Under the pieces are notes generated by a model. It saw only the letters and a program-made list of their open reading frames with translations, was not told the origin of the DNA and did no database searches. The position numbers and the translations under genes were made by a program. A DNA stretch of 64,000 bases, from NCBI GenBank assembly GCA_016213775.1, contig JACQZR010000065.1, forward strand, positions 1-64,000, in the 5' to 3' direction. The stretch comes from Acidobacteriota bacterium (GTDB lineage: Bacteria; Acidobacteriota; Terriglobia; Bryobacterales; Bryobacteraceae). Shown one piece after another: positions 1 through 64,000 of the stretch; within the stretch, counting starts at the first letter, position 1, and each line of letters opens with the position of its first letter.

Positions 1-157
1 AGCACCCCTCATTTTTGAATTGAGGCAAAACACCTTTCCCCCCTCAGCCGATTCACCATCGCATCGCCGTTTTTAATCCCGTCGGCCGAAGCCTCTGGCG
101 AAGGCTGGCACTCCTGCCCTCCCCACTGTCTGAATCGCAGAAGCCTGCCCTTTTCTA

Positions 158-186
158 TTGCGCACGACCATTATCGGTAGTAAACT
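158..186 (+). promoter_or_regulatory. possible sigma-70-type promoter for the first TonB-dependent transporter
   Basis: A TTGCGC hexamer at 158-163 is followed 17 bases later by TAAACT at 181-186, a fair match to -35/-10 elements. It lies about 95 bases before the ATG at 281. The intervening leader holds a small perfect hairpin, GAGGC-TTTA-GCCTC at 242-255, and a good Shine-Dalgarno GGAGG at 271-275. The promoter is a pattern match only. Confidence 0.3.
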
Positions 187-280
187 TAACCAATCCGAAG
201 AGAGTGGCAACCTGCTGCGGCCCAGCCGAGGGTGATTCTGTGAGGCTTTAGCCTCGAATTTCGCCCATAAGGAGGGCCTT

Positions 281-3200
281 ATGAAGGTACCGAACTGCCG
301 GTCCAGCGCGGCGTTTCTGCTCCTGATTCCAGCCTTCTTGCTTCTTCCACAAGCGGTCTCCGGACAGGAATACCGCGGCAAAGTGCAAGGAACCGTAACC
401 GACCCCACCCAGGCCGCTGTGGCCGCCGCCAGGGTTACCCTGCGAAATACCAACACCGGCGTCGAGGCCGTTCAACAAAGCGACGCCACCGGGCACTTTC
501 TGTTCGACTTCGTGCAACCGGGCTCCTATTCCCTGGTTGTGGAAGCCGTCGGATTCCAGAAATCCGTTCGCGACGGAATCCAGGTGCTTACCCGCGGCGA
601 CGTCACCCTCAACTCGCAACTCACCCTTGGCGGCGTCACCGAAACCGTGAACGTTTCGGGCCAGGTAGCGCAGGTGCAGTTCAATTCGGCTACCATGACC
701 ACCACCGTCGAATCGTCGATGATCAAGGACATTCCTGTCCTGGCGCGCAATCCGTTCACACTGGCGCTGCTCAACCCCGCTGTCATCAACCAGTATTGGG
801 ACGTGGCGCACCGCAATCCGTTCTACATGTGGTCCTCCAACGGCCTTGATATTGGAGGCAAGACAGGCGGTAAGAACGACATGCTGCTCGATGGCGTATC
901 GCTCGGCGTCTCCGCCCGCGGCTCCTACATGCCGTCGATGGACGCAGTTCAGGAAGTGGCGGTGCAGCAGAACGCACTCGATAGCGAATTCGGTTTCTCC
1001 GCCGGCGGCACACTCAATGTCTCCATGAAGTCCGGCACCAACAGCTTTCACGGCGCCGGCTATTACTTCGGACGCAACCCCGCCTTAAACGCAATGACCA
1101 ACCGCATTAGCCGCGGCAAGAGCGTCGTCAAGAACCACATCTGGGGCGGCACCATCGGCGGACCGATCCGCAAGAACAAGATCTTCTTCTATCAGACCTA
1201 TGAGCAGTGGAAGAACACCCAGCCGCAGGTGAACACCAGCACCGCTCCCACTGACCTCGAACGAAAGGGCGACTTCTCCCGGTCCGTGGCGCGCGACGGC
1301 AGCCTGCGCGTGATCTATGACCCCTACACCACGGTGTTCAACTCCACGGCGAACACAGCCACGCGCACTCCGTTCCCAGGCAACATCCTTCCCCAGCAGC
1401 GGATCAACCCGACCGGCCAGAAGATCGTCAACGACCTCTGGAAGCCGAACAATCCGGGAGACGACGCCACCGGGATCAACAACGTGCGCGTTCCCTACCC
1501 GTGGTGGTTGAAGTATTGGAATACCTCCACGCGCGGCGACTACAACATCAACGACCGCTGGCGCATGTATGCCCGCTTCTCCAAGTACGAGACCCGGCTC
1601 GACAATCCCAATTGGGGCGACTCTCCCGCCGTCAAATCGGACAACGGTGGCCTGATGGATGCCCTGCAGCCGGCCATCGATTTCCTCTGGATGGCGCGAC
1701 CGAGCACAACCGTGAACTTCCGCTACGGGGCGGTGTATCTGGAGGACGACTACGATTCCGCATGGGCCCAGGTGAAGGATAGCGTTTGGTCCAACCTGTG
1801 GCCCAACGGCTGGTACAAACCGGTGATCGGGGCGTTGCCGGGAATCTACTATCCGGCATTCAGCTTCAACGGCAACGGCTCACTGGGCGCCACTGGAATG
1901 GGGAGTTGGTGGCTGGTGCGAGGCAGGTCGCATAATTCCAACCTGAACGTCACCCATGACCGCGGCAGGCACCACATGAAAGCCGGCTGGCAGCTTCGTT
2001 ATCAATACGACCAGAATGGATCGCCGGCGCCGGGCAGCTTCTCCTTCAATGCCGTCGATACCGGCAACACCTTCCTGAGCTTCAACCCGTCGTTGAGCGG
2101 CAACATGTATGCCTCGGCGCTTCTCGGAACCGTCTACAGCGGAAGCGCGGGATTCGTACCCATGCGCGACTCCCATCAGCAGCTATGGGGCTTCTTCTTC
2201 CAGGACGACATCAAGCTGAGCAACCGCGTCACACTCAACCTCGGGCTGCGCTACGAACTGGAGACCGCGCCTTCCGAGTACAGCCGCATGTACTCGCGCT
2301 ATCTCGATCTCACCAACCCCATTCCGGAATTGCAGGGCAATGTCGTGAAGATGCCTTCCGAGGTGACATCCATCTATAAGGGGCAGTTCGTGTACAACGG
2401 CGCCTGGGTCTACACCGACGACAAACACCCTGGCGTCTACAATTCTCAGCGCAACGTTTTTCTGCCTCGCGTGGGCGTGGCCTTCCGCGTCAACAACCAG
2501 ACGGCGTTGCGTGTGGGCTTTGCACGCTATTCGGTCCCCTGGATCACCGTCTACCCGGAGACCAACTACTGGCCCACCGACGGATTCTCGCGCAGCACCG
2601 GCGTGCTCGGCCCTTTGCAGGGTGTTCCGCGGACCACAATCGACAACCCGTTCCCATCCACCAACCCGTTACTGACTCCGGTGGGAAAGAGCCTCGGCCG
2701 TTATCTCAACCTGGGCGGCGGCGCCACCTTCTTCCCGCAGGATATGATCCACCCCATTAACGACCGGATCAACGTCTCGCTCCAGCGCCAGCTCCCATAC
2801 GGCATCGTCACCGACACCACCTACTTCACCAACCTGGGACGCAATGTTCAGGATGCGAGCATGTGGGGCGGCGACTATACCTGGGGCGTCAATCAGGTGG
2901 ATCCGAACTACGCCTACACGAACAAGGGGGCGGTGGATGTCACGGTGCCAAACCCGTTCTACCAGCTTCTCGGAGCGGACAAGATGCCCGGCTCGCTCCG
3001 CACCCAGCAGCGCGTTTCCGTGAACAGTCTGCTGCGGCAGTACCCGCAATACGGAGCCCTCACCGAGCGTTTCCTGGGCGGCAAGGACAGCCGCTACCAT
3101 TCGCTTCAGTTCAAGGCCGAGAAGTCCATGGCCAGAGGGATGGCTTTCACTTTCGGCTACAACTACAGCAATGAGAAGAGGGACGAGTTCTTCGACGCGA

Positions 3201-3754
3201 TTGCCACTTACAGCAAGAACTTCAGCATGATCGACACCCGCGCCCCTCGGCACCACGTGAGAATGGCCGGCACTTATGAGCTGCCGTTCGGAAGAGGACG
3301 GCAGCTACTGGGCAACGCCAACCGCATCGTGGACGCGATTGTGGGCGGCTGGGCCACAAGCCATATCGTCATGTGGAACAATGGTCCGATGCTCACTTTC
3401 GGCGCCATGACCGCCACCGGCGACCCAAAGATCAGCAACCCCACCAGGGACAAATACTTCGACACGTCGAAGTTCTCCGTCCTGCCGCCATATACGCAGC
3501 GTACGAATCCGTGGTACTTCGATGGCCTTCGCGGCTTCGGCTTCTGGCAGTGGGACTCCACCGCCGTGAAATACTTCAAAGTCACCGAGCGCGTGAAGTT
3601 CGAACTGCGCATGGAGTTCTACAACATGCCGAACTCGTTCATGCCGAGCCAGCCGAATCTCTCGGTCACCAGTTCGCTATTCGGCAAGAGCACCGGAGTG
3701 GCGGGCGGCAACTACGGAAGGGAGATCCAGTACACGGGACGCATTCATTTTTGA
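281..3754 (+). CDS. Oar-like TonB-dependent outer-membrane transporter
   Basis: This 1157-residue protein is a large outer-membrane beta-barrel of the Oar/TonB-dependent receptor type abundant in Acidobacteria; the substrate is unknown. A signal peptide occupies about residues 1-29 (basic start, leucine-rich core, ending VSGQ). A carboxypeptidase-regulatory-like fold follows at about 33-115 (GKVQGTVTDPTQAAV...GSYSLVVEAVGF), then a plug-like segment (residues about 140-250) containing IPVLARNPF and a DGV turn, then a long barrel rich in aromatic and Asn residues. The last residue is Phe (GRIHF), as expected for barrel insertion. Start is supported by GGAGG five bases upstream of the ATG. No TonB-box or partner lipoprotein gene is adjacent, so function beyond import or adhesion cannot be given. 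Confidence 0.9.
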   Translation: MKVPNCRSSAAFLLLIPAFLLLPQAVSGQEYRGKVQGTVTDPTQAAVAAARVTLRNTNTGVEAVQQSDATGHFLFDFVQPGSYSLVVEAVGFQKSVRDGIQVLTRGDVTLNSQLTLGGVTETVNVSGQVAQVQFNSATMTTTVESSMIKDIPVLARNPFTLALLNPAVINQYWDVAHRNPFYMWSSNGLDIGGKTGGKNDMLLDGVSLGVSARGSYMPSMDAVQEVAVQQNALDSEFGFSAGGTLNVSMKSGTNSFHGAGYYFGRNPALNAMTNRISRGKSVVKNHIWGGTIGGPIRKNKIFFYQTYEQWKNTQPQVNTSTAPTDLERKGDFSRSVARDGSLRVIYDPYTTVFNSTANTATRTPFPGNILPQQRINPTGQKIVNDLWKPNNPGDDATGINNVRVPYPWWLKYWNTSTRGDYNINDRWRMYARFSKYETRLDNPNWGDSPAVKSDNGGLMDALQPAIDFLWMARPSTTVNFRYGAVYLEDDYDSAWAQVKDSVWSNLWPNGWYKPVIGALPGIYYPAFSFNGNGSLGATGMGSWWLVRGRSHNSNLNVTHDRGRHHMKAGWQLRYQYDQNGSPAPGSFSFNAVDTGNTFLSFNPSLSGNMYASALLGTVYSGSAGFVPMRDSHQQLWGFFFQDDIKLSNRVTLNLGLRYELETAPSEYSRMYSRYLDLTNPIPELQGNVVKMPSEVTSIYKGQFVYNGAWVYTDDKHPGVYNSQRNVFLPRVGVAFRVNNQTALRVGFARYSVPWITVYPETNYWPTDGFSRSTGVLGPLQGVPRTTIDNPFPSTNPLLTPVGKSLGRYLNLGGGATFFPQDMIHPINDRINVSLQRQLPYGIVTDTTYFTNLGRNVQDASMWGGDYTWGVNQVDPNYAYTNKGAVDVTVPNPFYQLLGADKMPGSLRTQQRVSVNSLLRQYPQYGALTERFLGGKDSRYHSLQFKAEKSMARGMAFTFGYNYSNEKRDEFFDAIATYSKNFSMIDTRAPRHHVRMAGTYELPFGRGRQLLGNANRIVDAIVGGWATSHIVMWNNGPMLTFGAMTATGDPKISNPTRDKYFDTSKFSVLPPYTQRTNPWYFDGLRGFGFWQWDSTAVKYFKVTERVKFELRMEFYNMPNSFMPSQPNLSVTSSLFGKSTGVAGGNYGREIQYTGRIHF

Positions 3755-3800
3755 CGAACACGCGCAAAACGTAGCCCGGGACACGCTGCTATCCTGGTAG

Positions 3801-5171
<1,371 letters not shown>

Positions 5172-5174
5172 ACG

Positions 5175-6137
5175 TTACGCCAACTCCCCGTCTTCATGCG
5201 GGCGGTAATGCAGGGCGCCTAACTCCGGCTTCTTGTACCTTTCTACCTTGGTACCAATCGGCCCTTTCCGCGTGCGATCGAGCAGAGTGCTCATCTCCTT
5301 GCCCGACATTTTCTTGAACGACTTCACGATGGCGACATTCTGTTCCAATTGCTGCACCGTCTCCACACCCGACACGAGGGTATCCACATCCTGGCTGAGC
5401 GTGTAGCGCAAGCACTCCTCAATCGTCGCCACCTTGTTCGCGGTGATCCCGCCAATGGCATTGCTCTTCATCGCAAGCAGACCCAATCCCTTCTTGCGAA
5501 TATTCGGCAACACGGAATTCAAAAAGCTCAGATAGTGCGGATCGACAAGATTCACCGGGTGCTGCACCGTCTCCCACCCATCAAACCCATCCAGCAGACG
5601 TTGATGGACCGTCGGATCATGATGCCCCGTAAACCCGATATGGCGCACCTTGCCGTCCTTCTTCGCTTTCACAAACGCCTCCAGCGAACCGTTTGGCGAG
5701 AAGATCTGGTCCACCTCGTCATGCCGCGCCACTTCATGGCAGCACCACAAATCGAGGTAATCGGTCTTCATCCGCTTGAGCGTCATTTCCAACTGCTTCA
5801 TCGCTCCGTCGCGCGTGCGCACCTGCGCCTTCGACATGAGCAGTATCTTCTGCCGCCGCCCATCGGTCAGCGCCTTGCCATACACTTCGTCGCTCTTGCC
5901 GTCGTGATACTTGGCGGCGCTATCAAACATCACCACACCCAATTCCATCGCACGCCGGATGATGCGGACGCCTTCGTCTTCGCCCTTCACGGCCATGTGA
6001 AATCCGCCGAGGGTGAACCTGGAGACCCGCAATCCGCTTTTGCCAAGCGTCGACATCGGCATGGGGGTGTCGGCGAGCGCTTTGGGATCCATAGCAAGCG
6101 CGGCCGTGGACAAAGACAGGAATGTGCGTCGTTCCAT
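5175..6137 (-). CDS. aldo/keto reductase with an N-terminal twin-arginine-like segment
   Basis: A 320-residue NAD(P)H-dependent oxidoreductase of the aldo/keto reductase fold. After the N-terminus the family start is visible (LGKSGLRVSRFTLGG), followed by the catalytic region FDSAAKYHDGKSDEVYGKAL, with the expected Asp, Tyr and Lys-bearing segments (LLMSKAQVR), and the DYLDLWCCHEV strand that carries the active-site His. The first residues read MERRTFLSLSTAALAMDPKALA, which resembles a twin-arginine signal but with a short, weakly hydrophobic core, so export is uncertain. The substrate cannot be told from sequence. It converges with argG and diverges from the acetyltransferase gene. Confidence 0.85.
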   Translation of the reverse strand: MERRTFLSLSTAALAMDPKALADTPMPMSTLGKSGLRVSRFTLGGFHMAVKGEDEGVRIIRRAMELGVVMFDSAAKYHDGKSDEVYGKALTDGRRQKILLMSKAQVRTRDGAMKQLEMTLKRMKTDYLDLWCCHEVARHDEVDQIFSPNGSLEAFVKAKKDGKVRHIGFTGHHDPTVHQRLLDGFDGWETVQHPVNLVDPHYLSFLNSVLPNIRKKGLGLLAMKSNAIGGITANKVATIEECLRYTLSQDVDTLVSGVETVQQLEQNVAIVKSFKKMSGKEMSTLLDRTRKGPIGTKVERYKKPELGALHYRPHEDGELA

Positions 6138-6172
6138 AGTGACCTCATTTTATACCAGTGTTAGCATCGGAC

Positions 6173-6646
6173 ATGGTGACAATAAGACGGGCAACCGACA
6201 TGGCGCCTATCCGCGAACTGTGGCGCGAATACTGGGCGGAACAAGGCCTCACACCGTGCTTCCAGAACTTCGATGAGGAACTCCGTTCGCTGCCCGGCGC
6301 GTACACGTTGATCCTGATCGCACACGAGGCAGGTCAAGTTGCCGGAAGCATCGCCCTTCGCCCGATCGACGGCGAGCGAGCAGAAGCAAAACGCCTCTAC
6401 GTCCGGCCGCAATTCCGCGGGCAGGGCATTGCCGCCGCGCTTCTACAGCGTCTGATCGAAGAGGCCCGCGCCGCCGGCTACCAGACCATCAACGCCGACA
6501 CGCTTCCCTCGATGAACGCCGCCCTCGACTGGTATCGCCGCATCGGATTCGCTGAAATCGAGCCATACACCGCCAACCCAACCCCCGGCGCAGTCTACCT
6601 CCAACTCGACCTCACTGGAACAAGCCCGCCGCATCCCACTTCGTAA
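6173..6646 (+). CDS. GNAT-family N-acetyltransferase
   Basis: A 157-residue acetyl-CoA-dependent transferase. The fold starts at once with VTIRRATDMAPIRELWREYW, and the acetyl-CoA binding motif A is clear as RLYVRPQFRGQGIAAALLQRLIEEA-type sequence (R-x-x-G-x-G/A), followed by the C-terminal NAALDWYRRIGF segment typical of the family. The acceptor is unknown. The ATG at 6173 is preferred to the in-frame GTG at 6158 because the domain begins immediately after it. The last 35 bases overlap the 3' end of the convergent creatininase-family gene, so the two messages would be complementary at their ends. Confidence 0.85.
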   Translation: MVTIRRATDMAPIRELWREYWAEQGLTPCFQNFDEELRSLPGAYTLILIAHEAGQVAGSIALRPIDGERAEAKRLYVRPQFRGQGIAAALLQRLIEEARAAGYQTINADTLPSMNAALDWYRRIGFAEIEPYTANPTPGAVYLQLDLTGTSPPHPTS

Positions 6647-7430
6647 TGGTCTCTTTCACCAGCGCCGCCATCTTCTCCGTCACCGCCGCAAAATACGCAT
6701 CGGCCTTCGCCTGATCGAACTTCGGATACCCCTGCCCCGGCTGATACAGAATGATCGACGACGGAAACGGGAACGCGGTCCACGTGCCGGCGGGAGGCCG
6801 AGCTGTCGCCATCGACGCGTTGTAGCGTTCCGGATGCACCAGCTTGCGGTCAATGGCCTGAATGAACGCCGTCTCATTCCAGCCTGCGTGCCCGCCGTCC
6901 TCGCCAAAAATCTTCAGCGTCACATCGGAACAATACGCCCACCAGTTCACCACCAGCGTGCGCACTCTATGCTCGCGCCCGAGCTTTTCGGCCAGATCCG
7001 AGAGAATCGCGGTCTGCCCGCCGCCATGCCCGTTCACAATAATGATGTTCTGGAATCCGTTGCGCGCCAAGCCATGCAGGATGTCCGTAACAAACGCGCG
7101 ATAGGCCGCCTCGCTGATGGTGAACGTCCCCGCGTATCCATCCAGGCTCCCCGTCACACCGTAGTTCAACACCGGAGCCACCATCGCGTTCACCTTCGGC
7201 GCCATCGCCCGCGCCAGTGCCAGCGGAGCCGTATTATCGGCGCCGTTATTCACGACCCCGTGGGCCTCCACCGTGCCGGTGGGCAACAGCACCGTTTTGA
7301 TACGCCGCGGCACATGCTCGCGAAATTCCATCCAGTTGATGTCGTTCATCTCGCGCGTCGATGGCTCCTGCGCGAACACCGCCGCGGCAAACACAAATAG
7401 CAGGATCATTCCTGTAGGATAGACCTTCAT
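6612..7430 (-). CDS. exported creatininase-family amidohydrolase
   Basis: A 272-residue protein of the creatininase fold, which hydrolyses cyclic or formamide-type C-N bonds using divalent metals. A signal peptide is evident (MKVYPTGMILLFVFAAAVFAQ), so the enzyme probably works in the periplasm, unlike many cytoplasmic family members. Family motifs include LPTGTVEAHG, a metal-site segment reading NNGADN where the family usually has an extra His, IIIVNGHGGGQ, and GGHAGWNET. The ATG at 7430 is preferred over an in-frame start at 7457 because it opens directly on the signal peptide. That ATG overlaps the ATG of the divergent transpeptidase gene in the tetranucleotide CATG. Substrate unknown. Confidence 0.83.
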   Translation of the reverse strand: MKVYPTGMILLFVFAAAVFAQEPSTREMNDINWMEFREHVPRRIKTVLLPTGTVEAHGVVNNGADNTAPLALARAMAPKVNAMVAPVLNYGVTGSLDGYAGTFTISEAAYRAFVTDILHGLARNGFQNIIIVNGHGGGQTAILSDLAEKLGREHRVRTLVVNWWAYCSDVTLKIFGEDGGHAGWNETAFIQAIDRKLVHPERYNASMATARPPAGTWTAFPFPSSIILYQPGQGYPKFDQAKADAYFAAVTEKMAALVKETITKWDAAGLFQ

Positions 7431-9066
7431 GAGGTTTTTGCTCGCGCTGATCTCCATGTCTCTCTACGGGCAGGCCGACCGTTCCCACGCCCGCTCGATG
7501 GTCATCTCGCAGAGCGGCATTGTGGCCACCAGCCAGGTACTCGCCTCGCAGGCCGGCGCGCAGATGCTGGCCCGTGGCGGTTCCGCGGTCGACGCCGCCA
7601 TCGCCGCCAACGCGGCACTCGGTGTCATAGAACCCGGCATGTGCGGCATCGGTGGCGACCTCTTCGTGCTTTACCGCGAGGCTCGCACGGGCGAACTCCA
7701 CGGCCTCAACGCCAGCGGCTGGGCGCCGCTCGGAATGACGCGCGAGCGCTTCGAATCGCGGCAACTCAAGACCATGCCGGTCCAGGGGGTCGATGCGGTG
7801 ACGGTCCCTGGTTGCGTCGATGGCTGGCACCGCATCCATCAGAAGTTCGGCAAACTCCCGTGGCGCGATCTTTTCGCCCCGGCCATCCATTTCGCCGCCC
7901 GGGGCTTTCCAATCCAGGAGATGGATTGGGGCCACTGGGGCTCGAAACGCGCGTTGGCAACGCCTGAAGGACGCCAGGTGTTTCAGAACAACGGCCGCCC
8001 CTACAGGCTCGGTGAAATCGCCCGCAATCCTGATTTGGCGCGTGCCCTCACTCTCATCGCCGATCAAGGCCCGAAAGCCTTCTATCGCGGAGAAATCGCC
8101 AAAGCCCTGCTTGCGACATCCAACAAACTGGGCGGCGTCATGCGTGCGGACGACCTCGCCGAATTCGCCTCTGAATGGGTCACCCCCATCGAAACCAGCT
8201 ACCGCGGCTGGCGTGTCGTCGAACTCCCGCCCAACGGCCAGGGACTCGCGGCACTGCTGATGCTCAATCTCCTGGAGCGTTTTACCTTCGCGCCTAAGCA
8301 GCCGCAAGTGGCCGACTGGCATCGACGCATCGAAGCGATGAAACTCGCTTACGCGGACGCAGCCGCTTACATCGCCGATCCGAAGTTCGCCAAAGTCCCG
8401 GTGACGGGCCTGCTCTCCAAAGACTACGCCGCCTCGCGCGCCCGCCTGATGCAGGATCGCGCCAACTGCAACGCCGGCCCTGGCGAGCCGGCCACAAGCG
8501 ACACCACATACCTCGCGGTGGTGGACAAAGAAGGCAACGTCGCAAGCTGGATCCAAAGCGTGTTCTCTCTCTGGGGATCCGGTATCGTCGTCGAAGGGAT
8601 GGGTTTCCATCTGCAGAATCGGGGTGCGGGCTTTTCGTTAGACCCCCGGCATCCCAACGCCCTCGCCCCCCGGAAGCGTCCGTTTCACACGATCATTCCC
8701 GCCTATATGGAAAAGGATGGCCGGCACATCGGGTTCGGCATCATGGGCGGCGCCAATCAACCACTCGCGCATGCGCAATTCGTCTCCAATATGGCGGACT
8801 ACGATATGAACCTCCAAGCCGCTCTCGAAGCGCCGCGTTTCACCAAGAGCAACGCTCAAGGCTGCAATGTCACCATCGAAGTCCGCGCCGGCGCGGCGAT
8901 CATAAAAGGTCTTGAATCGCGAGGCCATAAACTCACCATCCGAGGCGACCATTCCCAGAGCATGGGACGCGGCAACGCCGTCGTGCACAACTCGCACACC
9001 AAAGTGAACTACGGGGCCAGCGACTCTCGAGCCGACGGCGCAGCCATCCCGGAACCCCTCCGCTGA
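7429..9066 (+). CDS. ggt: gamma-glutamyltranspeptidase (Ntn-hydrolase)
   Basis: A 545-residue gamma-glutamyl transferase/hydrolase that would act on glutathione or other gamma-glutamyl compounds after self-cleavage. The N-terminus resembles a signal peptide (MRFLLALISMSLYGQA). Family features follow in order: a long large-subunit domain with GGSAVDAAIAANAALGVIEPGMCGIGGD near residues 50-77, then the processing site DTTYLAVVD with the likely nucleophile Thr359, and a small-subunit domain with SMGRGNAVV. The C-terminal substrate pocket GGANQPLAHAQ is family-like but not identical to the usual glycine-rich oxyanion loop. It is divergent from, and shares start bases with, the exported creatininase-family gene, which hints at a joint role in amide or peptide catabolism. 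Confidence 0.9.
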   Translation: MRFLLALISMSLYGQADRSHARSMVISQSGIVATSQVLASQAGAQMLARGGSAVDAAIAANAALGVIEPGMCGIGGDLFVLYREARTGELHGLNASGWAPLGMTRERFESRQLKTMPVQGVDAVTVPGCVDGWHRIHQKFGKLPWRDLFAPAIHFAARGFPIQEMDWGHWGSKRALATPEGRQVFQNNGRPYRLGEIARNPDLARALTLIADQGPKAFYRGEIAKALLATSNKLGGVMRADDLAEFASEWVTPIETSYRGWRVVELPPNGQGLAALLMLNLLERFTFAPKQPQVADWHRRIEAMKLAYADAAAYIADPKFAKVPVTGLLSKDYAASRARLMQDRANCNAGPGEPATSDTTYLAVVDKEGNVASWIQSVFSLWGSGIVVEGMGFHLQNRGAGFSLDPRHPNALAPRKRPFHTIIPAYMEKDGRHIGFGIMGGANQPLAHAQFVSNMADYDMNLQAALEAPRFTKSNAQGCNVTIEVRAGAAIIKGLESRGHKLTIRGDHSQSMGRGNAVVHNSHTKVNYGASDSRADGAAIPEPLR

Positions 9067-9131
9067 CGGTGCAAGATCTGACGCTGATCGGAACCGAAGG
9101 TGTACTATGCTACGCTAATCGCTTCAAGAAC

Positions 9132-9683
9132 ATGTCTCTCACACGCGAAAAAGGCCAATTGATGAGTGCGTCGGAGATCGACCGGACGCTGGTCCGGCTG
9201 GCGCACGAGGTTCTGGAAAAGACCGAGGCTTTGGACAAACTGGCATTCATCGGCATACGGCGGCGGGGTGTACCGCTGGCGCAGCGGCTGTCCGCGAAGA
9301 TTGAAGCTCTGGAAAGTCTCAAGATCCCGGTGGGCATCCTGGACATCAATCTCTACCGCGACGATCTGTCGACGGTGGGCCACGCACCGGTGGTGAGTTC
9401 CACGGACATTCCGTTTTCGGTGGTGGGCAAGGACATCGTGCTGATGGACGATGTGCTGTACACGGGGCGTACGATTCGCGCGGCGCTGGATGCGTTGTTC
9501 GATCAGGGACGCCCGGCACGCGTGCAACTGCTGGTGTTGATCGACCGCGGCCATCGCGAGTTGCCGGTGGAGGCGCGCTACATCGGCCGCATGGTACAGA
9601 CCACCAAGAAGGAAATCATCGAGGTGAAGTTCCAGGAAATTGACGGCATGGAGAAGGTGCTGTTGGTGGAACGGCTGGACTAG
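9132..9683 (+). CDS. pyrR: PyrR, pyrimidine regulator / uracil phosphoribosyltransferase
   Basis: A 183-residue type I phosphoribosyltransferase of the PyrR family, which converts uracil and PRPP to UMP and, in Gram-positive bacteria, also binds pyr mRNA. The PRPP loop is VLMDDVLYTGRTIRAALDAL; the N-terminus (LVRLAHEVLEK...FIGIRRRGVPLAQRL) is also typical. I start it at the ATG at 9132 because upstream in-frame residues (from a GTG at 9069) do not resemble the family and would make it too long. Its stop overlaps or directly abuts pyrB, so the two are co-transcribed. No obvious anti-terminator pair is visible in the short region before it, so RNA-based attenuation is not supported here. Confidence 0.92.
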   Translation: MSLTREKGQLMSASEIDRTLVRLAHEVLEKTEALDKLAFIGIRRRGVPLAQRLSAKIEALESLKIPVGILDINLYRDDLSTVGHAPVVSSTDIPFSVVGKDIVLMDDVLYTGRTIRAALDALFDQGRPARVQLLVLIDRGHRELPVEARYIGRMVQTTKKEIIEVKFQEIDGMEKVLLVERLD

Positions 9684-9697
9684 TGGGAGTTGGCGTC

Positions 9698-10615
9698 ATG
9701 ACCAATGGACTGCTTGGGATTGAAGACTTGCCGCGTGCGCATGCGGAGCAGATTCTGGCGCGGGCCAAGGAGTTTCAGCCGCTGCAGAACCGGAGCAACA
9801 AGAGGATTGATCTGTTGCGCGGCAGGATGATCGTGAACCTGTTCTATGAGGCGTCCACGCGCACCCGCACAAGTTTTGAGATCGCCGCGAAGCGGTTGGG
9901 AGCGGATGCTGTTTCGATCACGGCTTCCGGGTCGAGCGTCTCCAAAGGCGAATCGCTGGTGGATACGTTGAACACGCTGGCGGCGATGAAGCCCGATGCG
10001 ATCGTGATGCGGCATGCCGCCTCGGGAGCGCCGCATTTCCTCGCGCGCCATTTGCCGGCCCCGATTGTGAACGCAGGGGATGGCACGCACGAGCATCCGA
10101 CGCAGGCATTGCTGGACGCCTTGACGATCCTGGATCACCGGCAATCGCTCGAAGGCCTGCGAGTGGCGATCATCGGAGACATTGTTCACAGCCGCGTGGC
10201 GCGCTCGAACATTTATCTGTTGTCGAAGTTCAAAGCCGACGTTGTGCTCTGCGGGCCGGCGCCGCTACTGCCTCCGTCGATGGCGATGCTCGCACCGGGG
10301 GTGAGCATCACGTACGACATGAAGGAAGCGATCCGCGACGCCGATGTGATCATGATGTTGCGCGTGCAGTTGGAGCGGCAGAACGAATCGCCATTCCCGG
10401 CGAGCGAGTATTATCCGTTCTACGGCCTGCGCGTCGATCATCTGGGCTTGGCCAAGCCGGAAGTGCTGGTGATGCATCCGGGGCCGATTAACCGCGGACG
10501 CGAGATTGCATCCGATGTAGCGGACTCGCGGCAGAGCGTGATCCTGAATCAGGTGGAGAACGGCATCGCGGTGCGGATGGCTGTGCTCGAACGGATCATG
10601 GGGGCCGCGGCGTAA
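9698..10615 (+). CDS. pyrB: aspartate carbamoyltransferase catalytic subunit
   Basis: Cytoplasmic enzyme forming N-carbamoyl-aspartate from carbamoyl phosphate and aspartate, the committed step of pyrimidine synthesis. The 305-residue chain has the carbamoyl phosphate loop STRTRTSF at residues 53-60, the HPTQALLDALTI segment and the C-terminal MHPGPINRG signature. A GTG at 9683 overlaps the pyrR stop, but the ATG at 9698 has GGGAG nine bases upstream and is the better start. No pyrI regulatory subunit or pyrC follows; the next gene is convergent and begins one base after the stop. Confidence 0.95.
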   Translation: MTNGLLGIEDLPRAHAEQILARAKEFQPLQNRSNKRIDLLRGRMIVNLFYEASTRTRTSFEIAAKRLGADAVSITASGSSVSKGESLVDTLNTLAAMKPDAIVMRHAASGAPHFLARHLPAPIVNAGDGTHEHPTQALLDALTILDHRQSLEGLRVAIIGDIVHSRVARSNIYLLSKFKADVVLCGPAPLLPPSMAMLAPGVSITYDMKEAIRDADVIMMLRVQLERQNESPFPASEYYPFYGLRVDHLGLAKPEVLVMHPGPINRGREIASDVADSRQSVILNQVENGIAVRMAVLERIMGAAA

Positions 10616-10616
10616 T

Positions 10617-11435
10617 CTACCAAAGGACAGCGATCGTCACGACGGTGTGCGTAACAGCCATTGCCAGCGAACGCCATCCGACGCGCTTCAACGGCTCTTT
10701 CAAAGCATCCGGACGCGAGAGGCGCCATAGCTCACTTGCGGCCATCAATACCGACAGAACAACAGGCAGGGCGAGTAGAGCGTTACCGCTGAGCGCCAGG
10801 CCGGCGGCCACCACGATGTTGATCCCTTGCAGCACCACCGTTTTGCGCCGCATCGCGATCGCTGCGGCCCCGAGCTTTTCCGGATTCCGTGCGGCGGCCA
10901 TTGCATCGAGCCGCGTGTGGACAGCGAAGATTCCGGAGAGGCTGTGGAGGCCGTGCAGCACAATCAACGGGAGCATCCACCTCTGCCATGCGCCGGTAGC
11001 GGCGTAGCCTGCAATTACGGCCGATACGCTGAGTCCAAAGGCGCTCAAAGATTGCAAGGCGACGGAGCGTTGGCGGTTGCGCAATGCCATGTAGACCGCG
11101 ATGGCGGTCAAGGCTGCCACCGCGACGCCGAGTGACGCGAGTACCGCCAATGGAACCCGAGTGAGCAGAAGCAGCCCGCACAAGACGAGCGCGGCGCACT
11201 CCATCATGAGCGACCATTTTGCATCCGCTGTTTCCGGCTTCAATTCGCGCCAGATGTACTTCTGCCGCGCAATCACCAGCAGAGACTCGCGCATGACGAA
11301 TACGCCCATCACCGCTGCCAGCGCGGGGATCACGGACCAGTGCCACTCGCGCGCCAGGATTGCGCCGGCGACAAAAGGTTGCAGCATCATGCCCCACGCG
11401 CCGTGCTCGCGAGGCAGCAACAGCTTGCGTGTCAC
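10617..11435 (-). CDS. YwiC-like integral membrane protein
   Basis: A 272-residue polytopic membrane protein of the YwiC-like family. The diagnostic motif PREHGAWGM lies at about residues 8-16, followed by roughly eight hydrophobic segments. Function is unknown. In Bacillus subtilis ywiC sits in the fnr/narK/narGHI anaerobic nitrate region, and here it follows a hemerythrin-like gene next to a CRP/FNR regulator, which fits a role in anaerobic or nitrogen-oxide physiology. The start is the GTG at 11435, which overlaps the upstream stop as GTGA; longer in-frame extensions lie inside the hemerythrin gene. Translational coupling is therefore likely. Confidence 0.8.
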   Translation of the reverse strand: MTRKLLLPREHGAWGMMLQPFVAGAILAREWHWSVIPALAAVMGVFVMRESLLVIARQKYIWRELKPETADAKWSLMMECAALVLCGLLLLTRVPLAVLASLGVAVAALTAIAVYMALRNRQRSVALQSLSAFGLSVSAVIAGYAATGAWQRWMLPLIVLHGLHSLSGIFAVHTRLDAMAAARNPEKLGAAAIAMRRKTVVLQGINIVVAAGLALSGNALLALPVVLSVLMAASELWRLSRPDALKEPLKRVGWRSLAMAVTHTVVTIAVLW

Positions 11436-11986
11436 GGCTGCAGTCCGCGTCGCAGTTTCATTTCCTGACTGATCAATTCCAACTCGGCTTCCGATAATAC
11501 TCTGTGCCCGATCTCCGGAATGCGGGCGTCCTCGGCCTGGATATGGCCCCGGTAGATGGTGCACAGTGTCCGGCACAACGCCGCGTATTGGTCGATCCGT
11601 TCCTGCGAGCATGGGGTATCCTCTTTCAACTTCGCCGCCACCGCACGCAGCTTCGTGAATATGTTCTCCGCCTCCTGGTGCTCGGCTTCCAGCTTGTCGA
11701 TGAATCCGCGCTCATCGCCCGTGAGCCGGTCGGCGATACGAGGGAAGAGGCTCTCCTCTTCGTCGGCGGTGTGCCAACTGCCATTGGTGTCGAAGAAGCG
11801 CAGGGAAGACTCCATGGCGCTGATCGCCTCGTCGCGCTTGTCGATGAAATGTGGAATGACGCGCTCGAGCGTTGCCAAGCGTTCCTCGATCCTCCGGTGG
11901 CATGCGGTGAGGTGCTCCAGCGGGTGATCGAGCGTGGTCTTCTCGGCGAATTGTACTGGTGCGATCAGATCGGCAGGTCGTATCAC
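11432..11986 (-). CDS. hemerythrin-like (HHE) domain protein
   Basis: A 184-residue all-helical protein with the spacing of di-iron ligands expected of hemerythrin HHE domains: LDHPLEHLTACHRRIEE near the start, then SWHTADEEESLFPRI, then EAEHQEAENIF, then YRGHIQAEDARIPEI. Members bind oxygen or nitric oxide, or serve in iron-sulphur repair and signalling. The GTG at 11986 is the likely start, since the domain begins soon after; the longer reading frame to 12133 would run through the divergent promoter. It is divergent from a CRP/FNR-type regulator with a palindrome in the gap (12021-12034) and is coupled to the ywiC-like gene behind it. Confidence 0.85.
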   Translation of the reverse strand: MIRPADLIAPVQFAEKTTLDHPLEHLTACHRRIEERLATLERVIPHFIDKRDEAISAMESSLRFFDTNGSWHTADEEESLFPRIADRLTGDERGFIDKLEAEHQEAENIFTKLRAVAAKLKEDTPCSQERIDQYAALCRTLCTIYRGHIQAEDARIPEIGHRVLSEAELELISQEMKLRRGLQP

Positions 11987-12020
11987 GATTTCATCATATC
12001 CCCGGTTGCCGCCAGTCCTG

Positions 12021-12034
12021 GTGACCGGAGTCAC
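12021..12034. promoter_or_regulatory. CRP-type palindrome between divergent hemerythrin and regulator genes
   Basis: The sequence GTGACCGGAGTCAC is a perfect inverted repeat, GTGAC-N4-GTCAC, which in CRP terms is GTGA-N6-TCAC, followed by A as in the TCACA half-site. It lies 30 bases before the regulator ATG and 35 before the hemerythrin GTG, so it could control both. A second copy with the same spacing occurs at 12735-12748. The binding protein is inferred to be the neighbouring regulator. Confidence 0.55.
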
Positions 12035-12063
12035 ACTCGTGTGGCAAAATAGTGCGCGCCCCC

Positions 12064-12738
12064 ATGCAGGTACCGCAAGCACTCTCTTCTCTAGGTTTCT
12101 TCTCCGGTCTGCCTCCAGCCGAGCTGCAATCACTCGGATCGGCGGCCGTTGTAAAACAGTTCGCTGCCGGCGACTTTCTTTTCTTTGAAGGCGAAGACTG
12201 CAAGGGCATGTGGATCATCGCCGCGGGAGCAGTGAAGATTGTGAAGGCAACGCCATCGGGGCGGCAGGTGATGCTGGCGATGCAGAGCGCTCCGTCTGCT
12301 GTGGCGGAGGTCGCGGTCTTCGATGGTGGTCCGTATCCGGCGACGGTCACCGCAATGGAGCCGGTGACGGCGCTTCTTATCCTGAAAGAGGATTTTCTCG
12401 CCTGCTGCCGGCGCAACCCTTCCATTCCTTTGCGCGTTCTTGCGGGCTTTGGCGCGCGGCTGCGGCATCTGGTGAACCTGGTGGAGCGGATTACTTTCGG
12501 TTCCATCCGCCAGCGGCTGGCCCACGAGATTCTTAATTTCTCGGCGGCGGCGGGTTCGAATCCCTTCCTGTTGCCGGAGACACATGAGGAGCTGGCTTCG
12601 CGGCTGGGCACAGTTCGCGAGGTGGTTTCGCGCAACCTTGGCCGGTTTCAAGCCGAGGGAATGATTCGCCTGCTGCGGCGCGAAGTTGAGATTCTCAACC
12701 GCGAGGCGCTGGAAGCGGAATCCAACACAGAGTTGTGA
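12064..12738 (+). CDS. CRP/FNR-family transcriptional regulator
   Basis: A 224-residue regulator with an N-terminal cyclic-nucleotide-binding-like beta barrel (about residues 8-115), a dimerisation helix (about 120-145) and a C-terminal winged helix-turn-helix. The recognition helix reads GTVREVVSRNLGRF; residues R185, E186 and R190 align with the three CRP residues that contact the GTGA half-site. There is no N-terminal cysteine cluster of the FNR type, so an oxygen-sensing iron-sulphur cluster is unlikely; haem or small-ligand sensing, as in Dnr/NnrR proteins, is possible. A GTG at 12052 is an alternative start. The gene lies between a hemerythrin-like and a cupin gene, each with a GTGA-N6-TCAC palindrome upstream. 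Confidence 0.9.
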   Translation: MQVPQALSSLGFFSGLPPAELQSLGSAAVVKQFAAGDFLFFEGEDCKGMWIIAAGAVKIVKATPSGRQVMLAMQSAPSAVAEVAVFDGGPYPATVTAMEPVTALLILKEDFLACCRRNPSIPLRVLAGFGARLRHLVNLVERITFGSIRQRLAHEILNFSAAAGSNPFLLPETHEELASRLGTVREVVSRNLGRFQAEGMIRLLRREVEILNREALEAESNTEL

Positions 12739-12748
12739 CGCCGGTCAC
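12735..12748. promoter_or_regulatory. second CRP-type palindrome, upstream of the cupin gene
   Basis: GTGACGCCGGTCAC repeats the GTGAC-N4-GTCAC arrangement found at 12021-12034, with a different central spacer, so the conserved part is the two half-sites. It overlaps the TGA stop of the regulator gene and sits 34 bases before the cupin ATG. This suggests that the cupin gene has its own regulated promoter. Confidence 0.5.
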
Positions 12749-12782
12749 TGCATTGTGAGCCGGCCCGGTGCAAACTGGGTTC

Positions 12783-13106
12783 ATGGAACAACCTTACGTT
12801 CTGATTCCGGACGTCGCCGCGCACGGCAGTGTCCCACAGCAGAGTATTCTCAGCAGCACGCTGCAGAACGACGATCGCACCAAGACCATACTGTTCCGCT
12901 TCGCTGCCGGGCAGGAGTTGTCCGCGCACACGGCGCCGTTCCCGGCGATCCTTTACTTCGTTTCCGGCGAGGCTGGATTGCGGCTTGGCACGGATGAGTG
13001 CGAAGCCAAGGCCGGGACATACGTGCACATGACTGCACAGCTTGAGCACGGCATCAAAGCCAGGACGGAGACGGTGATGTTGCTCGTGTTGTTGAAGAAG
13101 GCGTGA
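12783..13106 (+). CDS. small single-domain cupin protein
   Basis: A 107-residue cupin. The barrel is readable: ILFRFAAGQELSAHTAPFPAILYFVSGEAGLRLG for motif 1 and AGTYVHMTAQLEHGIKA for motif 2, with possible metal ligands His and Glu retained in part. Small cupins of this kind are often found beside CRP/FNR regulators and nitric-oxide or oxygen stress genes, but no enzymatic activity can be assigned. The ATG at 12783 is preferred to the GTG at 12768. It follows the CRP/FNR gene after 44 bases and has a matching palindrome upstream. Confidence 0.8.
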   Translation: MEQPYVLIPDVAAHGSVPQQSILSSTLQNDDRTKTILFRFAAGQELSAHTAPFPAILYFVSGEAGLRLGTDECEAKAGTYVHMTAQLEHGIKARTETVMLLVLLKKA

Positions 13107-13113
13107 GTGAATC

Positions 13114-16100
13114 TCAGAAAGCGAATCGCACGTGTAACTGGGCCTGCCGGGCGTAATTGGCCTGGTTGGTGATCTGCCCGAAGAGAGTATTGAACTGGTC
13201 GGTGTTCGGGTTGGAGAACTGCGGATGGTTGAATCCATTGAATGCCTCCGCGCGGAACTGGATTTCCATCCCTTTCTCGTTCAGGCGCCAGCGCTTGTTG
13301 ACGGACATGTCGACGTTGTTCATCGCCGGACCGCGCACGTTGCTGAAGCGGAACGGCCAGGTGCGGTAGTGATAGGACGCCGGCCGGGTGGCGGTGTTGC
13401 GAGTGAATCCCGAGTCTACGTTGAACCACTGCTCAACGGTTCGCGGACCGTTCCTGATGTCGTCGCCCACGCCGAAGTACACGACGTCGCCCCAATTCAG
13501 CGGCGAACCGGATTGATAGGTGTACACCGCGGAAAGTTGCCAGCCGCCGATGATGGCGTTGACAGGTTTGCTCACTCCCCGGAACAGTTTTCCGCGCCGG
13601 CCGAAGGGCATCTCATAAATGGACGCCATGGTCACACGGAACCTGCGATCGGCGCCGGACAGCGAGCGGTAGGGCATGTCATCGGCCGGGTTGAGATAGG
13701 CCATCGCCTGCATATTCTTGGCCCAGGTGAACGAGAAGTTGGTGCTGAGGCCGGTGGAAAAGCGGCGGTTGGCGCGCACTTGCAGCGAATGATACCAGGC
13801 GTGACCCTGATAGGTGCTGGTGTTGACAGAGGTGAAATGCGGGAAGGGTTTTAAGAGGTTCTCGCGCACGATTTGGGCGTTGGTCCCCAGCGTGCCGTTG
13901 ACTCCAGGCAGGTTGCGGAACGGATTTGGGATGTTGGCGGATAGGTAGTTGACGCGCGAAACGTCGAAGAAGGGACTGCGGGAGAGCTGATCGTTGCCCA
14001 CGTTGTTCAAGTCGCGGCCAATGTCCAGGTGCACGCTGCGATCGCCGACATAAGCGACTTCAAGCACCGTGGTCTTGTCCAACTGGCGCTGAATGCTGGC
14101 CTGCCAGCGCTGGTTGTAACCTGCTCTCGGGTTGGGATTGAAGAAGGTTATTCCGTTTCCTACGTCCGTCATCAAACCCTGCGCCGAGCCGACCGGCTCA
14201 TTGATACCGTCGGGAAACGGATTCGACAACGTGGAATAGAAGCTCAGACCGCTATCCCTGGATGGGATGAAGTTGGTGTTGCGGCTGAAGCCGTTCTGCA
14301 GAACGTCCGCGCGGCGCAGTCCAAGGCCGGTGAAGTAAATCCCGAAGCCGCCGCGAAACACGGTCTTGCGGTTAAACGCATAGGCGAGCCCGAATCTCGG
14401 CGCGAAGTTGTTCTTGTCGCGCTCCCACAATTCCCGGGATTGCCCGTTCACACCGGCAAACAGTAGACCTCCCTTGATACTGAACTGATCCGGCGGCAGC
14501 TCCAAAGTCGGATTCGCGGCATAGCTGTTGGCATAGGCCGCGCGGGCGGCTGCCTCAATCGGGCTGGACGCGGAGAAGTCGAGATTGCGGATGCTGCGGT
14601 TGTAGCGTTCGGTGAGCGGCCCTTCCAATTCGTAGCGAATGCCGATGGTCAGCGTCAGCTTACGCTTGACGCGCCAGTTGTCCTGCACATAGCCGGACCA
14701 CAGAGTCGATTGCTCTGCGTAGTCGCCGTTACGAGCGATCAGACTTGACGCGTTGGGCAGTCCCAATAAGAATGATGCGTAGCCCTGCCCGATGGGGGCG
14801 GTGGCGGAGTTATCCAGTGGGCCGCGTGTCCAGGTGGGGTCAAAGATAAAACTGCCGCTGCGAGTGGTGTTACCGTTGTAGCGATTCTGCTTGTAGGCGC
14901 GCCCCTCGAATCCGAAATCGAACGTGTGCGTTCCCTTGAGCTTGGTGAAGGCGGCAACCAGAGAATGCGTGTCCATATAACGGGCCTCACCTGAGTTATT
15001 CGTGCTGAAGTATCCGTTGATGTTAAAGAGTGGGAACTCGCGTTGATCGGCCGAAATCAGGGAATTGAAGGAGGCCGGGAATCCCAATGTAGTGAGATCG
15101 AACCCGCGGCCATGGAAGGGATTGGTGACGCGCACGAAGCGCGTGTACCCATATCGCAGGTTCAGCACCAACGTGGGCGAGAAGGCGTGCACGTCGTCGA
15201 TGGATCCACCGCGCGGGAAATATTCTTCGCGCAGCCCGGTTGCCTGCGTCTTGAAGTAATCCAGCCGGCTGGTGTTGCGGTCATAGCCGTTGCCGCGCAG
15301 GAACATGCGGTTCTTGGAGGAGAAGTTGTGATCCAGCCGCACCGTGTGAGTGATGTAATCGGCGGCTTCGGCCAGGGTGGGTTGCGGGTAATTCTGGCGG
15401 TGGTCCACCGTCGTGCCGGCGGTGATTGGGAGTGCGAAATATTCCTGAACTTTTTTCGAAACAGGGTTGATCAGACTGGCGGGAATGATATTGTCCGGAA
15501 ACGGTTCCTGCACGTAGCGGGTGCTGCTGCCCGTCTGCTGCCGGCGTGTGAAGGGATTGTAGATCGTGTAGTTGCTGCCGATGCGCAAAAGTTCGGAGAA
15601 ATCGCCGTTGCGTATTTCCGGCGTGGCAACGGTGAGGTTGGCCGAGCCGCCTCGGGGCCGCTTGTCCTTTAGCTGCTCATAGGCCCACATGAAAAATGTC
15701 TTGTTGCGGCCGTTGTAGATCTTGGGCAGATGGATGGGCCCGGAGAACGATCCGCTCCAGCGGTCGTAGTTGAAGTCGCCGGCGGGCAAGCCCGAGCGGT
15801 TGGTGAAGTAGTCGTTGGCGAACCATTCCGGCCGCATCTTGGTATACGTCGCGCTGCCGTGAAATTTGTTGGCGCCCGAGCGCAGGCTGATGTTCACCGC
15901 GCCGCCCGAACTCTGGGCTGTGCGCGCATCAAACGAGCTTGTCTGAATGCGGATCTCACCAACCGCGTCCACTGGCGGCACATACCCGGCTGCGACGCGG
16001 CCATTCGATCCTTTGGAGGTGTTGGACACACCATCGAGTGTGATGTCCGTTGTGCCACTGGTACTGCCGCTCATGCTGTAGTCCACGATGTGAGTCGGCT

Positions 16101-16611
16101 CGTACGGACGGTTGAGCTGGGGGTTACCTTCAAAGGTGGTTCCCGGCGCGAGGCCGAGCAGTGCATAGGGATTGCCTTGTGGAATCGGAAGCTCCGTCAA
16201 TTCCTTGGTGGTGACGATCACGCCGAGCGAACCGTCCGCGGTCTCAATGATGGGCGCGGCATCGGTGACGTCCACCGATTGCGACACGTCGCCAAGTTCG
16301 AGCGAGATGTCGATCTGGAGGTTGTCGTTGACGCTCAGGTTGATGCCGCTGCGCGTGAAGCGTTTGAATCCCGTGTGTTCGGCCTGAATGCGGTAAGTGC
16401 CGGGCAGCAGCAGCGGCGCGACGTAGGCCCCATGTTCGTTGGTAGTTAGGCCGGTGGTGATGCCTGTATCGGTGCTGATGATCCCCACTTTGACGCCGGC
16501 AATCACGGCCCCGGCGCCGTCCGTAACCCTGCCGCCAATGGTGCCGCGTGACTCCTGCGCCTGCAGCGCAAGAGAAACGAATAGAAGAGAGCAAACGAGT
16601 CTCAAAGACAT
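13114..16611 (-). CDS. Oar-like TonB-dependent outer-membrane transporter
   Basis: A 1165-residue relative of the transporter at 281-3754. The signal peptide is MSLRLVCSLLFVSLALQAQ, followed by the carboxypeptidase-regulatory-like domain (GTIGGRVTDGAGAVIAGVKVG...YRIQAEHTGF), a plug region with LPIPQGNPYALLGLAPGT and a DGVSN turn, and a barrel ending in Phe (LHVRFAF). The ATG at 16611 is chosen over an in-frame GTG at 16623 because a GAGG lies about seven bases upstream and the signal peptide follows directly. Substrate unknown. The gene converges with the cupin gene, with 7 bases between stops. Confidence 0.9.
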   Translation of the reverse strand: MSLRLVCSLLFVSLALQAQESRGTIGGRVTDGAGAVIAGVKVGIISTDTGITTGLTTNEHGAYVAPLLLPGTYRIQAEHTGFKRFTRSGINLSVNDNLQIDISLELGDVSQSVDVTDAAPIIETADGSLGVIVTTKELTELPIPQGNPYALLGLAPGTTFEGNPQLNRPYEPTHIVDYSMSGSTSGTTDITLDGVSNTSKGSNGRVAAGYVPPVDAVGEIRIQTSSFDARTAQSSGGAVNISLRSGANKFHGSATYTKMRPEWFANDYFTNRSGLPAGDFNYDRWSGSFSGPIHLPKIYNGRNKTFFMWAYEQLKDKRPRGGSANLTVATPEIRNGDFSELLRIGSNYTIYNPFTRRQQTGSSTRYVQEPFPDNIIPASLINPVSKKVQEYFALPITAGTTVDHRQNYPQPTLAEAADYITHTVRLDHNFSSKNRMFLRGNGYDRNTSRLDYFKTQATGLREEYFPRGGSIDDVHAFSPTLVLNLRYGYTRFVRVTNPFHGRGFDLTTLGFPASFNSLISADQREFPLFNINGYFSTNNSGEARYMDTHSLVAAFTKLKGTHTFDFGFEGRAYKQNRYNGNTTRSGSFIFDPTWTRGPLDNSATAPIGQGYASFLLGLPNASSLIARNGDYAEQSTLWSGYVQDNWRVKRKLTLTIGIRYELEGPLTERYNRSIRNLDFSASSPIEAAARAAYANSYAANPTLELPPDQFSIKGGLLFAGVNGQSRELWERDKNNFAPRFGLAYAFNRKTVFRGGFGIYFTGLGLRRADVLQNGFSRNTNFIPSRDSGLSFYSTLSNPFPDGINEPVGSAQGLMTDVGNGITFFNPNPRAGYNQRWQASIQRQLDKTTVLEVAYVGDRSVHLDIGRDLNNVGNDQLSRSPFFDVSRVNYLSANIPNPFRNLPGVNGTLGTNAQIVRENLLKPFPHFTSVNTSTYQGHAWYHSLQVRANRRFSTGLSTNFSFTWAKNMQAMAYLNPADDMPYRSLSGADRRFRVTMASIYEMPFGRRGKLFRGVSKPVNAIIGGWQLSAVYTYQSGSPLNWGDVVYFGVGDDIRNGPRTVEQWFNVDSGFTRNTATRPASYHYRTWPFRFSNVRGPAMNNVDMSVNKRWRLNEKGMEIQFRAEAFNGFNHPQFSNPNTDQFNTLFGQITNQANYARQAQLHVRFAF

Positions 16612-16668
16612 TAAAGTCCTCACCCAAGCTGAGTTGATGAAGACTAATTTATCAGAACCGGAGCGCGG

Positions 16669-18024
16669 CTACTTGCCTTCGAGGATGAATGTGGGGGCCA
16701 CACCTTGCAGAGTGGAGAACTTACTCGCATCCACCGGCGAGATGTAGCTGGTGCAGCTTTGTGTCTTGCCGAGGAAGGTGTGCGGGTGAACGTCCACGCG
16801 CAGGGTCTTCATCTCCATGGAGCCCCACTGATAAACGGGGAACTGCGCCACTGTGGGCTCGGTCCGTTCCTGCACCACATAGGGGTAACGCAGGGCCGTA
16901 CGCAATGCGCGCTCCCAACCCGTGGTGTCGGTTTCCCAGCCGCGATATTCGTGCTGGTCGGTAGCGCTGTCGTTCGGCCGCAGGACCAACGATTGCCGGT
17001 TCTTCTGAATAAAATCCACGAGATCGACCGACTTGCCCTGATACTGCGTTTGAACAGGGTGGACAACCCTGGTCCAGGGAATGGAGTCGCGGAGGATTTT
17101 CTTCTCAGCGGCGGGAAAGCTGCTGGTGATGGAATCGTCGGAGAGCAGATCGAATATGGCCTTCTTGCGCGCGAGCTCGTCGCGGAAGCTGTTCACCATG
17201 CAGATGGCGTGATCCTTGTAGGCGCGCACCAACGGATGGGTGAGGTCGTAGCGGACCAGGAATTCCTGCACCCGGACGCAGCGGTACACCAGGTCGATCT
17301 GGAAATCCCCTCGCCGCATGATGTTGTTCTTGTACTCGATCTGGTCGAGGTTCACCACTTCAGTAGGATAACCAAGCTTGCGAAAGCCTTCGGCGATGAG
17401 CGTGTATTCGGCCGACTCCGAAGTCTGGAACGGCTGCTTCAGCTCCACGATGGCGATGTTCGGTACTTTCTTTCCGCCGAATTCCTTAAAAGCGCGGAGC
17501 ATTGCCTGAAGTAATGTTTTCACTCCCGGCATCTTCGAGAGGCCGTACCTCTTTTTGAATTCCTTTACAGGCGCGGTTTCCAGGAAGAGGTTGGCGAGAA
17601 CCTCGCCGTAGGCCAGTCCCATGGGTGCGTCAGACACATACTCCATAAACCGGAGCGTGCCGTTATTGACAAACGTATCGAGGAGGGAAGCCACGGAAAG
17701 GCGCGCATACCCGGGGTCGATCGCAGCCAGCATCTTCTCGCCGGGTAGCATCTCCATCCGGGTCTGCAAGGCTGGCGTCGAAATCGCCATCTGCTTCACT
17801 CGAGTGATGGAAGTAAGCAAAGTCTCGGATGCTTTGCTCAATGCGGCGTACTGCCGGGCAGAAAGGAAATGGGGCCGGAGGACAGGGCATACCGACTTAG
17901 CGGACACAACGAGTCCGGACTCGTTCATGCGCTGCTGAAGAGCTTCGGCCCAAGCCAAGTCCTTGTAGGCTGGCGATTCCAGGATTTTGTGGTAGCGGGC
18001 AGTTGCCTCGCCTAACTGCGTCAT
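16669..18024 (-). CDS. probable circularly permuted ATP-grasp protein of unknown role
   Basis: A 451-residue soluble protein. The segment VLRPNDSATDQHEYRGWETD, then about 20 residues later YPYVVQERTEP, resembles the nucleotide-binding stretch of circularly permuted ATP-grasp proteins (glutathionylspermidine-synthase-like), which ligate carboxylates to amines. The rest, including a helical N-terminus and an YRCVRVQEFL segment, is not recognised. In the family a Gly-rich loop usually follows PND; here it is replaced by SATDQHEY, so activity is uncertain. The ATG at 18024 is preferred to a TTG at 18081. Three copies of a 9-base motif lie just upstream. Confidence 0.55.
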   Translation of the reverse strand: MTQLGEATARYHKILESPAYKDLAWAEALQQRMNESGLVVSAKSVCPVLRPHFLSARQYAALSKASETLLTSITRVKQMAISTPALQTRMEMLPGEKMLAAIDPGYARLSVASLLDTFVNNGTLRFMEYVSDAPMGLAYGEVLANLFLETAPVKEFKKRYGLSKMPGVKTLLQAMLRAFKEFGGKKVPNIAIVELKQPFQTSESAEYTLIAEGFRKLGYPTEVVNLDQIEYKNNIMRRGDFQIDLVYRCVRVQEFLVRYDLTHPLVRAYKDHAICMVNSFRDELARKKAIFDLLSDDSITSSFPAAEKKILRDSIPWTRVVHPVQTQYQGKSVDLVDFIQKNRQSLVLRPNDSATDQHEYRGWETDTTGWERALRTALRYPYVVQERTEPTVAQFPVYQWGSMEMKTLRVDVHPHTFLGKTQSCTSYISPVDASKFSTLQGVAPTFILEGK

Positions 18025-18033
18025 AAGCCAGGT

Positions 18034-18090
18034 GTTTGGAAAGAAAGGATTTCCAAACAATAGTATGACACATGGGTGCAAGTTTGGAAA
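18034..18090. promoter_or_regulatory. three copies of the 9-mer GTTTGGAAA before the ATP-grasp-like gene
   Basis: GTTTGGAAA occurs at 18034-18042, its exact reverse complement at 18050-18058 with a 7-base spacer, and the direct copy again at 18082-18090. The first two form a perfect inverted repeat starting 10 bases upstream of the minus-strand ATG at 18024. The layout suggests an operator or a leader hairpin; the binding factor is unknown. Confidence 0.45.
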
Positions 18091-18203
18091 CCTACGTGCA
18101 TTAGGAAATAGCCCCTATGTGACTGATGGACAATGACTTAACTGTCGACAACTGGCCTTTCAGTTTGCGCACTGACAGTCGATTGAACGCGGGTTTTCGC
18201 CAA

Positions 18204-20792
18204 TTATCGGGCTGGCTCTCCTCCCGCCCACGCCGGGCTCGACCACGCCCGGCTGCCGTTTCGCTGGGAGATTCGGACATAATAATAATCGCCTGGAAGT
18301 GTGGCGGTGCGGTCAACAAATTCCAACTCGCGATCCTTGGGCGCGGCGGGGTCAACCAACTGCACGGACAGCGAGTCCGGGCCGAGGGATTTCACTATCA
18401 GGCTGTCAGCGAGTTCAGAGAATGCCACGGACAGCGTTGTCGCGGGGAACGCGTTCATTGGGCGAACGAAGGGCGGGCTGACACCGATTTCGGTGCTTGC
18501 GCTCAATTGAAACTCAATACGGGTGGATGCCGAGGCGCCTTCCAGATCGAGCTCGATGATATCGGCGCGCCCGCGGGTGGCGGTGGAGAACTGGATTCGA
18601 TTGGGGTTGGACGGATCGAGCCGCGCGTACTCGCCCAGGCGGTTCTCAAAGTGCATAATCTGGAAACCAGCTAGTTTGGCCTGCTTCACTTCCAGGGAGC
18701 CCTGCCAGGTGCGATGGCCGCGCGGGTTGTCGCGGAACGAAGGTTCAGAACTGGATTCGAAGCTGATCTGCGTGCGGACCTTGGGAGCAAGCGGCGCTGA
18801 GGCGAATCGGCGTGTGAAGATGACGTCGCCGTTCTTGATGACATCCGCGCGGTCGATGGAGGACGTTCCGGAAATGCGAGCGGTGATGCGGCGTTCGCGT
18901 GTATGCGCCGTTCGCTGGCCGGAGGGAGTGCCGTTGAGGCGGACATCCAACAGGATGCGATCGGCGCCGCTCACGGCGTAAGTGGAGCGTGCGCGAAGGG
19001 CATCGAAGATGGACGGGGCTGTCTTGTCGCCGGCGCGCACTCCCACCAGCCCGCCGAATTGCATCAGGGTACCGGTAGCCATGGTGCCGCTAAGACCGGG
19101 ACGCGTGCGATGGTCATCTGAACCGGCAAGAAACCCCACCTCGTGGCCGCGCTTGAGATAGTAGTTCCCGAACCATTCAAATGTCCCGTGCATCGACATG
19201 ATTTCGACAAGGCGCTCCATGTCGGGATCGTTGCGGCGCCAGTCGCCGGCCTGATGCGCATGAGGGATGATAAGCACGTCTCGCGGATTGTAGATCGTAC
19301 GCAACCCCTGATAGAGACGCGAGAGCGACCATGCCTTGCTCACCGCAACCCTGCTGCCGGTGGGCGAGCGGAAGAACACGTTGTGATGACCGCCGGATGT
19401 TCGCTGCGCGCTCCACTCATAACCAAGGAATGCGACGAAACGCCCGGGATCGGAGTAGCGCTTCACCGCATCCTGCATCTGCTTCCATTCAAAATCGTCG
19501 AGCCAGACATCGTGTTCAGAAAGCCCGAGATAATCGAGAGCCGCGTCCTCCTTACCGTACTTGTAGAATCCTTCGATCGTTCCCTGCCCTTCCGCCATGC
19601 CCGTGTTGGCGTGTGTTTCGCCCCAGTAGATGCGCGTTTCCGGATTGTCCTGTACCCAGATGGGATTGCTTTCACCCTGCAATGCACCATCGCGGGAAGT
19701 AGCGGCGTAGCGGTAAATTCCGGGCGCATCGATGGTGATGCCGCCCATCACCATATACGGTTTGGCATCGACGACGGACCGGAACTGTGCGCCGTTGCGG
19801 GTGATTGTGAGCATAGGCAAAGCTCCGGCGGCGCGATTGAGCACACGGTCTTCCGCACGCAACACCAGTTCGAACCGCTCGCCGGTCCTGACGATGCTGG
19901 GAGCGTAGAGCCGCAAGGATGCGGCATGATTGCCGTGAACGGCGAACGACGGCCACGCCAGTGTCAGAAGGCGTCCTTTGGCCTCCGGGTCCACGTAGAT
20001 GGGGAGCATCACGGCTTCATTGGCAAAGTTCTGCATCTTCCATCCGGGCGAACCTTGCGAGCGGTCGCCGTAGACGAGTGTGATGGTGTCGCCTTTTTCC
20101 AGACGGCCCTGCGACAACCGGAAGGCCGGCATTCCCATGCTGCCGCGAAAGCCGCCATGCATCCCTGTAAGCGGGGCTGTCGTCGCATCCCAACCAACGC
20201 CGGCGCGAGAGGATCGAATGGAAAGATAGCCCGGCTGTTTGGGATCGCGATTCTGTACTAAGCCGGAATCGGCCATGAGTTGCCTGGCCGCGACCACCAG
20301 CGCGCCGGTGACGAACGGCATGTCGCCTACCGTGATGGTCTGCTCGATGGTCTGCATGCTGGCTGCGGCGTAGGGGCCGCGGGAGGCAAACGAGGCGCGC
20401 GGCAATGCTGCCGGCTTCTCATCCTTCAACGTGAATTCATACACCAGGTCGTCGATTGCGCGGGGCAGGTTCGCCAACTGTTGGGGCGGTACAAGGTCGC
20501 GCTCACCGGCTTCGAATGCGTAGACCGGTGCGAGAGTCTGCGTGGCGTTCACCGGCACAGGACCGCCCGTGAGGGAATAGGCATTGATCCAATCGAAGAG
20601 CACCTTGCCGCGTGACACAATCGTGATCTCCGTTGTGGCAGCGGCAGCGGCATCGCGCTTCAACTGGGTGACGGCAGCACGCAATTGCGGCGAGAGGTAA
20701 TCGGCAGGCGAAGTGTTTTGCGCGGGCGATTGATAGAGCCAAACCGCGGCCAGTCCCAATACAGGTATGCTAGTCAATGTCGATCGCCGCAT
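18204..20792 (-). CDS. DUF3604-family exported protein
   Basis: An 862-residue protein whose central part matches DUF3604: [44 protein letters not shown], then [15 protein letters not shown], and [17 protein letters not shown] and [10 protein letters not shown] further on. These His/Asp-rich motifs resemble PHP-type metal-dependent phosphoesterases, but no substrate is established. The N-terminal [21 protein letters not shown] is a signal peptide or anchor. The ATG at 20792 is preferred; an in-frame GTG at 20813 is possible. Only 24 bases separate it from the divergent galT ATG, so promoters probably extend into coding DNA. Confidence 0.82.
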
Positions 20793-20816
20793 GTAGCGCC
20801 AATTGTACTGCACGAA

Positions 20817-21848
20817 ATGATTCAGGATCAGCAGATCTTTTTACAGCCGCATCGAAGGTGGAACCCCCTGACTCGAGAATGGGTTCTAGTGTCGCCCCAC
20901 CGCGCGCGGCGGCCTTGGCTGGGTCAGGTGGAGAAAAAGGCCGCGCCGGTGCGTGCTTCCTACGACCCTTCGTGCTATCTGTGTCCGGGGAATGAACGTG
21001 CTGCAGGGCATCGCAACCCTGCCTATGACGCGACCTTCGTATTCGACAATGACTTTGCCGCGCTGCTGCCGGAAAACGAAGGCGCGGAATGGAACCGCGA
21101 CGATCTGCTGATGGCGAAGGGCGAGCGGGGCATCTGCCGCGTGGTGTGCTTCTCGCCGGACCACGGCTTGAGCGTGCCCAGTCTCCCGCCCGATGCGATG
21201 GAGCGGGTGGTGGATGTATGGACCGATGAATACAACACGCTCGGTGCGTTCGACTGGGTCCAGTCTGTACAGATCTTCGAGAACCGTGGCGAGATGATGG
21301 GGGCAAGTAATCCGCATCCGCATTGCCAGATCTGGGCCAATGCATCGGTACCGGTAGAGTTGAGCAAGGAACTGGCGGCTCAGGCGGCGTACCGCGGTTC
21401 GCGCGGCAGGTGCCTGTTGTGTGACGTTCTCGCATTGGAGTTGGACGCTCGGGAGCGCATCGTGGAAGAGAATGAAGCATTCGTTGCGTTGGTGCCGTTC
21501 TGGGCGGTCTGGCCCTTTGAAACGCTGGTGGTCGCGCGGCGCCACTTTGGAGCAATTCCCGACATGTCCGCAAGCGAGCGCAGACAACTCGCCGGGCTGA
21601 TGCAGGCCCTTGCGCGCCGTTACGACTCGCTTTTCGACGTTGCGTTTCCGTACAGCATGGGCTTTCATCAACGGCCAACGGACGGCCAGAGCCACCCGTC
21701 TTTTCATTTTCACGCGCACTACTACCCGCCGCTGCTGCGTTCGGCGGAAGTGCGAAAATTCATGGTCGGCTACGAAATGCTGGCCAATCCGCAACGCGAC
21801 ATCACGCCCGAATCGGCGGCGGAACGACTGAGGAGTTTGCAGGTTTAG
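20817..21848 (+). CDS. galT: galactose-1-phosphate uridylyltransferase
   Basis: A 343-residue Leloir enzyme that exchanges UMP between UDP-glucose and galactose-1-phosphate in the cytoplasm. Zinc-site cysteines lie in [11 protein letters not shown], the catalytic histidine triad is in [10 protein letters not shown], and the second domain has [13 protein letters not shown]. An upstream in-frame extension to 20685 is antisense to the DUF3604 gene and is rejected; the ATG at 20817 opens on the family sequence [27 protein letters not shown]. The next gene, 26 bases on, is an aldose epimerase, giving a small galactose operon without galK or galE. Confidence 0.93.
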
Positions 21849-21874
21849 CGAAGCTAGAAGGAGGAAGTACAACA

Positions 21875-23050
21875 ATGTGCGACACAGACAAGCGGGAGAT
21901 CTCCCGAAGGGTGATGCGAAGCGCAGTAGCTATCGTTACGATGGGCGCGCTCTTTTCGTGTTCGAAGCCTCCCGAAGCACCGAAGGCTCCTGAGAAGATC
22001 ACCAGGACTCTCTTTGGCAGAATGGAGGACGGTAGCCAGGCCGATCTCTATACGATGCGCAATGCCAGGAACATGGAGGTTTCCATCACCAACTATGGTG
22101 GCATCGTCACCGCATTGAAGACTCCGGACAAGACGGGAGGTATGGCGGATGTTGTGCTCGGTTTCGACAACCTCTCCGACTACGTACGGGACGGCAAGAC
22201 CTACTTCGGCGCAATCATTGGACGCTATGGCAACAGGATCGGCAAAGCAAAATTCACTCTCAACGGCAAGTCGTACAACCTGGCAAACAACAACGGCCAG
22301 AACCACCTGCATGGAGGGAAAAAGGGCTTCGACAAGGTACTGTGGACCGCCAAGCCGGATGCCACCGCCGAACCGTCATTGGAGCTGCAATACATCAGCA
22401 AGGACGGCGAGGAGGGCTACCCCGGCGAGCTGAAGGTGACAGTGAAATACACGCTCACCGACAACAACGAACTGCGGATCGAATACAGCGCCACCACGAA
22501 TAAGGACACGATCGTCAATCTGACGAATCACTCTTACTTCAATCTCGCCGGCGCGGGCAGCGGTGATATTCTCGATCACGAGTTGGTAGTCAACGCCAGG
22601 AAGTTCACCGCCGTCGACGACCAACTCATCCCCACCGGAAAACTCGAGGACGTTGCCGACACTCCGTTCGATTTCGGGTCCCCGAGAGCTATCGGTGCGC
22701 ATATCGGTGACGATAACACGCAACTGCGATATGGCCTGGGGTACGACCACAATTTCGTGCTGGACAATCAGGATGGCAAGTTGGCGCTTGCGGTCACCGT
22801 AAGAGAACTAAAGAGCGGGCGGGTAATGGAAGTACTCACCACCGAACCTGGAGTGCAGTTCTACTCCGGCAACTTCCTGGATGGTTCGTTGTTGGGGAAG
22901 GGGGGACACGCTTATCGTAAACGATACGGGTTCTGTCTGGAGACGCAGCACTATCCGGACTCGCCAAACAAGCCGGACTTTCCCTCCGTGGTGCTCAAAC
23001 CGGGTGGGCAGTATTCCACGACAACGGTGTACCGCTTCAGCGCCAAATGA
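21875..23050 (+). CDS. galM: aldose 1-epimerase, probably exported lipoprotein
   Basis: A 391-residue mutarotase that interconverts alpha and beta anomers of galactose or glucose. The N-terminus has RRVMRSAVAIVTMGALFSC, whose end resembles a lipobox, followed by a Pro-rich linker, so the enzyme is probably anchored in the periplasm. The catalytic core is clear: ITNYGGIV, GRYGNRIGKAKF, NNGQNHLHGGKKGFD (active-site His), LTNHSYFNLAG (second His) and QFYSGNFLDG. A strong AAGGAGG is centred about ten bases before the ATG. It follows galT in the same operon and would feed beta-to-alpha galactose to the Leloir pathway. Confidence 0.9.
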   Translation: MCDTDKREISRRVMRSAVAIVTMGALFSCSKPPEAPKAPEKITRTLFGRMEDGSQADLYTMRNARNMEVSITNYGGIVTALKTPDKTGGMADVVLGFDNLSDYVRDGKTYFGAIIGRYGNRIGKAKFTLNGKSYNLANNNGQNHLHGGKKGFDKVLWTAKPDATAEPSLELQYISKDGEEGYPGELKVTVKYTLTDNNELRIEYSATTNKDTIVNLTNHSYFNLAGAGSGDILDHELVVNARKFTAVDDQLIPTGKLEDVADTPFDFGSPRAIGAHIGDDNTQLRYGLGYDHNFVLDNQDGKLALAVTVRELKSGRVMEVLTTEPGVQFYSGNFLDGSLLGKGGHAYRKRYGFCLETQHYPDSPNKPDFPSVVLKPGGQYSTTTVYRFSAK

Positions 23051-23156
23051 GCCCGGCCCCGACACACCGCTCAAAACGCAATCAACGGGAAATGTAGTGG
23101 CTAGAAACTTTCTTTCTTTATAGATAGAATGAGATAGCCAAGGAGACATCCTAATA

Positions 23157-26100
23157 ATGATCTACCCCGCTTCGTTCACACGAACCGGCGCGCGCGGACT
23201 TGCATGTCTGGCTGCGCTGACACTCCTCACGGTTGTAGCTTTGCCGGGGGCCGAAACATTCGACATGAAATCTTCCCAGAAGGGCAGTAGTCCTCTGGCC
23301 GGCAGTCAGAGGACGCAACTGCAGGAAGCGTTCGGAAAGCTGCCTCTGCGGTTTGAGCCGAACCGCGGGCAGGCCGAAAGCAAGACGCTGTTCCTTTCGC
23401 GCGGCCCTGGCTACAGGATGTCGTTCTCGCAAGCCGGCGCGGAGGTGGCGCTGACTTCGGGAAGCAAAGCCGCGCTTGTGCGGATGAACCTGCAAGGTTC
23501 CAGGAATAACGCGAAGGTGCAGCCGCTGGATGCGCTGCAAGGCGTTACCAACTACCTCATCGGTAACGATGAATCGCAATGGAAGACGGGCATTCCCGGG
23601 TTTGCGCGACTTCGCTATTCGGGTGTCTACTCCGGTATCGATGTCGATTACTACGGTTCACATCGAAGGTTGGAGTACGACTTTGTGGTAGCCCCCGGCG
23701 CCGATCCGAAGAAAATTCGTCTGCGCTTCGACGGCATCACAGGCCTACGTTTGGAAAACGGCGATCTGCTGTTGGACACCGCGGCGGGAACGCTCCGCCA
23801 GCACAAACCGGTGGTCTACCAGGACATAGACGGGCAGCGCCTAATGCGCGACGGCGCCTACGAAGTGCATGCGGACCGGACGGTGACGTTCGCGCTTGGC
23901 GCCTACGACCGCGACCGTACCCTAGTGATTGACCCGATCCTGTCGTATTCGACATTCTTTGGCGGTTTCGGCGCGGAAGTCGCCAACGGCATCGCTGTGG
24001 ATGCGACCAACAATGCCTACATCACGGGCTACACAACGTCGGGTAACATCTCGACAGCGGGCGCCGCGCAGACTGTGAGCGGCGGATTGACCGACGCGTT
24101 TGTTGCCAAGCTCGGAGCGGCGGGGAACAGCGTCGTCTATATCACGTACCTCGGCGGCAGCTCCGACGACTACGGTACTGCGATCGCTCTGGATAGTACG
24201 GGTGCGGCTTTTGTGACCGGGTTTACAACGTCAACCAACTTCCCCGCTGTCGCCGCGGCGCAGGGAGCGAACGGCGGCGGCACCGATGCCTTTGTGGCGC
24301 AGTTGAACGCCGCGGGGTCCGCGCTGGTGTACTCCACCTATCTCGGCGGAGCGGGTGAAGATCGCGGGACGGGAATCGGCGTCGATAGCACGAGCGCCGC
24401 TTACGTTTCCGGAGCCACAACGGCGGCGACCTTCCCCACCGTGAGCGGCATCCAGGGCTTCGGTGGCGGATCGCGCGACGCATTCGTCGTCAAGCTGTCG
24501 AACGCCGGCGCAGTCAACTTCTCCACCTTCCTTGGCGGCAACGGCGATGATGCCGCGACCTCCGTCGCGGTGAACGCCACTGGTGCGTACATCGCCGGCT
24601 ACACCGACTCTCCGAATTTTCCGACAGCGAATGCGATCCGCGCGACGCCGGTTGGACAGGTGGATGCCTTCCTCGTCAAAATGCCGCTGACAGGCGGCAG
24701 CATGACCTACTCGACATACCTTGGCGGTACGCTCGCGGACCGGGCGACTGCGGTAGCGGTGGATTCCACCGGCGCGGCGTATGTGGGGGGATGGACGTTC
24801 TCCACTGATTTTCCCGTTGCCAGCGCGCAGGCGGGCACGTTCCGCGGCGGCATCTACGACGGTTTCGTCAGCAAGGTGAACGCGGCTGGTTCGGCGCTTG
24901 TGTTCTCGACATACTACGGAGGGAACGGCGAGGACCTGGTTACCGGGATCGCTCTGGATTCCACCAACGCGCCGGTGATAGCGGGATACACTTCATCGAG
25001 CGATCTTCCGCTGGTTTCGTCTTCGCCCTCCTATTACAACGGGCTGAAGACTGGTGCGTTCGTCGGGCGCTATGCGGCTGACGGCGCCACGCTCACCTTC
25101 AGCACATACCTTGGCGGGAATGGGGGAGATCTGGCGAATTGCGTTGCCGCCGACGCCACCAACTCCATCTACACCGCCGGCACTACGGTGAGCACTACCT
25201 TCCCCACGTTGTCGGCCTTCAAGGCGACTCTGCAGGGCAGCAGCGATGCATTCGTCAGCAAGTTCGTGGACGGGACACCCGTCACCTTCACGGTGGATAC
25301 CAACCCGACCGGCCTGACGGTTATCGTCGATGGCGTCACCGCCTCGGCGCCGCGCTTCTTTGCGTGGGCTCCCGCCTCGGCGCACACTCTTGACACGCCT
25401 TCTCCGCAAGTGCTGGTCACCGGGACGCGCTACGCGTTCAGTTCCTGGAGCCAGGGCGGCACGCAGTCGCAAACGGTGACCGCGGGTACAAGCAGCGCCA
25501 GCTACACCGCCAACTTCACCACGCAGTATCTGCTCACGGTGAACAAAGTTCCAGGGGTGGGCGGCACTGTCGCGGTCTCGGCTCAGTCGAATGACAATTT
25601 CTACAGCGCCGGCACCAGCCTGGTCTTGACGGCGACTCCATCGAGCGGGTACGCATTCTCCGGTTTCAGCGGGGATGCGTCCGGCGCCTCACCGCTCACC
25701 GTCGTCATGTCGTCAGCGAAGACGATCACCGCGACGTTCGCCTGCAATTACAACCTGAGCGCCGGTGCGGCGACGTTTGAAGGCGGTGGCGCCAGCGGCA
25801 GTTTCAATATCACCACCGGCGGCACCTGTCCCTACACGGCCATCAGCGATGCGGCATGGTTGACCATTACTTCCGGCGGGGCCGGTCCCGGGTCCAACAC
25901 GGTGAACTACCAGCTCGCCGCAAACCCGGGCAACACCTCGCGTACGGGAACCATCTCCATCCTCACGGGATCGAGCATTCTCACGCACACCGTGACGCAG
26001 GGCCCGATCCCGCCTTCTTCCATCACCATCACTACCATACCCGCGGGCCTGCAAGTGTTGGTGAACGGAACCGCAACGCAGACACCGACGAACGTGCAAC

Positions 26101-27323
26101 TGCCGGCGGGAACGCAGGTCAGCATCGGCGCTGTCGCGATCCAGGGTGACGCGAATACACGCTACGTTTTCGCCAATTGGTCGGACGGCGGAGCACAGAC
26201 GCACACCGTGACTGTTCCGGGCACGGGTTCTCTGTCAGTGACTGCGAATTACATCACGCAGTTCAAGTTGAATCTCTTGAGCTCGCCTTCGGGCAGCGGC
26301 ACATTCACAACCGTGCCTGCTTCGCCGGACGGATTCTTTGCTCCCAACACGGTGGTCCAGGTGACAGCGGTGCCGGCTACGGGAGCGGTGTTCAACGGGT
26401 TCACCGGAGCACTTAGCGGAACCACCAATCCGCAGGCGCTGACGCTGTTGGCCCCCTCGACAGTAACCGCGCTGTTCACACCCATGACTTGCGGTTCGGC
26501 GTACGCACTGAATCCACAGACCTTCACGGTACCGCCTGAAGGGGGAACCTCCACGGCCAACATCGTGACCAATACCGGCTGCTTCTGGCAAGCCTCGCTT
26601 TCGAACTTCTTCATCACGCCGTTCGTGACGTTGAACGGAGCAACGCAAGGCGCCGGAAACGGAAGCATCAGCTTCACTCTCGCCCCCAACGGCAGCGCCA
26701 ATCCCCGCACCGCGTCCATCAACGTGCAGGGCCAGTTGGTGCAGATCCTGCAGAAGGGTGTGAACACGCCGCAGCCTTACGGCGACGTGCCGGCTTCGCA
26801 CATCTTCTCCGATTACATCTACCTCGCTGGTTTGTTCGGCGAAATGACCGGATGTGGAAGCGGCAACTTCTGCCCCGATACGGTAACCACTCGCGCCAGG
26901 ATGGCGGAGTTCGTCATCAAGGCGAAGTTGGGGAATGATTTTCCGTACAACACGACGCCGTTCTTCACCGACGTGCCCAACACGCATCCGCAGTTCGCCT
27001 ACATCCAGAAGATGCGCGAACTGTCGATCACCACTGGTTGCTCGGCGACGCAGTACTGCCCGGACAGCCCGGTGACTCGCGGCGAAATCTCGGTCTTCCT
27101 GATCAGAGGGAAACTGAACGTCGTCAACGCGACCGAGTTCACTTACAACCCGACCGGCTACTTTACCGACATGCCGTCGACGGATTCCTTCTTCCCCTTC
27201 GTCCAGAAGATGAAGGATCTGGGAATCACTGCCGGCTGCTCGACGACAACCTTCTGTCCCACGGATGCAAATACGTGGGGGCAGATTTCGGTATTCCTGA
27301 TCCGCAGTTTCAACACTCCGTAG
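23157..27323 (+). CDS. large exported SBBP-repeat / BACON / SLH-like surface protein
   Basis: A 1388-residue secreted protein built of several modules. After a signal peptide (about residues 1-35) comes a DUF7948-like domain starting LRFEPNRGQAE, then seven SBBP beta-propeller repeats (roughly residues 263-703), each with an STYLGG-type strand. PEGA-like and divergent-repeat domains (TVIVDGVTASAP...; SPSSGYAFSGFSGDASG) follow, with BACON-like domains (WLTITSGGAGPGSNTVNYQL and FFITPFVTLNG). Three SLH-like repeats end the protein (CPDTVTTRARMAEFV, CPDSPVTRGEISVFLI, CPTDANTWGQISVFLI). The function is probably surface binding or adhesion. AAGGAG lies eleven bases upstream of the ATG, and a strong terminator follows the stop. 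Confidence 0.88.
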   Translation: MIYPASFTRTGARGLACLAALTLLTVVALPGAETFDMKSSQKGSSPLAGSQRTQLQEAFGKLPLRFEPNRGQAESKTLFLSRGPGYRMSFSQAGAEVALTSGSKAALVRMNLQGSRNNAKVQPLDALQGVTNYLIGNDESQWKTGIPGFARLRYSGVYSGIDVDYYGSHRRLEYDFVVAPGADPKKIRLRFDGITGLRLENGDLLLDTAAGTLRQHKPVVYQDIDGQRLMRDGAYEVHADRTVTFALGAYDRDRTLVIDPILSYSTFFGGFGAEVANGIAVDATNNAYITGYTTSGNISTAGAAQTVSGGLTDAFVAKLGAAGNSVVYITYLGGSSDDYGTAIALDSTGAAFVTGFTTSTNFPAVAAAQGANGGGTDAFVAQLNAAGSALVYSTYLGGAGEDRGTGIGVDSTSAAYVSGATTAATFPTVSGIQGFGGGSRDAFVVKLSNAGAVNFSTFLGGNGDDAATSVAVNATGAYIAGYTDSPNFPTANAIRATPVGQVDAFLVKMPLTGGSMTYSTYLGGTLADRATAVAVDSTGAAYVGGWTFSTDFPVASAQAGTFRGGIYDGFVSKVNAAGSALVFSTYYGGNGEDLVTGIALDSTNAPVIAGYTSSSDLPLVSSSPSYYNGLKTGAFVGRYAADGATLTFSTYLGGNGGDLANCVAADATNSIYTAGTTVSTTFPTLSAFKATLQGSSDAFVSKFVDGTPVTFTVDTNPTGLTVIVDGVTASAPRFFAWAPASAHTLDTPSPQVLVTGTRYAFSSWSQGGTQSQTVTAGTSSASYTANFTTQYLLTVNKVPGVGGTVAVSAQSNDNFYSAGTSLVLTATPSSGYAFSGFSGDASGASPLTVVMSSAKTITATFACNYNLSAGAATFEGGGASGSFNITTGGTCPYTAISDAAWLTITSGGAGPGSNTVNYQLAANPGNTSRTGTISILTGSSILTHTVTQGPIPPSSITITTIPAGLQVLVNGTATQTPTNVQLPAGTQVSIGAVAIQGDANTRYVFANWSDGGAQTHTVTVPGTGSLSVTANYITQFKLNLLSSPSGSGTFTTVPASPDGFFAPNTVVQVTAVPATGAVFNGFTGALSGTTNPQALTLLAPSTVTALFTPMTCGSAYALNPQTFTVPPEGGTSTANIVTNTGCFWQASLSNFFITPFVTLNGATQGAGNGSISFTLAPNGSANPRTASINVQGQLVQILQKGVNTPQPYGDVPASHIFSDYIYLAGLFGEMTGCGSGNFCPDTVTTRARMAEFVIKAKLGNDFPYNTTPFFTDVPNTHPQFAYIQKMRELSITTGCSATQYCPDSPVTRGEISVFLIRGKLNVVNATEFTYNPTGYFTDMPSTDSFFPFVQKMKDLGITAGCSTTTFCPTDANTWGQISVFLIRSFNTP
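23945..25266 (+). repeat. seven SBBP-type repeats inside the surface-protein gene
   Basis: Seven units of about 55-66 codons each begin with a strand such as YSTFFGG, ITYLGG, YSTYLGG (twice), FSTFLGG, FSTYYGG and FSTYLGG, and continue with an acidic loop and an AYxxGxT element. They should fold as a beta propeller. The units have diverged at DNA level, so this is an old coding repeat and not a recent tandem expansion. Confidence 0.85.
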
Positions 27324-27346
27324 TCAGGACTTCGGCAAGAAACAGG

Positions 27347-27380
27347 AAAGGCCTCGGGGTTCGCGCCCCGGGGCCTTTGT
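27347..27380 (+). terminator. strong rho-independent terminator after the surface-protein gene
   Basis: AAAGGCCTCGGGG at 27347-27359 pairs over 13 positions (one G-T) with CCCCGGGGCCTTT at 27366-27378 around a six-base loop. The T-rich GTCTTTG follows. The hairpin is symmetric enough to stop transcription from the convergent methyltransferase gene as well. Confidence 0.85.
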
Positions 27381-27441
27381 CTTTGCGGACGGCCATAAGC
27401 TCCGGCTTGATCCCGCGAAGACGTATCGAGGAAAACGCTCG

Positions 27442-28440
27442 CTACGCGCCGTTGTTGACGAGGGCCAGCAACGAAAGCTGCATGCTCGGATGGATCTCCT
27501 CGGAGCCCTGGGACAATCGCTCCATCAGCGCCTTCACCTCGTGCTCCGGCCATTCCTCCAAAAAGCGGAGCGCGGAGAGTTCGGCGTATGCGCGGTCAAG
27601 TTCGATGCTGAGCCACCGCCGCCCGAGGTTCTCGGCGACGGCTCCTGTTGTGTTTGAACCGGAGAAAATGTCGAGGACGAGATCACCGGGTTCAGTTAGG
27701 AAGTTGACGAAGAATTTGGGGAGATCCGCCGGAAACCGAGCCGGGTGTGATTCCCGCCCAAGCGCTTTGCACATTCGAAGATAGTGCGAATTGCTATCGG
27801 TGTTCGGAATCTGAAGCAGATTCGGCGGAATCGCTCCCCCATTCTCCTTTCCGAAAGCGGCTGCAATGTCGTGGCCGGAAGGCCTCCCTTTGGGCCGGTA
27901 AAACTTCTCAGGGTCTTTGAGCAGCGTCTTCATCCGCTCCGAGTAGGGAGCGAGGACCCTGGTCACGTCGGCCTTGGGCCACTCGGTCTTTGAAAACCAC
28001 CAAACGGTATTTACCGAATCCTTGACGCGGATCTTCCGTTTGTTCACCCATTCGATCGGGGAAGGAAGTTTTGCGGGATTGTGCCAGTAGAACTCTTCCG
28101 CGAGAAAGTAGCCGGGTTTCTCGCAGAACTCGATCAGGACCTTGAAATTGTATAGAGAGCGAACGGGCACTCCGCGCTGGTAGGCCCCGCCGAGATCGAG
28201 CACGAAGCTGCCGGTGTCCTTGAGAGTTCGCTTGGCTACGTTGCCGAACTCCAACAGCCATTCGACGTAGTCTTCCTGCTCTTCGTTCCCATAGGACTTC
28301 TTCCTGAGAAGTGCAAAAGTCGGGCTCGTGACAATAAGATCAACCGACTCGTCAGGAAGTTGAGCGAGCACCTGGCGGCTGTCTGCGCAGAGCTGTCTCC
28401 CGAGCGCTGTTCGATAGACTTCGATTGAGGTCTCAGCCAC
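27442..28440 (-). CDS. beta-class DNA methyltransferase, probably cytosine-N4
   Basis: A 332-residue S-adenosylmethionine-dependent DNA methyltransferase. The catalytic motif IV comes first (VTSPTFALLRKKSYGN, residues 37-52) and the cofactor motif I comes near the C-terminus (LVLDIFSGSNTTGAVAE, residues 254-270), the beta-class order. The FALLRKK.YGN tail after motif IV is like PvuII-type cytosine-N4 enzymes. The usual SPPF is SPTF here, with Thr41 replacing the second Pro. The GTG start at 28440 overlaps the stop of the upstream HEAT-repeat gene by 8 bases, so the two are coupled and likely form one restriction-modification unit. Recognition sequence unknown. Confidence 0.88.
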   Translation of the reverse strand: MAETSIEVYRTALGRQLCADSRQVLAQLPDESVDLIVTSPTFALLRKKSYGNEEQEDYVEWLLEFGNVAKRTLKDTGSFVLDLGGAYQRGVPVRSLYNFKVLIEFCEKPGYFLAEEFYWHNPAKLPSPIEWVNKRKIRVKDSVNTVWWFSKTEWPKADVTRVLAPYSERMKTLLKDPEKFYRPKGRPSGHDIAAAFGKENGGAIPPNLLQIPNTDSNSHYLRMCKALGRESHPARFPADLPKFFVNFLTEPGDLVLDIFSGSNTTGAVAENLGRRWLSIELDRAYAELSALRFLEEWPEHEVKALMERLSQGSEEIHPSMQLSLLALVNNGA

Positions 28441-29956
28441 GAGGGTATTCCGCTCCGGGCGAAAGTTCCCACCGTCTCGCCACCCAACTTTCTGTAAACG
28501 ACCATAGGAGAGTCAGGGCGAAATGCAAGCCCGGCGCTTGATCCTGAAGCTGAGCGATGTAGGGACCGGCATGGTGCCGAGGAAGGTTTCCAAGCAGCCA
28601 AACTGCCCAGGGTGACGGTTCGGGCCGACGGAGAAGCTGAACTGCCTCCTCGATGGTCCCCTCGGGAAGTGCACGGCGGCGAAGTGCCTCGGCGCGACCG
28701 GCAGCGATGGAGGAGTCCAGATCGCCGAGTCCGGCCATGAGAACGGTGGTTGCGTCAGCGCCGATCATCGCGATTCCCTCAAGAGCCTCATCCCTTATCT
28801 TCTCATCGACGTCGCGGAAAGTCCGCACGAGTTGCGCGGCGGACTCGGCGTCCCCCGCTTGCCCCAGGCACCAGGCGGCGGCGCTGCGCATGAAGTACGG
28901 CTGAGACGCGTCCTGGAGAATCCGCGAGAGCACCGAAACCGCGCCAGCCGACTTCGCCTCACCCAAAGCGATCACTGCTTCGAGCCGGCGCTGATCGTCG
29001 GCGCTCTCGAGGTACGGCGCAAAGACTCGCTCCGGCTCCTGATTCGCGAAGCGAACGAGGTACGCCGCGGCTTCCAGCCGGATGTAGACATCTTCCTCGG
29101 TGTCTGCTTCGAGATTCTTGATCAAGTCCGAGACGGTGGCGCATTGGTTCAAGCGGCAGAGCTTTACCCCCGTGAACCGCTGCGTGCGCTCTCGGGACTC
29201 AAGCAGAGACAGGAGATGGGCAGTAGAGATTGACGCCGCACACTTCAAATCTGTGGAAGGCTGAACAGCAGCGGCGAGTAATTGGTTCACTTGGACCTGT
29301 TGGCCTTCGGCCACGACTGCGCGTGCGCCGTCGCGAATCTTCAGCGACCGGCGAGAGCCTGTCGGAGGCTTCACCATGATCCGGTCTCCTTGGATCGACT
29401 CGACCACGCCGTTCGTCGTGGCGAACAGCGCGGGCCACGAGATGGTCATCTCCGAGCCCTCGGTGACGCCCTTGGGCTGCTCCTTTCGGAACGGAACCAC
29501 GCGGAACTCACCTGTCCCGATGTAGTTGATAAACGGCTTTGCTTCCCAGCGAACCCAGTTCCGCTCGTGCCAGTAGGAGACGCCTTGCTGGAGCCTGCCC
29601 GTTGACCAAGAGGTTTCGTCCTTCGGCTGGCAAACGGGAAAGGCGATGAGGTCGGAATCGACCATGCCGTAGCTCCAGGCTCGTTCCTCCTCGTCGCTGT
29701 GCGACATCGAGAGTTTGGCGTCGGTCTTGGCGCGACTTTCGATGCGGAGACCGCAACGAGAGCAAACGAGATCCGGGATGCGAACGCGCTTCCGTTTGAC
29801 CTCCTTCCAGATCTTTGTGTCGAGCGACCCGCGCTCCAATTCATGAACCACATGGCCGTGTTGGGCGAGGTCTTTGCTGATCGCCTGAGTACCGACGGCA
29901 CCGATGGCGATCTTGCGGAAGAAGCTGGAATCCGGCTTGAATGATAGTCGCGGCAT
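28433..29956 (-). CDS. HEAT-repeat protein with nuclease-like N-terminus, candidate restriction endonuclease
   Basis: A 507-residue protein not assignable to a characterised family. Residues about 1-110 hold RIPDLVCSRCGLRIESRAKTD (Pro61-Asp62 ... Glu73 ... Lys77) and then MSHSDEEERAWSYGMVDSDLIAF, which resembles a PD-(D/E)xK nuclease core with an embedded CxxC; the Glu-to-Lys spacing is one or two residues longer than canonical. Residues about 170-235 look like a small beta domain. Residues about 285-440 form HEAT/PBS-lyase-like helical repeats (IRLEAAAYLVRF, QRRLEAVIALGEAKSAGAV, MRSAAAWCLGQAGDAESAAQL, IRDEALEGIAMIGADAT). I start at the ATG at 29956; the reading frame open to 30292 runs antisense into the next gene. 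It is directly coupled to a DNA methyltransferase, the main support for a restriction role. Confidence 0.6.
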   Translation of the reverse strand: MPRLSFKPDSSFFRKIAIGAVGTQAISKDLAQHGHVVHELERGSLDTKIWKEVKRKRVRIPDLVCSRCGLRIESRAKTDAKLSMSHSDEEERAWSYGMVDSDLIAFPVCQPKDETSWSTGRLQQGVSYWHERNWVRWEAKPFINYIGTGEFRVVPFRKEQPKGVTEGSEMTISWPALFATTNGVVESIQGDRIMVKPPTGSRRSLKIRDGARAVVAEGQQVQVNQLLAAAVQPSTDLKCAASISTAHLLSLLESRERTQRFTGVKLCRLNQCATVSDLIKNLEADTEEDVYIRLEAAAYLVRFANQEPERVFAPYLESADDQRRLEAVIALGEAKSAGAVSVLSRILQDASQPYFMRSAAAWCLGQAGDAESAAQLVRTFRDVDEKIRDEALEGIAMIGADATTVLMAGLGDLDSSIAAGRAEALRRRALPEGTIEEAVQLLRRPEPSPWAVWLLGNLPRHHAGPYIAQLQDQAPGLHFALTLLWSFTESWVARRWELSPGAEYPRG

Positions 29957-30071
29957 GGAGGGCGTAAGGAACCCCTTATTGTCCCGTGTTCGGCGGACTG
30001 GTACAAGGCGATTCCAATCGGCTATAGCCCAAACACCGGTGGCGATCAAAGAAGATCGGGCGTGGCGCGAA

Positions 30072-30107
30072 ACAAAAAAGAAACAGGCCGCCCGGTGAGA
30101 GCGGCCT
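30072..30107 (-). terminator. rho-independent terminator of the Gfo/Idh/MocA gene
   Basis: On the minus strand AGGCCGC (30107-30101) pairs with GCGGCCT (30091-30085) around a nine-base loop, and the 3' side runs GTTTCTTTTTTG. It lies just after the stop of the oxidoreductase gene at 30136 and upstream of the nuclease-methyltransferase pair, so the latter should have its own promoter in 29957-30070. Confidence 0.75.
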
Positions 30108-30135
30108 CCATAGTGATATCGAACGTGATCTGGAA

Positions 30136-31485
30136 TTACGACCTGGCGGGCTTGTCGGCCAGCTTCCACGTGGATTCGTTGAAGTAGAGCACCTTGCCCT
30201 GACGGTAGCTCTGTACTGCCATCGAGATGAGCACCTGGGCGCGGGCAGCGGTTTCGACATCGAGCGTCGGCTTCTTGCGCGAGCGCATGCAATCGAGGAA
30301 GTTGCCGACGTGCGTCTTCATCGTGTCCGTGTTGTCCACCGGGATCTTGATTTCTTCCTTGCCGTACTTGGCCAGGAACTCTTTGCTCGCCCCGCGGGTC
30401 TCCGGACGGACTGTGATGTGCGGCGCGTGCCCTTCAAAACGGCCATGCTCCACCATGATGAGCGAAGCATCCTTGCCACGGATGAGGCCGGGGACGTGCT
30501 GCGAGTTGGCCATCGAAGAGCTCAACACCACCGAGTAGCCCTTGGCGTATTCGGCGATCAGGTGGAACGTGTCGGGCACTTCGCGCTTATATTCAAACTC
30601 CTTGCCGCCATAGATGCCGCCGCTGGCCATCACCTTCATGGGGAATTGTGCTTCACCCCAGCAGATGTTCATCGGAGCGGCCACGTGGAAGAACAGGTCT
30701 GTGGCGACGCCGCCGGAATAGTCCCAGAACTTGCGGAAACGGAAGAAGCGGTCGGCGTCGAATTCGCGCCTCTGCGCCGGACCCAGCCAGGTCTTCCAGT
30801 CGATGTAATCTTCGCCCTTGCCGTTGGGGCCGGCTTCTTTGTCGATGGGCCAGTTCCATTCCCCTTCAATGGAGTTGCGGTGGTAAGAACCCTGGCTCAT
30901 GATGTGCTTGCCGATCATGCCGTCGGCGATGGCTTTCTTCGCCTTGTGCCACTGATCGCCGGAAGTGGTCTGCGAACCCACCTGCAGCACGCGTTGCGTC
31001 TCCTTCACCGTGGCCACCAGTTGCTTTGCCTCTTCAATGGCGTGGCACATCGGCTTTTCCAGGTAGACGTCCTTGCCGGCGTCCATCGCAGCCAGTGCAA
31101 TCTTCGCGTGCCAGTGATCCGGCGTCGCAACCAGGACACAGTCCACATCCTTGCGGGCGATGATCTCACGCCAGTCGAGCGTGCCTTCGGCCTTGTACTT
31201 GTCCTTGGCGCGGGTGACGCGCTTCTGGTAGACGTCGCAGACGCCGACCACGACGCACTTGTTGGTTTCCTTGCCGATGCCGTCGAAGACGTTCGTTACA
31301 TAGAATCCGCGGCCGCCGACGCCGATGGCTGCCATCTGGATGCGATCGTTTGCGCCGAGAACGCGGCTGGACATTTTTGGAGAGGGCCGGGCGGCCATGG
31401 CGGCGGGAGCGGCAGCGCTCAGTGCGGCGCCAACGCCGGCGGTCTGTTTCAAGAAATCGCGGCGATGAGAATCACCTAAAGACAT
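30136..31485 (-). CDS. Tat-exported Gfo/Idh/MocA-family oxidoreductase
   Basis: A 449-residue NAD(P)-dependent sugar-type oxidoreductase. A twin-arginine signal is visible ([25 protein letters not shown]), implying folded export with bound cofactor. The Rossmann domain starts at [19 protein letters not shown], with [38 protein letters not shown] holding the family EKP lysine. The C-terminal domain contains [20 protein letters not shown], in which His may serve the catalytic site. Such exported members are numerous in Acidobacteria and Planctomycetes; substrates are largely unknown. A terminator follows at 30072-30107. Confidence 0.88.
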
Positions 31486-31513
31486 GCTTCTACCTCGTAG
31501 TAGTCGGTTTTCT

Positions 31514-34450
<2,937 letters not shown>

Positions 34451-34463
<13 letters not shown>

Positions 34464-35437
34464 CGCATTCCCTCACCGGTTTGATGCTTTCCCGCATGGG
34501 GCTGAATCGCTGGTGCCCCCGCTCCACGCCGATCCTCGTCCTGTCCGCCAACATCTCGGACGTTGACGTTGTCACACGGTTCGCCGGATCGCTGACCTAC
34601 CTCGACTACCACCGCGGCTGGACACACAGTTTCGTGGTGATCCCGTTGTTGGCGGTGTTCGTGGTGGCGATCGTGAGACTTGCCGGACGAAAGCCTCTCC
34701 CTTGGATGCGAGGCATCGTGGTCGCATGCATCGGCCTGCTGTCACACGTACTGATGGATTGGACGAATACCTACGGGATTCGATTTCTGCTCCCCTTCTC
34801 CGATGCGATGCCGCGTTTGGACATCACCCATGTCGTCGACCTGTGGATTTGGGCAGTGCTCCTGCTCGCGGTACTCGGGCCGCTGCTATCCGGATTAGTG
34901 AGCGGCGAGATCGGCGCAAAGAAGAGCACGGGACGTGGCGCCGCGGTGTTCGCCCTGACGCTGGTCCTGCTGTACACCGGATTGCGTTCGACGCTGCATC
35001 AACGCGCCGTTGAGACGGTGTCGTCGCATCTCTATGAGGGCCGCACGCCGCGCCGCGTGGAAGCCTATCCGCACTTTGCCAATCCCTGGGCATGGAACAC
35101 CGTTGTCGACATCGGGGATGCGTACGTGCTGCAGCGTATCTCGCTGCTCGGCGAGTACGACCCCATGGGCGGCAAACTGTATTATCAGACCCGGTCCTCA
35201 GCCGCCTTGGACGCCGCCCACGCAACGGATACGATGAAGCGCTACCTCCGATTCGCGCAGACCGTGTTCTTTCGAGTCACTCCCGTGGAGAAACCGGAAG
35301 GCGGTGTGCAGGTGGAGGCATTCGATCTGCGCTTTGGCGATCCTGTGGAACCGCGTTTCATCGCCACTGTGATTCTCGACGCGGCGCAGCGTGTTGTTCG
35401 CGAGGAGTATTCCTTCGGTATGCTCCGCCCACGTTGA
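34451..35437 (+). CDS. YdjM/DUF457-type inner-membrane metal-dependent hydrolase
   Basis: A 328-residue membrane protein of the YdjM/LexA-binding inner-membrane family. The N-terminus has the family motif MDNLTHSLTGLMLSRMGLNRWCP, with NISDVDVV and YHRGWTHSF supplying His and Asp residues of the proposed metal site. Four to five transmembrane segments lie between about residues 60 and 185 (FVVIPLLAVFVVAIV; IVVACIGLLSHVLMDW; LWIWAVLLLAVLGPLL; AAVFALTLVLLYTGL), then a soluble C-terminal domain. Activity has not been established for the family. It overlaps the lipid kinase gene, and a SIS isomerase gene follows. Confidence 0.82.
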
Positions 35438-35448
35438 TCCGGACTGCA

Positions 35449-36531
35449 ATGTTATCCTCAAACCGAATGTCCCTGATGCGCGAAGAGATTCGCCAACAGC
35501 CCAATGTGCTCGATCGGACACTGCGGCTGGAGTTGCGAAATATTGAAAAGCTGAAGAAACGTTTGGCGGTCAAGCCGCCCCGGATGATTGTGCTGGCCGC
35601 CCGCGGTACATCCGACAACGCGGCCCTGTTTGGACGCTATCTGCTGGAGATTGCTACGGGCATTCCCGTGTCGCTTGCCGCACCGTCCATCTTCACTCTG
35701 TACGGTGCGAACCTGAAGTTCGATGACCTGCTGGTAGTGGCGATTTCGCAATCCGGCGAATCCACGGATACGAATCTGGTGCTTGAGAAAGCGAAGGCGG
35801 GTGGGGCGTTCACCATCGGCATCACCAACGAATCCGCAAGCGCGCTCGCCGAACTGGCGGATCATGTCTTTCTTGTTCGTGCCGGACGCGAAAAGAGTGT
35901 AGCGGCCACCAAGACTTATACCGGCCAGTTGCTCGCTCTCTACATGATCGCCTATGCCCTCGGCGCGAACTTGAAGACGGACGATCTCCGTCATCTTCCA
36001 CAGTGGGCCTACGATGCGCTGCGGCTCGAAAACGAGATTCGGGAACGGGCCGGCCGTTATCGCTTCATGAATCACGCGGTAGTGGTGGGCCGCGGAGTCA
36101 ACTACTCCAACGCCTACGAATTCGCGTTGAAGATGATGGAGACCTGTTACGTCGTGGCGGAGCGTTTCTCCTCGGCCGATTTCCTCCACGGCCCCATCGC
36201 CATGGTGGAGCAGTCCTTCCCCATTTTTCTCTTCGGACCAGGCGGCGTCACATGGCCGTCGATGGTGGAGATGCGCGAACGGCTGGTAGGTCTGCGCGCC
36301 GAAACCCTGATGATCACCGATGCCTCCAACCGCGCCGCGGCGAAGCTCGACAAGCAGACCGTCGTTGTGATCCCGGCCAAACTGCGCCACAGCGGCCCTC
36401 TGCCCGACGACCTGTTCACGCCCATCCCCTATATCGTGCCGGCGCAGTTGTTCGCCGCGAGCCTGGCCGTGGAGAAGGGATTTGATCCCGACAAGCCGCG
36501 AACGCTGAGCAAGGTCACGCGGACGCTGTAG
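35449..36531 (+). CDS. SIS-domain sugar isomerase/deaminase (GlmS isomerase-like)
   Basis: A 360-residue protein with two SIS domains, corresponding to the isomerase half of GlmS without the glutaminase domain. It would act on a phosphosugar such as glucosamine-6-phosphate or a fructosamine, as AgaS, NagB-II or FrlB proteins do. Typical N-terminal sequence is MSLMREEIRQQPNVL; sugar-phosphate loops are AARGTSDNAALFGRYL, AISQSGESTDT and REKSVAATKTYTGQL; the second domain ends ...GFDPDKPRTLSKVTRTL, a close match to GlmS-type C-termini. The start is 35449 or the in-frame ATG at 35467; the frame open to 35092 lies within the previous gene and is rejected. Confidence 0.87.
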   Translation: MLSSNRMSLMREEIRQQPNVLDRTLRLELRNIEKLKKRLAVKPPRMIVLAARGTSDNAALFGRYLLEIATGIPVSLAAPSIFTLYGANLKFDDLLVVAISQSGESTDTNLVLEKAKAGGAFTIGITNESASALAELADHVFLVRAGREKSVAATKTYTGQLLALYMIAYALGANLKTDDLRHLPQWAYDALRLENEIRERAGRYRFMNHAVVVGRGVNYSNAYEFALKMMETCYVVAERFSSADFLHGPIAMVEQSFPIFLFGPGGVTWPSMVEMRERLVGLRAETLMITDASNRAAAKLDKQTVVVIPAKLRHSGPLPDDLFTPIPYIVPAQLFAASLAVEKGFDPDKPRTLSKVTRTL

Positions 36532-36537
36532 TGCTTG

Positions 36538-36714
36538 CTCAAGCCCCAGACTGCGGAGAATGTGTTTGGCGAGCGACTCGTTTATTTACCGATGTCGCGG
36601 GACTGGCTGCGCCATCCGTGAGACGGGGTTCTCATACCAGTCGTGTTTTCCTCCATGCCGGATTAGCTTGCATCCGGCATGCTTGAGCTTGCGGATGAGT
36701 TCAGTCCTTTTCAC
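36538..36714 (-). pseudogene. hicA: hicA-like toxin gene interrupted by an in-frame stop
   Basis: Reading from the GTG at 36714 gives VKRTELIRKLKHAGCKLIRHGGKHDWYENP...QPVPRHR, a clear HicA mRNA-interferase sequence with the catalytic His in the RHGGKHD region. A TAA at 36588-36586 then stops it after 42 residues. Continuing in the same frame gives INESLAKHILRSLGLE, which is the normal HicA C-terminus. One base change (GAA to TAA) would explain the stop. The GTG overlaps the TGA of hicB as GTGA, so the order is hicB-hicA. The toxin is probably inactive; the intact antitoxin remains. It was recognised only by translating the short gap downstream of hicB. Confidence 0.75.
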
Positions 36715-36908
36715 GAGGAAATCGAAAGCTCCGCCACCCTGCGGACGGTCGGGATGATCGCACCGCTCGTCAGGTCTTCATGCAGATCCTTCAGATGTTC
36801 TTCCAGATCAGCTTTGCTCGTGCCTTGAGTGAGGTAATCGGGAAACTCCTCGAGGTAGCCGAGCCATTGCTCACCGTCCTGCCAGTAGACGTAGCGCGCT
36901 TTCACCAT
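36711..36908 (-). CDS. hicB: HicB-family antitoxin
   Basis: A 65-residue HicB-like protein: YVYWQDGEQWLGYLEEFPDYLTQGTSKADLEEHLKDLHEDL has the partial RNase-H-like fold of HicB antitoxins, which bind HicA and, in longer members, repress the operon through a C-terminal DNA-binding domain. That domain is missing here, so autoregulation by this protein alone is doubtful. The downstream hicA carries a nonsense codon. The gene follows holB after only 21 bases, so it may be read through from the clpC/holB transcript. Confidence 0.82.
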   Translation of the reverse strand: MVKARYVYWQDGEQWLGYLEEFPDYLTQGTSKADLEEHLKDLHEDLTSGAIIPTVRRVAELSISS

Positions 36909-36929
36909 GAGATCAGTGTATCTCGCAAG

Positions 36930-37979
36930 CTACCGCCCGATGAGCGCCAGCGCGTCCAGCGCGAGGCCTTTCTGCACGTTGCGCCGCGAAAAGATAACAA
37001 GCTGATCCACATGCGCGATCACTTTCCGGAACCACTCGAACGACGTGCCCGCGGCCACTGCATCAATGCGTTTCTTCATGTCCGGATTGCGCCGCACCGG
37101 CAAGCCCTCCCGCACCAGCAGCACGTCCTCCAGGAGTGCGTATAGCATCTTGAGATACGCCTCCAGCTTCTCCGATTTGCTGGCCGAAATCGACTCGGAA
37201 TGCTTGATCCACGCCGAATAGCGCGACTGCCCGCTGGCCACTTCCAGCAGCGTCATCATCCGTTCCCGCCGCATGTCCATGGCATCGAGATCGAGCGTCA
37301 CCGACAACCCTGGCGCGCCGCCGGCGAGCAGAACACGCCGCTCTTTCGGCTGCCATCCGCGCGATCCGGCAAACGCCGCCATCTCGCTCTCATCGAGTGA
37401 GGTGAGATGAAACATCACCGCACGGGAACGTATAGTCGGCAGCAAATCGTAGATGTTCTCCGCCGTCATCACCATGATCAAATGCGCCGGCGGCTCTTCA
37501 AGTATCTTCAACAGCGAATTCGCCGCCTGTTCATTGGCGCGGTCGATCTGGTCGATCAGGAAGACGCGGTACTTGCCTCTGAGCGGCGTAAACGACGCCC
37601 GCTCCTTCAGCAGCCGCATCTGTTGGATGGAGATCTGCCGCATCGGACCATCGGGAGGAAACGTCAGAAAATCAGGATGCGAGTTGAGCACGAATGGATC
37701 GTCGGAGCGTTTGTCCGAGGGCAGTTTTTCGCGCTCCGCCAGCGTCTCCACGTTCTCCTTGCGGCTCAAATCGTCCTGCTCGATCTTCTCGACATCGCCC
37801 AGCAGCGCGGCCGCGAACCGCCTCACGAGCGTGGCTTTGCCTACGCCCTCAGGTCCTGCGATCAGCAGTGTCTGCGGAATGCGATCCTGCCGGATCATGG
37901 TCGCCAGCGACTGCGCTACCGCGGCATTGCCGTAGAAATCCGGGAACGATGTTTCTATGGACATTGCGGGGGCGCTCAT
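36930..37979 (-). CDS. holB: DNA polymerase III delta-prime subunit
   Basis: A 349-residue clamp-loader subunit of the DnaX/RFC type. The N-terminus has FPDFYGNAAVAQSLATMI, the P-loop is GPEGVGKATLVRRFAAALL, and the sensor region reads YRVFLIDQIDRANEQAANSLLKILEEPP, followed by TIRSRAVMFHLTSL; these are characteristic of delta-prime. It lacks an obvious zinc-binding Cys4 module. The ATG at 37979 overlaps the stop of the histidine kinase gene as ATGA, so the two are coupled, although an in-frame ATG at 37964 is also possible. Thymidylate kinase, its frequent neighbour, is absent here. Confidence 0.9.
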   Translation of the reverse strand: MSAPAMSIETSFPDFYGNAAVAQSLATMIRQDRIPQTLLIAGPEGVGKATLVRRFAAALLGDVEKIEQDDLSRKENVETLAEREKLPSDKRSDDPFVLNSHPDFLTFPPDGPMRQISIQQMRLLKERASFTPLRGKYRVFLIDQIDRANEQAANSLLKILEEPPAHLIMVMTAENIYDLLPTIRSRAVMFHLTSLDESEMAAFAGSRGWQPKERRVLLAGGAPGLSVTLDLDAMDMRRERMMTLLEVASGQSRYSAWIKHSESISASKSEKLEAYLKMLYALLEDVLLVREGLPVRRNPDMKKRIDAVAAGTSFEWFRKVIAHVDQLVIFSRRNVQKGLALDALALIGR

Positions 37980-39154
37980 GCCTTCATCGCCGCCGTGAGG
38001 GATTGCGAAAGTTGTGCCATTCGGTAGGGTTTCTGCAGGAATCCGCGTGCTCCGGAGTCAATCAAGGTATCGACGGAAGCATCCTGATTGTAGCCGCTGG
38101 TGAGCAGAACGCGCACACACGGATTGAACTCACGAAGCTGCTCGAAAAGCTCTTTGCCGCTGATGTCCGGCATGATCAGATCCAGGATCACGAGGTCGAT
38201 GTCATGCGCGCGGCGGCGGTAGTAGTCGAACGCGTCGCGCGAACTGCCCAAACAGATCGCATGGTAGCCGAGGCTCTTCAGCATGCGGGCCGCCACCTGC
38301 CTGACCACCTCTTCGTCGTCCACCACCAGCACCGCACCCTTGCCGCGAGCAGGCGCCGCTGCCACGGTCTCGGCAACAACCGCGGTCCGTTCCCGCGCGG
38401 GGGGAAAGATCAACTGAAACCGCGTGCCCGGAGGAGGATCGCATTCAATCTCGATGCGCCCGGAATGCCCGCGCACGATACTCTGTACCACGGTGAGTCC
38501 CATGCCAGTGCCTTTGCCGGGATCCTTCGTGGTGAAAAACGGTTCAAAGACGCGCTCGCGGATCTGCGCGGGTATACCGCTACCGGAATCGCCAACGGTA
38601 ACTTGCACGCCGCTTGCTGTGCTCTTGGCCGCCAGAGTCAAAGTGCCGCCGTCCGGCATCGCGTCGCGCCCGTTCAGCGCAAGATTGAGGAACACCTGAA
38701 AAAGCTGGCTCGAATCGCCCATGACATATGCGGGCGCGCCGTCCAGTTGCACATCCAGGCGGATGTTCTTATCCACGGTGTGGCGCAACAGATCGGCCAC
38801 TTCATTTAGCGTCTGCCGGACATCCACTCGCGCCCGCTTGGCATGACCGCGCCGCGCGAAACCGAGAATCTGCGCCGTGAGTTGCGATGCTCGCTCCGCC
38901 GCCTTCTCGATGACATCGAGCGCTTCCATCACCTGTACCGATGCGGTTGGATCCTCGCGCAGCAGACTGGCATAACCCAGAATCGCGGTAAGCAGATTGT
39001 TGAAGTCGTGCGCTACGCCGCCCGCCAGCGAACCGATTGCCAGGAGTTTCTGCGTCTGCGAGAGCTGGCCTTCCAGATCCTCCACGCGGCGGCGCAAGGA
39101 CTCCACTTCGCTTACGACGGTAGTGCGAACCGTGGCCGCCGTTGCTTCTGGCAT
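37976..39154 (-). CDS. soluble hybrid histidine kinase with C-terminal receiver domain
   Basis: A 392-residue two-component protein. A short coiled-coil (VESLRRRVEDLEGQLSQTQKLL) precedes the HisKA box GSLAGGVAHDFNNLLTAILGY, with phosphoacceptor His49. The ATPase domain has NLALNGRDAMPDG (N box), VGDSGSGIP (G1), FFTTKDPGKGTGMGL (G2). A receiver follows: VLVVDDEEVVRQVAARML, with the acceptor in LVILDLIMPD, and Lys in FLQKPYR. There is no sensor or transmembrane segment, so input must come through the N-terminal coiled coil or a partner. It lies 11 bases downstream of clpC and overlaps holB. Confidence 0.93.
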   Translation of the reverse strand: MPEATAATVRTTVVSEVESLRRRVEDLEGQLSQTQKLLAIGSLAGGVAHDFNNLLTAILGYASLLREDPTASVQVMEALDVIEKAAERASQLTAQILGFARRGHAKRARVDVRQTLNEVADLLRHTVDKNIRLDVQLDGAPAYVMGDSSQLFQVFLNLALNGRDAMPDGGTLTLAAKSTASGVQVTVGDSGSGIPAQIRERVFEPFFTTKDPGKGTGMGLTVVQSIVRGHSGRIEIECDPPPGTRFQLIFPPARERTAVVAETVAAAPARGKGAVLVVDDEEVVRQVAARMLKSLGYHAICLGSSRDAFDYYRRRAHDIDLVILDLIMPDISGKELFEQLREFNPCVRVLLTSGYNQDASVDTLIDSGARGFLQKPYRMAQLSQSLTAAMKA

Positions 39155-39165
39155 ATGGGGCCGGC

Positions 39166-41626
<2,461 letters not shown>

Positions 41627-41634
<8 letters not shown>

Positions 41635-42412
41635 AGGTCGATCCGTCCGTTCCCCTTGGAACCATTTTCTCACCAGAGTTAGGTTCTGCAACCATTGTCT
41701 CATTCGGAAGGCCGGCTTGCGGACTGCCCCGCTCTTCCAACCTGCCGTTTTCCAAAACGAACACGCGATGACACCGCTTGGCGAACGCCTGGTTGTGCGT
41801 CACTACCACTGATGTCAGACTGCAATTCCGGTGTAGTTCTTCCAACAGCGCGATGATGCTCTCGCCGGTCTTCTGGTCCAGATTCCCGGTTGGCTCATCG
41901 GCCAACAGCACGGAAGGGTTGGTCACCAGTGCCCGAGCGAGCGCCACACGCTGTTGCTCGCCTCCAGATAGCTCCCCCGCGCGGTGATGCCCTCGCGCCT
42001 CCAAGCCGACGCGCCGAAGTTGCTCCCCCGCAGGCTCCGCCGCTTCCTTACGCCCGGTCCCGCGAATCAGCAGCGGCATCATCACGTTCTCCAGAGCGGT
42101 GAACTCCGGCAGCAACCCATGGCTCTGCCAGACGAAACCGATTTCCTGGTTACGAAACTCGCTCAATTCAGCGTCGTTCAGTCGCGTGGTTTCGCGCTCT
42201 TTAAAAAAGATGCTCCCATCCGTTGGACGATCCAAGCCACCCAAAAGATGCAACAGCGTCGATTTCCCGGCGCCCGATTCGCCCACCACGGCTACCAATT
42301 CCCCGGCGCCTACCGCCCAATCCATCTCCTGAAACACAACAATGCGGGACTGGCCTGAGGCGTAGGATTTGGCCAGATTGACGGTGCGAATTGCGGATTC
42401 TGAGGCCCCCAC
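41627..42412 (-). CDS. LolD-like ABC transporter ATP-binding protein
   Basis: A 261-residue ATPase of the MacB/LolD/FtsE group. Walker A is GESGAGKST (44-52), the Q-loop FVWQSHGLLPEFTALENV is typical of LolD-type proteins, the signature is LSGGEQQRVALARAL and Walker B VLLADEPTGNLDQKTG. It would power lipoprotein release or another MacB-type export. No permease gene adjoins it, so the partner is elsewhere in the genome. The last 20 or so residues (after ERGSPQAGLPNE) are unusual and end inside the clpC start, with 8 bases of overlap. Confidence 0.87.
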
Positions 42413-42582
42413 GATTCGTCTGCTTTCAGCCTAGCACGGCTATCAGAAAACAGCGCTAGTCAGGGAGTACCTTTTTTGCTCAGCCATTCGCGACTCGCGC
42501 GGATCGCCGGATGCTTCTCCTGGTCCGTTTGAGGAACCGAACCCGTTTCCGCCGCATCAAGAAAGGTAGGAGGGCTCTTTCT

Positions 42583-42870
42583 GTGACTACTGAATTGATT
42601 GATTGTAGGAACTTGGAGAGTGGCTCGATCATCGACGTGGAAACGAGAAGTCGCCACTACTTGATCGAGTGCCTCGGCGGAAATTCGGTCCGCGTATCTG
42701 GCCACCCGGAATATTGTCCAACACCAGTGCCGGCGAAACTCGAGGGTTCGCTGGATCAGGACGGAGTGTTTGATTATGGCCATGTGGAGCGCGGCAGATC
42801 CCTCATCTTTAAGCTCGATGACGGTGCTTCAATAACAACTTCAAAGGTTGTTCGTATGCGTATTAATTAG
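42583..42870 (+). CDS. small hypothetical protein, 95 residues
   Basis: No function is recognised. The start is the GTG at 42583, backed by a strong AGGAGG at 42568-42573 nine bases upstream; the frame open from 42511 is ignored. The protein reads TTELIDCRNLESGSIIDVET..., with ECLGGNSVRVSGHPEYCPTPVPAKLEGS in the middle and a C-terminal segment LIFKLDDGASITTSKV. The fold seems all-beta and soluble, with two cysteines. The pattern resembles a small conserved protein that I recall from other acidobacterial genomes but cannot name. It precedes a YtxH-like gene by 54 bases. Confidence 0.7.
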   Translation: MTTELIDCRNLESGSIIDVETRSRHYLIECLGGNSVRVSGHPEYCPTPVPAKLEGSLDQDGVFDYGHVERGRSLIFKLDDGASITTSKVVRMRIN

Positions 42871-42924
42871 GTAGCACGCCCGCTATGATTCGCTGTGCGC
42901 GCTATGCCAAGGAGGAATTGCGAA

Positions 42925-43176
42925 ATGAGAAACGGTAATGGAACGAACTTCGGGTATCTCGTAGCGGGGGTTCTTGTTGGTGGCACCCTGACCCTTTTGA
43001 CAACGCCCTACAGTGGCAGCCGGTTGCGGCGAAAAATCCGGTATACGCTGGAGGACCGGGCGGAAGATCTCGGTCGCGCCGTGGATGAACTCAAGAATAC
43101 CTGCCAGGAGTCGTACCACAGAGCTGAGAAGGTGCTGAACAACGCAGGCAAGAAGCTGGATTCGATGAGACACTGA
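42925..43176 (+). CDS. YtxH-like small membrane protein
   Basis: An 83-residue protein with one N-terminal hydrophobic segment (FGYLVAGVLVGGTLTLLTTPYSG) followed by a basic turn RLRRKIR and a long amphipathic helix with alternating charges. That architecture, and the GTxxLLxxPxSGxxxR motif, match YtxH-domain proteins, which are widespread, membrane-anchored, stress-linked and functionally obscure. The ATG at 42925 is chosen because AAGGAGG lies at 42909-42915, nine bases before it; an in-frame ATG at 42895 lacks such a site. Confidence 0.78.
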   Translation: MRNGNGTNFGYLVAGVLVGGTLTLLTTPYSGSRLRRKIRYTLEDRAEDLGRAVDELKNTCQESYHRAEKVLNNAGKKLDSMRH

Positions 43177-43240
43177 TTCCGGCCGAAGTCGGCCTGAAGT
43201 TGCGCGCTCATCCGCCCCCCTTGTTATACTCTCCGTACCT

Positions 43241-44122
43241 ATGAGACTGCTTATCAAGTTCAGCCTCCTGCTGATCCTCGTCCTGGGAGCTGGGTTGTCT
43301 GTGGCGGCCTACCTGTCGCACCAATTCCTGCAGAGAAACGCCCGTGAGCAGGTGATCCAGCAAGCGCGCATCATGATGGAGACGACCCTCTCCATTCGCG
43401 ATTACACCAGCAAGCAACTGAAGCCGCTCCTGATCACGCATCAGATGCATGTGGCGCAATTCCTGCCGCAAAGCGTCCCGGCCTATTCGGCTTCCGAAAT
43501 GTTCAAGTACCTCCGCGCCGCCTACCCCGCCTACACCTACAAAGAGGCTTCGCTCAACCCAACCAACCTCCGCGCCCGCGCCGTCGACTGGGAAAACGAC
43601 ATCATCAACGCATTCCGGAATTTTCCGGATAAGAAAGAAGTGATCGGCGAACGCGACACCCCGGAAGGGCGTGCACTGTACCTCGCCCGGCCGATCAAAG
43701 TGAGCCCGGCGTGCCTGGAATGTCATAGCGTCCCGCAAAAGGCGCCAATCGCCATGATCAGAACCTACGGACGCAACAACGGATTCGGCTGGAAGGAAGG
43801 GGAAGTGATTGCGGCGCAGATCGTCTCCGTCCCGATGGCCGTGCCCGTGGAGATCGCTGACAAGGCCTTCCGGAACCTTGTGCTATTCCTCGCCGTCGTA
43901 GGGGTGGCCGTCCTCGTCATCGTCAACATCGGCCTCAGCCTCATCGTCATCCGTCCGGTGACACAGATGTCGCAAATGGCGGATGAGATCAGCAAGGGAA
44001 ATCTCAACGTGGCCGAACTGCCCGTGAGCGGCGGCGATGAAATTTCCACCCTCGGCAAGTCGTTCAACAGGATGTACGTGAGTCTCGCGAAAGCGATTCG
44101 CCTGCTGGAAAACGAGAGCTAA
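43241..44122 (+). CDS. DUF3365/Tll0287-like haem-c sensor with HAMP domain
   Basis: A 293-residue membrane protein. An N-terminal transmembrane helix (LIKFSLLLILVLGAGLSVAAYL) is followed by a periplasmic DUF3365-like domain (about residues 30-205) that carries a single haem-c site CLECH (CxxCH) after LARPIKVSPA. A second transmembrane segment (LVLFLAVVGVAVLVIVNIGLSLIVI) leads to a HAMP domain with DEISKGNLNVAELPVSGGDEI. The chain then stops after about 25 more residues, so no kinase, cyclase or methyl-accepting output is present. It may signal by pairing with another protein, for instance the kinase encoded next to it on the opposite strand. Confidence 0.85.
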   Translation: MRLLIKFSLLLILVLGAGLSVAAYLSHQFLQRNAREQVIQQARIMMETTLSIRDYTSKQLKPLLITHQMHVAQFLPQSVPAYSASEMFKYLRAAYPAYTYKEASLNPTNLRARAVDWENDIINAFRNFPDKKEVIGERDTPEGRALYLARPIKVSPACLECHSVPQKAPIAMIRTYGRNNGFGWKEGEVIAAQIVSVPMAVPVEIADKAFRNLVLFLAVVGVAVLVIVNIGLSLIVIRPVTQMSQMADEISKGNLNVAELPVSGGDEISTLGKSFNRMYVSLAKAIRLLENES

Positions 44123-44135
44123 ACAAAGACTCCTA

Positions 44136-44283
44136 ACCTGTGACACCTAGGTCTGGAGTTTGGACATTCAGCCGTCTTGTGGGGCGGCCAATCCTGGCCG
44201 CGGCTGGCCTTTCCAGGCCAGCCCTTTGCGACGCTGAAAGCCTCGCGCGGAGTCACAGGTCTATTCATTCCGGGCCCCCCGGA
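44136..44283. other. hairpin-rich intergenic region between convergent genes
   Basis: This gap contains an outer inverted repeat, ACCTGTGAC at 44136-44144 with GTCACAGGT at 44252-44260, enclosing two perfect hairpins: GCGGCCA-ATCC-TGGCCGC (44184-44201) and GGCTGGCC-TTTCCA-GGCCAGCC (44202-44223). A third, TCCGGG-CCC-CCCGGA, follows at 44269-44283. It may act as a bidirectional terminator, although no long T-run follows. The nested layout could also be a small structured RNA or a palindromic repeat element. Confidence 0.5.
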
Positions 44284-44298
44284 GGCAGGGCTGACTCC

Positions 44299-45414
44299 TT
44301 ACTTCTGGCTCCTTGTCGAACCGAGGAAGGTGCTCCGGTCCTTCTCCGAGGGGATCTCCTGGGCAAGCGTAATGTAAAGCTGCTCCAGTGTCGCGCCGCT
44401 CTTGGCCGCGCGCGTCACAAGCACACGCGCCATCGGCCCGATGTACGCCGCGAGGTTCTTCTTCAGAGCCTCCAGATCCTCCGCCTTCACGGTTGACCCC
44501 GTAGGCACGGGGGTTCGCGGCGCTTCTGGCGCAGGCGTGGCGCGCGACGCCGAAACCTGCGTATGCAACACCGTGCTGCTGACAGCCTTGCTCATGCTCG
44601 ACACGAACATTGCCAGCGCGTCGTGGAACTCATTGGCCGTTTGAAACCGCATCTCCGGCGCCTTCTCCAACGCCTTGTCGATGAGCCCCGACAACAGCGG
44701 CGGGACATCCGGATTCACCACGCAAGCCGCCGCCGGCTGTTGTTCCAATTGCGCGCACATGATCGCGTAGGCGTGATCCCCTTCAAAGGGCCGGCGGCCC
44801 ACGGCCAGTTCGTACAACGTGATCCCGGTGGAATAGAGGTCGGACCGTTGATCGACGCCGCTGCTTCTGATTTGTTCCGGCGACACATAATGCGCTGACC
44901 CGATCACCGCCCCGCTCTGCGTGAGCCGTGCCCGGCCCGCTGTGCTGGCGATCCCGAAGTCGAGCAGCTTCACATTGCCTTGCGGCGTCACCATGATGTT
45001 GGCGGGTTTGATGTCGCGGTGAATCACTCCGCGTGCATGCGCGTAGTCCAGCGCCGAAAGCACCTGCTGCAAATACTGGATCCCATCTCCCAACGTCAGC
45101 GACTTCGACGCCAGCAGCACCTCAAGCGAACTGCCCTCTACAAACTCCATCACCATCAGCAACTGGTTTTCATGCCGCAGCGCCGTATGTAGCGAGGCAA
45201 TGTGCGGGTGCTGCAGGCTGGCAAGTGTCTTGATCTCCCGCATGAACCGTTCCGCCAGATCAGGCGCGATTTCCAGATCCGGCAGCAGCACCTTCATCGC
45301 CTCATAGCGCTCGGAAATCACGTTGCGGACTTTGTAGACGGACCCCATCCCGCCGCGGCCCAGCAGGCCGAGCACCTGGTAATCGCCGATGGTTTCCCCA
45401 GTCTTGAGCCCCAT
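44299..45414 (-). CDS. serine/threonine protein kinase (PknB-like)
   Basis: A 371-residue Hanks-type kinase. The glycine loop is GRGGMGSVYKV, the ATP lysine is in EAMKVLL, the catalytic loop HRDIKPANIM and the DFG motif LLDFGIAST, followed by GSAHYVSPEQI, so all catalytic elements are intact. After the kinase domain (about residues 10-275) come a Pro-rich linker and a helical domain with AAYIGPMARVLVTRAAKSG, seen at the end of other bacterial kinases. No transmembrane segment is visible. The ATG at 45414 is 7 bases after the stop of the FHA-PP2C gene; kinase and phosphatase are likely antagonists in one operon. Confidence 0.92.
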   Translation of the reverse strand: MGLKTGETIGDYQVLGLLGRGGMGSVYKVRNVISERYEAMKVLLPDLEIAPDLAERFMREIKTLASLQHPHIASLHTALRHENQLLMVMEFVEGSSLEVLLASKSLTLGDGIQYLQQVLSALDYAHARGVIHRDIKPANIMVTPQGNVKLLDFGIASTAGRARLTQSGAVIGSAHYVSPEQIRSSGVDQRSDLYSTGITLYELAVGRRPFEGDHAYAIMCAQLEQQPAAACVVNPDVPPLLSGLIDKALEKAPEMRFQTANEFHDALAMFVSSMSKAVSSTVLHTQVSASRATPAPEAPRTPVPTGSTVKAEDLEALKKNLAAYIGPMARVLVTRAAKSGATLEQLYITLAQEIPSEKDRSTFLGSTRSQK

Positions 45415-45421
45415 CTCTCCA

Positions 45422-47140
45422 CTATGGCGCCGGTGCGGGTACGTCGGGAACGTACTCCAGAACAACCGCGGTCAGATCGTCCCCTTGCGGCATCCCCTCG
45501 GTGAATGCTTCCACAGCGGCAACCAGCGAGTTTATCAAGTCCTGACAGCCCCGGTTGCCACCGGCCTTCAGCAGCAATTCAATGCGTCGCGTATCGAAGA
45601 ACTTGCCCGCCGCGTTCTGCGCTTCCGACACGCCATCGGTGTAGATGGCGATCTTGTCGCCCGGCTGCAGTTGTGTCTCGCTGACACTGTATTCGGCGTC
45701 CTCGATGAGCCCCAGCGGGAGACTGGTAGCGTCCAGCTTCAGCAACTCGCCGGAGCTGCGCAGCACCAGCGGCGGACAGTGGCCCGCGTTCGACCAGCGC
45801 AGCCGCCCTTCGCGATTCACAACCCCGCAAAACAGCGTGGCGTATTTCTCCCCTTCGGTCCGCTCGTTAAGAAAACGGTTGACGTGAACCATCAACTCGT
45901 CAATGCGCATCGTCGAATGCCCCCCGGCGAGAAACGCACCCTGCAGCAGGCTGGCAAGCAGCGCGGAGCTGACTCCTTTGCCGGATACATCAGCAACAAC
46001 AAACGCCCACACGTCCGGTTCAATCTGGCGAACGTCGCAATAGTCGCCGCCCACCTGATGAGACGGAATACTCGCGGCTGCGGCTCGAAACCAGCCCTGC
46101 GAAGGGAGTTTACGAGGCATGAGGCTCTGCTGAATCTCGCGTGCGATCTTCAGTTCCTCATCCATCTTCATCCGCAGCCGTTCCTGCTCCAGCAAGCGCG
46201 CGTTTTCCAGAATTGTGGATGCCTCGATCGCCAGCGTCTGCAGCAGTTCGCGATCGCCGATTGTGAGGTCCGTCGCGCCAAGCCGCGATTCCAGGTAGAT
46301 CACCCCAACCGTGTCAGCCTGATGGCCGAGGAGCATCGTCTCATCCGCATTGACACTTTTGACGGCCTGCCGCACCTTCACCAGCGGGACGCATACGACG
46401 CTTCTCACCGGCAGCCGCGAGGTGGAATCGTCGGGGTTGTTGCGGATCTGCTCGCTCAAATCAAAATTCATCGTCAGCAGCTCGCGCCGCTCGATGAGCG
46501 CCTTCTGAATGATCCGCGTGGAGAAATCGAGCTCGGCCGCAATCGGACGGCCCTGATGATCGCGCGCAACAACGATATCCAGGTTCTCGCCCTTCTGCAG
46601 CATCAGGAATCCGCGCTGCGAACCAGTCACAGTGAGCGCCGCGTCAACAACCGCGGAGAGCACCGTTTCCGTCGATAACGCGCTTTGCACTGTGCGCGCC
46701 ACTTCCACCAGCGCCCGCAGCTTAGCCAGATTCGCGGGAGCACCACTGCGGGCAGGCGATCCGAGCTGATCCATCAGCTTCTGGATTTCGGCTTCCTCCA
46801 CGGTGAAGATGACTTTGTACGAATCCTGGACCCCAAACTCCAGCGTGTCCCCGCTCGACAGTTTCCACGCCGCCAGGATCCGCGTCCCGTTCACCAGCAC
46901 GCCGTGACGGCTATTCAAATCCTCAACGAAATACTCGCCTTCGGCGCAGTAGATGCGTGCATGCTGCCGCGACGCGCGGTTGTCGCGTAATACAAGATCG
47001 CAATCGGCCTGCCGCCCGATGGTGAAGGGAACGGGTTGGAGCGGAGTGCGCTGCCTGTTCCCGCTCGGGTTGACCACCAGGAGAATGGCTTGCGGTCCGA
47101 TCGGCGTACTTCCGGGCATGCTTCCGCTGTTGGGGGTCAT
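45422..47140 (-). CDS. FHA-GAF-PP2C (SpoIIE-type) protein phosphatase
   Basis: A 572-residue cytoplasmic signalling protein. An FHA domain (about residues 18-112: VPFTIGRQADCDLVLRDNRASRQHARIY, LNSRHGVLVNGTRI) should bind phosphothreonine. A GAF domain (about 145-320: ALVEVARTVQSALSTETVLSAVV) follows. The C-terminal SpoIIE/PP2C domain (about 355-570) carries metal-binding Asp residues in GGDYCDVRQ and VVADVSGKGVSSALLASLLQGAF, then YTDGVSEAQN. The ATG at 47140 fits the domain start; the open frame further upstream lies in fur. It sits between a Fur-family regulator and a Ser/Thr kinase, suggesting that it dephosphorylates substrates of that kinase. Confidence 0.9.
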   Translation of the reverse strand: MTPNSGSMPGSTPIGPQAILLVVNPSGNRQRTPLQPVPFTIGRQADCDLVLRDNRASRQHARIYCAEGEYFVEDLNSRHGVLVNGTRILAAWKLSSGDTLEFGVQDSYKVIFTVEEAEIQKLMDQLGSPARSGAPANLAKLRALVEVARTVQSALSTETVLSAVVDAALTVTGSQRGFLMLQKGENLDIVVARDHQGRPIAAELDFSTRIIQKALIERRELLTMNFDLSEQIRNNPDDSTSRLPVRSVVCVPLVKVRQAVKSVNADETMLLGHQADTVGVIYLESRLGATDLTIGDRELLQTLAIEASTILENARLLEQERLRMKMDEELKIAREIQQSLMPRKLPSQGWFRAAAASIPSHQVGGDYCDVRQIEPDVWAFVVADVSGKGVSSALLASLLQGAFLAGGHSTMRIDELMVHVNRFLNERTEGEKYATLFCGVVNREGRLRWSNAGHCPPLVLRSSGELLKLDATSLPLGLIEDAEYSVSETQLQPGDKIAIYTDGVSEAQNAAGKFFDTRRIELLLKAGGNRGCQDLINSLVAAVEAFTEGMPQGDDLTAVVLEYVPDVPAPAP

Positions 47141-47153
47141 GTGTGTGTTTTGT

Positions 47154-47681
47154 TTAAGCCCGTTTGCGCTTCGCTGCCGGACTTGCCGGCTGCTCCGCCT
47201 TCTCCAACTCGGCAAGATCGGTCTCGCGCACAATATCAATCTCGCGGGCCCGCATGATCTGGCAGTTGGAACAGTATCCACCCACCTCCGTTCGTGCAAG
47301 CAGAATCTGAAACCCGAGATTCTCCTCCACTTGCTTGCGCAGCTTGTGGATCGGCTCCCCGAAAAACTCTTCCACCTTCCCGCAGCGCAGGCAGATGACG
47401 TGCGCGTGTTCCTGCTTCAGCCGTGTTTCGTAATAGTGCTGGTCGCCGCCGTAGTGCATCAGGTCCAGCTCATCCACCAAACCGCTCTGCTTCAGCATCT
47501 TCAACGTCCGGTAAACCGTCACCCGGTTCAACTTCGGATCTTTCTTCTTCGCCATCTGGAAGAGCTGTTCCGCGTCGAGGTGTTGCCCGGAAGTGTCGAT
47601 GAGGTCGAGGAGAATTCTCCGCTGGCGCGTGAGACGCACCCCCCTCTCGCGCAGTGAATCTTTGATGCCCGGATGTGCCAT
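47154..47681 (-). CDS. Fur-family metal-responsive regulator
   Basis: A 175-residue DNA-binding repressor. The winged helix reads GVRLTRQRRILLDLIDTSGQHLDAEQLFQMAKKKDPKLNRVTVYRTLKML, with the family YRTL motif. The C-terminal dimerisation domain has HAHVICLRCGKVEEF and GGYCSNCQ, the two CxxC pairs of a structural zinc site, while metal-sensing His residues lie in YGGDQHYYE. Whether it senses iron, peroxide or zinc cannot be told. The C-terminus has a Lys/Ala-rich tail. The ATG at 47681 is chosen because it opens on the domain. It is the first gene of a tight operon with the PP2C phosphatase (13-base gap) and kinase. Confidence 0.9.
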   Translation of the reverse strand: MAHPGIKDSLRERGVRLTRQRRILLDLIDTSGQHLDAEQLFQMAKKKDPKLNRVTVYRTLKMLKQSGLVDELDLMHYGGDQHYYETRLKQEHAHVICLRCGKVEEFFGEPIHKLRKQVEENLGFQILLARTEVGGYCSNCQIMRAREIDIVRETDLAELEKAEQPASPAAKRKRA

Positions 47682-47718
47682 GAGCCGTTCTTTTGACTGT
47701 ACCACCTATAGTAAATAG

Positions 47719-48354
47719 ATGGACCCGCGTTTTTGGGCGTTTGTGCCGATCGCCGCACTGCTGACAATCACTCCCGGCGCCGATACCGCCTTAGTGGTGC
47801 GCAGCACGCTGTCTCGCGGAAGGATGCCCGCGGTATGCACGGTGCTTGGCATCTGCCTCGGATGCCTGGTGCATTCCATTGCCTCCGCCATGGGGTTGTC
47901 GATTATCCTCAGCCGCTCGGCAGCGGCTTTTGAAACCGTCAAATTCATCGGCGCTGCTTACCTGGTGTGGATAGGAGTGCAGTCCTTGCGCGCCTGGTGG
48001 AGCGGTGCGGCCGGCGCTTCGTTCACACCTTCCAACGGCCTCACCGTGCGCTCCAGCCTTTGGGTGAGTTTCAGCGAAGGCCTCTTCACAAACCTGCTCA
48101 ATCCCAAGGTTGCCATCTTCTATTTGACGTTTCTCCCACAGTTCATCAACCCGGACGGTAATGCTCTGCGGCAATCCGTTCTGCTCGCCTGTGTGCACAT
48201 TTTGATGGGGCTGGTATGGTTAACCACCGTAGCCTTCTTTCTCCACGGTTTGAGCGGATGGTTCCTCAGAGACAAAGTCCGGCTGCGTCTGGAGGCCATC
48301 ACCGGGGCGGTGTTGCTCGGCCTCGGTCTGCGGCTGGCGTTTTCTAAACGGTAG
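47719..48354 (+). CDS. LysE-family amino-acid exporter
   Basis: A 211-residue inner-membrane protein with about six transmembrane segments, of the LysE/RhtB family that exports amino acids or derivatives. The family start MDPRFWAFVPIAALLTITPGADTALVV contains the conserved TPGADTALV motif; later FVxFSEGLFTNLLNPKVAIFYLTFLPQF contains the NPK motif. The gene is divergent from fur by 37 bases, so both promoters lie close together. Its substrate is unknown. Confidence 0.9.
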   Translation: MDPRFWAFVPIAALLTITPGADTALVVRSTLSRGRMPAVCTVLGICLGCLVHSIASAMGLSIILSRSAAAFETVKFIGAAYLVWIGVQSLRAWWSGAAGASFTPSNGLTVRSSLWVSFSEGLFTNLLNPKVAIFYLTFLPQFINPDGNALRQSVLLACVHILMGLVWLTTVAFFLHGLSGWFLRDKVRLRLEAITGAVLLGLGLRLAFSKR

Positions 48355-48366
48355 GATGAAGTTTAC

Positions 48367-49737
48367 GTGAAACCTTCTCCCCAATCGAAAACGCGCATCC
48401 TGATCGCCGATGACCAACCGGATGTTCTCGAGGCGCTACGGCTTCTACTCAAGAGTGAAGGCTACGCTATCGAATCGGCGTCCTCCCCGGCAGGAATCCT
48501 CACCGCCCTCGAAAGCAACGAGTTCGACCTGCTCCTGATGGACCTCAACTACACACGCGACACCACCTCCGGTCAGGAAGGTCTCGACCTGTTGGCGCAT
48601 TTGCAGTCACTCGACAATACGCTGCCCGTGGTGGTGATGACCGCGTGGAGCAGTGTGGAACTGGCCGTGGAAGCGATGCGGCGCGGCGCTCGAGACTTCA
48701 TTCAAAAGCCATGGGAAAACGCCCGCCTGCTGAGCATCCTGCGCACGCAGGTGGAACTCCGCCAGGCACTGCGCCGCAGCCAGAATCTCGAAGCGGAGAA
48801 CAGGCTGCTCCGCGCCGACGGCCTTCCGACGATGATTGCCGAGTCTCCGGCCATGCAGCCGGTGCTACAGATCATCTCGCGCGTGGGACCATCCGATGCA
48901 AACGTGCTCATCACCGGCGAGCCGGGCACTGGAAAAGAGGTGGTGGCTCGCACCTTGTACGCCGTCTCGATGCGAACCTCGCGCCCCATGGTAACCGTCA
49001 ACGCCGGCGGTCTCGCCGAGGGGCTCTTTGAAAGCGAGCTCTTCGGCCACGTCAAAGGCGCTTTCACCGATGCCAAGATGGACCGCGTCGGCCGCTTTGA
49101 ACTGGCCGAGAACGGTACCCTGTTCCTCGACGAAATCGCTAACATCCCGATGGCCCTGCAAGCGAAGCTGCTGCGCGTTCTCGAAACCGGCGAGATGGAA
49201 CGCGTCGGTTCGTCGCGTACTCGAAAGGTGGACGTGCGAATCCTCTCCGCCACAAACGCACGCCTACACGAAGAGGTCAGCTCCGGACGATTCCGCCAGG
49301 ATCTCCTCTTCCGCCTCAACACCATTGAGATTCACCTTCCGCCGCTGCGGGAACGGCGCGAAGACATTCCCCTGCTGGCCGCGCACTTTCTGCGGCAGCA
49401 CGCCCAACGCTATCGTAAGCCGCTGAATGGATTTGAACCCGCGGCAATGCAGGGTTTGCTTTCCAACTCGTGGCAGGGCAATGTCCGCGAGTTGAACCAC
49501 GTCATTGAACGCGCCGTGCTGATGGCTGGTGATTCGGTCATCCGCGCCGGAGACCTCGCGCTGCGCACGGCATCGGAAGGCTCCACTCGCATTGAAGACA
49601 TGAGCCTGGAAGAGGTGGAGAGCTTCCTCATCCGCAAAGCGCTGTCGCGCTATTCCAGCAACGTCAGCCATGCGGCGCGCGCGCTTGGCCTGAGCCGCAG
49701 CGCACTCTACCGGCGTCTGCAACGCTACGGGTTGTGA
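48367..49737 (+). CDS. NtrC-family sigma-54 activator response regulator
   Basis: A 456-residue response regulator. The receiver has the acidic pocket IADDQPD, acceptor Asp59, Thr92 and Lys114. The AAA+ domain starts with a Walker A of GEPGTGKE (residues 184-191), has GAFTDA at 231-236, the loop that contacts sigma-54 and which is usually GAFTGA, then GTLFLDEI as Walker B and the arginine finger region. A Fis-like helix-turn-helix ends the protein (SHAARALGLSRSALYRRLQRYGL). The GTG start at 48367 gives a normal N-terminus. Its stop overlaps the GTG of the cognate kinase gene, so the two are translationally coupled. Confidence 0.93.
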   Translation: MKPSPQSKTRILIADDQPDVLEALRLLLKSEGYAIESASSPAGILTALESNEFDLLLMDLNYTRDTTSGQEGLDLLAHLQSLDNTLPVVVMTAWSSVELAVEAMRRGARDFIQKPWENARLLSILRTQVELRQALRRSQNLEAENRLLRADGLPTMIAESPAMQPVLQIISRVGPSDANVLITGEPGTGKEVVARTLYAVSMRTSRPMVTVNAGGLAEGLFESELFGHVKGAFTDAKMDRVGRFELAENGTLFLDEIANIPMALQAKLLRVLETGEMERVGSSRTRKVDVRILSATNARLHEEVSSGRFRQDLLFRLNTIEIHLPPLRERREDIPLLAAHFLRQHAQRYRKPLNGFEPAAMQGLLSNSWQGNVRELNHVIERAVLMAGDSVIRAGDLALRTASEGSTRIEDMSLEEVESFLIRKALSRYSSNVSHAARALGLSRSALYRRLQRYGL

Positions 49738-51071
49738 AACCACTCGACGATCTGCGGTGGTGGATGAGGCAGCACGAACATCGCGTGCTGTTCACGGCGC
49801 TCGCCTCCGGCCTGCCGGCGGTGGTCGTCACGCTGTCGATTCTCTGGTTTCAGAGCTACCAGCCCAAAGTCCAGTGGACGCTTACAGTGCTTGTTGTGGG
49901 CTGCTGGTGGGGATTCGCAGTGGCCGTCCGCGAGCGTGTGGCATCGCCGCTACGCACGCTGGCAAACCTGCTCGAGGCGATGCGCGAGGGCGACTACTCC
50001 ATTCGTGCCCGCGGCGCCAAAGGCGAAGATGCGCTGGCCGAAGTGATGCAGCAGGTGAACGCCATGGGAGCCACCCTGCGGGCGCAGCGCCTCGGCGCGC
50101 TTGAGGCAACCACACTCCTCCGCAAGGTGATGGAAGAGATCAACGTGGCCGTGTTCGCCTTCGACCAGGAACAGCGGTTGCGGCTGGTGAATCGTACGGG
50201 CGAGAAACTCCTCGCGCAGCCTTCCCCAAAATGTCTCGGGCTCAAAGCCGGCGCGCTCGGTTTGGAGGATTGCCTGCAAGGGGAAACCTCGCAAACACGC
50301 CAGCGTACGTTTCCCGGCGGGACCGGCCGTTGGGGCATCACCCGCGCAAGCTTTCGCGAGGGCGGCCTGCCGCATCAGCTCCTGGTGGTTACTGACCTCA
50401 CCCGCCCGCTGCGCGAAGAAGAACTGCAAGCCTGGCAGCGCATCGTGCGCGTGCTCGGACATGAGCTCAATAATTCGCTCACCCCGATCAAGTCCATTGC
50501 CGGAAGCCTGGAGAGCATGCTCTCGCGCGGCGAACTGCCTGAAGACTGGCGCGACGACATGACTCGCGGCCTCGCCATCATCGGCTCCCGCTCCGAGGCG
50601 CTCAGCCGGTTCATGAGCGCTTATGCAAGGCTTGCCAAGCTGCCCCGCCCGCAGTTCGCAACCGTCGATGTGGCCACCCTCGCACGCCGGGTTGCCTCCC
50701 TGGAAACCCGCCAGCCAGTGCAGATTGTCGAGGGCCCTCCGCTGACGATCCAGGGGGACTGCGATCAGTTGGAGCAGTTGCTCATCAACCTCGTGCGCAA
50801 CGCCGTGGATGCGGCACGTGACAATGGCGGCGCGGTGCGGATGTGCTGGGACCGCCAGGGCGCGGCGCTGCGAATCGCGGTTCAGGATGACGGTCCTGGC
50901 ATCTCCAATACAGCCAATTTGTTTGTCCCGTTCTTTACGACAAAACCCGGTGGATCGGGGATCGGGCTGGTGCTATGCTGGCAGATTGCGGAAGCCCACG
51001 GCGGAACACTCACCCTTCAGAATCGCGAAACCGGCACCGGCTGCGAGGCTCGCCTGCTGCTGCCGCTCTGA
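49734..51071 (+). CDS. NtrY-like sensor histidine kinase
   Basis: A 445-residue membrane kinase, partner of the NtrC-type regulator just upstream (GTGA overlap). Two hydrophobic segments at about residues 20-40 and 47-65 are followed by a HAMP-like segment (SPLRTLANLLEAMREGDYSI), a PAS-like domain (LLRKVMEEINVAVFAFDQEQRLRLVNRTGEKLL) and the HisKA box RVLGHELNNSLTPIKSIAGSL, whose HELNN motif is the NtrY/NtrB type. The ATPase domain has NLVRNAVDAA, DDGPGI and FVPFFTTKPGGSGIGL. There is almost no periplasmic domain, so an intracellular signal is likely. It ends 2 bases from the convergent small gene at 51074. Confidence 0.92.
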   Translation: MKPLDDLRWWMRQHEHRVLFTALASGLPAVVVTLSILWFQSYQPKVQWTLTVLVVGCWWGFAVAVRERVASPLRTLANLLEAMREGDYSIRARGAKGEDALAEVMQQVNAMGATLRAQRLGALEATTLLRKVMEEINVAVFAFDQEQRLRLVNRTGEKLLAQPSPKCLGLKAGALGLEDCLQGETSQTRQRTFPGGTGRWGITRASFREGGLPHQLLVVTDLTRPLREEELQAWQRIVRVLGHELNNSLTPIKSIAGSLESMLSRGELPEDWRDDMTRGLAIIGSRSEALSRFMSAYARLAKLPRPQFATVDVATLARRVASLETRQPVQIVEGPPLTIQGDCDQLEQLLINLVRNAVDAARDNGGAVRMCWDRQGAALRIAVQDDGPGISNTANLFVPFFTTKPGGSGIGLVLCWQIAEAHGGTLTLQNRETGTGCEARLLLPL

Positions 51072-51073
51072 TC

Positions 51074-51232
51074 CTACTCGTGCCGCACCTGTGTCACGAC
51101 GCTCGAAATCTCCGTCGTCCGTACGCCGTACAATTTCTCAATCCGCCGGCAAATCTCCTCCGCCAGTTTCTCAGGACGTTCGTCCTCGTCATGTTCGAGA
51201 ACGATCTTCAGAAATACATCGGTGCGAGGCAT
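51074..51232 (-). CDS. small hypothetical protein, 52 residues, too short for routine ORF calling
   Basis: Not assigned to a known family. The reading frame runs from the ATG at 51232 to TAG at 51074 and encodes a protein beginning MPRTDVFLKIVLEHDEDE, with RPEKLAEEICRRIEKLYGV in the middle and ending TTEISSVVTQVRHE. The beta-alpha-beta-like pattern, with an acidic loop and a charged helix, reads as a real ferredoxin-like half or ACT-like fragment and not as random sequence. It starts 6 bases after the stop of the VOC-family gene, so it is probably the last gene of that transcript. Similar short proteins seem familiar from other acidobacteria, but I cannot name a function. Confidence 0.65.
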   Translation of the reverse strand: MPRTDVFLKIVLEHDEDERPEKLAEEICRRIEKLYGVRTTEISSVVTQVRHE

Positions 51233-51238
51233 GAACCT

Positions 51239-51619
51239 CTATTGTAGGGGCTTGCCGATTTCCCAGTGATGTCCGTAGGGATCCACTACCCGGCCCAGCC
51301 GCCAGCCATGTTGATTCGCCACCGGCCACACGACGGTGGCCCCGGCATCCACTGCGCGCTGGAACGCGGCGTCGGGATCGTCCACCACCATCACCATCCG
51401 CACGGTCCCGCCGCCAAGTGTTTCCGGGCTGAAGTTCTTGTGCTCGGGCGATTCGTCGGCCACCCAGAAACGAGCTCGGTCAACTGCAAGCTCCGCCACC
51501 ACTGCGCCATCCTCTGCGTCGATGCGAAACAGCGTAGCGGCGCCGAACGCCCGCGCGTAAAACTCGACTGCGGCGGCGCCATTCCGAACCGAGAGCATGG
51601 GTGCGATGGAAGTAGGCAT
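51239..51619 (-). CDS. VOC-family (glyoxalase/bleomycin-resistance-like) protein
   Basis: A 126-residue vicinal-oxygen-chelate protein with two beta-alpha-beta-beta-beta repeats. SIAPMLSVRNGAAAVEFYARAFGAATLFRI and MVMVVDDPDAAFQRAVDAGATVVWPV are the repeat starts, and GRVVDPYGHHWEIGKP is the typical C-terminal signature with His and Glu. The activity is undefined for this PhnB-like group. It follows the CpxP/Spy-like gene after 40 bases and is coupled to a 52-residue gene downstream. Confidence 0.87.
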   Translation of the reverse strand: MPTSIAPMLSVRNGAAAVEFYARAFGAATLFRIDAEDGAVVAELAVDRARFWVADESPEHKNFSPETLGGGTVRMVMVVDDPDAAFQRAVDAGATVVWPVANQHGWRLGRVVDPYGHHWEIGKPLQ

Positions 51620-51659
51620 AGTAGCCTCCCATCCTACACCGCGCAGGGCAAGACCGGAA

Positions 51660-52199
51660 CTAAACCGGCGGTTCGTAGTCGTCCGGTTGCTGCAGTGGTG
51701 GTCCCTGCGGTATGCGCGGCCGCCCCTGTTGAGGATCCAACGGAGGCCGGCCCTGCTGCTGCAATCCCTTCTTGACCCCGGGACGGTTTGGATCGAGCCG
51801 CAGCCGATCCTGATCGCGCCGCCGCTGCAGCTCTCGCCACTGCTGCGGGTTCAAAACCATCCGGATGCGGAATCCCATCAGCGAAAAACCCTTCGTTAGT
51901 TCGGCCCGGGCAGCCGACTGCCGGTCAATCGAAGCGGAGAACTTCGCCAGATCGGGCCGGTCGTCGTTCATCAGATCGTTCACCGCATGGTCGGCCTTCT
52001 CGACAGCCGCGCGCAGATCCACCAGCTTGTCACGATTCTCCTTGACAATCGACTGAATCTGCCGCATCTGCTCCTCCGACAGGTTCAGGTCGCGCACAAT
52101 CGGCGTTTCCCACCACGGGAACATCTCGCGAGGCTGTGCTGATAACTCGCCCGCGCCCAAACCAAAACACAGAATCAAAGCAAACTGGAGCCGTTTCAT
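51660..52199 (-). CDS. CpxP/Spy-like periplasmic protein, second module
   Basis: A 179-residue secreted protein. The signal peptide is MKRLQFALILCFGLGAGELSAQ. A helical core with DLNLSEEQMRQIQSIVKENRDKLVDLRAAVEKADHAVNDLMND, then FSASIDRQSAARAELTKGFSLMGFRIRMVLNPQQWRELQ, has the LSxEQ/LxPEQ-type helices of CpxP/Spy/Zra proteins, which are periplasmic chaperones or metal sensors. A Pro/Gln-rich tail of about 40 residues follows and is unusual. The ATG overlaps the stop of the anti-sigma gene as ATGA, so this is the output or modulator gene of the sigma module at 52196-53259. Confidence 0.82.
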   Translation of the reverse strand: MKRLQFALILCFGLGAGELSAQPREMFPWWETPIVRDLNLSEEQMRQIQSIVKENRDKLVDLRAAVEKADHAVNDLMNDDRPDLAKFSASIDRQSAARAELTKGFSLMGFRIRMVLNPQQWRELQRRRDQDRLRLDPNRPGVKKGLQQQGRPPLDPQQGRPRIPQGPPLQQPDDYEPPV

Positions 52200-52660
52200 T
52201 GTTGACTCCCTCCCGTGCCCTTCGAATCAAACAACCCGCGCAGCGGTTCCACGACGTCGGGCTCCGTATCGTAGACCGTTTTGTAAATGTCCGTCATCAA
52301 CTGCGCATCCGCAGTGGTAGCGATCTCCACCGGCTGTCCGGCGTTCTTCTGCAACGGAACCTTCCAAAGCAGAACCGCTATTGCCATGGAGGCAACGGCG
52401 ATTGCAGGGCTCCACCGTACCAGGAGCGGTTTCGGCCGCTGCTGTTCCATCCGGGCATGGATCCGTTGCCGTTGATCGGCCAGAAAATCCGGCGGTACCT
52501 CACTCTGTGTTCGTAAAAGCTCTTGCCGCGATTCCGCCAGCGAGGCCCATCGCTCCAGGCAATCAGGGCATTCGGACAGATGTCCGGTTACCGCCGCACT
52601 CTCGGAGGTGAGTCCATACATGTGGTGCAAGAGGTCTGTATCGGTCAAATGTTTCATCAC
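52196..52660 (-). CDS. anti-sigma factor, zinc-finger type, second module
   Basis: A 154-residue single-pass membrane protein. The N-terminal anti-sigma domain has HLSECPDCLERW, the H-x3-C-x2-C zinc-binding motif of ZAS proteins that bind ECF sigma factors. One transmembrane helix (SPAIAVASMAIAVLLW) lies at about residues 84-100 and a short periplasmic tail follows. Both ends overlap neighbours as ATGA: the sigma-factor gene upstream and the CpxP/Spy-like gene downstream. The role is to hold the sigma factor at the membrane until an envelope signal arrives. Confidence 0.85.
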   Translation of the reverse strand: MMKHLTDTDLLHHMYGLTSESAAVTGHLSECPDCLERWASLAESRQELLRTQSEVPPDFLADQRQRIHARMEQQRPKPLLVRWSPAIAVASMAIAVLLWKVPLQKNAGQPVEIATTADAQLMTDIYKTVYDTEPDVVEPLRGLFDSKGTGGSQQ

Positions 52661-53259
52661 GCACGCCTCCCAATTCGATATACATCCTCAAGTTCCAAAC
52701 GCAGTTTCGCCACCGCGCGAAACATGTGCGCTTTCACGGTCCCCACATCCAATCCCAATATTTCCCCGATCTCCTCCAGGCTGCGATCCTCGAAGTGTTT
52801 CAACGTAAAGACAGCCCGCTGCCGGCCGCTCAACCGGTCGAGCGCCTGGATCAGACGCCGCTGAATCTGCCGCGCGAAGAGCTGGTCTTCGGCGTCCGGA
52901 GCCCTCGACACCGTCATCCCCAGTATCGTTTCTTCATCCTCCTGGGCCGGTCGCTTTCTCCAGAATTGCCACCTGCGCGACCGCAACCGGTCCAGGCAGG
53001 TGTTCACCGCAATCCGCGTCAGCCATTTGGCAGGTTCGTCCAGACTGCTGAGCGATTGCCCTTGCATCGCCTTAAACGCTTTCAGAAAGACGTCCTGAGC
53101 GGCCGAATCGGCTTCTTCCCGATCCTGGAGCATCCGCTGGCAAAGCAGAAACACCCGCCGCTGTTCCGCGACAACGAGGGCGGAAAAATCGTGGGTCTGC
53201 GCCAGAGTACGGGGATCCGCCGCGAGCGGCTCGGCCATAACGCCCATCATACCTTTCAC
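52657..53259 (-). CDS. ECF RNA polymerase sigma factor, second module
   Basis: A 200-residue ECF sigma factor. Region 2 (DREEADSAAQDVFLKAFKAMQG...PAKWLTRIAVNTCLDRLRSRRW) recognises the -10 element, and region 4 (LDRLSGRQRAVFTLKHFEDRSLEEIGEILGLDVGTVKAHMFRAVAKLRLEL) the -35. The start is a GTG at 53259 or in-frame ATGs at 53250 and 53247. It is overlapped by the anti-sigma gene behind it. It lies 50 bases downstream of the first module's CpxP/Spy-like gene, with no clear promoter in the gap, so it may be transcribed together with the first module. Confidence 0.9.
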   Translation of the reverse strand: MKGMMGVMAEPLAADPRTLAQTHDFSALVVAEQRRVFLLCQRMLQDREEADSAAQDVFLKAFKAMQGQSLSSLDEPAKWLTRIAVNTCLDRLRSRRWQFWRKRPAQEDEETILGMTVSRAPDAEDQLFARQIQRRLIQALDRLSGRQRAVFTLKHFEDRSLEEIGEILGLDVGTVKAHMFRAVAKLRLELEDVYRIGRRA

Positions 53260-53309
53260 GACGGGATTGATCCGGGTAGGTTTACGAGGGAAGGGGAAAA
53301 AAAGCGGGA

Positions 53310-53681
53310 TTACTTCTTGCTCTGCTGGTCGAGCATGCGGAGGAATTTTTGCCTCTGCTCCTCGTTCAGAATCTGCAGGATGCGGTTCTTACCCGAGGCG
53401 CGCACTTCGGTCATCTGTTCCTTCAGCGTCTGATAGTACATGACAAAATCGTTCAGCACGAGCTCCATTTGTCGTGCCTGTTCGGGAGTGAGGTCCAGTT
53501 CCCGGCGGTAGCGTTCGAGCGAGATCTCTTTGCCGTCTCCAGCCCAGTAGGTGGGATCGTAGCGGAAGTTCTTGCCAAAGCCGAGCCGCATGGTTACGGC
53601 GCCAGCCATGGCCCCGCAAACAAAGACCAGTAGCAGAATGCACAGAATACGCGGGTTCTGCCAAGTCGGGTGGTCGCTCAT
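53310..53681 (-). CDS. CpxP/Spy-like membrane-anchored protein, first module
   Basis: A 123-residue protein with one N-terminal hydrophobic segment (ILCILLLVFVCGAMAGAVTMRL) that anchors it or acts as a signal peptide, then a helical domain: LERYRRELDLTPEQARQMELVLNDFVMYYQTLKEQMTEVRASGKNRILQILNEEQRQKFLRML. The LTPEQ and LNEEQRQKF helices are the hallmark of the CpxP/Spy/Zra-like periplasmic heavy-metal-resistance family. It follows the first anti-sigma gene after 24 bases and repeats the role of the Spy-like gene in the second module. Confidence 0.82.
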   Translation of the reverse strand: MSDHPTWQNPRILCILLLVFVCGAMAGAVTMRLGFGKNFRYDPTYWAGDGKEISLERYRRELDLTPEQARQMELVLNDFVMYYQTLKEQMTEVRASGKNRILQILNEEQRQKFLRMLDQQSKK

Positions 53682-53705
53682 CGTTGCTTGTGACCCCCTC
53701 GGTGG

Positions 53706-54164
53706 CTACTCTTTGAACGTCGTCAGTTGCACGAAAACGGCGTTCCGGTCCGCTTCCAGGTCCACCATCTGCACGGCTGGCGGGCCTTCTTCCACCAGGA
53801 TCTGTTCAGGGATCGAAGCAGTGAATTCTTCTTCTTCCCTGGGGGAAGTGAAGAGGAACACACCCAGCAGGACCGTGAGAACCGCGGAAGCGAACATCAG
53901 GTTGCGGCCAAACAGTGGTTGCAAGAAGACTGCCCAGATCGTGTTGGCGCCGCGTTGCGCTTCAATGCGTTCCATCACACGCGCATAGAAGCCGGGGCTC
54001 GGTTCCACCTCTTCCACGCGCAGGCTGCGAATCACCAACGACTGTTCTCTGAGTTTTTGTGTTTGCTCGCGGCAGTCGATGCATCCATCGAGGTGCCGGA
54101 GCAGGTTGGCGTCAGGCTTGCCAGCCAGATAACTTTCTAATCCTTCCCGAACGGGCGGACACAT
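53706..54164 (-). CDS. anti-sigma factor, zinc-finger type, first module
   Basis: A 152-residue single-pass membrane protein. The ZAS motif is HLDGCIDCREQ in the N-terminal cytoplasmic part, a transmembrane helix (LMFASAVLTVLLGVFLFT) sits at about residues 88-105, and an acidic periplasmic tail follows (REEEEFTASIPEQILVEEGPP). It should sequester the sigma factor encoded at 54345-55010. The 180-base gap between the two genes is wider than in the second module, where the pair overlaps. Confidence 0.82.
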   Translation of the reverse strand: MCPPVREGLESYLAGKPDANLLRHLDGCIDCREQTQKLREQSLVIRSLRVEEVEPSPGFYARVMERIEAQRGANTIWAVFLQPLFGRNLMFASAVLTVLLGVFLFTSPREEEEFTASIPEQILVEEGPPAVQMVDLEADRNAVFVQLTTFKE

Positions 54165-54344
54165 AGTTTCTTCCCTCGTAACAGAACTACCAACTGCGCG
54201 GATCTGATTGACACCGGCATGTTTTCAAGCGTCGTTGCGCCGCCGGCCGTCCGCATGTCTCTTCCTGACTTCACCAATCTACCAAACCTCAATCAAGCTC
54301 AACCAAACATTATTTCAAACAATCGGCCACTCTGCTGCACTCCA

Positions 54345-55010
54345 TCAGACAGCCGCCGGGCGGCTGCCGCGAAATAGTTTCTGCGACGCCTTGAGCAGCT
54401 TCTGGCGCGCACGGAACAGTTTCACTTTTATTGTATTCTCGTTCATTCCGGTCATTTCCGCCAGTTCCTCAACGGAGTGACCCTGCACTTCCTTCAACAG
54501 GATAAGCCTGCGGTCCTCTTCGGAAACCTTCTCCAACAACTTCATCGCCAGATCACGGCGCGCTAACGATTCGTCCACCGCCGGACCCTGCTCAGTCACC
54601 GAATCGGAATTCTCCATCTTGCGCGTGTCTTCCTCGGAGAAATCGCTCTCATAAACGAGTTTGCGGACCCGCTTCTTGCGGAGGTAATCGTAGCATTCGT
54701 TAACGGTAATCTTGTAGATCCAGGTCAGCAATGAGCTTCGGGAATCGAAGTTGCCGATGGAGAAGTAGACCTTGGCAAAAACCTGCTGGGCGATGTCTTC
54801 AGCGTCGTTTCGATTGCGGAGGATTCCATAGATAATCGAGTATACTTTGGCTTGGTACCGCTCGACGATCTCGCGGAATGCCATCTCGTCGCGTGCTTGA
54901 ACGCGCTTGACGAGTAGCGCTTCGTCTGTGTAGCGGCTGTCCACTTTAGCCCTGGTGCGTGGTTTCCCGGCGGTTACCGGTATCGGAAGAACGCTGATTA
55001 GCCCGCTCAT
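54345..55010 (-). CDS. ECF RNA polymerase sigma factor (RpoE-like), first module
   Basis: A 221-residue sigma factor. After a roughly 25-residue leader, region 2 reads DEMAFREIVERYQAKVYSIIYGILRNRNDAEDIAQQVFAKVYFSIGNFDSRSSLLTWIYKITVNECYDYLRKKR, and region 4 reads ISEEDRRLILLKEVQGHSVEELAEMTGMNENTIKVKLFRARQKL-type sequence. A 45-residue acidic linker joins them. It heads the row sigma, anti-sigma, CpxP/Spy, sigma, anti-sigma, CpxP/Spy. Upstream of it are symmetric elements at 55027-55047 and 55091-55115 that may carry its own promoter. Confidence 0.92.
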   Translation of the reverse strand: MSGLISVLPIPVTAGKPRTRAKVDSRYTDEALLVKRVQARDEMAFREIVERYQAKVYSIIYGILRNRNDAEDIAQQVFAKVYFSIGNFDSRSSLLTWIYKITVNECYDYLRKKRVRKLVYESDFSEEDTRKMENSDSVTEQGPAVDESLARRDLAMKLLEKVSEEDRRLILLKEVQGHSVEELAEMTGMNENTIKVKLFRARQKLLKASQKLFRGSRPAAV

Positions 55011-55026
55011 GACCTTACCGACGCGG

Positions 55027-55115
55027 TTGAACCCGTTTGGGTTTCAACTGTTTAGACGAGCAGGAGCCCCAGCATAACACACTTTGAGGGGTTTCAGCCG
55101 CAGCAGTTCTGAAAC
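55027..55115. promoter_or_regulatory. symmetric elements upstream of the first ECF sigma gene
   Basis: TTGAACCC (55027-55034) and GGGTTTCAA (55039-55047) form an almost perfect inverted repeat 17 bases before the sigma ATG. A second one, GTTTCAG (55091-55097) with CTGAAAC (55109-55115), lies further upstream. On the minus strand both supply GAAAC sequences, which resemble the AAC-containing -35 elements that many ECF sigma factors use for autoregulation. Function is inferred from position only. Confidence 0.3.
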
Positions 55116-55180
55116 GTTTTACCGATTCTCGATCATAATAGGAAGTGGGTTGGTTTCTTTAGCTTGAACGGTGCGGAATT

Positions 55181-55561
55181 CTATTGCGTGAACAACGGCA
55201 CGTCCTGCGTGACCCGGTTGCTGCGCTGCGGACGCGCAAGCAATCGTCGCGGATCGAACAAATGCTGTGGTTTGAACAGCTTCCGCGACCAGTTCGAGCC
55301 CTCTTTGAACTGCACACCGAGAAAATAGCCGATTTCCCGATAGACACAATACCGTACCGTTCCCAGAAGCTGACCCTTTGGATAGGCAATTCTGATGAAG
55401 GTGTTGAGCGGGATTGGCTGGTCCAGTTGAAGACAAGCGCCTGACAGCGATATGTCTTCTAGGTTGGCGACTGCACGCCGCAGCTTTCCGGAGTTCTCCG
55501 TCCATTGGACGTTTACCAGGTCCGCGCAAAGCATGCGAGTTTGGAAGCGCCTGTCTTGCAT
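55181..55561 (-). CDS. PilZ-domain protein
   Basis: A 126-residue, probably cyclic-di-GMP-binding, protein. It starts MQDRRFQTRMLC, matching the RxxxR end of the PilZ switch, and continues with VANLEDISLSGACLQLDQPIPLNTFIRI, in which DISLSGA is the D/NxSxxG signature, then a beta-rich remainder (GTVRYCVYREIGYFLGVQF). The frame is open to 55669, but PilZ proteins usually start with the DRR segment, and a GAGG lies just before the ATG at 55561. It is a single-domain protein and is divergent from the lytic transglycosylase gene. Confidence 0.8.
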   Translation of the reverse strand: MQDRRFQTRMLCADLVNVQWTENSGKLRRAVANLEDISLSGACLQLDQPIPLNTFIRIAYPKGQLLGTVRYCVYREIGYFLGVQFKEGSNWSRKLFKPQHLFDPRRLLARPQRSNRVTQDVPLFTQ

Positions 55562-55694
55562 ACCCTCACTATCGACGTCGGTGGTGAGCCGGATTAGGTC
55601 CGCGAGTCGGGAAAATGCCCTTAAGACCTCTATCGGGGAAGTCCTTAATTGGCAATTCTTTGGCAGCAAGCTATTACTCCTATCGACTAGGTCG

Positions 55695-56372
55695 ATGAGC
55701 CACTTGATGAAGTGGGTTCCACTGTTGATTTTTGCACTACCCTGCTCCGCTCAGACACCGACTGCCAAGCCGGATCCCGCCAGCCTGCCCTCCCTGGACG
55801 CCATGCGAAAGTCCATTGAACGTCAGAAAGCCTCCATTCGCAAACAAACCGAATCCAGCGTCCAGGGCTCTGTTTCCACTTCCTGGTTCTCCACCCCTTG
55901 GCCCGTCGCTCCCCTGCCTGCCGCTATCCCGCCCACCGCCACTCCCGCCTCCATCACTGCACCTGCAGTCCAGGCCAACTGCGACCCTATCCCCCCGGAA
56001 GTCGTCTCCCCTATCATCCGGGCCGCCTCCGCTAAGGAGAATGTGAAAGAGGATCTGCTCCGCGCCGTGATTCAACAGGAAAGCGCATTCCGCCCTTGCG
56101 CCGTCTCCCCGAAAGGCGCACAGGGTCTCATGCAATTGATGCCCGCCACTGCCGCCGAACTTGGCGTGCAGGACCCTTTTGACCCGAAGCAGAACGTCAA
56201 CGCAGGCGCAAAACTGCTCGCCGGCCTGTTGACAAAATACCAGGGTGATGTGAAGTTAGCTCTCAGCGCTTACAACGCAGGCTCGGGGGCAGTGGATCGC
56301 GCGGGCGGAGTCCCCAACTTCGCCGAAACGAAAAACTACATCGCCACCATCCTCCAAAAACTCTTCTACTGA
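55695..56372 (+). CDS. lytic transglycosylase (SLT domain), periplasmic
   Basis: A 225-residue enzyme that cleaves peptidoglycan between MurNAc and GlcNAc to give 1,6-anhydro products. A signal peptide (MKWVPLLIFALPCSA) is followed by a Pro/Ala-rich spacer, then the SLT domain: LLRAVIQQESAFRPCAVSPKGAQGLMQLMPATAAELGV, with the catalytic Glu in QQESAF and the GLMQLMP motif, then NVNAGAKLLAGLLTKYQGDVKLALSAYNAGSGAV. Start is the ATG at 55695 or, directly at the signal peptide, 55707; the open frame from 55452 overlaps the PilZ gene in antisense and is rejected. Confidence 0.9.
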   Translation: MSHLMKWVPLLIFALPCSAQTPTAKPDPASLPSLDAMRKSIERQKASIRKQTESSVQGSVSTSWFSTPWPVAPLPAAIPPTATPASITAPAVQANCDPIPPEVVSPIIRAASAKENVKEDLLRAVIQQESAFRPCAVSPKGAQGLMQLMPATAAELGVQDPFDPKQNVNAGAKLLAGLLTKYQGDVKLALSAYNAGSGAVDRAGGVPNFAETKNYIATILQKLFY

Positions 56373-56483
56373 GCCGCGCGGGCGTCGCCCCGGAGGATAA
56401 GTCTTGTTTCCAATCGGTGTTCATCGGTGTTAATCCGTGGCCAATTTCTTTTTGGGCCTTCTGAGTGCCTTCGCTACAGCCTA

Positions 56484-57476
56484 CTACCCCCCGATCGCGT
56501 ACATCGGGCGCGGCGGCGGCACAAACTGCGCACTGTTGATCTGATGGCCGATCCACTTGGCGCGCACGTTCGCCTGGACCGCCTCTGCAATCTCCGCATC
56601 GCTGGCGCCACCGCGAATCATGGCCTTGACATTCATCTCCTCGATCGCGAAAAGGCAATACCGGAAGTGCCCGTCCGCCGTCAGACGGATACGATTGCAG
56701 TTCAAACAGAACGGTTTGCTGACGCTTGCCACAAATCCAACCGACCCGACCCCATCCAGAAACCGGAACTCCGTTGCCGGCGCCCTCGGATCCTGATCCG
56801 GAATCGCCTCCAAGGGCCCGATCTCCCGCGTCAACATCGCGATCATATCGTCCATCAGAAGCACCCGGTTCAGGTCCCACAGCGACTGGCTGTCCAAAGG
56901 CATGAACTCGATGTAGCGAATCTCGATCCCGCGCTCGCGGCCGAAACGCGCCAGCGGCACGATGTCCGGCTCAATCAGGTTCTTCACCGCCACCGTGTTG
57001 ATCTTGATCGGCCCGTAGCCCAATTCCTGGCAGGCGTCGATCCCGCGCAGCACTTTGTCGAGATCGTCGCGCCGCGTGATCTGGCGAAACCGCTCCCGGT
57101 CGAGCGTGTCCAAATGCACGTTGATCCGCCGCAGTCCGGCATCGTACAAAGGCTTTGCCAAACCCTCCAGCAGGACCCCATTCGTAGTGAGCGCAATATC
57201 GCGAATCCCCGGCACGGCGGCCAGTTTCTCTACCAGCACCGGCAGATCGCGCCGCAACAGTGGCTCGCCGCCCGTCAACCGGATCTTCTTCACGCCCAAC
57301 CCCACCGCAACGCGGACAAACCGCTCCACTTCCTCAAACGTGAGGATCTCCGACCGCGGCTGAAAATCGGTGGCGTGCTCGGGCATGCAGTAGTAGCAAC
57401 GGATGTTGCAGCGATCGGTCACGCTGATCCGCAGGTTGTCATGCACTCGTCCGAATGTGTCGACAAGATGGCTCAT
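56484..57476 (-). CDS. moaA: GTP 3',8-cyclase, molybdenum cofactor synthesis
   Basis: A 330-residue radical-SAM enzyme for the first step of molybdopterin synthesis. The N-terminal cluster motif CNIRCYYC (Cys23, Cys27, Cys30) binds the SAM-linked 4Fe-4S cluster; a second cluster is held by CLNCNRIRLTADGHFRYC near the C-terminus. LTGGEPLLRRDLPVLV is the GGE motif. The chain ends in Gly-Gly, as expected for MoaA. It begins 6 bases after nadA, so the two iron-sulphur enzymes share an operon. Other moa genes are not in the window. Confidence 0.95.
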   Translation of the reverse strand: MSHLVDTFGRVHDNLRISVTDRCNIRCYYCMPEHATDFQPRSEILTFEEVERFVRVAVGLGVKKIRLTGGEPLLRRDLPVLVEKLAAVPGIRDIALTTNGVLLEGLAKPLYDAGLRRINVHLDTLDRERFRQITRRDDLDKVLRGIDACQELGYGPIKINTVAVKNLIEPDIVPLARFGRERGIEIRYIEFMPLDSQSLWDLNRVLLMDDMIAMLTREIGPLEAIPDQDPRAPATEFRFLDGVGSVGFVASVSKPFCLNCNRIRLTADGHFRYCLFAIEEMNVKAMIRGGASDAEIAEAVQANVRAKWIGHQINSAQFVPPPRPMYAIGG

Positions 57477-57482
57477 GGACGC

Positions 57483-58409
57483 CTACAGCGCGAGCATCCT
57501 TTCGATGGGGCGGCGCGCGGCTTCCATAATGTCAGCGGGTAGTTCCACTCGCGGCTCCAGCGTCGACAGGCAGTCGCGCAGTTTCTCCAGCGTGTTCCGC
57601 TTCATGTACGGGCATTCGCTGCAGTTGCAGTTCTCGTTCGGAACGAAGTAATACTTCTTGTGCGGGGCGCGGCGCTGCAGCGAGTGCGAAACACCGCTCT
57701 CCGTCATAACAATGAATTCGTCCGCGTCGTGATGAATGCACCAGTCAATGATCGACGATGTGGACCCGATGAAATCGGCCATCTTCAGCACATCCGTGGG
57801 GCATTCCGGGTGAGCCGCCACCAGAGCGTGCGGATGCTCGGCCCGAGCCTGCGACAGTTTGCGGGCCGCGAACGTCGCGTGCACGATGCAGGCGCCCTGC
57901 CAGATGCGCATGTTCTCGCGCCCGCTCTGCTTCTTGACGTAGTTGCCCAGGTTGATGTCGGGCAGAAACAGAACCGGCTTATCGGCGGGGATGGAGTTCA
58001 CCACCTGAACGGCGTTGCGCGACGTGCAGATGATGTCGCTGAGCGCTTTCACATCCGCCGAAGTGTTGATATAGCTCACCACTTCATGATCCGGGTAGCG
58101 TTGTTTGAACGCCCGCACCTGATCGGCTGGACAACTGTCCACCAGGCTGCAGCCTGCCTCACGGTCAGGTACCACAACCGTGCGCGCCGGGTTCAGAATC
58201 TTCGCCGTTTCCGCCATGAACCACACACCGCAAAAGACAATCACGTCGCCTTGGAACTTCTGCGCCGCGCGCGCCAGTTCCAGACTGTCGCCAATGGAGT
58301 CGGCCAATTCCTGAATCTCGGATTCCTGGTAGTGGTGCGCCAGCAGAATGGCCCGGCGCTGCTTCTTCAGGTCGAGAATTTCTTCGGAGATGGACTTCGT
58401 GGCGATCAT
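57483..58409 (-). CDS. nadA: quinolinate synthase A
   Basis: A 308-residue 4Fe-4S enzyme that condenses iminoaspartate with dihydroxyacetone phosphate to quinolinate in NAD synthesis. Family segments include ILLAHHYQESEIQELADSIGDSLELAR, VIVFCGVWFMAETAKILNP (first cluster Cys), GCSLVDSCPA, GACIVHATF (second) and CNCSECPYMKRNTLEKL (third). Length is normal. nadB and nadC are not nearby; moaA follows in the same transcript. Confidence 0.95.
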   Translation of the reverse strand: MIATKSISEEILDLKKQRRAILLAHHYQESEIQELADSIGDSLELARAAQKFQGDVIVFCGVWFMAETAKILNPARTVVVPDREAGCSLVDSCPADQVRAFKQRYPDHEVVSYINTSADVKALSDIICTSRNAVQVVNSIPADKPVLFLPDINLGNYVKKQSGRENMRIWQGACIVHATFAARKLSQARAEHPHALVAAHPECPTDVLKMADFIGSTSSIIDWCIHHDADEFIVMTESGVSHSLQRRAPHKKYYFVPNENCNCSECPYMKRNTLEKLRDCLSTLEPRVELPADIMEAARRPIERMLAL

Positions 58410-58569
58410 CGGGGGAACCAGCTACCTCCATTATACCCACCCTTCGCGGCGCCCCAAACACAGCTACGGCCTTCGCAAGCAGATTTGGCTACACACGCCT
58501 GACAGAAAACGCCCCCGCTCTGCGCATATCTGAGTAGAAGGTTGATTGGATCGCTCCTGAAAGTTGATT

Positions 58570-58595
58570 GCCACGCAGCTTACCGGCTGCGTGGC
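58570..58595 (-). terminator. hairpin terminator after the small basic-protein gene
   Basis: GCCACGCAGC (58570-58579) and GCTGCGTGGC (58586-58595) form a perfect ten-base-pair stem around TTACCG. On the minus strand it lies 10 bases past the stop at 58606 and is followed by AATCAACTTTC, so it can end the minus-strand transcript of the oxidoreductase and basic-protein genes. The poly-T tail is weak. Confidence 0.65.
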
Positions 58596-58605
58596 GATTT
58601 GGACC

Positions 58606-59040
58606 TCAGGCAGGCTGGCCGATCAGCCGGATATCGTCCTCAATCTCGTAAATCCTGTCCTCGAGATTCTTGGTGGGCGTGCCCGCGGCTTTCGCCGCAT
58701 CCAGTTTCTTGCGCGCCGTATCCAGCTTCTTATTCAATGCCGCGAGCTTCGGGTCCGGCTTGGCCGCCGCGACAGGCGCAGCCTTGGCCACAACCGAGCC
58801 GGCCTTCTGCTTCACCGCGGGCTTGGCCTTCTTCCCCTTCGCCCCAGCCTTGTACCGGAACGATGTCACCGCCGGAGGTAATTTCAGCGACGCCCCAAAA
58901 TCTTCCTTGTACTCCTCCGCAATCTGGATGGCTTCCAAAAACAGCTCGCGATAGCGAACCTCCATTGCCGTCTTGGCCTGTATGCGCAGGTTCTCGCCCT
59001 GCTGCTTCCACTTCTGATAATCGGAAATAATAGAACTCAT
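58606..59040 (-). CDS. small Lys/Ala-rich hypothetical protein
   Basis: A 144-residue protein not assignable to a family. An N-terminal helical part (SSIISDYQKWKQQGENLRIQAKTAMEVRYRELFLEAIQIAEEYKEDFG) is followed by a basic, low-complexity linker rich in Lys, Ala and Pro (about residues 63-95), then a charged coiled-coil-like helix (LAALNKKLDTARKKLDAAKAAG ... KNLEDRIYEIEDDIRL). Such layouts occur in nucleic-acid-binding or scaffold proteins, but no function can be given. It starts 2 bases after the oxidoreductase stop, so it is co-transcribed. Confidence 0.75.
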   Translation of the reverse strand: MSSIISDYQKWKQQGENLRIQAKTAMEVRYRELFLEAIQIAEEYKEDFGASLKLPPAVTSFRYKAGAKGKKAKPAVKQKAGSVVAKAAPVAAAKPDPKLAALNKKLDTARKKLDAAKAAGTPTKNLEDRIYEIEDDIRLIGQPA

Positions 59041-59042
59041 TC

Positions 59043-59975
59043 TTATCTCAACTTTTGCGGCTTGCCGCCGGACTCCTTGCTCCGCTGCGCCGCATCCATG
59101 AACGCAAAAATCTCCAGCGTAAGCTCGTTCGGCACTGGCGGAACCCCATTCTCAAAGAACTTCACAATCTCTTTCAACATGGGCCCGTAGTTCACCCTCA
59201 TCTTCGGAGCACTCTGCAGCACTTGCTTTTCGCGGAACACCACGGCGCCGTATTCGCCATAAGGACGCAGCGTTCGGACCGTCCCCATGCGGCCGTCCTT
59301 CCAGCGGCACGTCGTCTCGTCCATGTCCTTCGCCGCGGTGCGCGTCACTTCCTCGCAGCCCGTCCCCATAAGCGTGAACAACATCTCCACCGGATGGATG
59401 CCATACCAGGACAGGTCGAGATAATGATGAGGCTCCGTCGGTCCGGGACCCCAAGTGATCACGCCCTTGTTGTCCGGCGACTTCAGGTTCAGGCATACAT
59501 CGGAATAGCGAAGGCTCGAAGTGGAGAACCACTTCACATTCGCCGCCTTGGCGATCTTCGCAATCTCCCGCGCGTCTTCCAGTGTCGAAGCCAGCGGTTT
59601 GTCGATAAAGGTCGGCTTGCCGCACTTCACCGCTTCGCGGAATTGCGGAAGGTGTGCGCGGCCATCCACTGATTCCAGAAGAATCGCATCCACCTTCGGG
59701 CACAGCGCCGCGATCGTGGGCACAATCTCCAGCTTCCATTTGTCGCGCAGTTCATCCGCGTATTTGTCGACGCGGGTATGGCTCGACTCCACGTCTTTGC
59801 TGCCACCCTTGTACGCCGCCACAATCCGCGCACCGGGCGCATGATCGGGGCTCGCTGGGTCATTCAAAATCCTGGTGAACGCAATGACATGCGAGGTGTC
59901 GGTACCGATGATACCTACCTTGATTTCGGCGGCGGCAAGCCCCGCGAAGGCGAAGAGGAGGAGGACGTAGCGCAT
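59043..59975 (-). CDS. exported Gfo/Idh/MocA-family oxidoreductase
   Basis: A 310-residue member of the Gfo/Idh/MocA family with a Sec-type signal peptide (MRYVLLLFAFAGLAAA). The dinucleotide-binding start reads KVGIIGTDTSHVIAFTRIL, where GTDTSH replaces the usual GxGxxG, a variant seen in exported members. VDAILLESVDGRAHLPQF and KCGKPTFIDKPLASTLEDA follow, with the family lysine in DKP. The ATG at 59975 is chosen because it opens on the signal peptide; the frame open to 60131 adds no recognisable sequence. Substrate unknown. Confidence 0.8.
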   Translation of the reverse strand: MRYVLLLFAFAGLAAAEIKVGIIGTDTSHVIAFTRILNDPASPDHAPGARIVAAYKGGSKDVESSHTRVDKYADELRDKWKLEIVPTIAALCPKVDAILLESVDGRAHLPQFREAVKCGKPTFIDKPLASTLEDAREIAKIAKAANVKWFSTSSLRYSDVCLNLKSPDNKGVITWGPGPTEPHHYLDLSWYGIHPVEMLFTLMGTGCEEVTRTAAKDMDETTCRWKDGRMGTVRTLRPYGEYGAVVFREKQVLQSAPKMRVNYGPMLKEIVKFFENGVPPVPNELTLEIFAFMDAAQRSKESGGKPQKLR

Positions 59976-60301
59976 CGCCCTGATTGTATCAAAGGGCCTT
60001 GAGAGGTAACTCCCGCGCCATGCGTCCGACTCGCTTACGCTCGCGGCTCGGAAATCAACTCGCCGATTCCGAGCCGTTGCTCCGAAAATACACAAGCTGA
60101 CGACATCACGGGATGGTCGCGTTGACCCCAAGCCGGCTCTGCATTCGACACTGTCACGTACTCCATTTCATCCATCGCGGTGACCGGTCCAACGGGCCGG
60201 TCGTGAGGGGTTGAGACAGTTTCCGCGAGGACCTCCAAATCCGTTAGCCAGGTGATAACGTAATAGCAAGACCAAACGGTCAGTTTCCCAGGGAGGTCGC
60301 T
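59976..60301. other. non-coding stretch upstream of the third transporter gene
   Basis: About 326 bases between divergent genes with no credible coding frame. It holds one hairpin, GACCGGTCC (60182-60190) pairing with GGGCCGGTC (60194-60202) around AAC, with a single G-T pair, and the Shine-Dalgarno AGGGAGG at 60289-60295 of the next gene. Promoters for both neighbours should lie here, but I cannot point to convincing -35/-10 elements. Confidence 0.5.
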
Positions 60302-63300
60302 TTGACTCGTTTCCTTTTCCCGTTTTCCCTACTCCTGCCGATCGTCATGTTCTCACAGGACCCGCGCGGGTCCATCGTGGGCCGCGTCTCGGATGCCACT
60401 GGCGCCGTTATCCCCGATATCGAAATCCGCGCCACCAATGCCGCCACAGGAGTGGTCGCCAACAACAAGACCACCACCGCCGGCACGTTTCACATCACCT
60501 ACCTGCTCCCCGGCTTCTACACACTCTCGGTGGAATCTACAGGCTTCAAGAAGTTCGTTCGTGAAGGCATTCAGGTCCGCGTCAGCGAATCGACGCAGTT
60601 GGAGATCGTGCTCGAGCTCGGCGCGGTCACTGAAACGGTGAAAGTCGTCGCCGAAGCGCCGGTTATGGCCACCACCGACGCAATCCAGGGCACTGTCATT
60701 GAAGACCGCGCCATTGTCGAACTGCCGCTGCTCGGTGGTAATCCTGTCGAGTTCGCCCTTCTGGATCCCGCCGTCATGAACGAGACCGACATGCGGGAAC
60801 GCCGCGCCGCCTTCACCAACGCAGGATCGCAGTGGTCGTCCATGGGCGCCGGCTCATTCCGCAACGAATTCCAGATCGACGGCGTCTCCAACACCTACGC
60901 CGAAGGCAACGGCCGCGCGCGCGTCGCCTTCAATCCGCCCCCTTCCGCCATCGGCCAGTTCAAGATCATCACCAACCCGTTTGACGCCGCCGCAGGCAAT
61001 TCCACCGGCGCCACCCTGAACGTCAGCACCAAAGCAGGCACGAACGCGCTCCACGGGGAAGGCCACTATTACAACCGCAACGCCGCTCTCGACACGATGG
61101 ACTTCTTTTATAACAAGCGCAACACCCGCAAGCCGGTCTACGGCGACCACCGCTTCGGCGCTTCTCTCGGCGGCCCCATCAAGATCCCGCGCCTTTACAA
61201 CGGCCGCAACCGCAGCTTCTTCTTTTACGCCTGGGACATGAGCCTGTGGGGTTCCCCGCAGTCCTACACCAACACGGTTCCGACGGCCGCCCAACGCACC
61301 GGTGATTTCTCCGGGCTTCTGGACCTCGGAGCCAATTTCCAGGTCTGGGATCCTTTCTCCACGCGCCCGGCGCCCAATAACCGCTTTGAGCGCGACCCCT
61401 TCCCCGGCAACATCATTCCGAAGAGCCAGTTCGACACGGTGGGCGTGAACCTCGCCAACCTCTATCCGCTGCCCAACCAGCCCGGCAATCGCGACGGCAC
61501 CAGCAACTACTTCCGCGCCACCGCCGCCGACGAGCGCTATTGGGTCCATCTGCTCCGTCTCGATCACGCCTTCAGCGAGTCGCACCGTGTGTTCCTCCGC
61601 CTCAATTACGACTTCTGGGAAGAACGCAAAAACCAGCGTTACGAAAAGCCCATCGACGGCATCGTCCTCAACCGGATCAACCGCGGCATTGCGTTTGACG
61701 ACGTCATGCTCCTCACCCCGAACCTCGTTCTGAATTTCCGCTACGGCCTGACGCAACAGGACTTCACCGAGTACCGCATCACGCGTGGTATCGACCTGAC
61801 CTCCCTCGGCTTCTCCACCGGACTCACAAAACTCATCCGTCCGGAACGTGCTGTTCTACCGCGCGTCGCAGTCGGAGCCTACACCGGGTTCTCCGCCATC
61901 GAAAGCGGCGATGGCGCCAACAACAGCCTCACGCATAATTTCAACGGCACGCTCTCCACGCAGCGGGGCATTCACTCCCTGCGCTGGGGCGGTGACTTCC
62001 GCACTTACCGTTCCTTCGGCAACCGCTATCCGTGGGAAGCCTCGCCCGACCTCAGCTTTGGAACCAACTATACCCGAGGCCCGCTGGATACCTCAGGCGC
62101 TTCCGCCATTGGACAGGATCTGGCTTCGATGCTCCTCGGCATCGCTACTTCCGGCCTGATGGAGAACCGCGCCAGCTTTGCCATTCAAACGCTCTACCTC
62201 GGCGCCTTCCTTCAGGACGACATCAAGCTGAGGCCCCGTCTGACTCTGAACGTTGGCATGCGATATGAACTCGAATGGCCGATGACGGAGCGCTTCGACC
62301 GTGTGGTGACCGGCTTTGATTCCGCCGCCACCAGCCCGATTGAAGCACAGGCGCGCATCAACTACGCCCGGGCCCCTATTGCCGAAATCCCCGCCGATCA
62401 GTTTCGCGTGCGCGGCGGCCTGCTGTTCGCCGGTCAAACGGAAACGGGCCGCAGCAGCTTCCGTATGGACAAGAACAATTTCATGCCGCGCATCGGCTTG
62501 GCGTGGCAGCTTTCCCGGCGCACCACCATCCGCACCGGCTACGGCGTGTTCTATGGAAGCCTCGGCGTCAACTCGGTCAACCCGCTGCAGTATGGGTTCT
62601 CGCAATCGACACCCATTATCCCGACACTCGACAACGGGCAGACGTATATCGCCCGGGCTTCCAACCCATTCCCCAACGGCCTGATCGCTCCTGCCGGCAA
62701 GGCTGGCGGCTTCTCCACTTACCTGGGTCAAGCCATCGCCTTCGACAGCAATCTCAGCAGGCAGGCTTATTCCCAGCGGTGGACCTTCGCGGTGCAGCAG
62801 GTGCTTCCTACACAGACCATGGTGGAGACGGCCTACGTTGGCAGCCGCGGTACTCATGCGCTCATCACCCGCGACATCAACGCCACACCGCTCGAATACC
62901 TCAGTACCTCGCCCACGCGCGACGCAACCACCATCAGCTATCTCGGTCAGACCTTCACCAATCCGTTCCGTGGACTCGGTTCGCTGTTTACCGCGAACAC
63001 GATGTCGCGCGCCAATCTGCTGCGGCCCTATCCGCAGTTCACCGGAGTCACCATGGACACCTCCGATGGCTACAGTTGGTATCACTCGCTGCAAGTGCGC
63101 GCCGCCCGCCGCTGGAGTCGCGGCGTGACGCTCAACGCCGGCTACGCCTTCACCAAGATGATGGAAGCAACGTCATTCCTCACGGCAGGCGAGCCGATGC
63201 CGTACGAGACGCTCTCCGCCTCCCACCGTCCCCATCGCCTCACCTTCAACGCCATCTGGGAGCTGCCCTTCGGACGCGGACGCGCCTGGGGCAAGAAACT

Positions 63301-63760
63301 CAACTGGTTTATGCAAGGCGCGGTGGGCAACTGGCAATTGAGCGCCGTGATCATTCGTCAGGCCGGTGGTCCGCTCACCTGGGGCAACATCATCTTCACT
63401 GGCGATCCCGATCAGATCGCGCTGCCCAAAGCCGAACGCGATGTCGACCGCTGGTTCAACATCGATGCCGGCTTCAATCGCACAGCAAACCAGGCTCTGG
63501 CGAGCAACATCCGCTACTTCCCGTTCCGCCTTGCCGGCGTGCAGGCCGACGGTCAGGCTCGTTGGGACCTGTCGCTGGCCAAGGGCTTCCGCATTCAGGA
63601 GCGGGTGCTGTTCCGCCTCCGCGCGCAGTGCTTCAATATGATGAACCACCCGAATTTCGGCGGTCCACAGTTGAATCCGACCAACGCGGCCTTCGGACAG
63701 ATCACGGGCACGCAAAGCATCGGACGCAGCTTCCAACTCGCCGGGACACTGTCCTTCTGA
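60302..63760 (+). CDS. Oar-like TonB-dependent outer-membrane transporter
   Basis: A 1152-residue protein of the same family as those at 281-3754 and 13114-16611. It starts with TTG at 60302; AGGGAGG ends six bases upstream and the signal peptide (TRFLFPFSLLLPIVMFSQ) follows directly, so this rare start is well supported. The carboxypeptidase-regulatory-like domain reads GSIVGRVSDATGAVIPDIEIRATNAATG, the plug has IVELPLLGGNPVEFALLDPAV and IDGVSNTYAEGN, and the barrel ends LAGTLSF with a terminal Phe. It is followed within 70 bases by another gene of the same type. Confidence 0.9.
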   Translation: MTRFLFPFSLLLPIVMFSQDPRGSIVGRVSDATGAVIPDIEIRATNAATGVVANNKTTTAGTFHITYLLPGFYTLSVESTGFKKFVREGIQVRVSESTQLEIVLELGAVTETVKVVAEAPVMATTDAIQGTVIEDRAIVELPLLGGNPVEFALLDPAVMNETDMRERRAAFTNAGSQWSSMGAGSFRNEFQIDGVSNTYAEGNGRARVAFNPPPSAIGQFKIITNPFDAAAGNSTGATLNVSTKAGTNALHGEGHYYNRNAALDTMDFFYNKRNTRKPVYGDHRFGASLGGPIKIPRLYNGRNRSFFFYAWDMSLWGSPQSYTNTVPTAAQRTGDFSGLLDLGANFQVWDPFSTRPAPNNRFERDPFPGNIIPKSQFDTVGVNLANLYPLPNQPGNRDGTSNYFRATAADERYWVHLLRLDHAFSESHRVFLRLNYDFWEERKNQRYEKPIDGIVLNRINRGIAFDDVMLLTPNLVLNFRYGLTQQDFTEYRITRGIDLTSLGFSTGLTKLIRPERAVLPRVAVGAYTGFSAIESGDGANNSLTHNFNGTLSTQRGIHSLRWGGDFRTYRSFGNRYPWEASPDLSFGTNYTRGPLDTSGASAIGQDLASMLLGIATSGLMENRASFAIQTLYLGAFLQDDIKLRPRLTLNVGMRYELEWPMTERFDRVVTGFDSAATSPIEAQARINYARAPIAEIPADQFRVRGGLLFAGQTETGRSSFRMDKNNFMPRIGLAWQLSRRTTIRTGYGVFYGSLGVNSVNPLQYGFSQSTPIIPTLDNGQTYIARASNPFPNGLIAPAGKAGGFSTYLGQAIAFDSNLSRQAYSQRWTFAVQQVLPTQTMVETAYVGSRGTHALITRDINATPLEYLSTSPTRDATTISYLGQTFTNPFRGLGSLFTANTMSRANLLRPYPQFTGVTMDTSDGYSWYHSLQVRAARRWSRGVTLNAGYAFTKMMEATSFLTAGEPMPYETLSASHRPHRLTFNAIWELPFGRGRAWGKKLNWFMQGAVGNWQLSAVIIRQAGGPLTWGNIIFTGDPDQIALPKAERDVDRWFNIDAGFNRTANQALASNIRYFPFRLAGVQADGQARWDLSLAKGFRIQERVLFRLRAQCFNMMNHPNFGGPQLNPTNAAFGQITGTQSIGRSFQLAGTLSF

Positions 63761-63825
63761 GACCAACCTTCTCGACAAACATCCGGAAAAGTGGTATTCG
63801 TCGGAATCACATTTAACGGTTGGTC
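63761..63825. repeat. 8-bp inverted repeat spanning the gap between two transporter genes
   Basis: GACCAACC at 63761-63768 starts right after the stop of the upstream gene, and its exact reverse complement GGTTGGTC at 63818-63825 ends four bases before the next ATG. No Shine-Dalgarno is visible there, so the right arm occupies the ribosome-binding position. A role in mRNA folding or regulator binding is possible but not shown. Confidence 0.35.
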
Positions 63826-63828
63826 AGC

Positions 63829-64000
63829 ATGCAACTGGGTGGCCTGCTTACGGGGATCGCCCTCTTCCTGAGTTCCGTACTCGCGCAGAGTACCGATGCC
63901 ATACTGTCGTGCGCGGTGACTGATCCATCAGGCGGGGCAGTGGCTTCGGCTCGTCTCGAAGCCACGCATGTGGCTACCGGTGTCTCTCACAACGCAACCT
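63829..64000 (+). CDS. start of a fourth carboxypeptidase-regulatory/TonB-type transporter (partial)
   Basis: The frame from the ATG at 63829 runs off the window after 57 complete codons. It gives a signal peptide (MQLGGLLTGIALFLSSVLAQ) and then AILSCAVTDPSGGAVASARLEATHVATGV, the beginning of a carboxypeptidase-regulatory-like domain as in the other transporters of this window. Whether it continues into a plug and barrel cannot be seen. It is probably transcribed with, or is a tandem relative of, the gene at 60302-63760. Confidence 0.7.
   Translation, partial: MQLGGLLTGIALFLSSVLAQSTDAILSCAVTDPSGGAVASARLEATHVATGVSHNAT

Follow-up and report, generated by a model that had tools for sequence, protein, structure and literature searches.

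The PvuII restriction–modification system of the Proteus vulgaris plasmid pPvu1 joins two enzymes at one sequence: M.PvuII places N4-methylcytosine in CAGCTG, and unmethylated copies of this site are cut by R.PvuII (PMC2997769). The locus described here lies within a 64-kb stretch of Acidobacteriota DNA that was analysed at its full length (the window). It resembles the PvuII system in that the restriction (R) and modification (M) genes are separate and the methyltransferase is homologous over its full length. It differs in three respects: the two genes are co-directional and overlapping with R first, whereas in pPvu1 they are divergent; the C regulator gene is absent; and the methyltransferase is partnered by a protein with HEAT repeats, called here the HEAT-nuclease, in which no similarity to R.PvuII (157 aa) could be detected. 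We consider it highly probable that the pair is a two-gene Type II restriction–modification system, with CAGCTG protected by the methyltransferase and DNA that lacks this protection cut by the HEAT-nuclease.

The gene pair and its methyltransferase

On the minus strand, the gene for the 507-aa HEAT-nuclease, a candidate restriction enzyme, is followed by the gene for the 332-aa methyltransferase (Table 1). The coordinates, lengths and 8-base overlap given in the original prediction, which had been made from the sequence alone, were exact. The operon promoter must sit in the 179-base region upstream of the nuclease gene. The flanking terminators of the original prediction are present as hairpins, but a scan found terminator-like sites no more commonly than in shuffled sequence (3 versus 3.7). 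As judged by eye, the upstream neighbour, which has the same orientation and is separated by those 179 bases, is an oxidoreductase-like gene, and the convergent gene downstream (23157–27323) encodes a predicted secreted protein of 1388 aa that has beta-propeller-type repeats and ends in an S-layer-like region.

Table 1. Features of the locus, in window coordinates.
Feature	Position	Strand	Basis
Candidate restriction endonuclease, 507 aa, first of the pair	28433..29956	-	ORF; 22-sequence family alignment; M.PvuII homologue always adjoining
Predicted PD-(D/E)xK nuclease domain, residues 1–172; putative catalytic D62, E73, K77; R75 also conserved	29441..29956	-	AlphaFold2 model; VIA-align against PDB; residue conservation
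Barrel-sandwich-hybrid domain of RNA polymerase beta/beta' type, residues 175–230	29267..29434	-	VIA-align to RpoB; hmmsearch to RpoC
HEAT-repeat solenoid, residues 244–495	28472..29227	-	Pfam HEAT_2 2.1e-19; AlphaFold2 pLDDT 83; alphaRep/HEAT matches
Beta-class amino-methyltransferase, M.PvuII homologue, 332 aa, GTG start	27442..28440	-	phmmer 1boo 8.7e-131; PADLOC MTase_II 5.6e-153
Methyltransferase motif IV, TSPTF, residues 38–42	28315..28329	-	TSPPF in all 21 aligned relatives
8-base overlap of methyltransferase and nuclease genes, GTGGCTGA	28433..28440	-	Sequence
GC-rich hairpin (27356–27377) between convergent genes, probable shared terminator	27352..27379	.	Sequence; terminator scan
Intergenic region, 179 bases, upstream of nuclease gene	29957..30135	-	Sequence
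Hairpin of upstream gene	30107-30085		Terminator scan

The methyltransferase matches Pfam N6_N4_Mtase (6e-41) and the PADLOC model MTase_II (5.6e-153), and its homology to M.PvuII extends over the full length of the protein (phmmer, structure 1boo, 8.7e-131). These matches bear out the beta-class methyltransferase that had been called from the sequence, although the call had missed the relationship to PvuII, the likely CAGCTG site, the unusual motif IV and the RNA polymerase-like middle domain of the partner. Motif IV precedes motif I, which is the motif order of a beta-class amino-methyltransferase (m4C). Because the homology to M.PvuII is full length, the product is likely to be m4C on CAGCTG.

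Motif IV of the window methyltransferase departs from the canonical SPP(F/Y/W): it reads SPTF, whereas all aligned relatives have SPPF, and the substitution (P41T) is unique to this copy among 22 aligned methyltransferases. It is one of two otherwise uniform methyltransferase columns at which the window alone differs. P41T is a change of a single codon; it could make the enzyme less active, or it could have arisen in assembly. The window copy might be decaying or altered, with P41T disabling or weakening the methyltransferase and the restriction gene silent, or tolerated because the genome has hardly any CAGCTG sites. We regard this as possible but doubtful for the individual copy, and it is compatible with our reading of the family. 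The uniqueness of SPTF, the scarcity of CAGCTG in the host genome and its lack in the window, and the decayed copies found in relatives (see below) all speak for decay; yet both frames are full length, the restriction protein shows no deviation at otherwise invariant positions, and SPTF may still function or reflect a one-base assembly error.

Predicted domains of the HEAT-nuclease

The Pfam, NCBIfam, PADLOC and PHROGs models recognised nothing in the family other than generic HEAT repeats; for the whole partner only these repeats were returned, and the nuclease domain found no family match by sequence. An AlphaFold2 model of the full-length protein was built with 22 family members (mean pLDDT 83). 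A Foldseek search with this model was swamped by HEAT proteins, so the N-terminal domain (residues 1–172) was folded alone with 23 family members (pLDDT 72). The first 19 Foldseek matches to the isolated domain were all Hjc- or RecU-type resolvases, with weak E-values. The best 50 VIA-align entries listed were, almost without exception, PD-(D/E)xK nucleases or proteins of closely related structure, including Hjc, I-Ssp6803I, HinP1I, Eco15I, DpnI, RecU, SPARDA and the PA endonuclease (Z 4.3–7.8), and the top match was Hjc (Z 7.8, 2.7 Å over 96 residues). Each single score lies below the VIA-align caution line of Z 8, and the weight of the comparison comes from the agreement across the list. R.PvuII was absent among the structural matches listed, which carries no weight by itself, and a profile comparison detected no similarity between R.PvuII and the N-terminal domain (hhalign probability 0.1). 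The model is evidence of moderate strength that residues 1–172 adopt the alpha–beta core of the PD-(D/E)xK superfamily; an alignment of this kind had been named in the original prediction as a check on its nuclease call.

The PD...E...K-like motif that had been noticed in the sequence is conserved beyond chance. In 34–35 relatives, D62 is present in 35/35, K77 in 34/34, E73 in 33/34 and R75 in 32/34. The position two residues after E73 is thus almost always R, with K in one relative and Q in a truncated copy, and the invariant lysine falls at E+4; together these features define a variant of the PD-(D/E)xK motif. D62 and E73 are 11 residues apart, and Asp53 and Glu64 of DpnI have the same spacing (PMC4117772). 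One Synechococcus bin carries an intact HEAT-nuclease together with a second, truncated copy in which E73D and R75Q are found. Of the CxxC, C68 is missing from one relative (present in 33 of 34). A match of residues 54–81 to an RpoC zinc ribbon-like element (E 0.4) was put down to chance because the second cysteine is not universal.

The layout described from the sequence is present: IPDLVCSRCGLRIESRAK lies close to the N terminus, and the protein has both the small beta domain and the HEAT repeats (HEAT_2). The small beta domain (residues 175–230) resembles the RNA polymerase-type barrel-sandwich hybrid in both fold and sequence: it superposes on the barrel-sandwich of RpoB at 1.1–1.2 Å over 56 residues with 29–32% identity (VIA-align), and a family profile of the partner finds RpoC at 1.2e-7 (hmmsearch). 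The C-terminal solenoid has alphaRep/HEAT proteins as its structural matches (Z up to 13.9), and no DNA-binding HEAT protein was prominent among them. The barrel-sandwich and HEAT parts are candidates for reading the DNA sequence, and the helical repeats may take part in DNA recognition, as the original prediction proposed.

Pairing with the methyltransferase and exchange of the restriction subunit

A scan of 84,980 species for relatives of the partner yielded 29 loci, and a phylum search added two further intact genomes. The bins are assigned to Acidobacteriota, Gemmatimonadota, Planctomycetota, Cyanobacteria, Armatimonadota, Verrucomicrobiota, Chloroflexi, Schekmanbacteria and Pseudomonadota, and the family is widespread among bacteria from soil, sponges and groundwater. 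Within the window's own family the pair is patchy, with the N-terminal domain in 3 of 237 genomes, and no relatives of the partner were found in the viral contigs or plasmids searched. In all 25 loci whose contig continues, an M.PvuII homologue lies directly downstream of the partner, while the remaining four of the 29 end at the contig edge; the same arrangement is seen in the two further genomes. This survey of neighbours was the second check attached to the original prediction, and its restriction–modification reading with a nuclease role is now supported by both the predicted fold and the obligate pairing with a methyltransferase. The gene junction in relatives is mostly a 4-base ATGA overlap, otherwise an overlap of 8 or 11 bases or a gap of 1–21 bases. 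R.PvuII was not found in the carrier loci by tblastn. Likewise, a C.PvuII-like controller gene was found in none of the carrier loci searched, but in all eight R.PvuII control loci.

The M.PvuII-type methyltransferases fall into a single clade (support 100/99), and each member adjoins either R.PvuII or a HEAT-nuclease, never both. Within the clade, the 26 methyltransferases with a HEAT-nuclease group together (99/93), as do the eight with R.PvuII (97/96); two loci, L064 and the divergent L043, whose partner is only 29% identical, are unplaced. The window methyltransferase is about 60% identical to those adjoining R.PvuII. One methyltransferase clade associated with two nucleases that have no profile similarity to each other indicates that the restriction subunit has been replaced, in either direction, and the clade-wide nature of the exchange suggests that the two nucleases do the same job. 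Pairwise distances of the R and M proteins are correlated (r=0.93, a value that none of 2000 Mantel permutations reached), and dN/dS values of 0.05–0.17 in both genes reflect purifying selection.

Decayed copies of the pair are also found. Three loci (L034, L036 and L037) have an open methyltransferase frame next to a nuclease gene that carries a frameshift or a partial deletion. In one genome (G225; L014/L015/L058) both genes are broken, the methyltransferase by an IS605-type insertion and the nuclease by a frameshift; its two sister species keep intact copies. Some of the frameshifts could be assembly errors. Remnants of the HEAT-nuclease, either fragments or truncated copies, occur in relatives at L003 (1501–1674; G046), L009 (1501–1584; G032), L042 (Synechococcus SB0668) and L229 (G559). 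At no locus examined was the methyltransferase disrupted and the nuclease intact. Such an asymmetry, with R lost and M kept, would be expected of a nuclease whose toxicity is held in check by the methyltransferase.

The order of decay also bears on whether the partner could instead be a nuclease resembling Vsr or MutH, or a Type IV-like one that senses methylation, and serve in repair or in mark-dependent cleavage at the sites of the methyltransferase itself. PD-(D/E)xK folds serve such roles, the methyl-dependent DpnI and RecU are among the structural matches, and mutation at methylated sites, rather than selection, could account for a loss of CAGCTG. However, a nuclease directed at methylated CAGCTG would kill its own host, and the loss of R with retention of M is the sequence of events expected of a restriction–modification system. 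Moreover, these methyltransferases have no R.PvuII left beside them, and the clade-wide exchange between R.PvuII and the HEAT-nuclease suggests a shared job. We therefore consider such a repair or methylation-dependent nuclease very improbable and retain the reading of the pair as a Type II system.

CAGCTG content of carrier genomes and the proposed system

Sites were counted in samples of 270–430 kb and by whole-genome pattern counts, with about 60 palindromes tested. Across 205 kb from 22 carrier loci in varied phyla, the most depleted palindrome was CAGCTG, with 4 seen against 99–107 expected, and the next-lowest observed/expected ratio in carrier contigs was 0.21–0.40. The window contains no CAGCTG (19 expected), and the 10.96-Mb host genome has 62, against 2918 copies of the reversed control GTCGAC. 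Densities below 30 CAGCTG per Mb were found in 18 of 26 carrier genomes, compared with 9 of the 77 relatives examined for the carrier G471 (Fisher p = 5.5e-8), a test that is confounded by descent. Scarcity extends to relatives of carriers: 19 of 36 members of the window's family without an intact system fall below this density, as do 38 of 79 relatives of the carrier G470 (a Pirellulales bin), but only 14 of 80 relatives of the carrier G472. Both G471 and G472 lie at the low end among relatives that are mostly not depleted. Conversely, carriers in a sponge-associated group and the carrier G051 are barely or not depleted, which fits recent acquisition.

Since non-carrier relatives are depleted too, the scarcity of CAGCTG is not creditable to this system alone. 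Depletion was accordingly downgraded as proof of specificity: it supports the site and does not prove it, and carriers may be hosts that tolerate the system through having few sites. R.PvuII was also considered as a cause of the scarcity in the window's family and set aside, as none was found in 61 relatives, a set that had no positive genome. In this family CAGCTG is scarce even where a close M.PvuII homologue is lacking, with exceptions such as G007 (2454 sites). In three genomes (G156, G183 and G225; L085–L144) several 6-base palindromes besides CAGCTG are strongly depleted (GTCGAC, ACGCGT, TTCGAA and CTCGAG), which suggests many active restriction systems.

The depletion common in non-carrier relatives of two lineages, together with the carriers that are not depleted, would also be explained if methyltransferase and nuclease shared a site other than CAGCTG and the scarcity had an unrelated, lineage-wide cause. 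We judge this unlikely because M.PvuII is covered in full by the methyltransferase, which is about 60% identical to those beside R.PvuII, and because, of all the palindromes tested, it is the PvuII site itself that carriers from many phyla lack most; in addition, G471 and G472 are at the low end of relatives that for the most part are not depleted.

CAGCTG thus remains our preferred site for the Type II system. In the proposed mechanism, the methyltransferase would place N4-methylcytosine on CAGCTG, and the N-terminal PD-(D/E)xK domain of the partner would cleave DNA with unmethylated CAGCTG, both the cleavage and its site being predictions. The RNA polymerase-type barrel-sandwich and the HEAT solenoid may help in DNA binding, recognition or dimerisation. 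The HEAT-nuclease would occupy the place that the unrelated small R.PvuII, with the C regulator, has beside the same kind of methyltransferase. The R-then-M order, the gene overlap and the lack of a controller gene imply that the order of expression on entry is set by other means. More specifically, but only tentatively, we propose that a PD-(D/E)xK domain guided to CAGCTG by the RNA polymerase-type domain and the HEAT solenoid replaced R.PvuII across many phyla; to our knowledge, sequence-specific DNA reading by such domains has no precedent in restriction enzymes.

With a modification methyltransferase gene and a separate, stably linked gene for a nuclease, recognised as such by its predicted fold, the system is of a known kind: Type II restriction–modification with a PvuII-type methyltransferase and a PD-(D/E)xK nuclease. 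As far as the searches show, the architecture and family of the restriction enzyme are undescribed in the literature and family libraries covered (REBASE lay outside the search), and since the available models recognise only its generic HEAT repeats, defence surveys will probably miss it or label its methyltransferase an orphan. The partner would be the first PvuII-site cutter known to us with HEAT repeats and an RNA polymerase-like domain.

Two systems from the same phylum, L048 (2517–3296) and L049 (654–1439), lie in genomes of the same class as the window and have M.PvuII-type methyltransferases 61–63% identical to its own, but there the helix–turn–helix of the C regulator is fused to a true R.PvuII domain, unlike the HEAT-nuclease. 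Hjc, HinP1I, Eco15I and DpnI resemble the model of residues 1–172 in fold (Z 6–7.8), and DpnI shares the D-x10-E spacing (PMC4117772). They differ in that the partner has no sequence-level match to them, has E-x-R-x-K in place of the canonical E-x-K, and has its nuclease domain fused to barrel-sandwich and HEAT parts. The barrel-sandwich is a single module within a nuclease, and not, as in RNA polymerase beta/beta', part of a polymerase. The C-terminal solenoid is similar to the designed alphaRep proteins, and HEAT-like repeats that hold DNA are found in the DNA glycosylase AlkD. If the proposed mechanism is true, the partner raises the testable question of how HEAT and RNA polymerase-like parts read DNA. 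Set beside the PvuII system, one methyltransferase family with two sequence-unrelated restriction enzymes, sorted by clade, shows cleanly how the toxic half of a restriction system can be exchanged.
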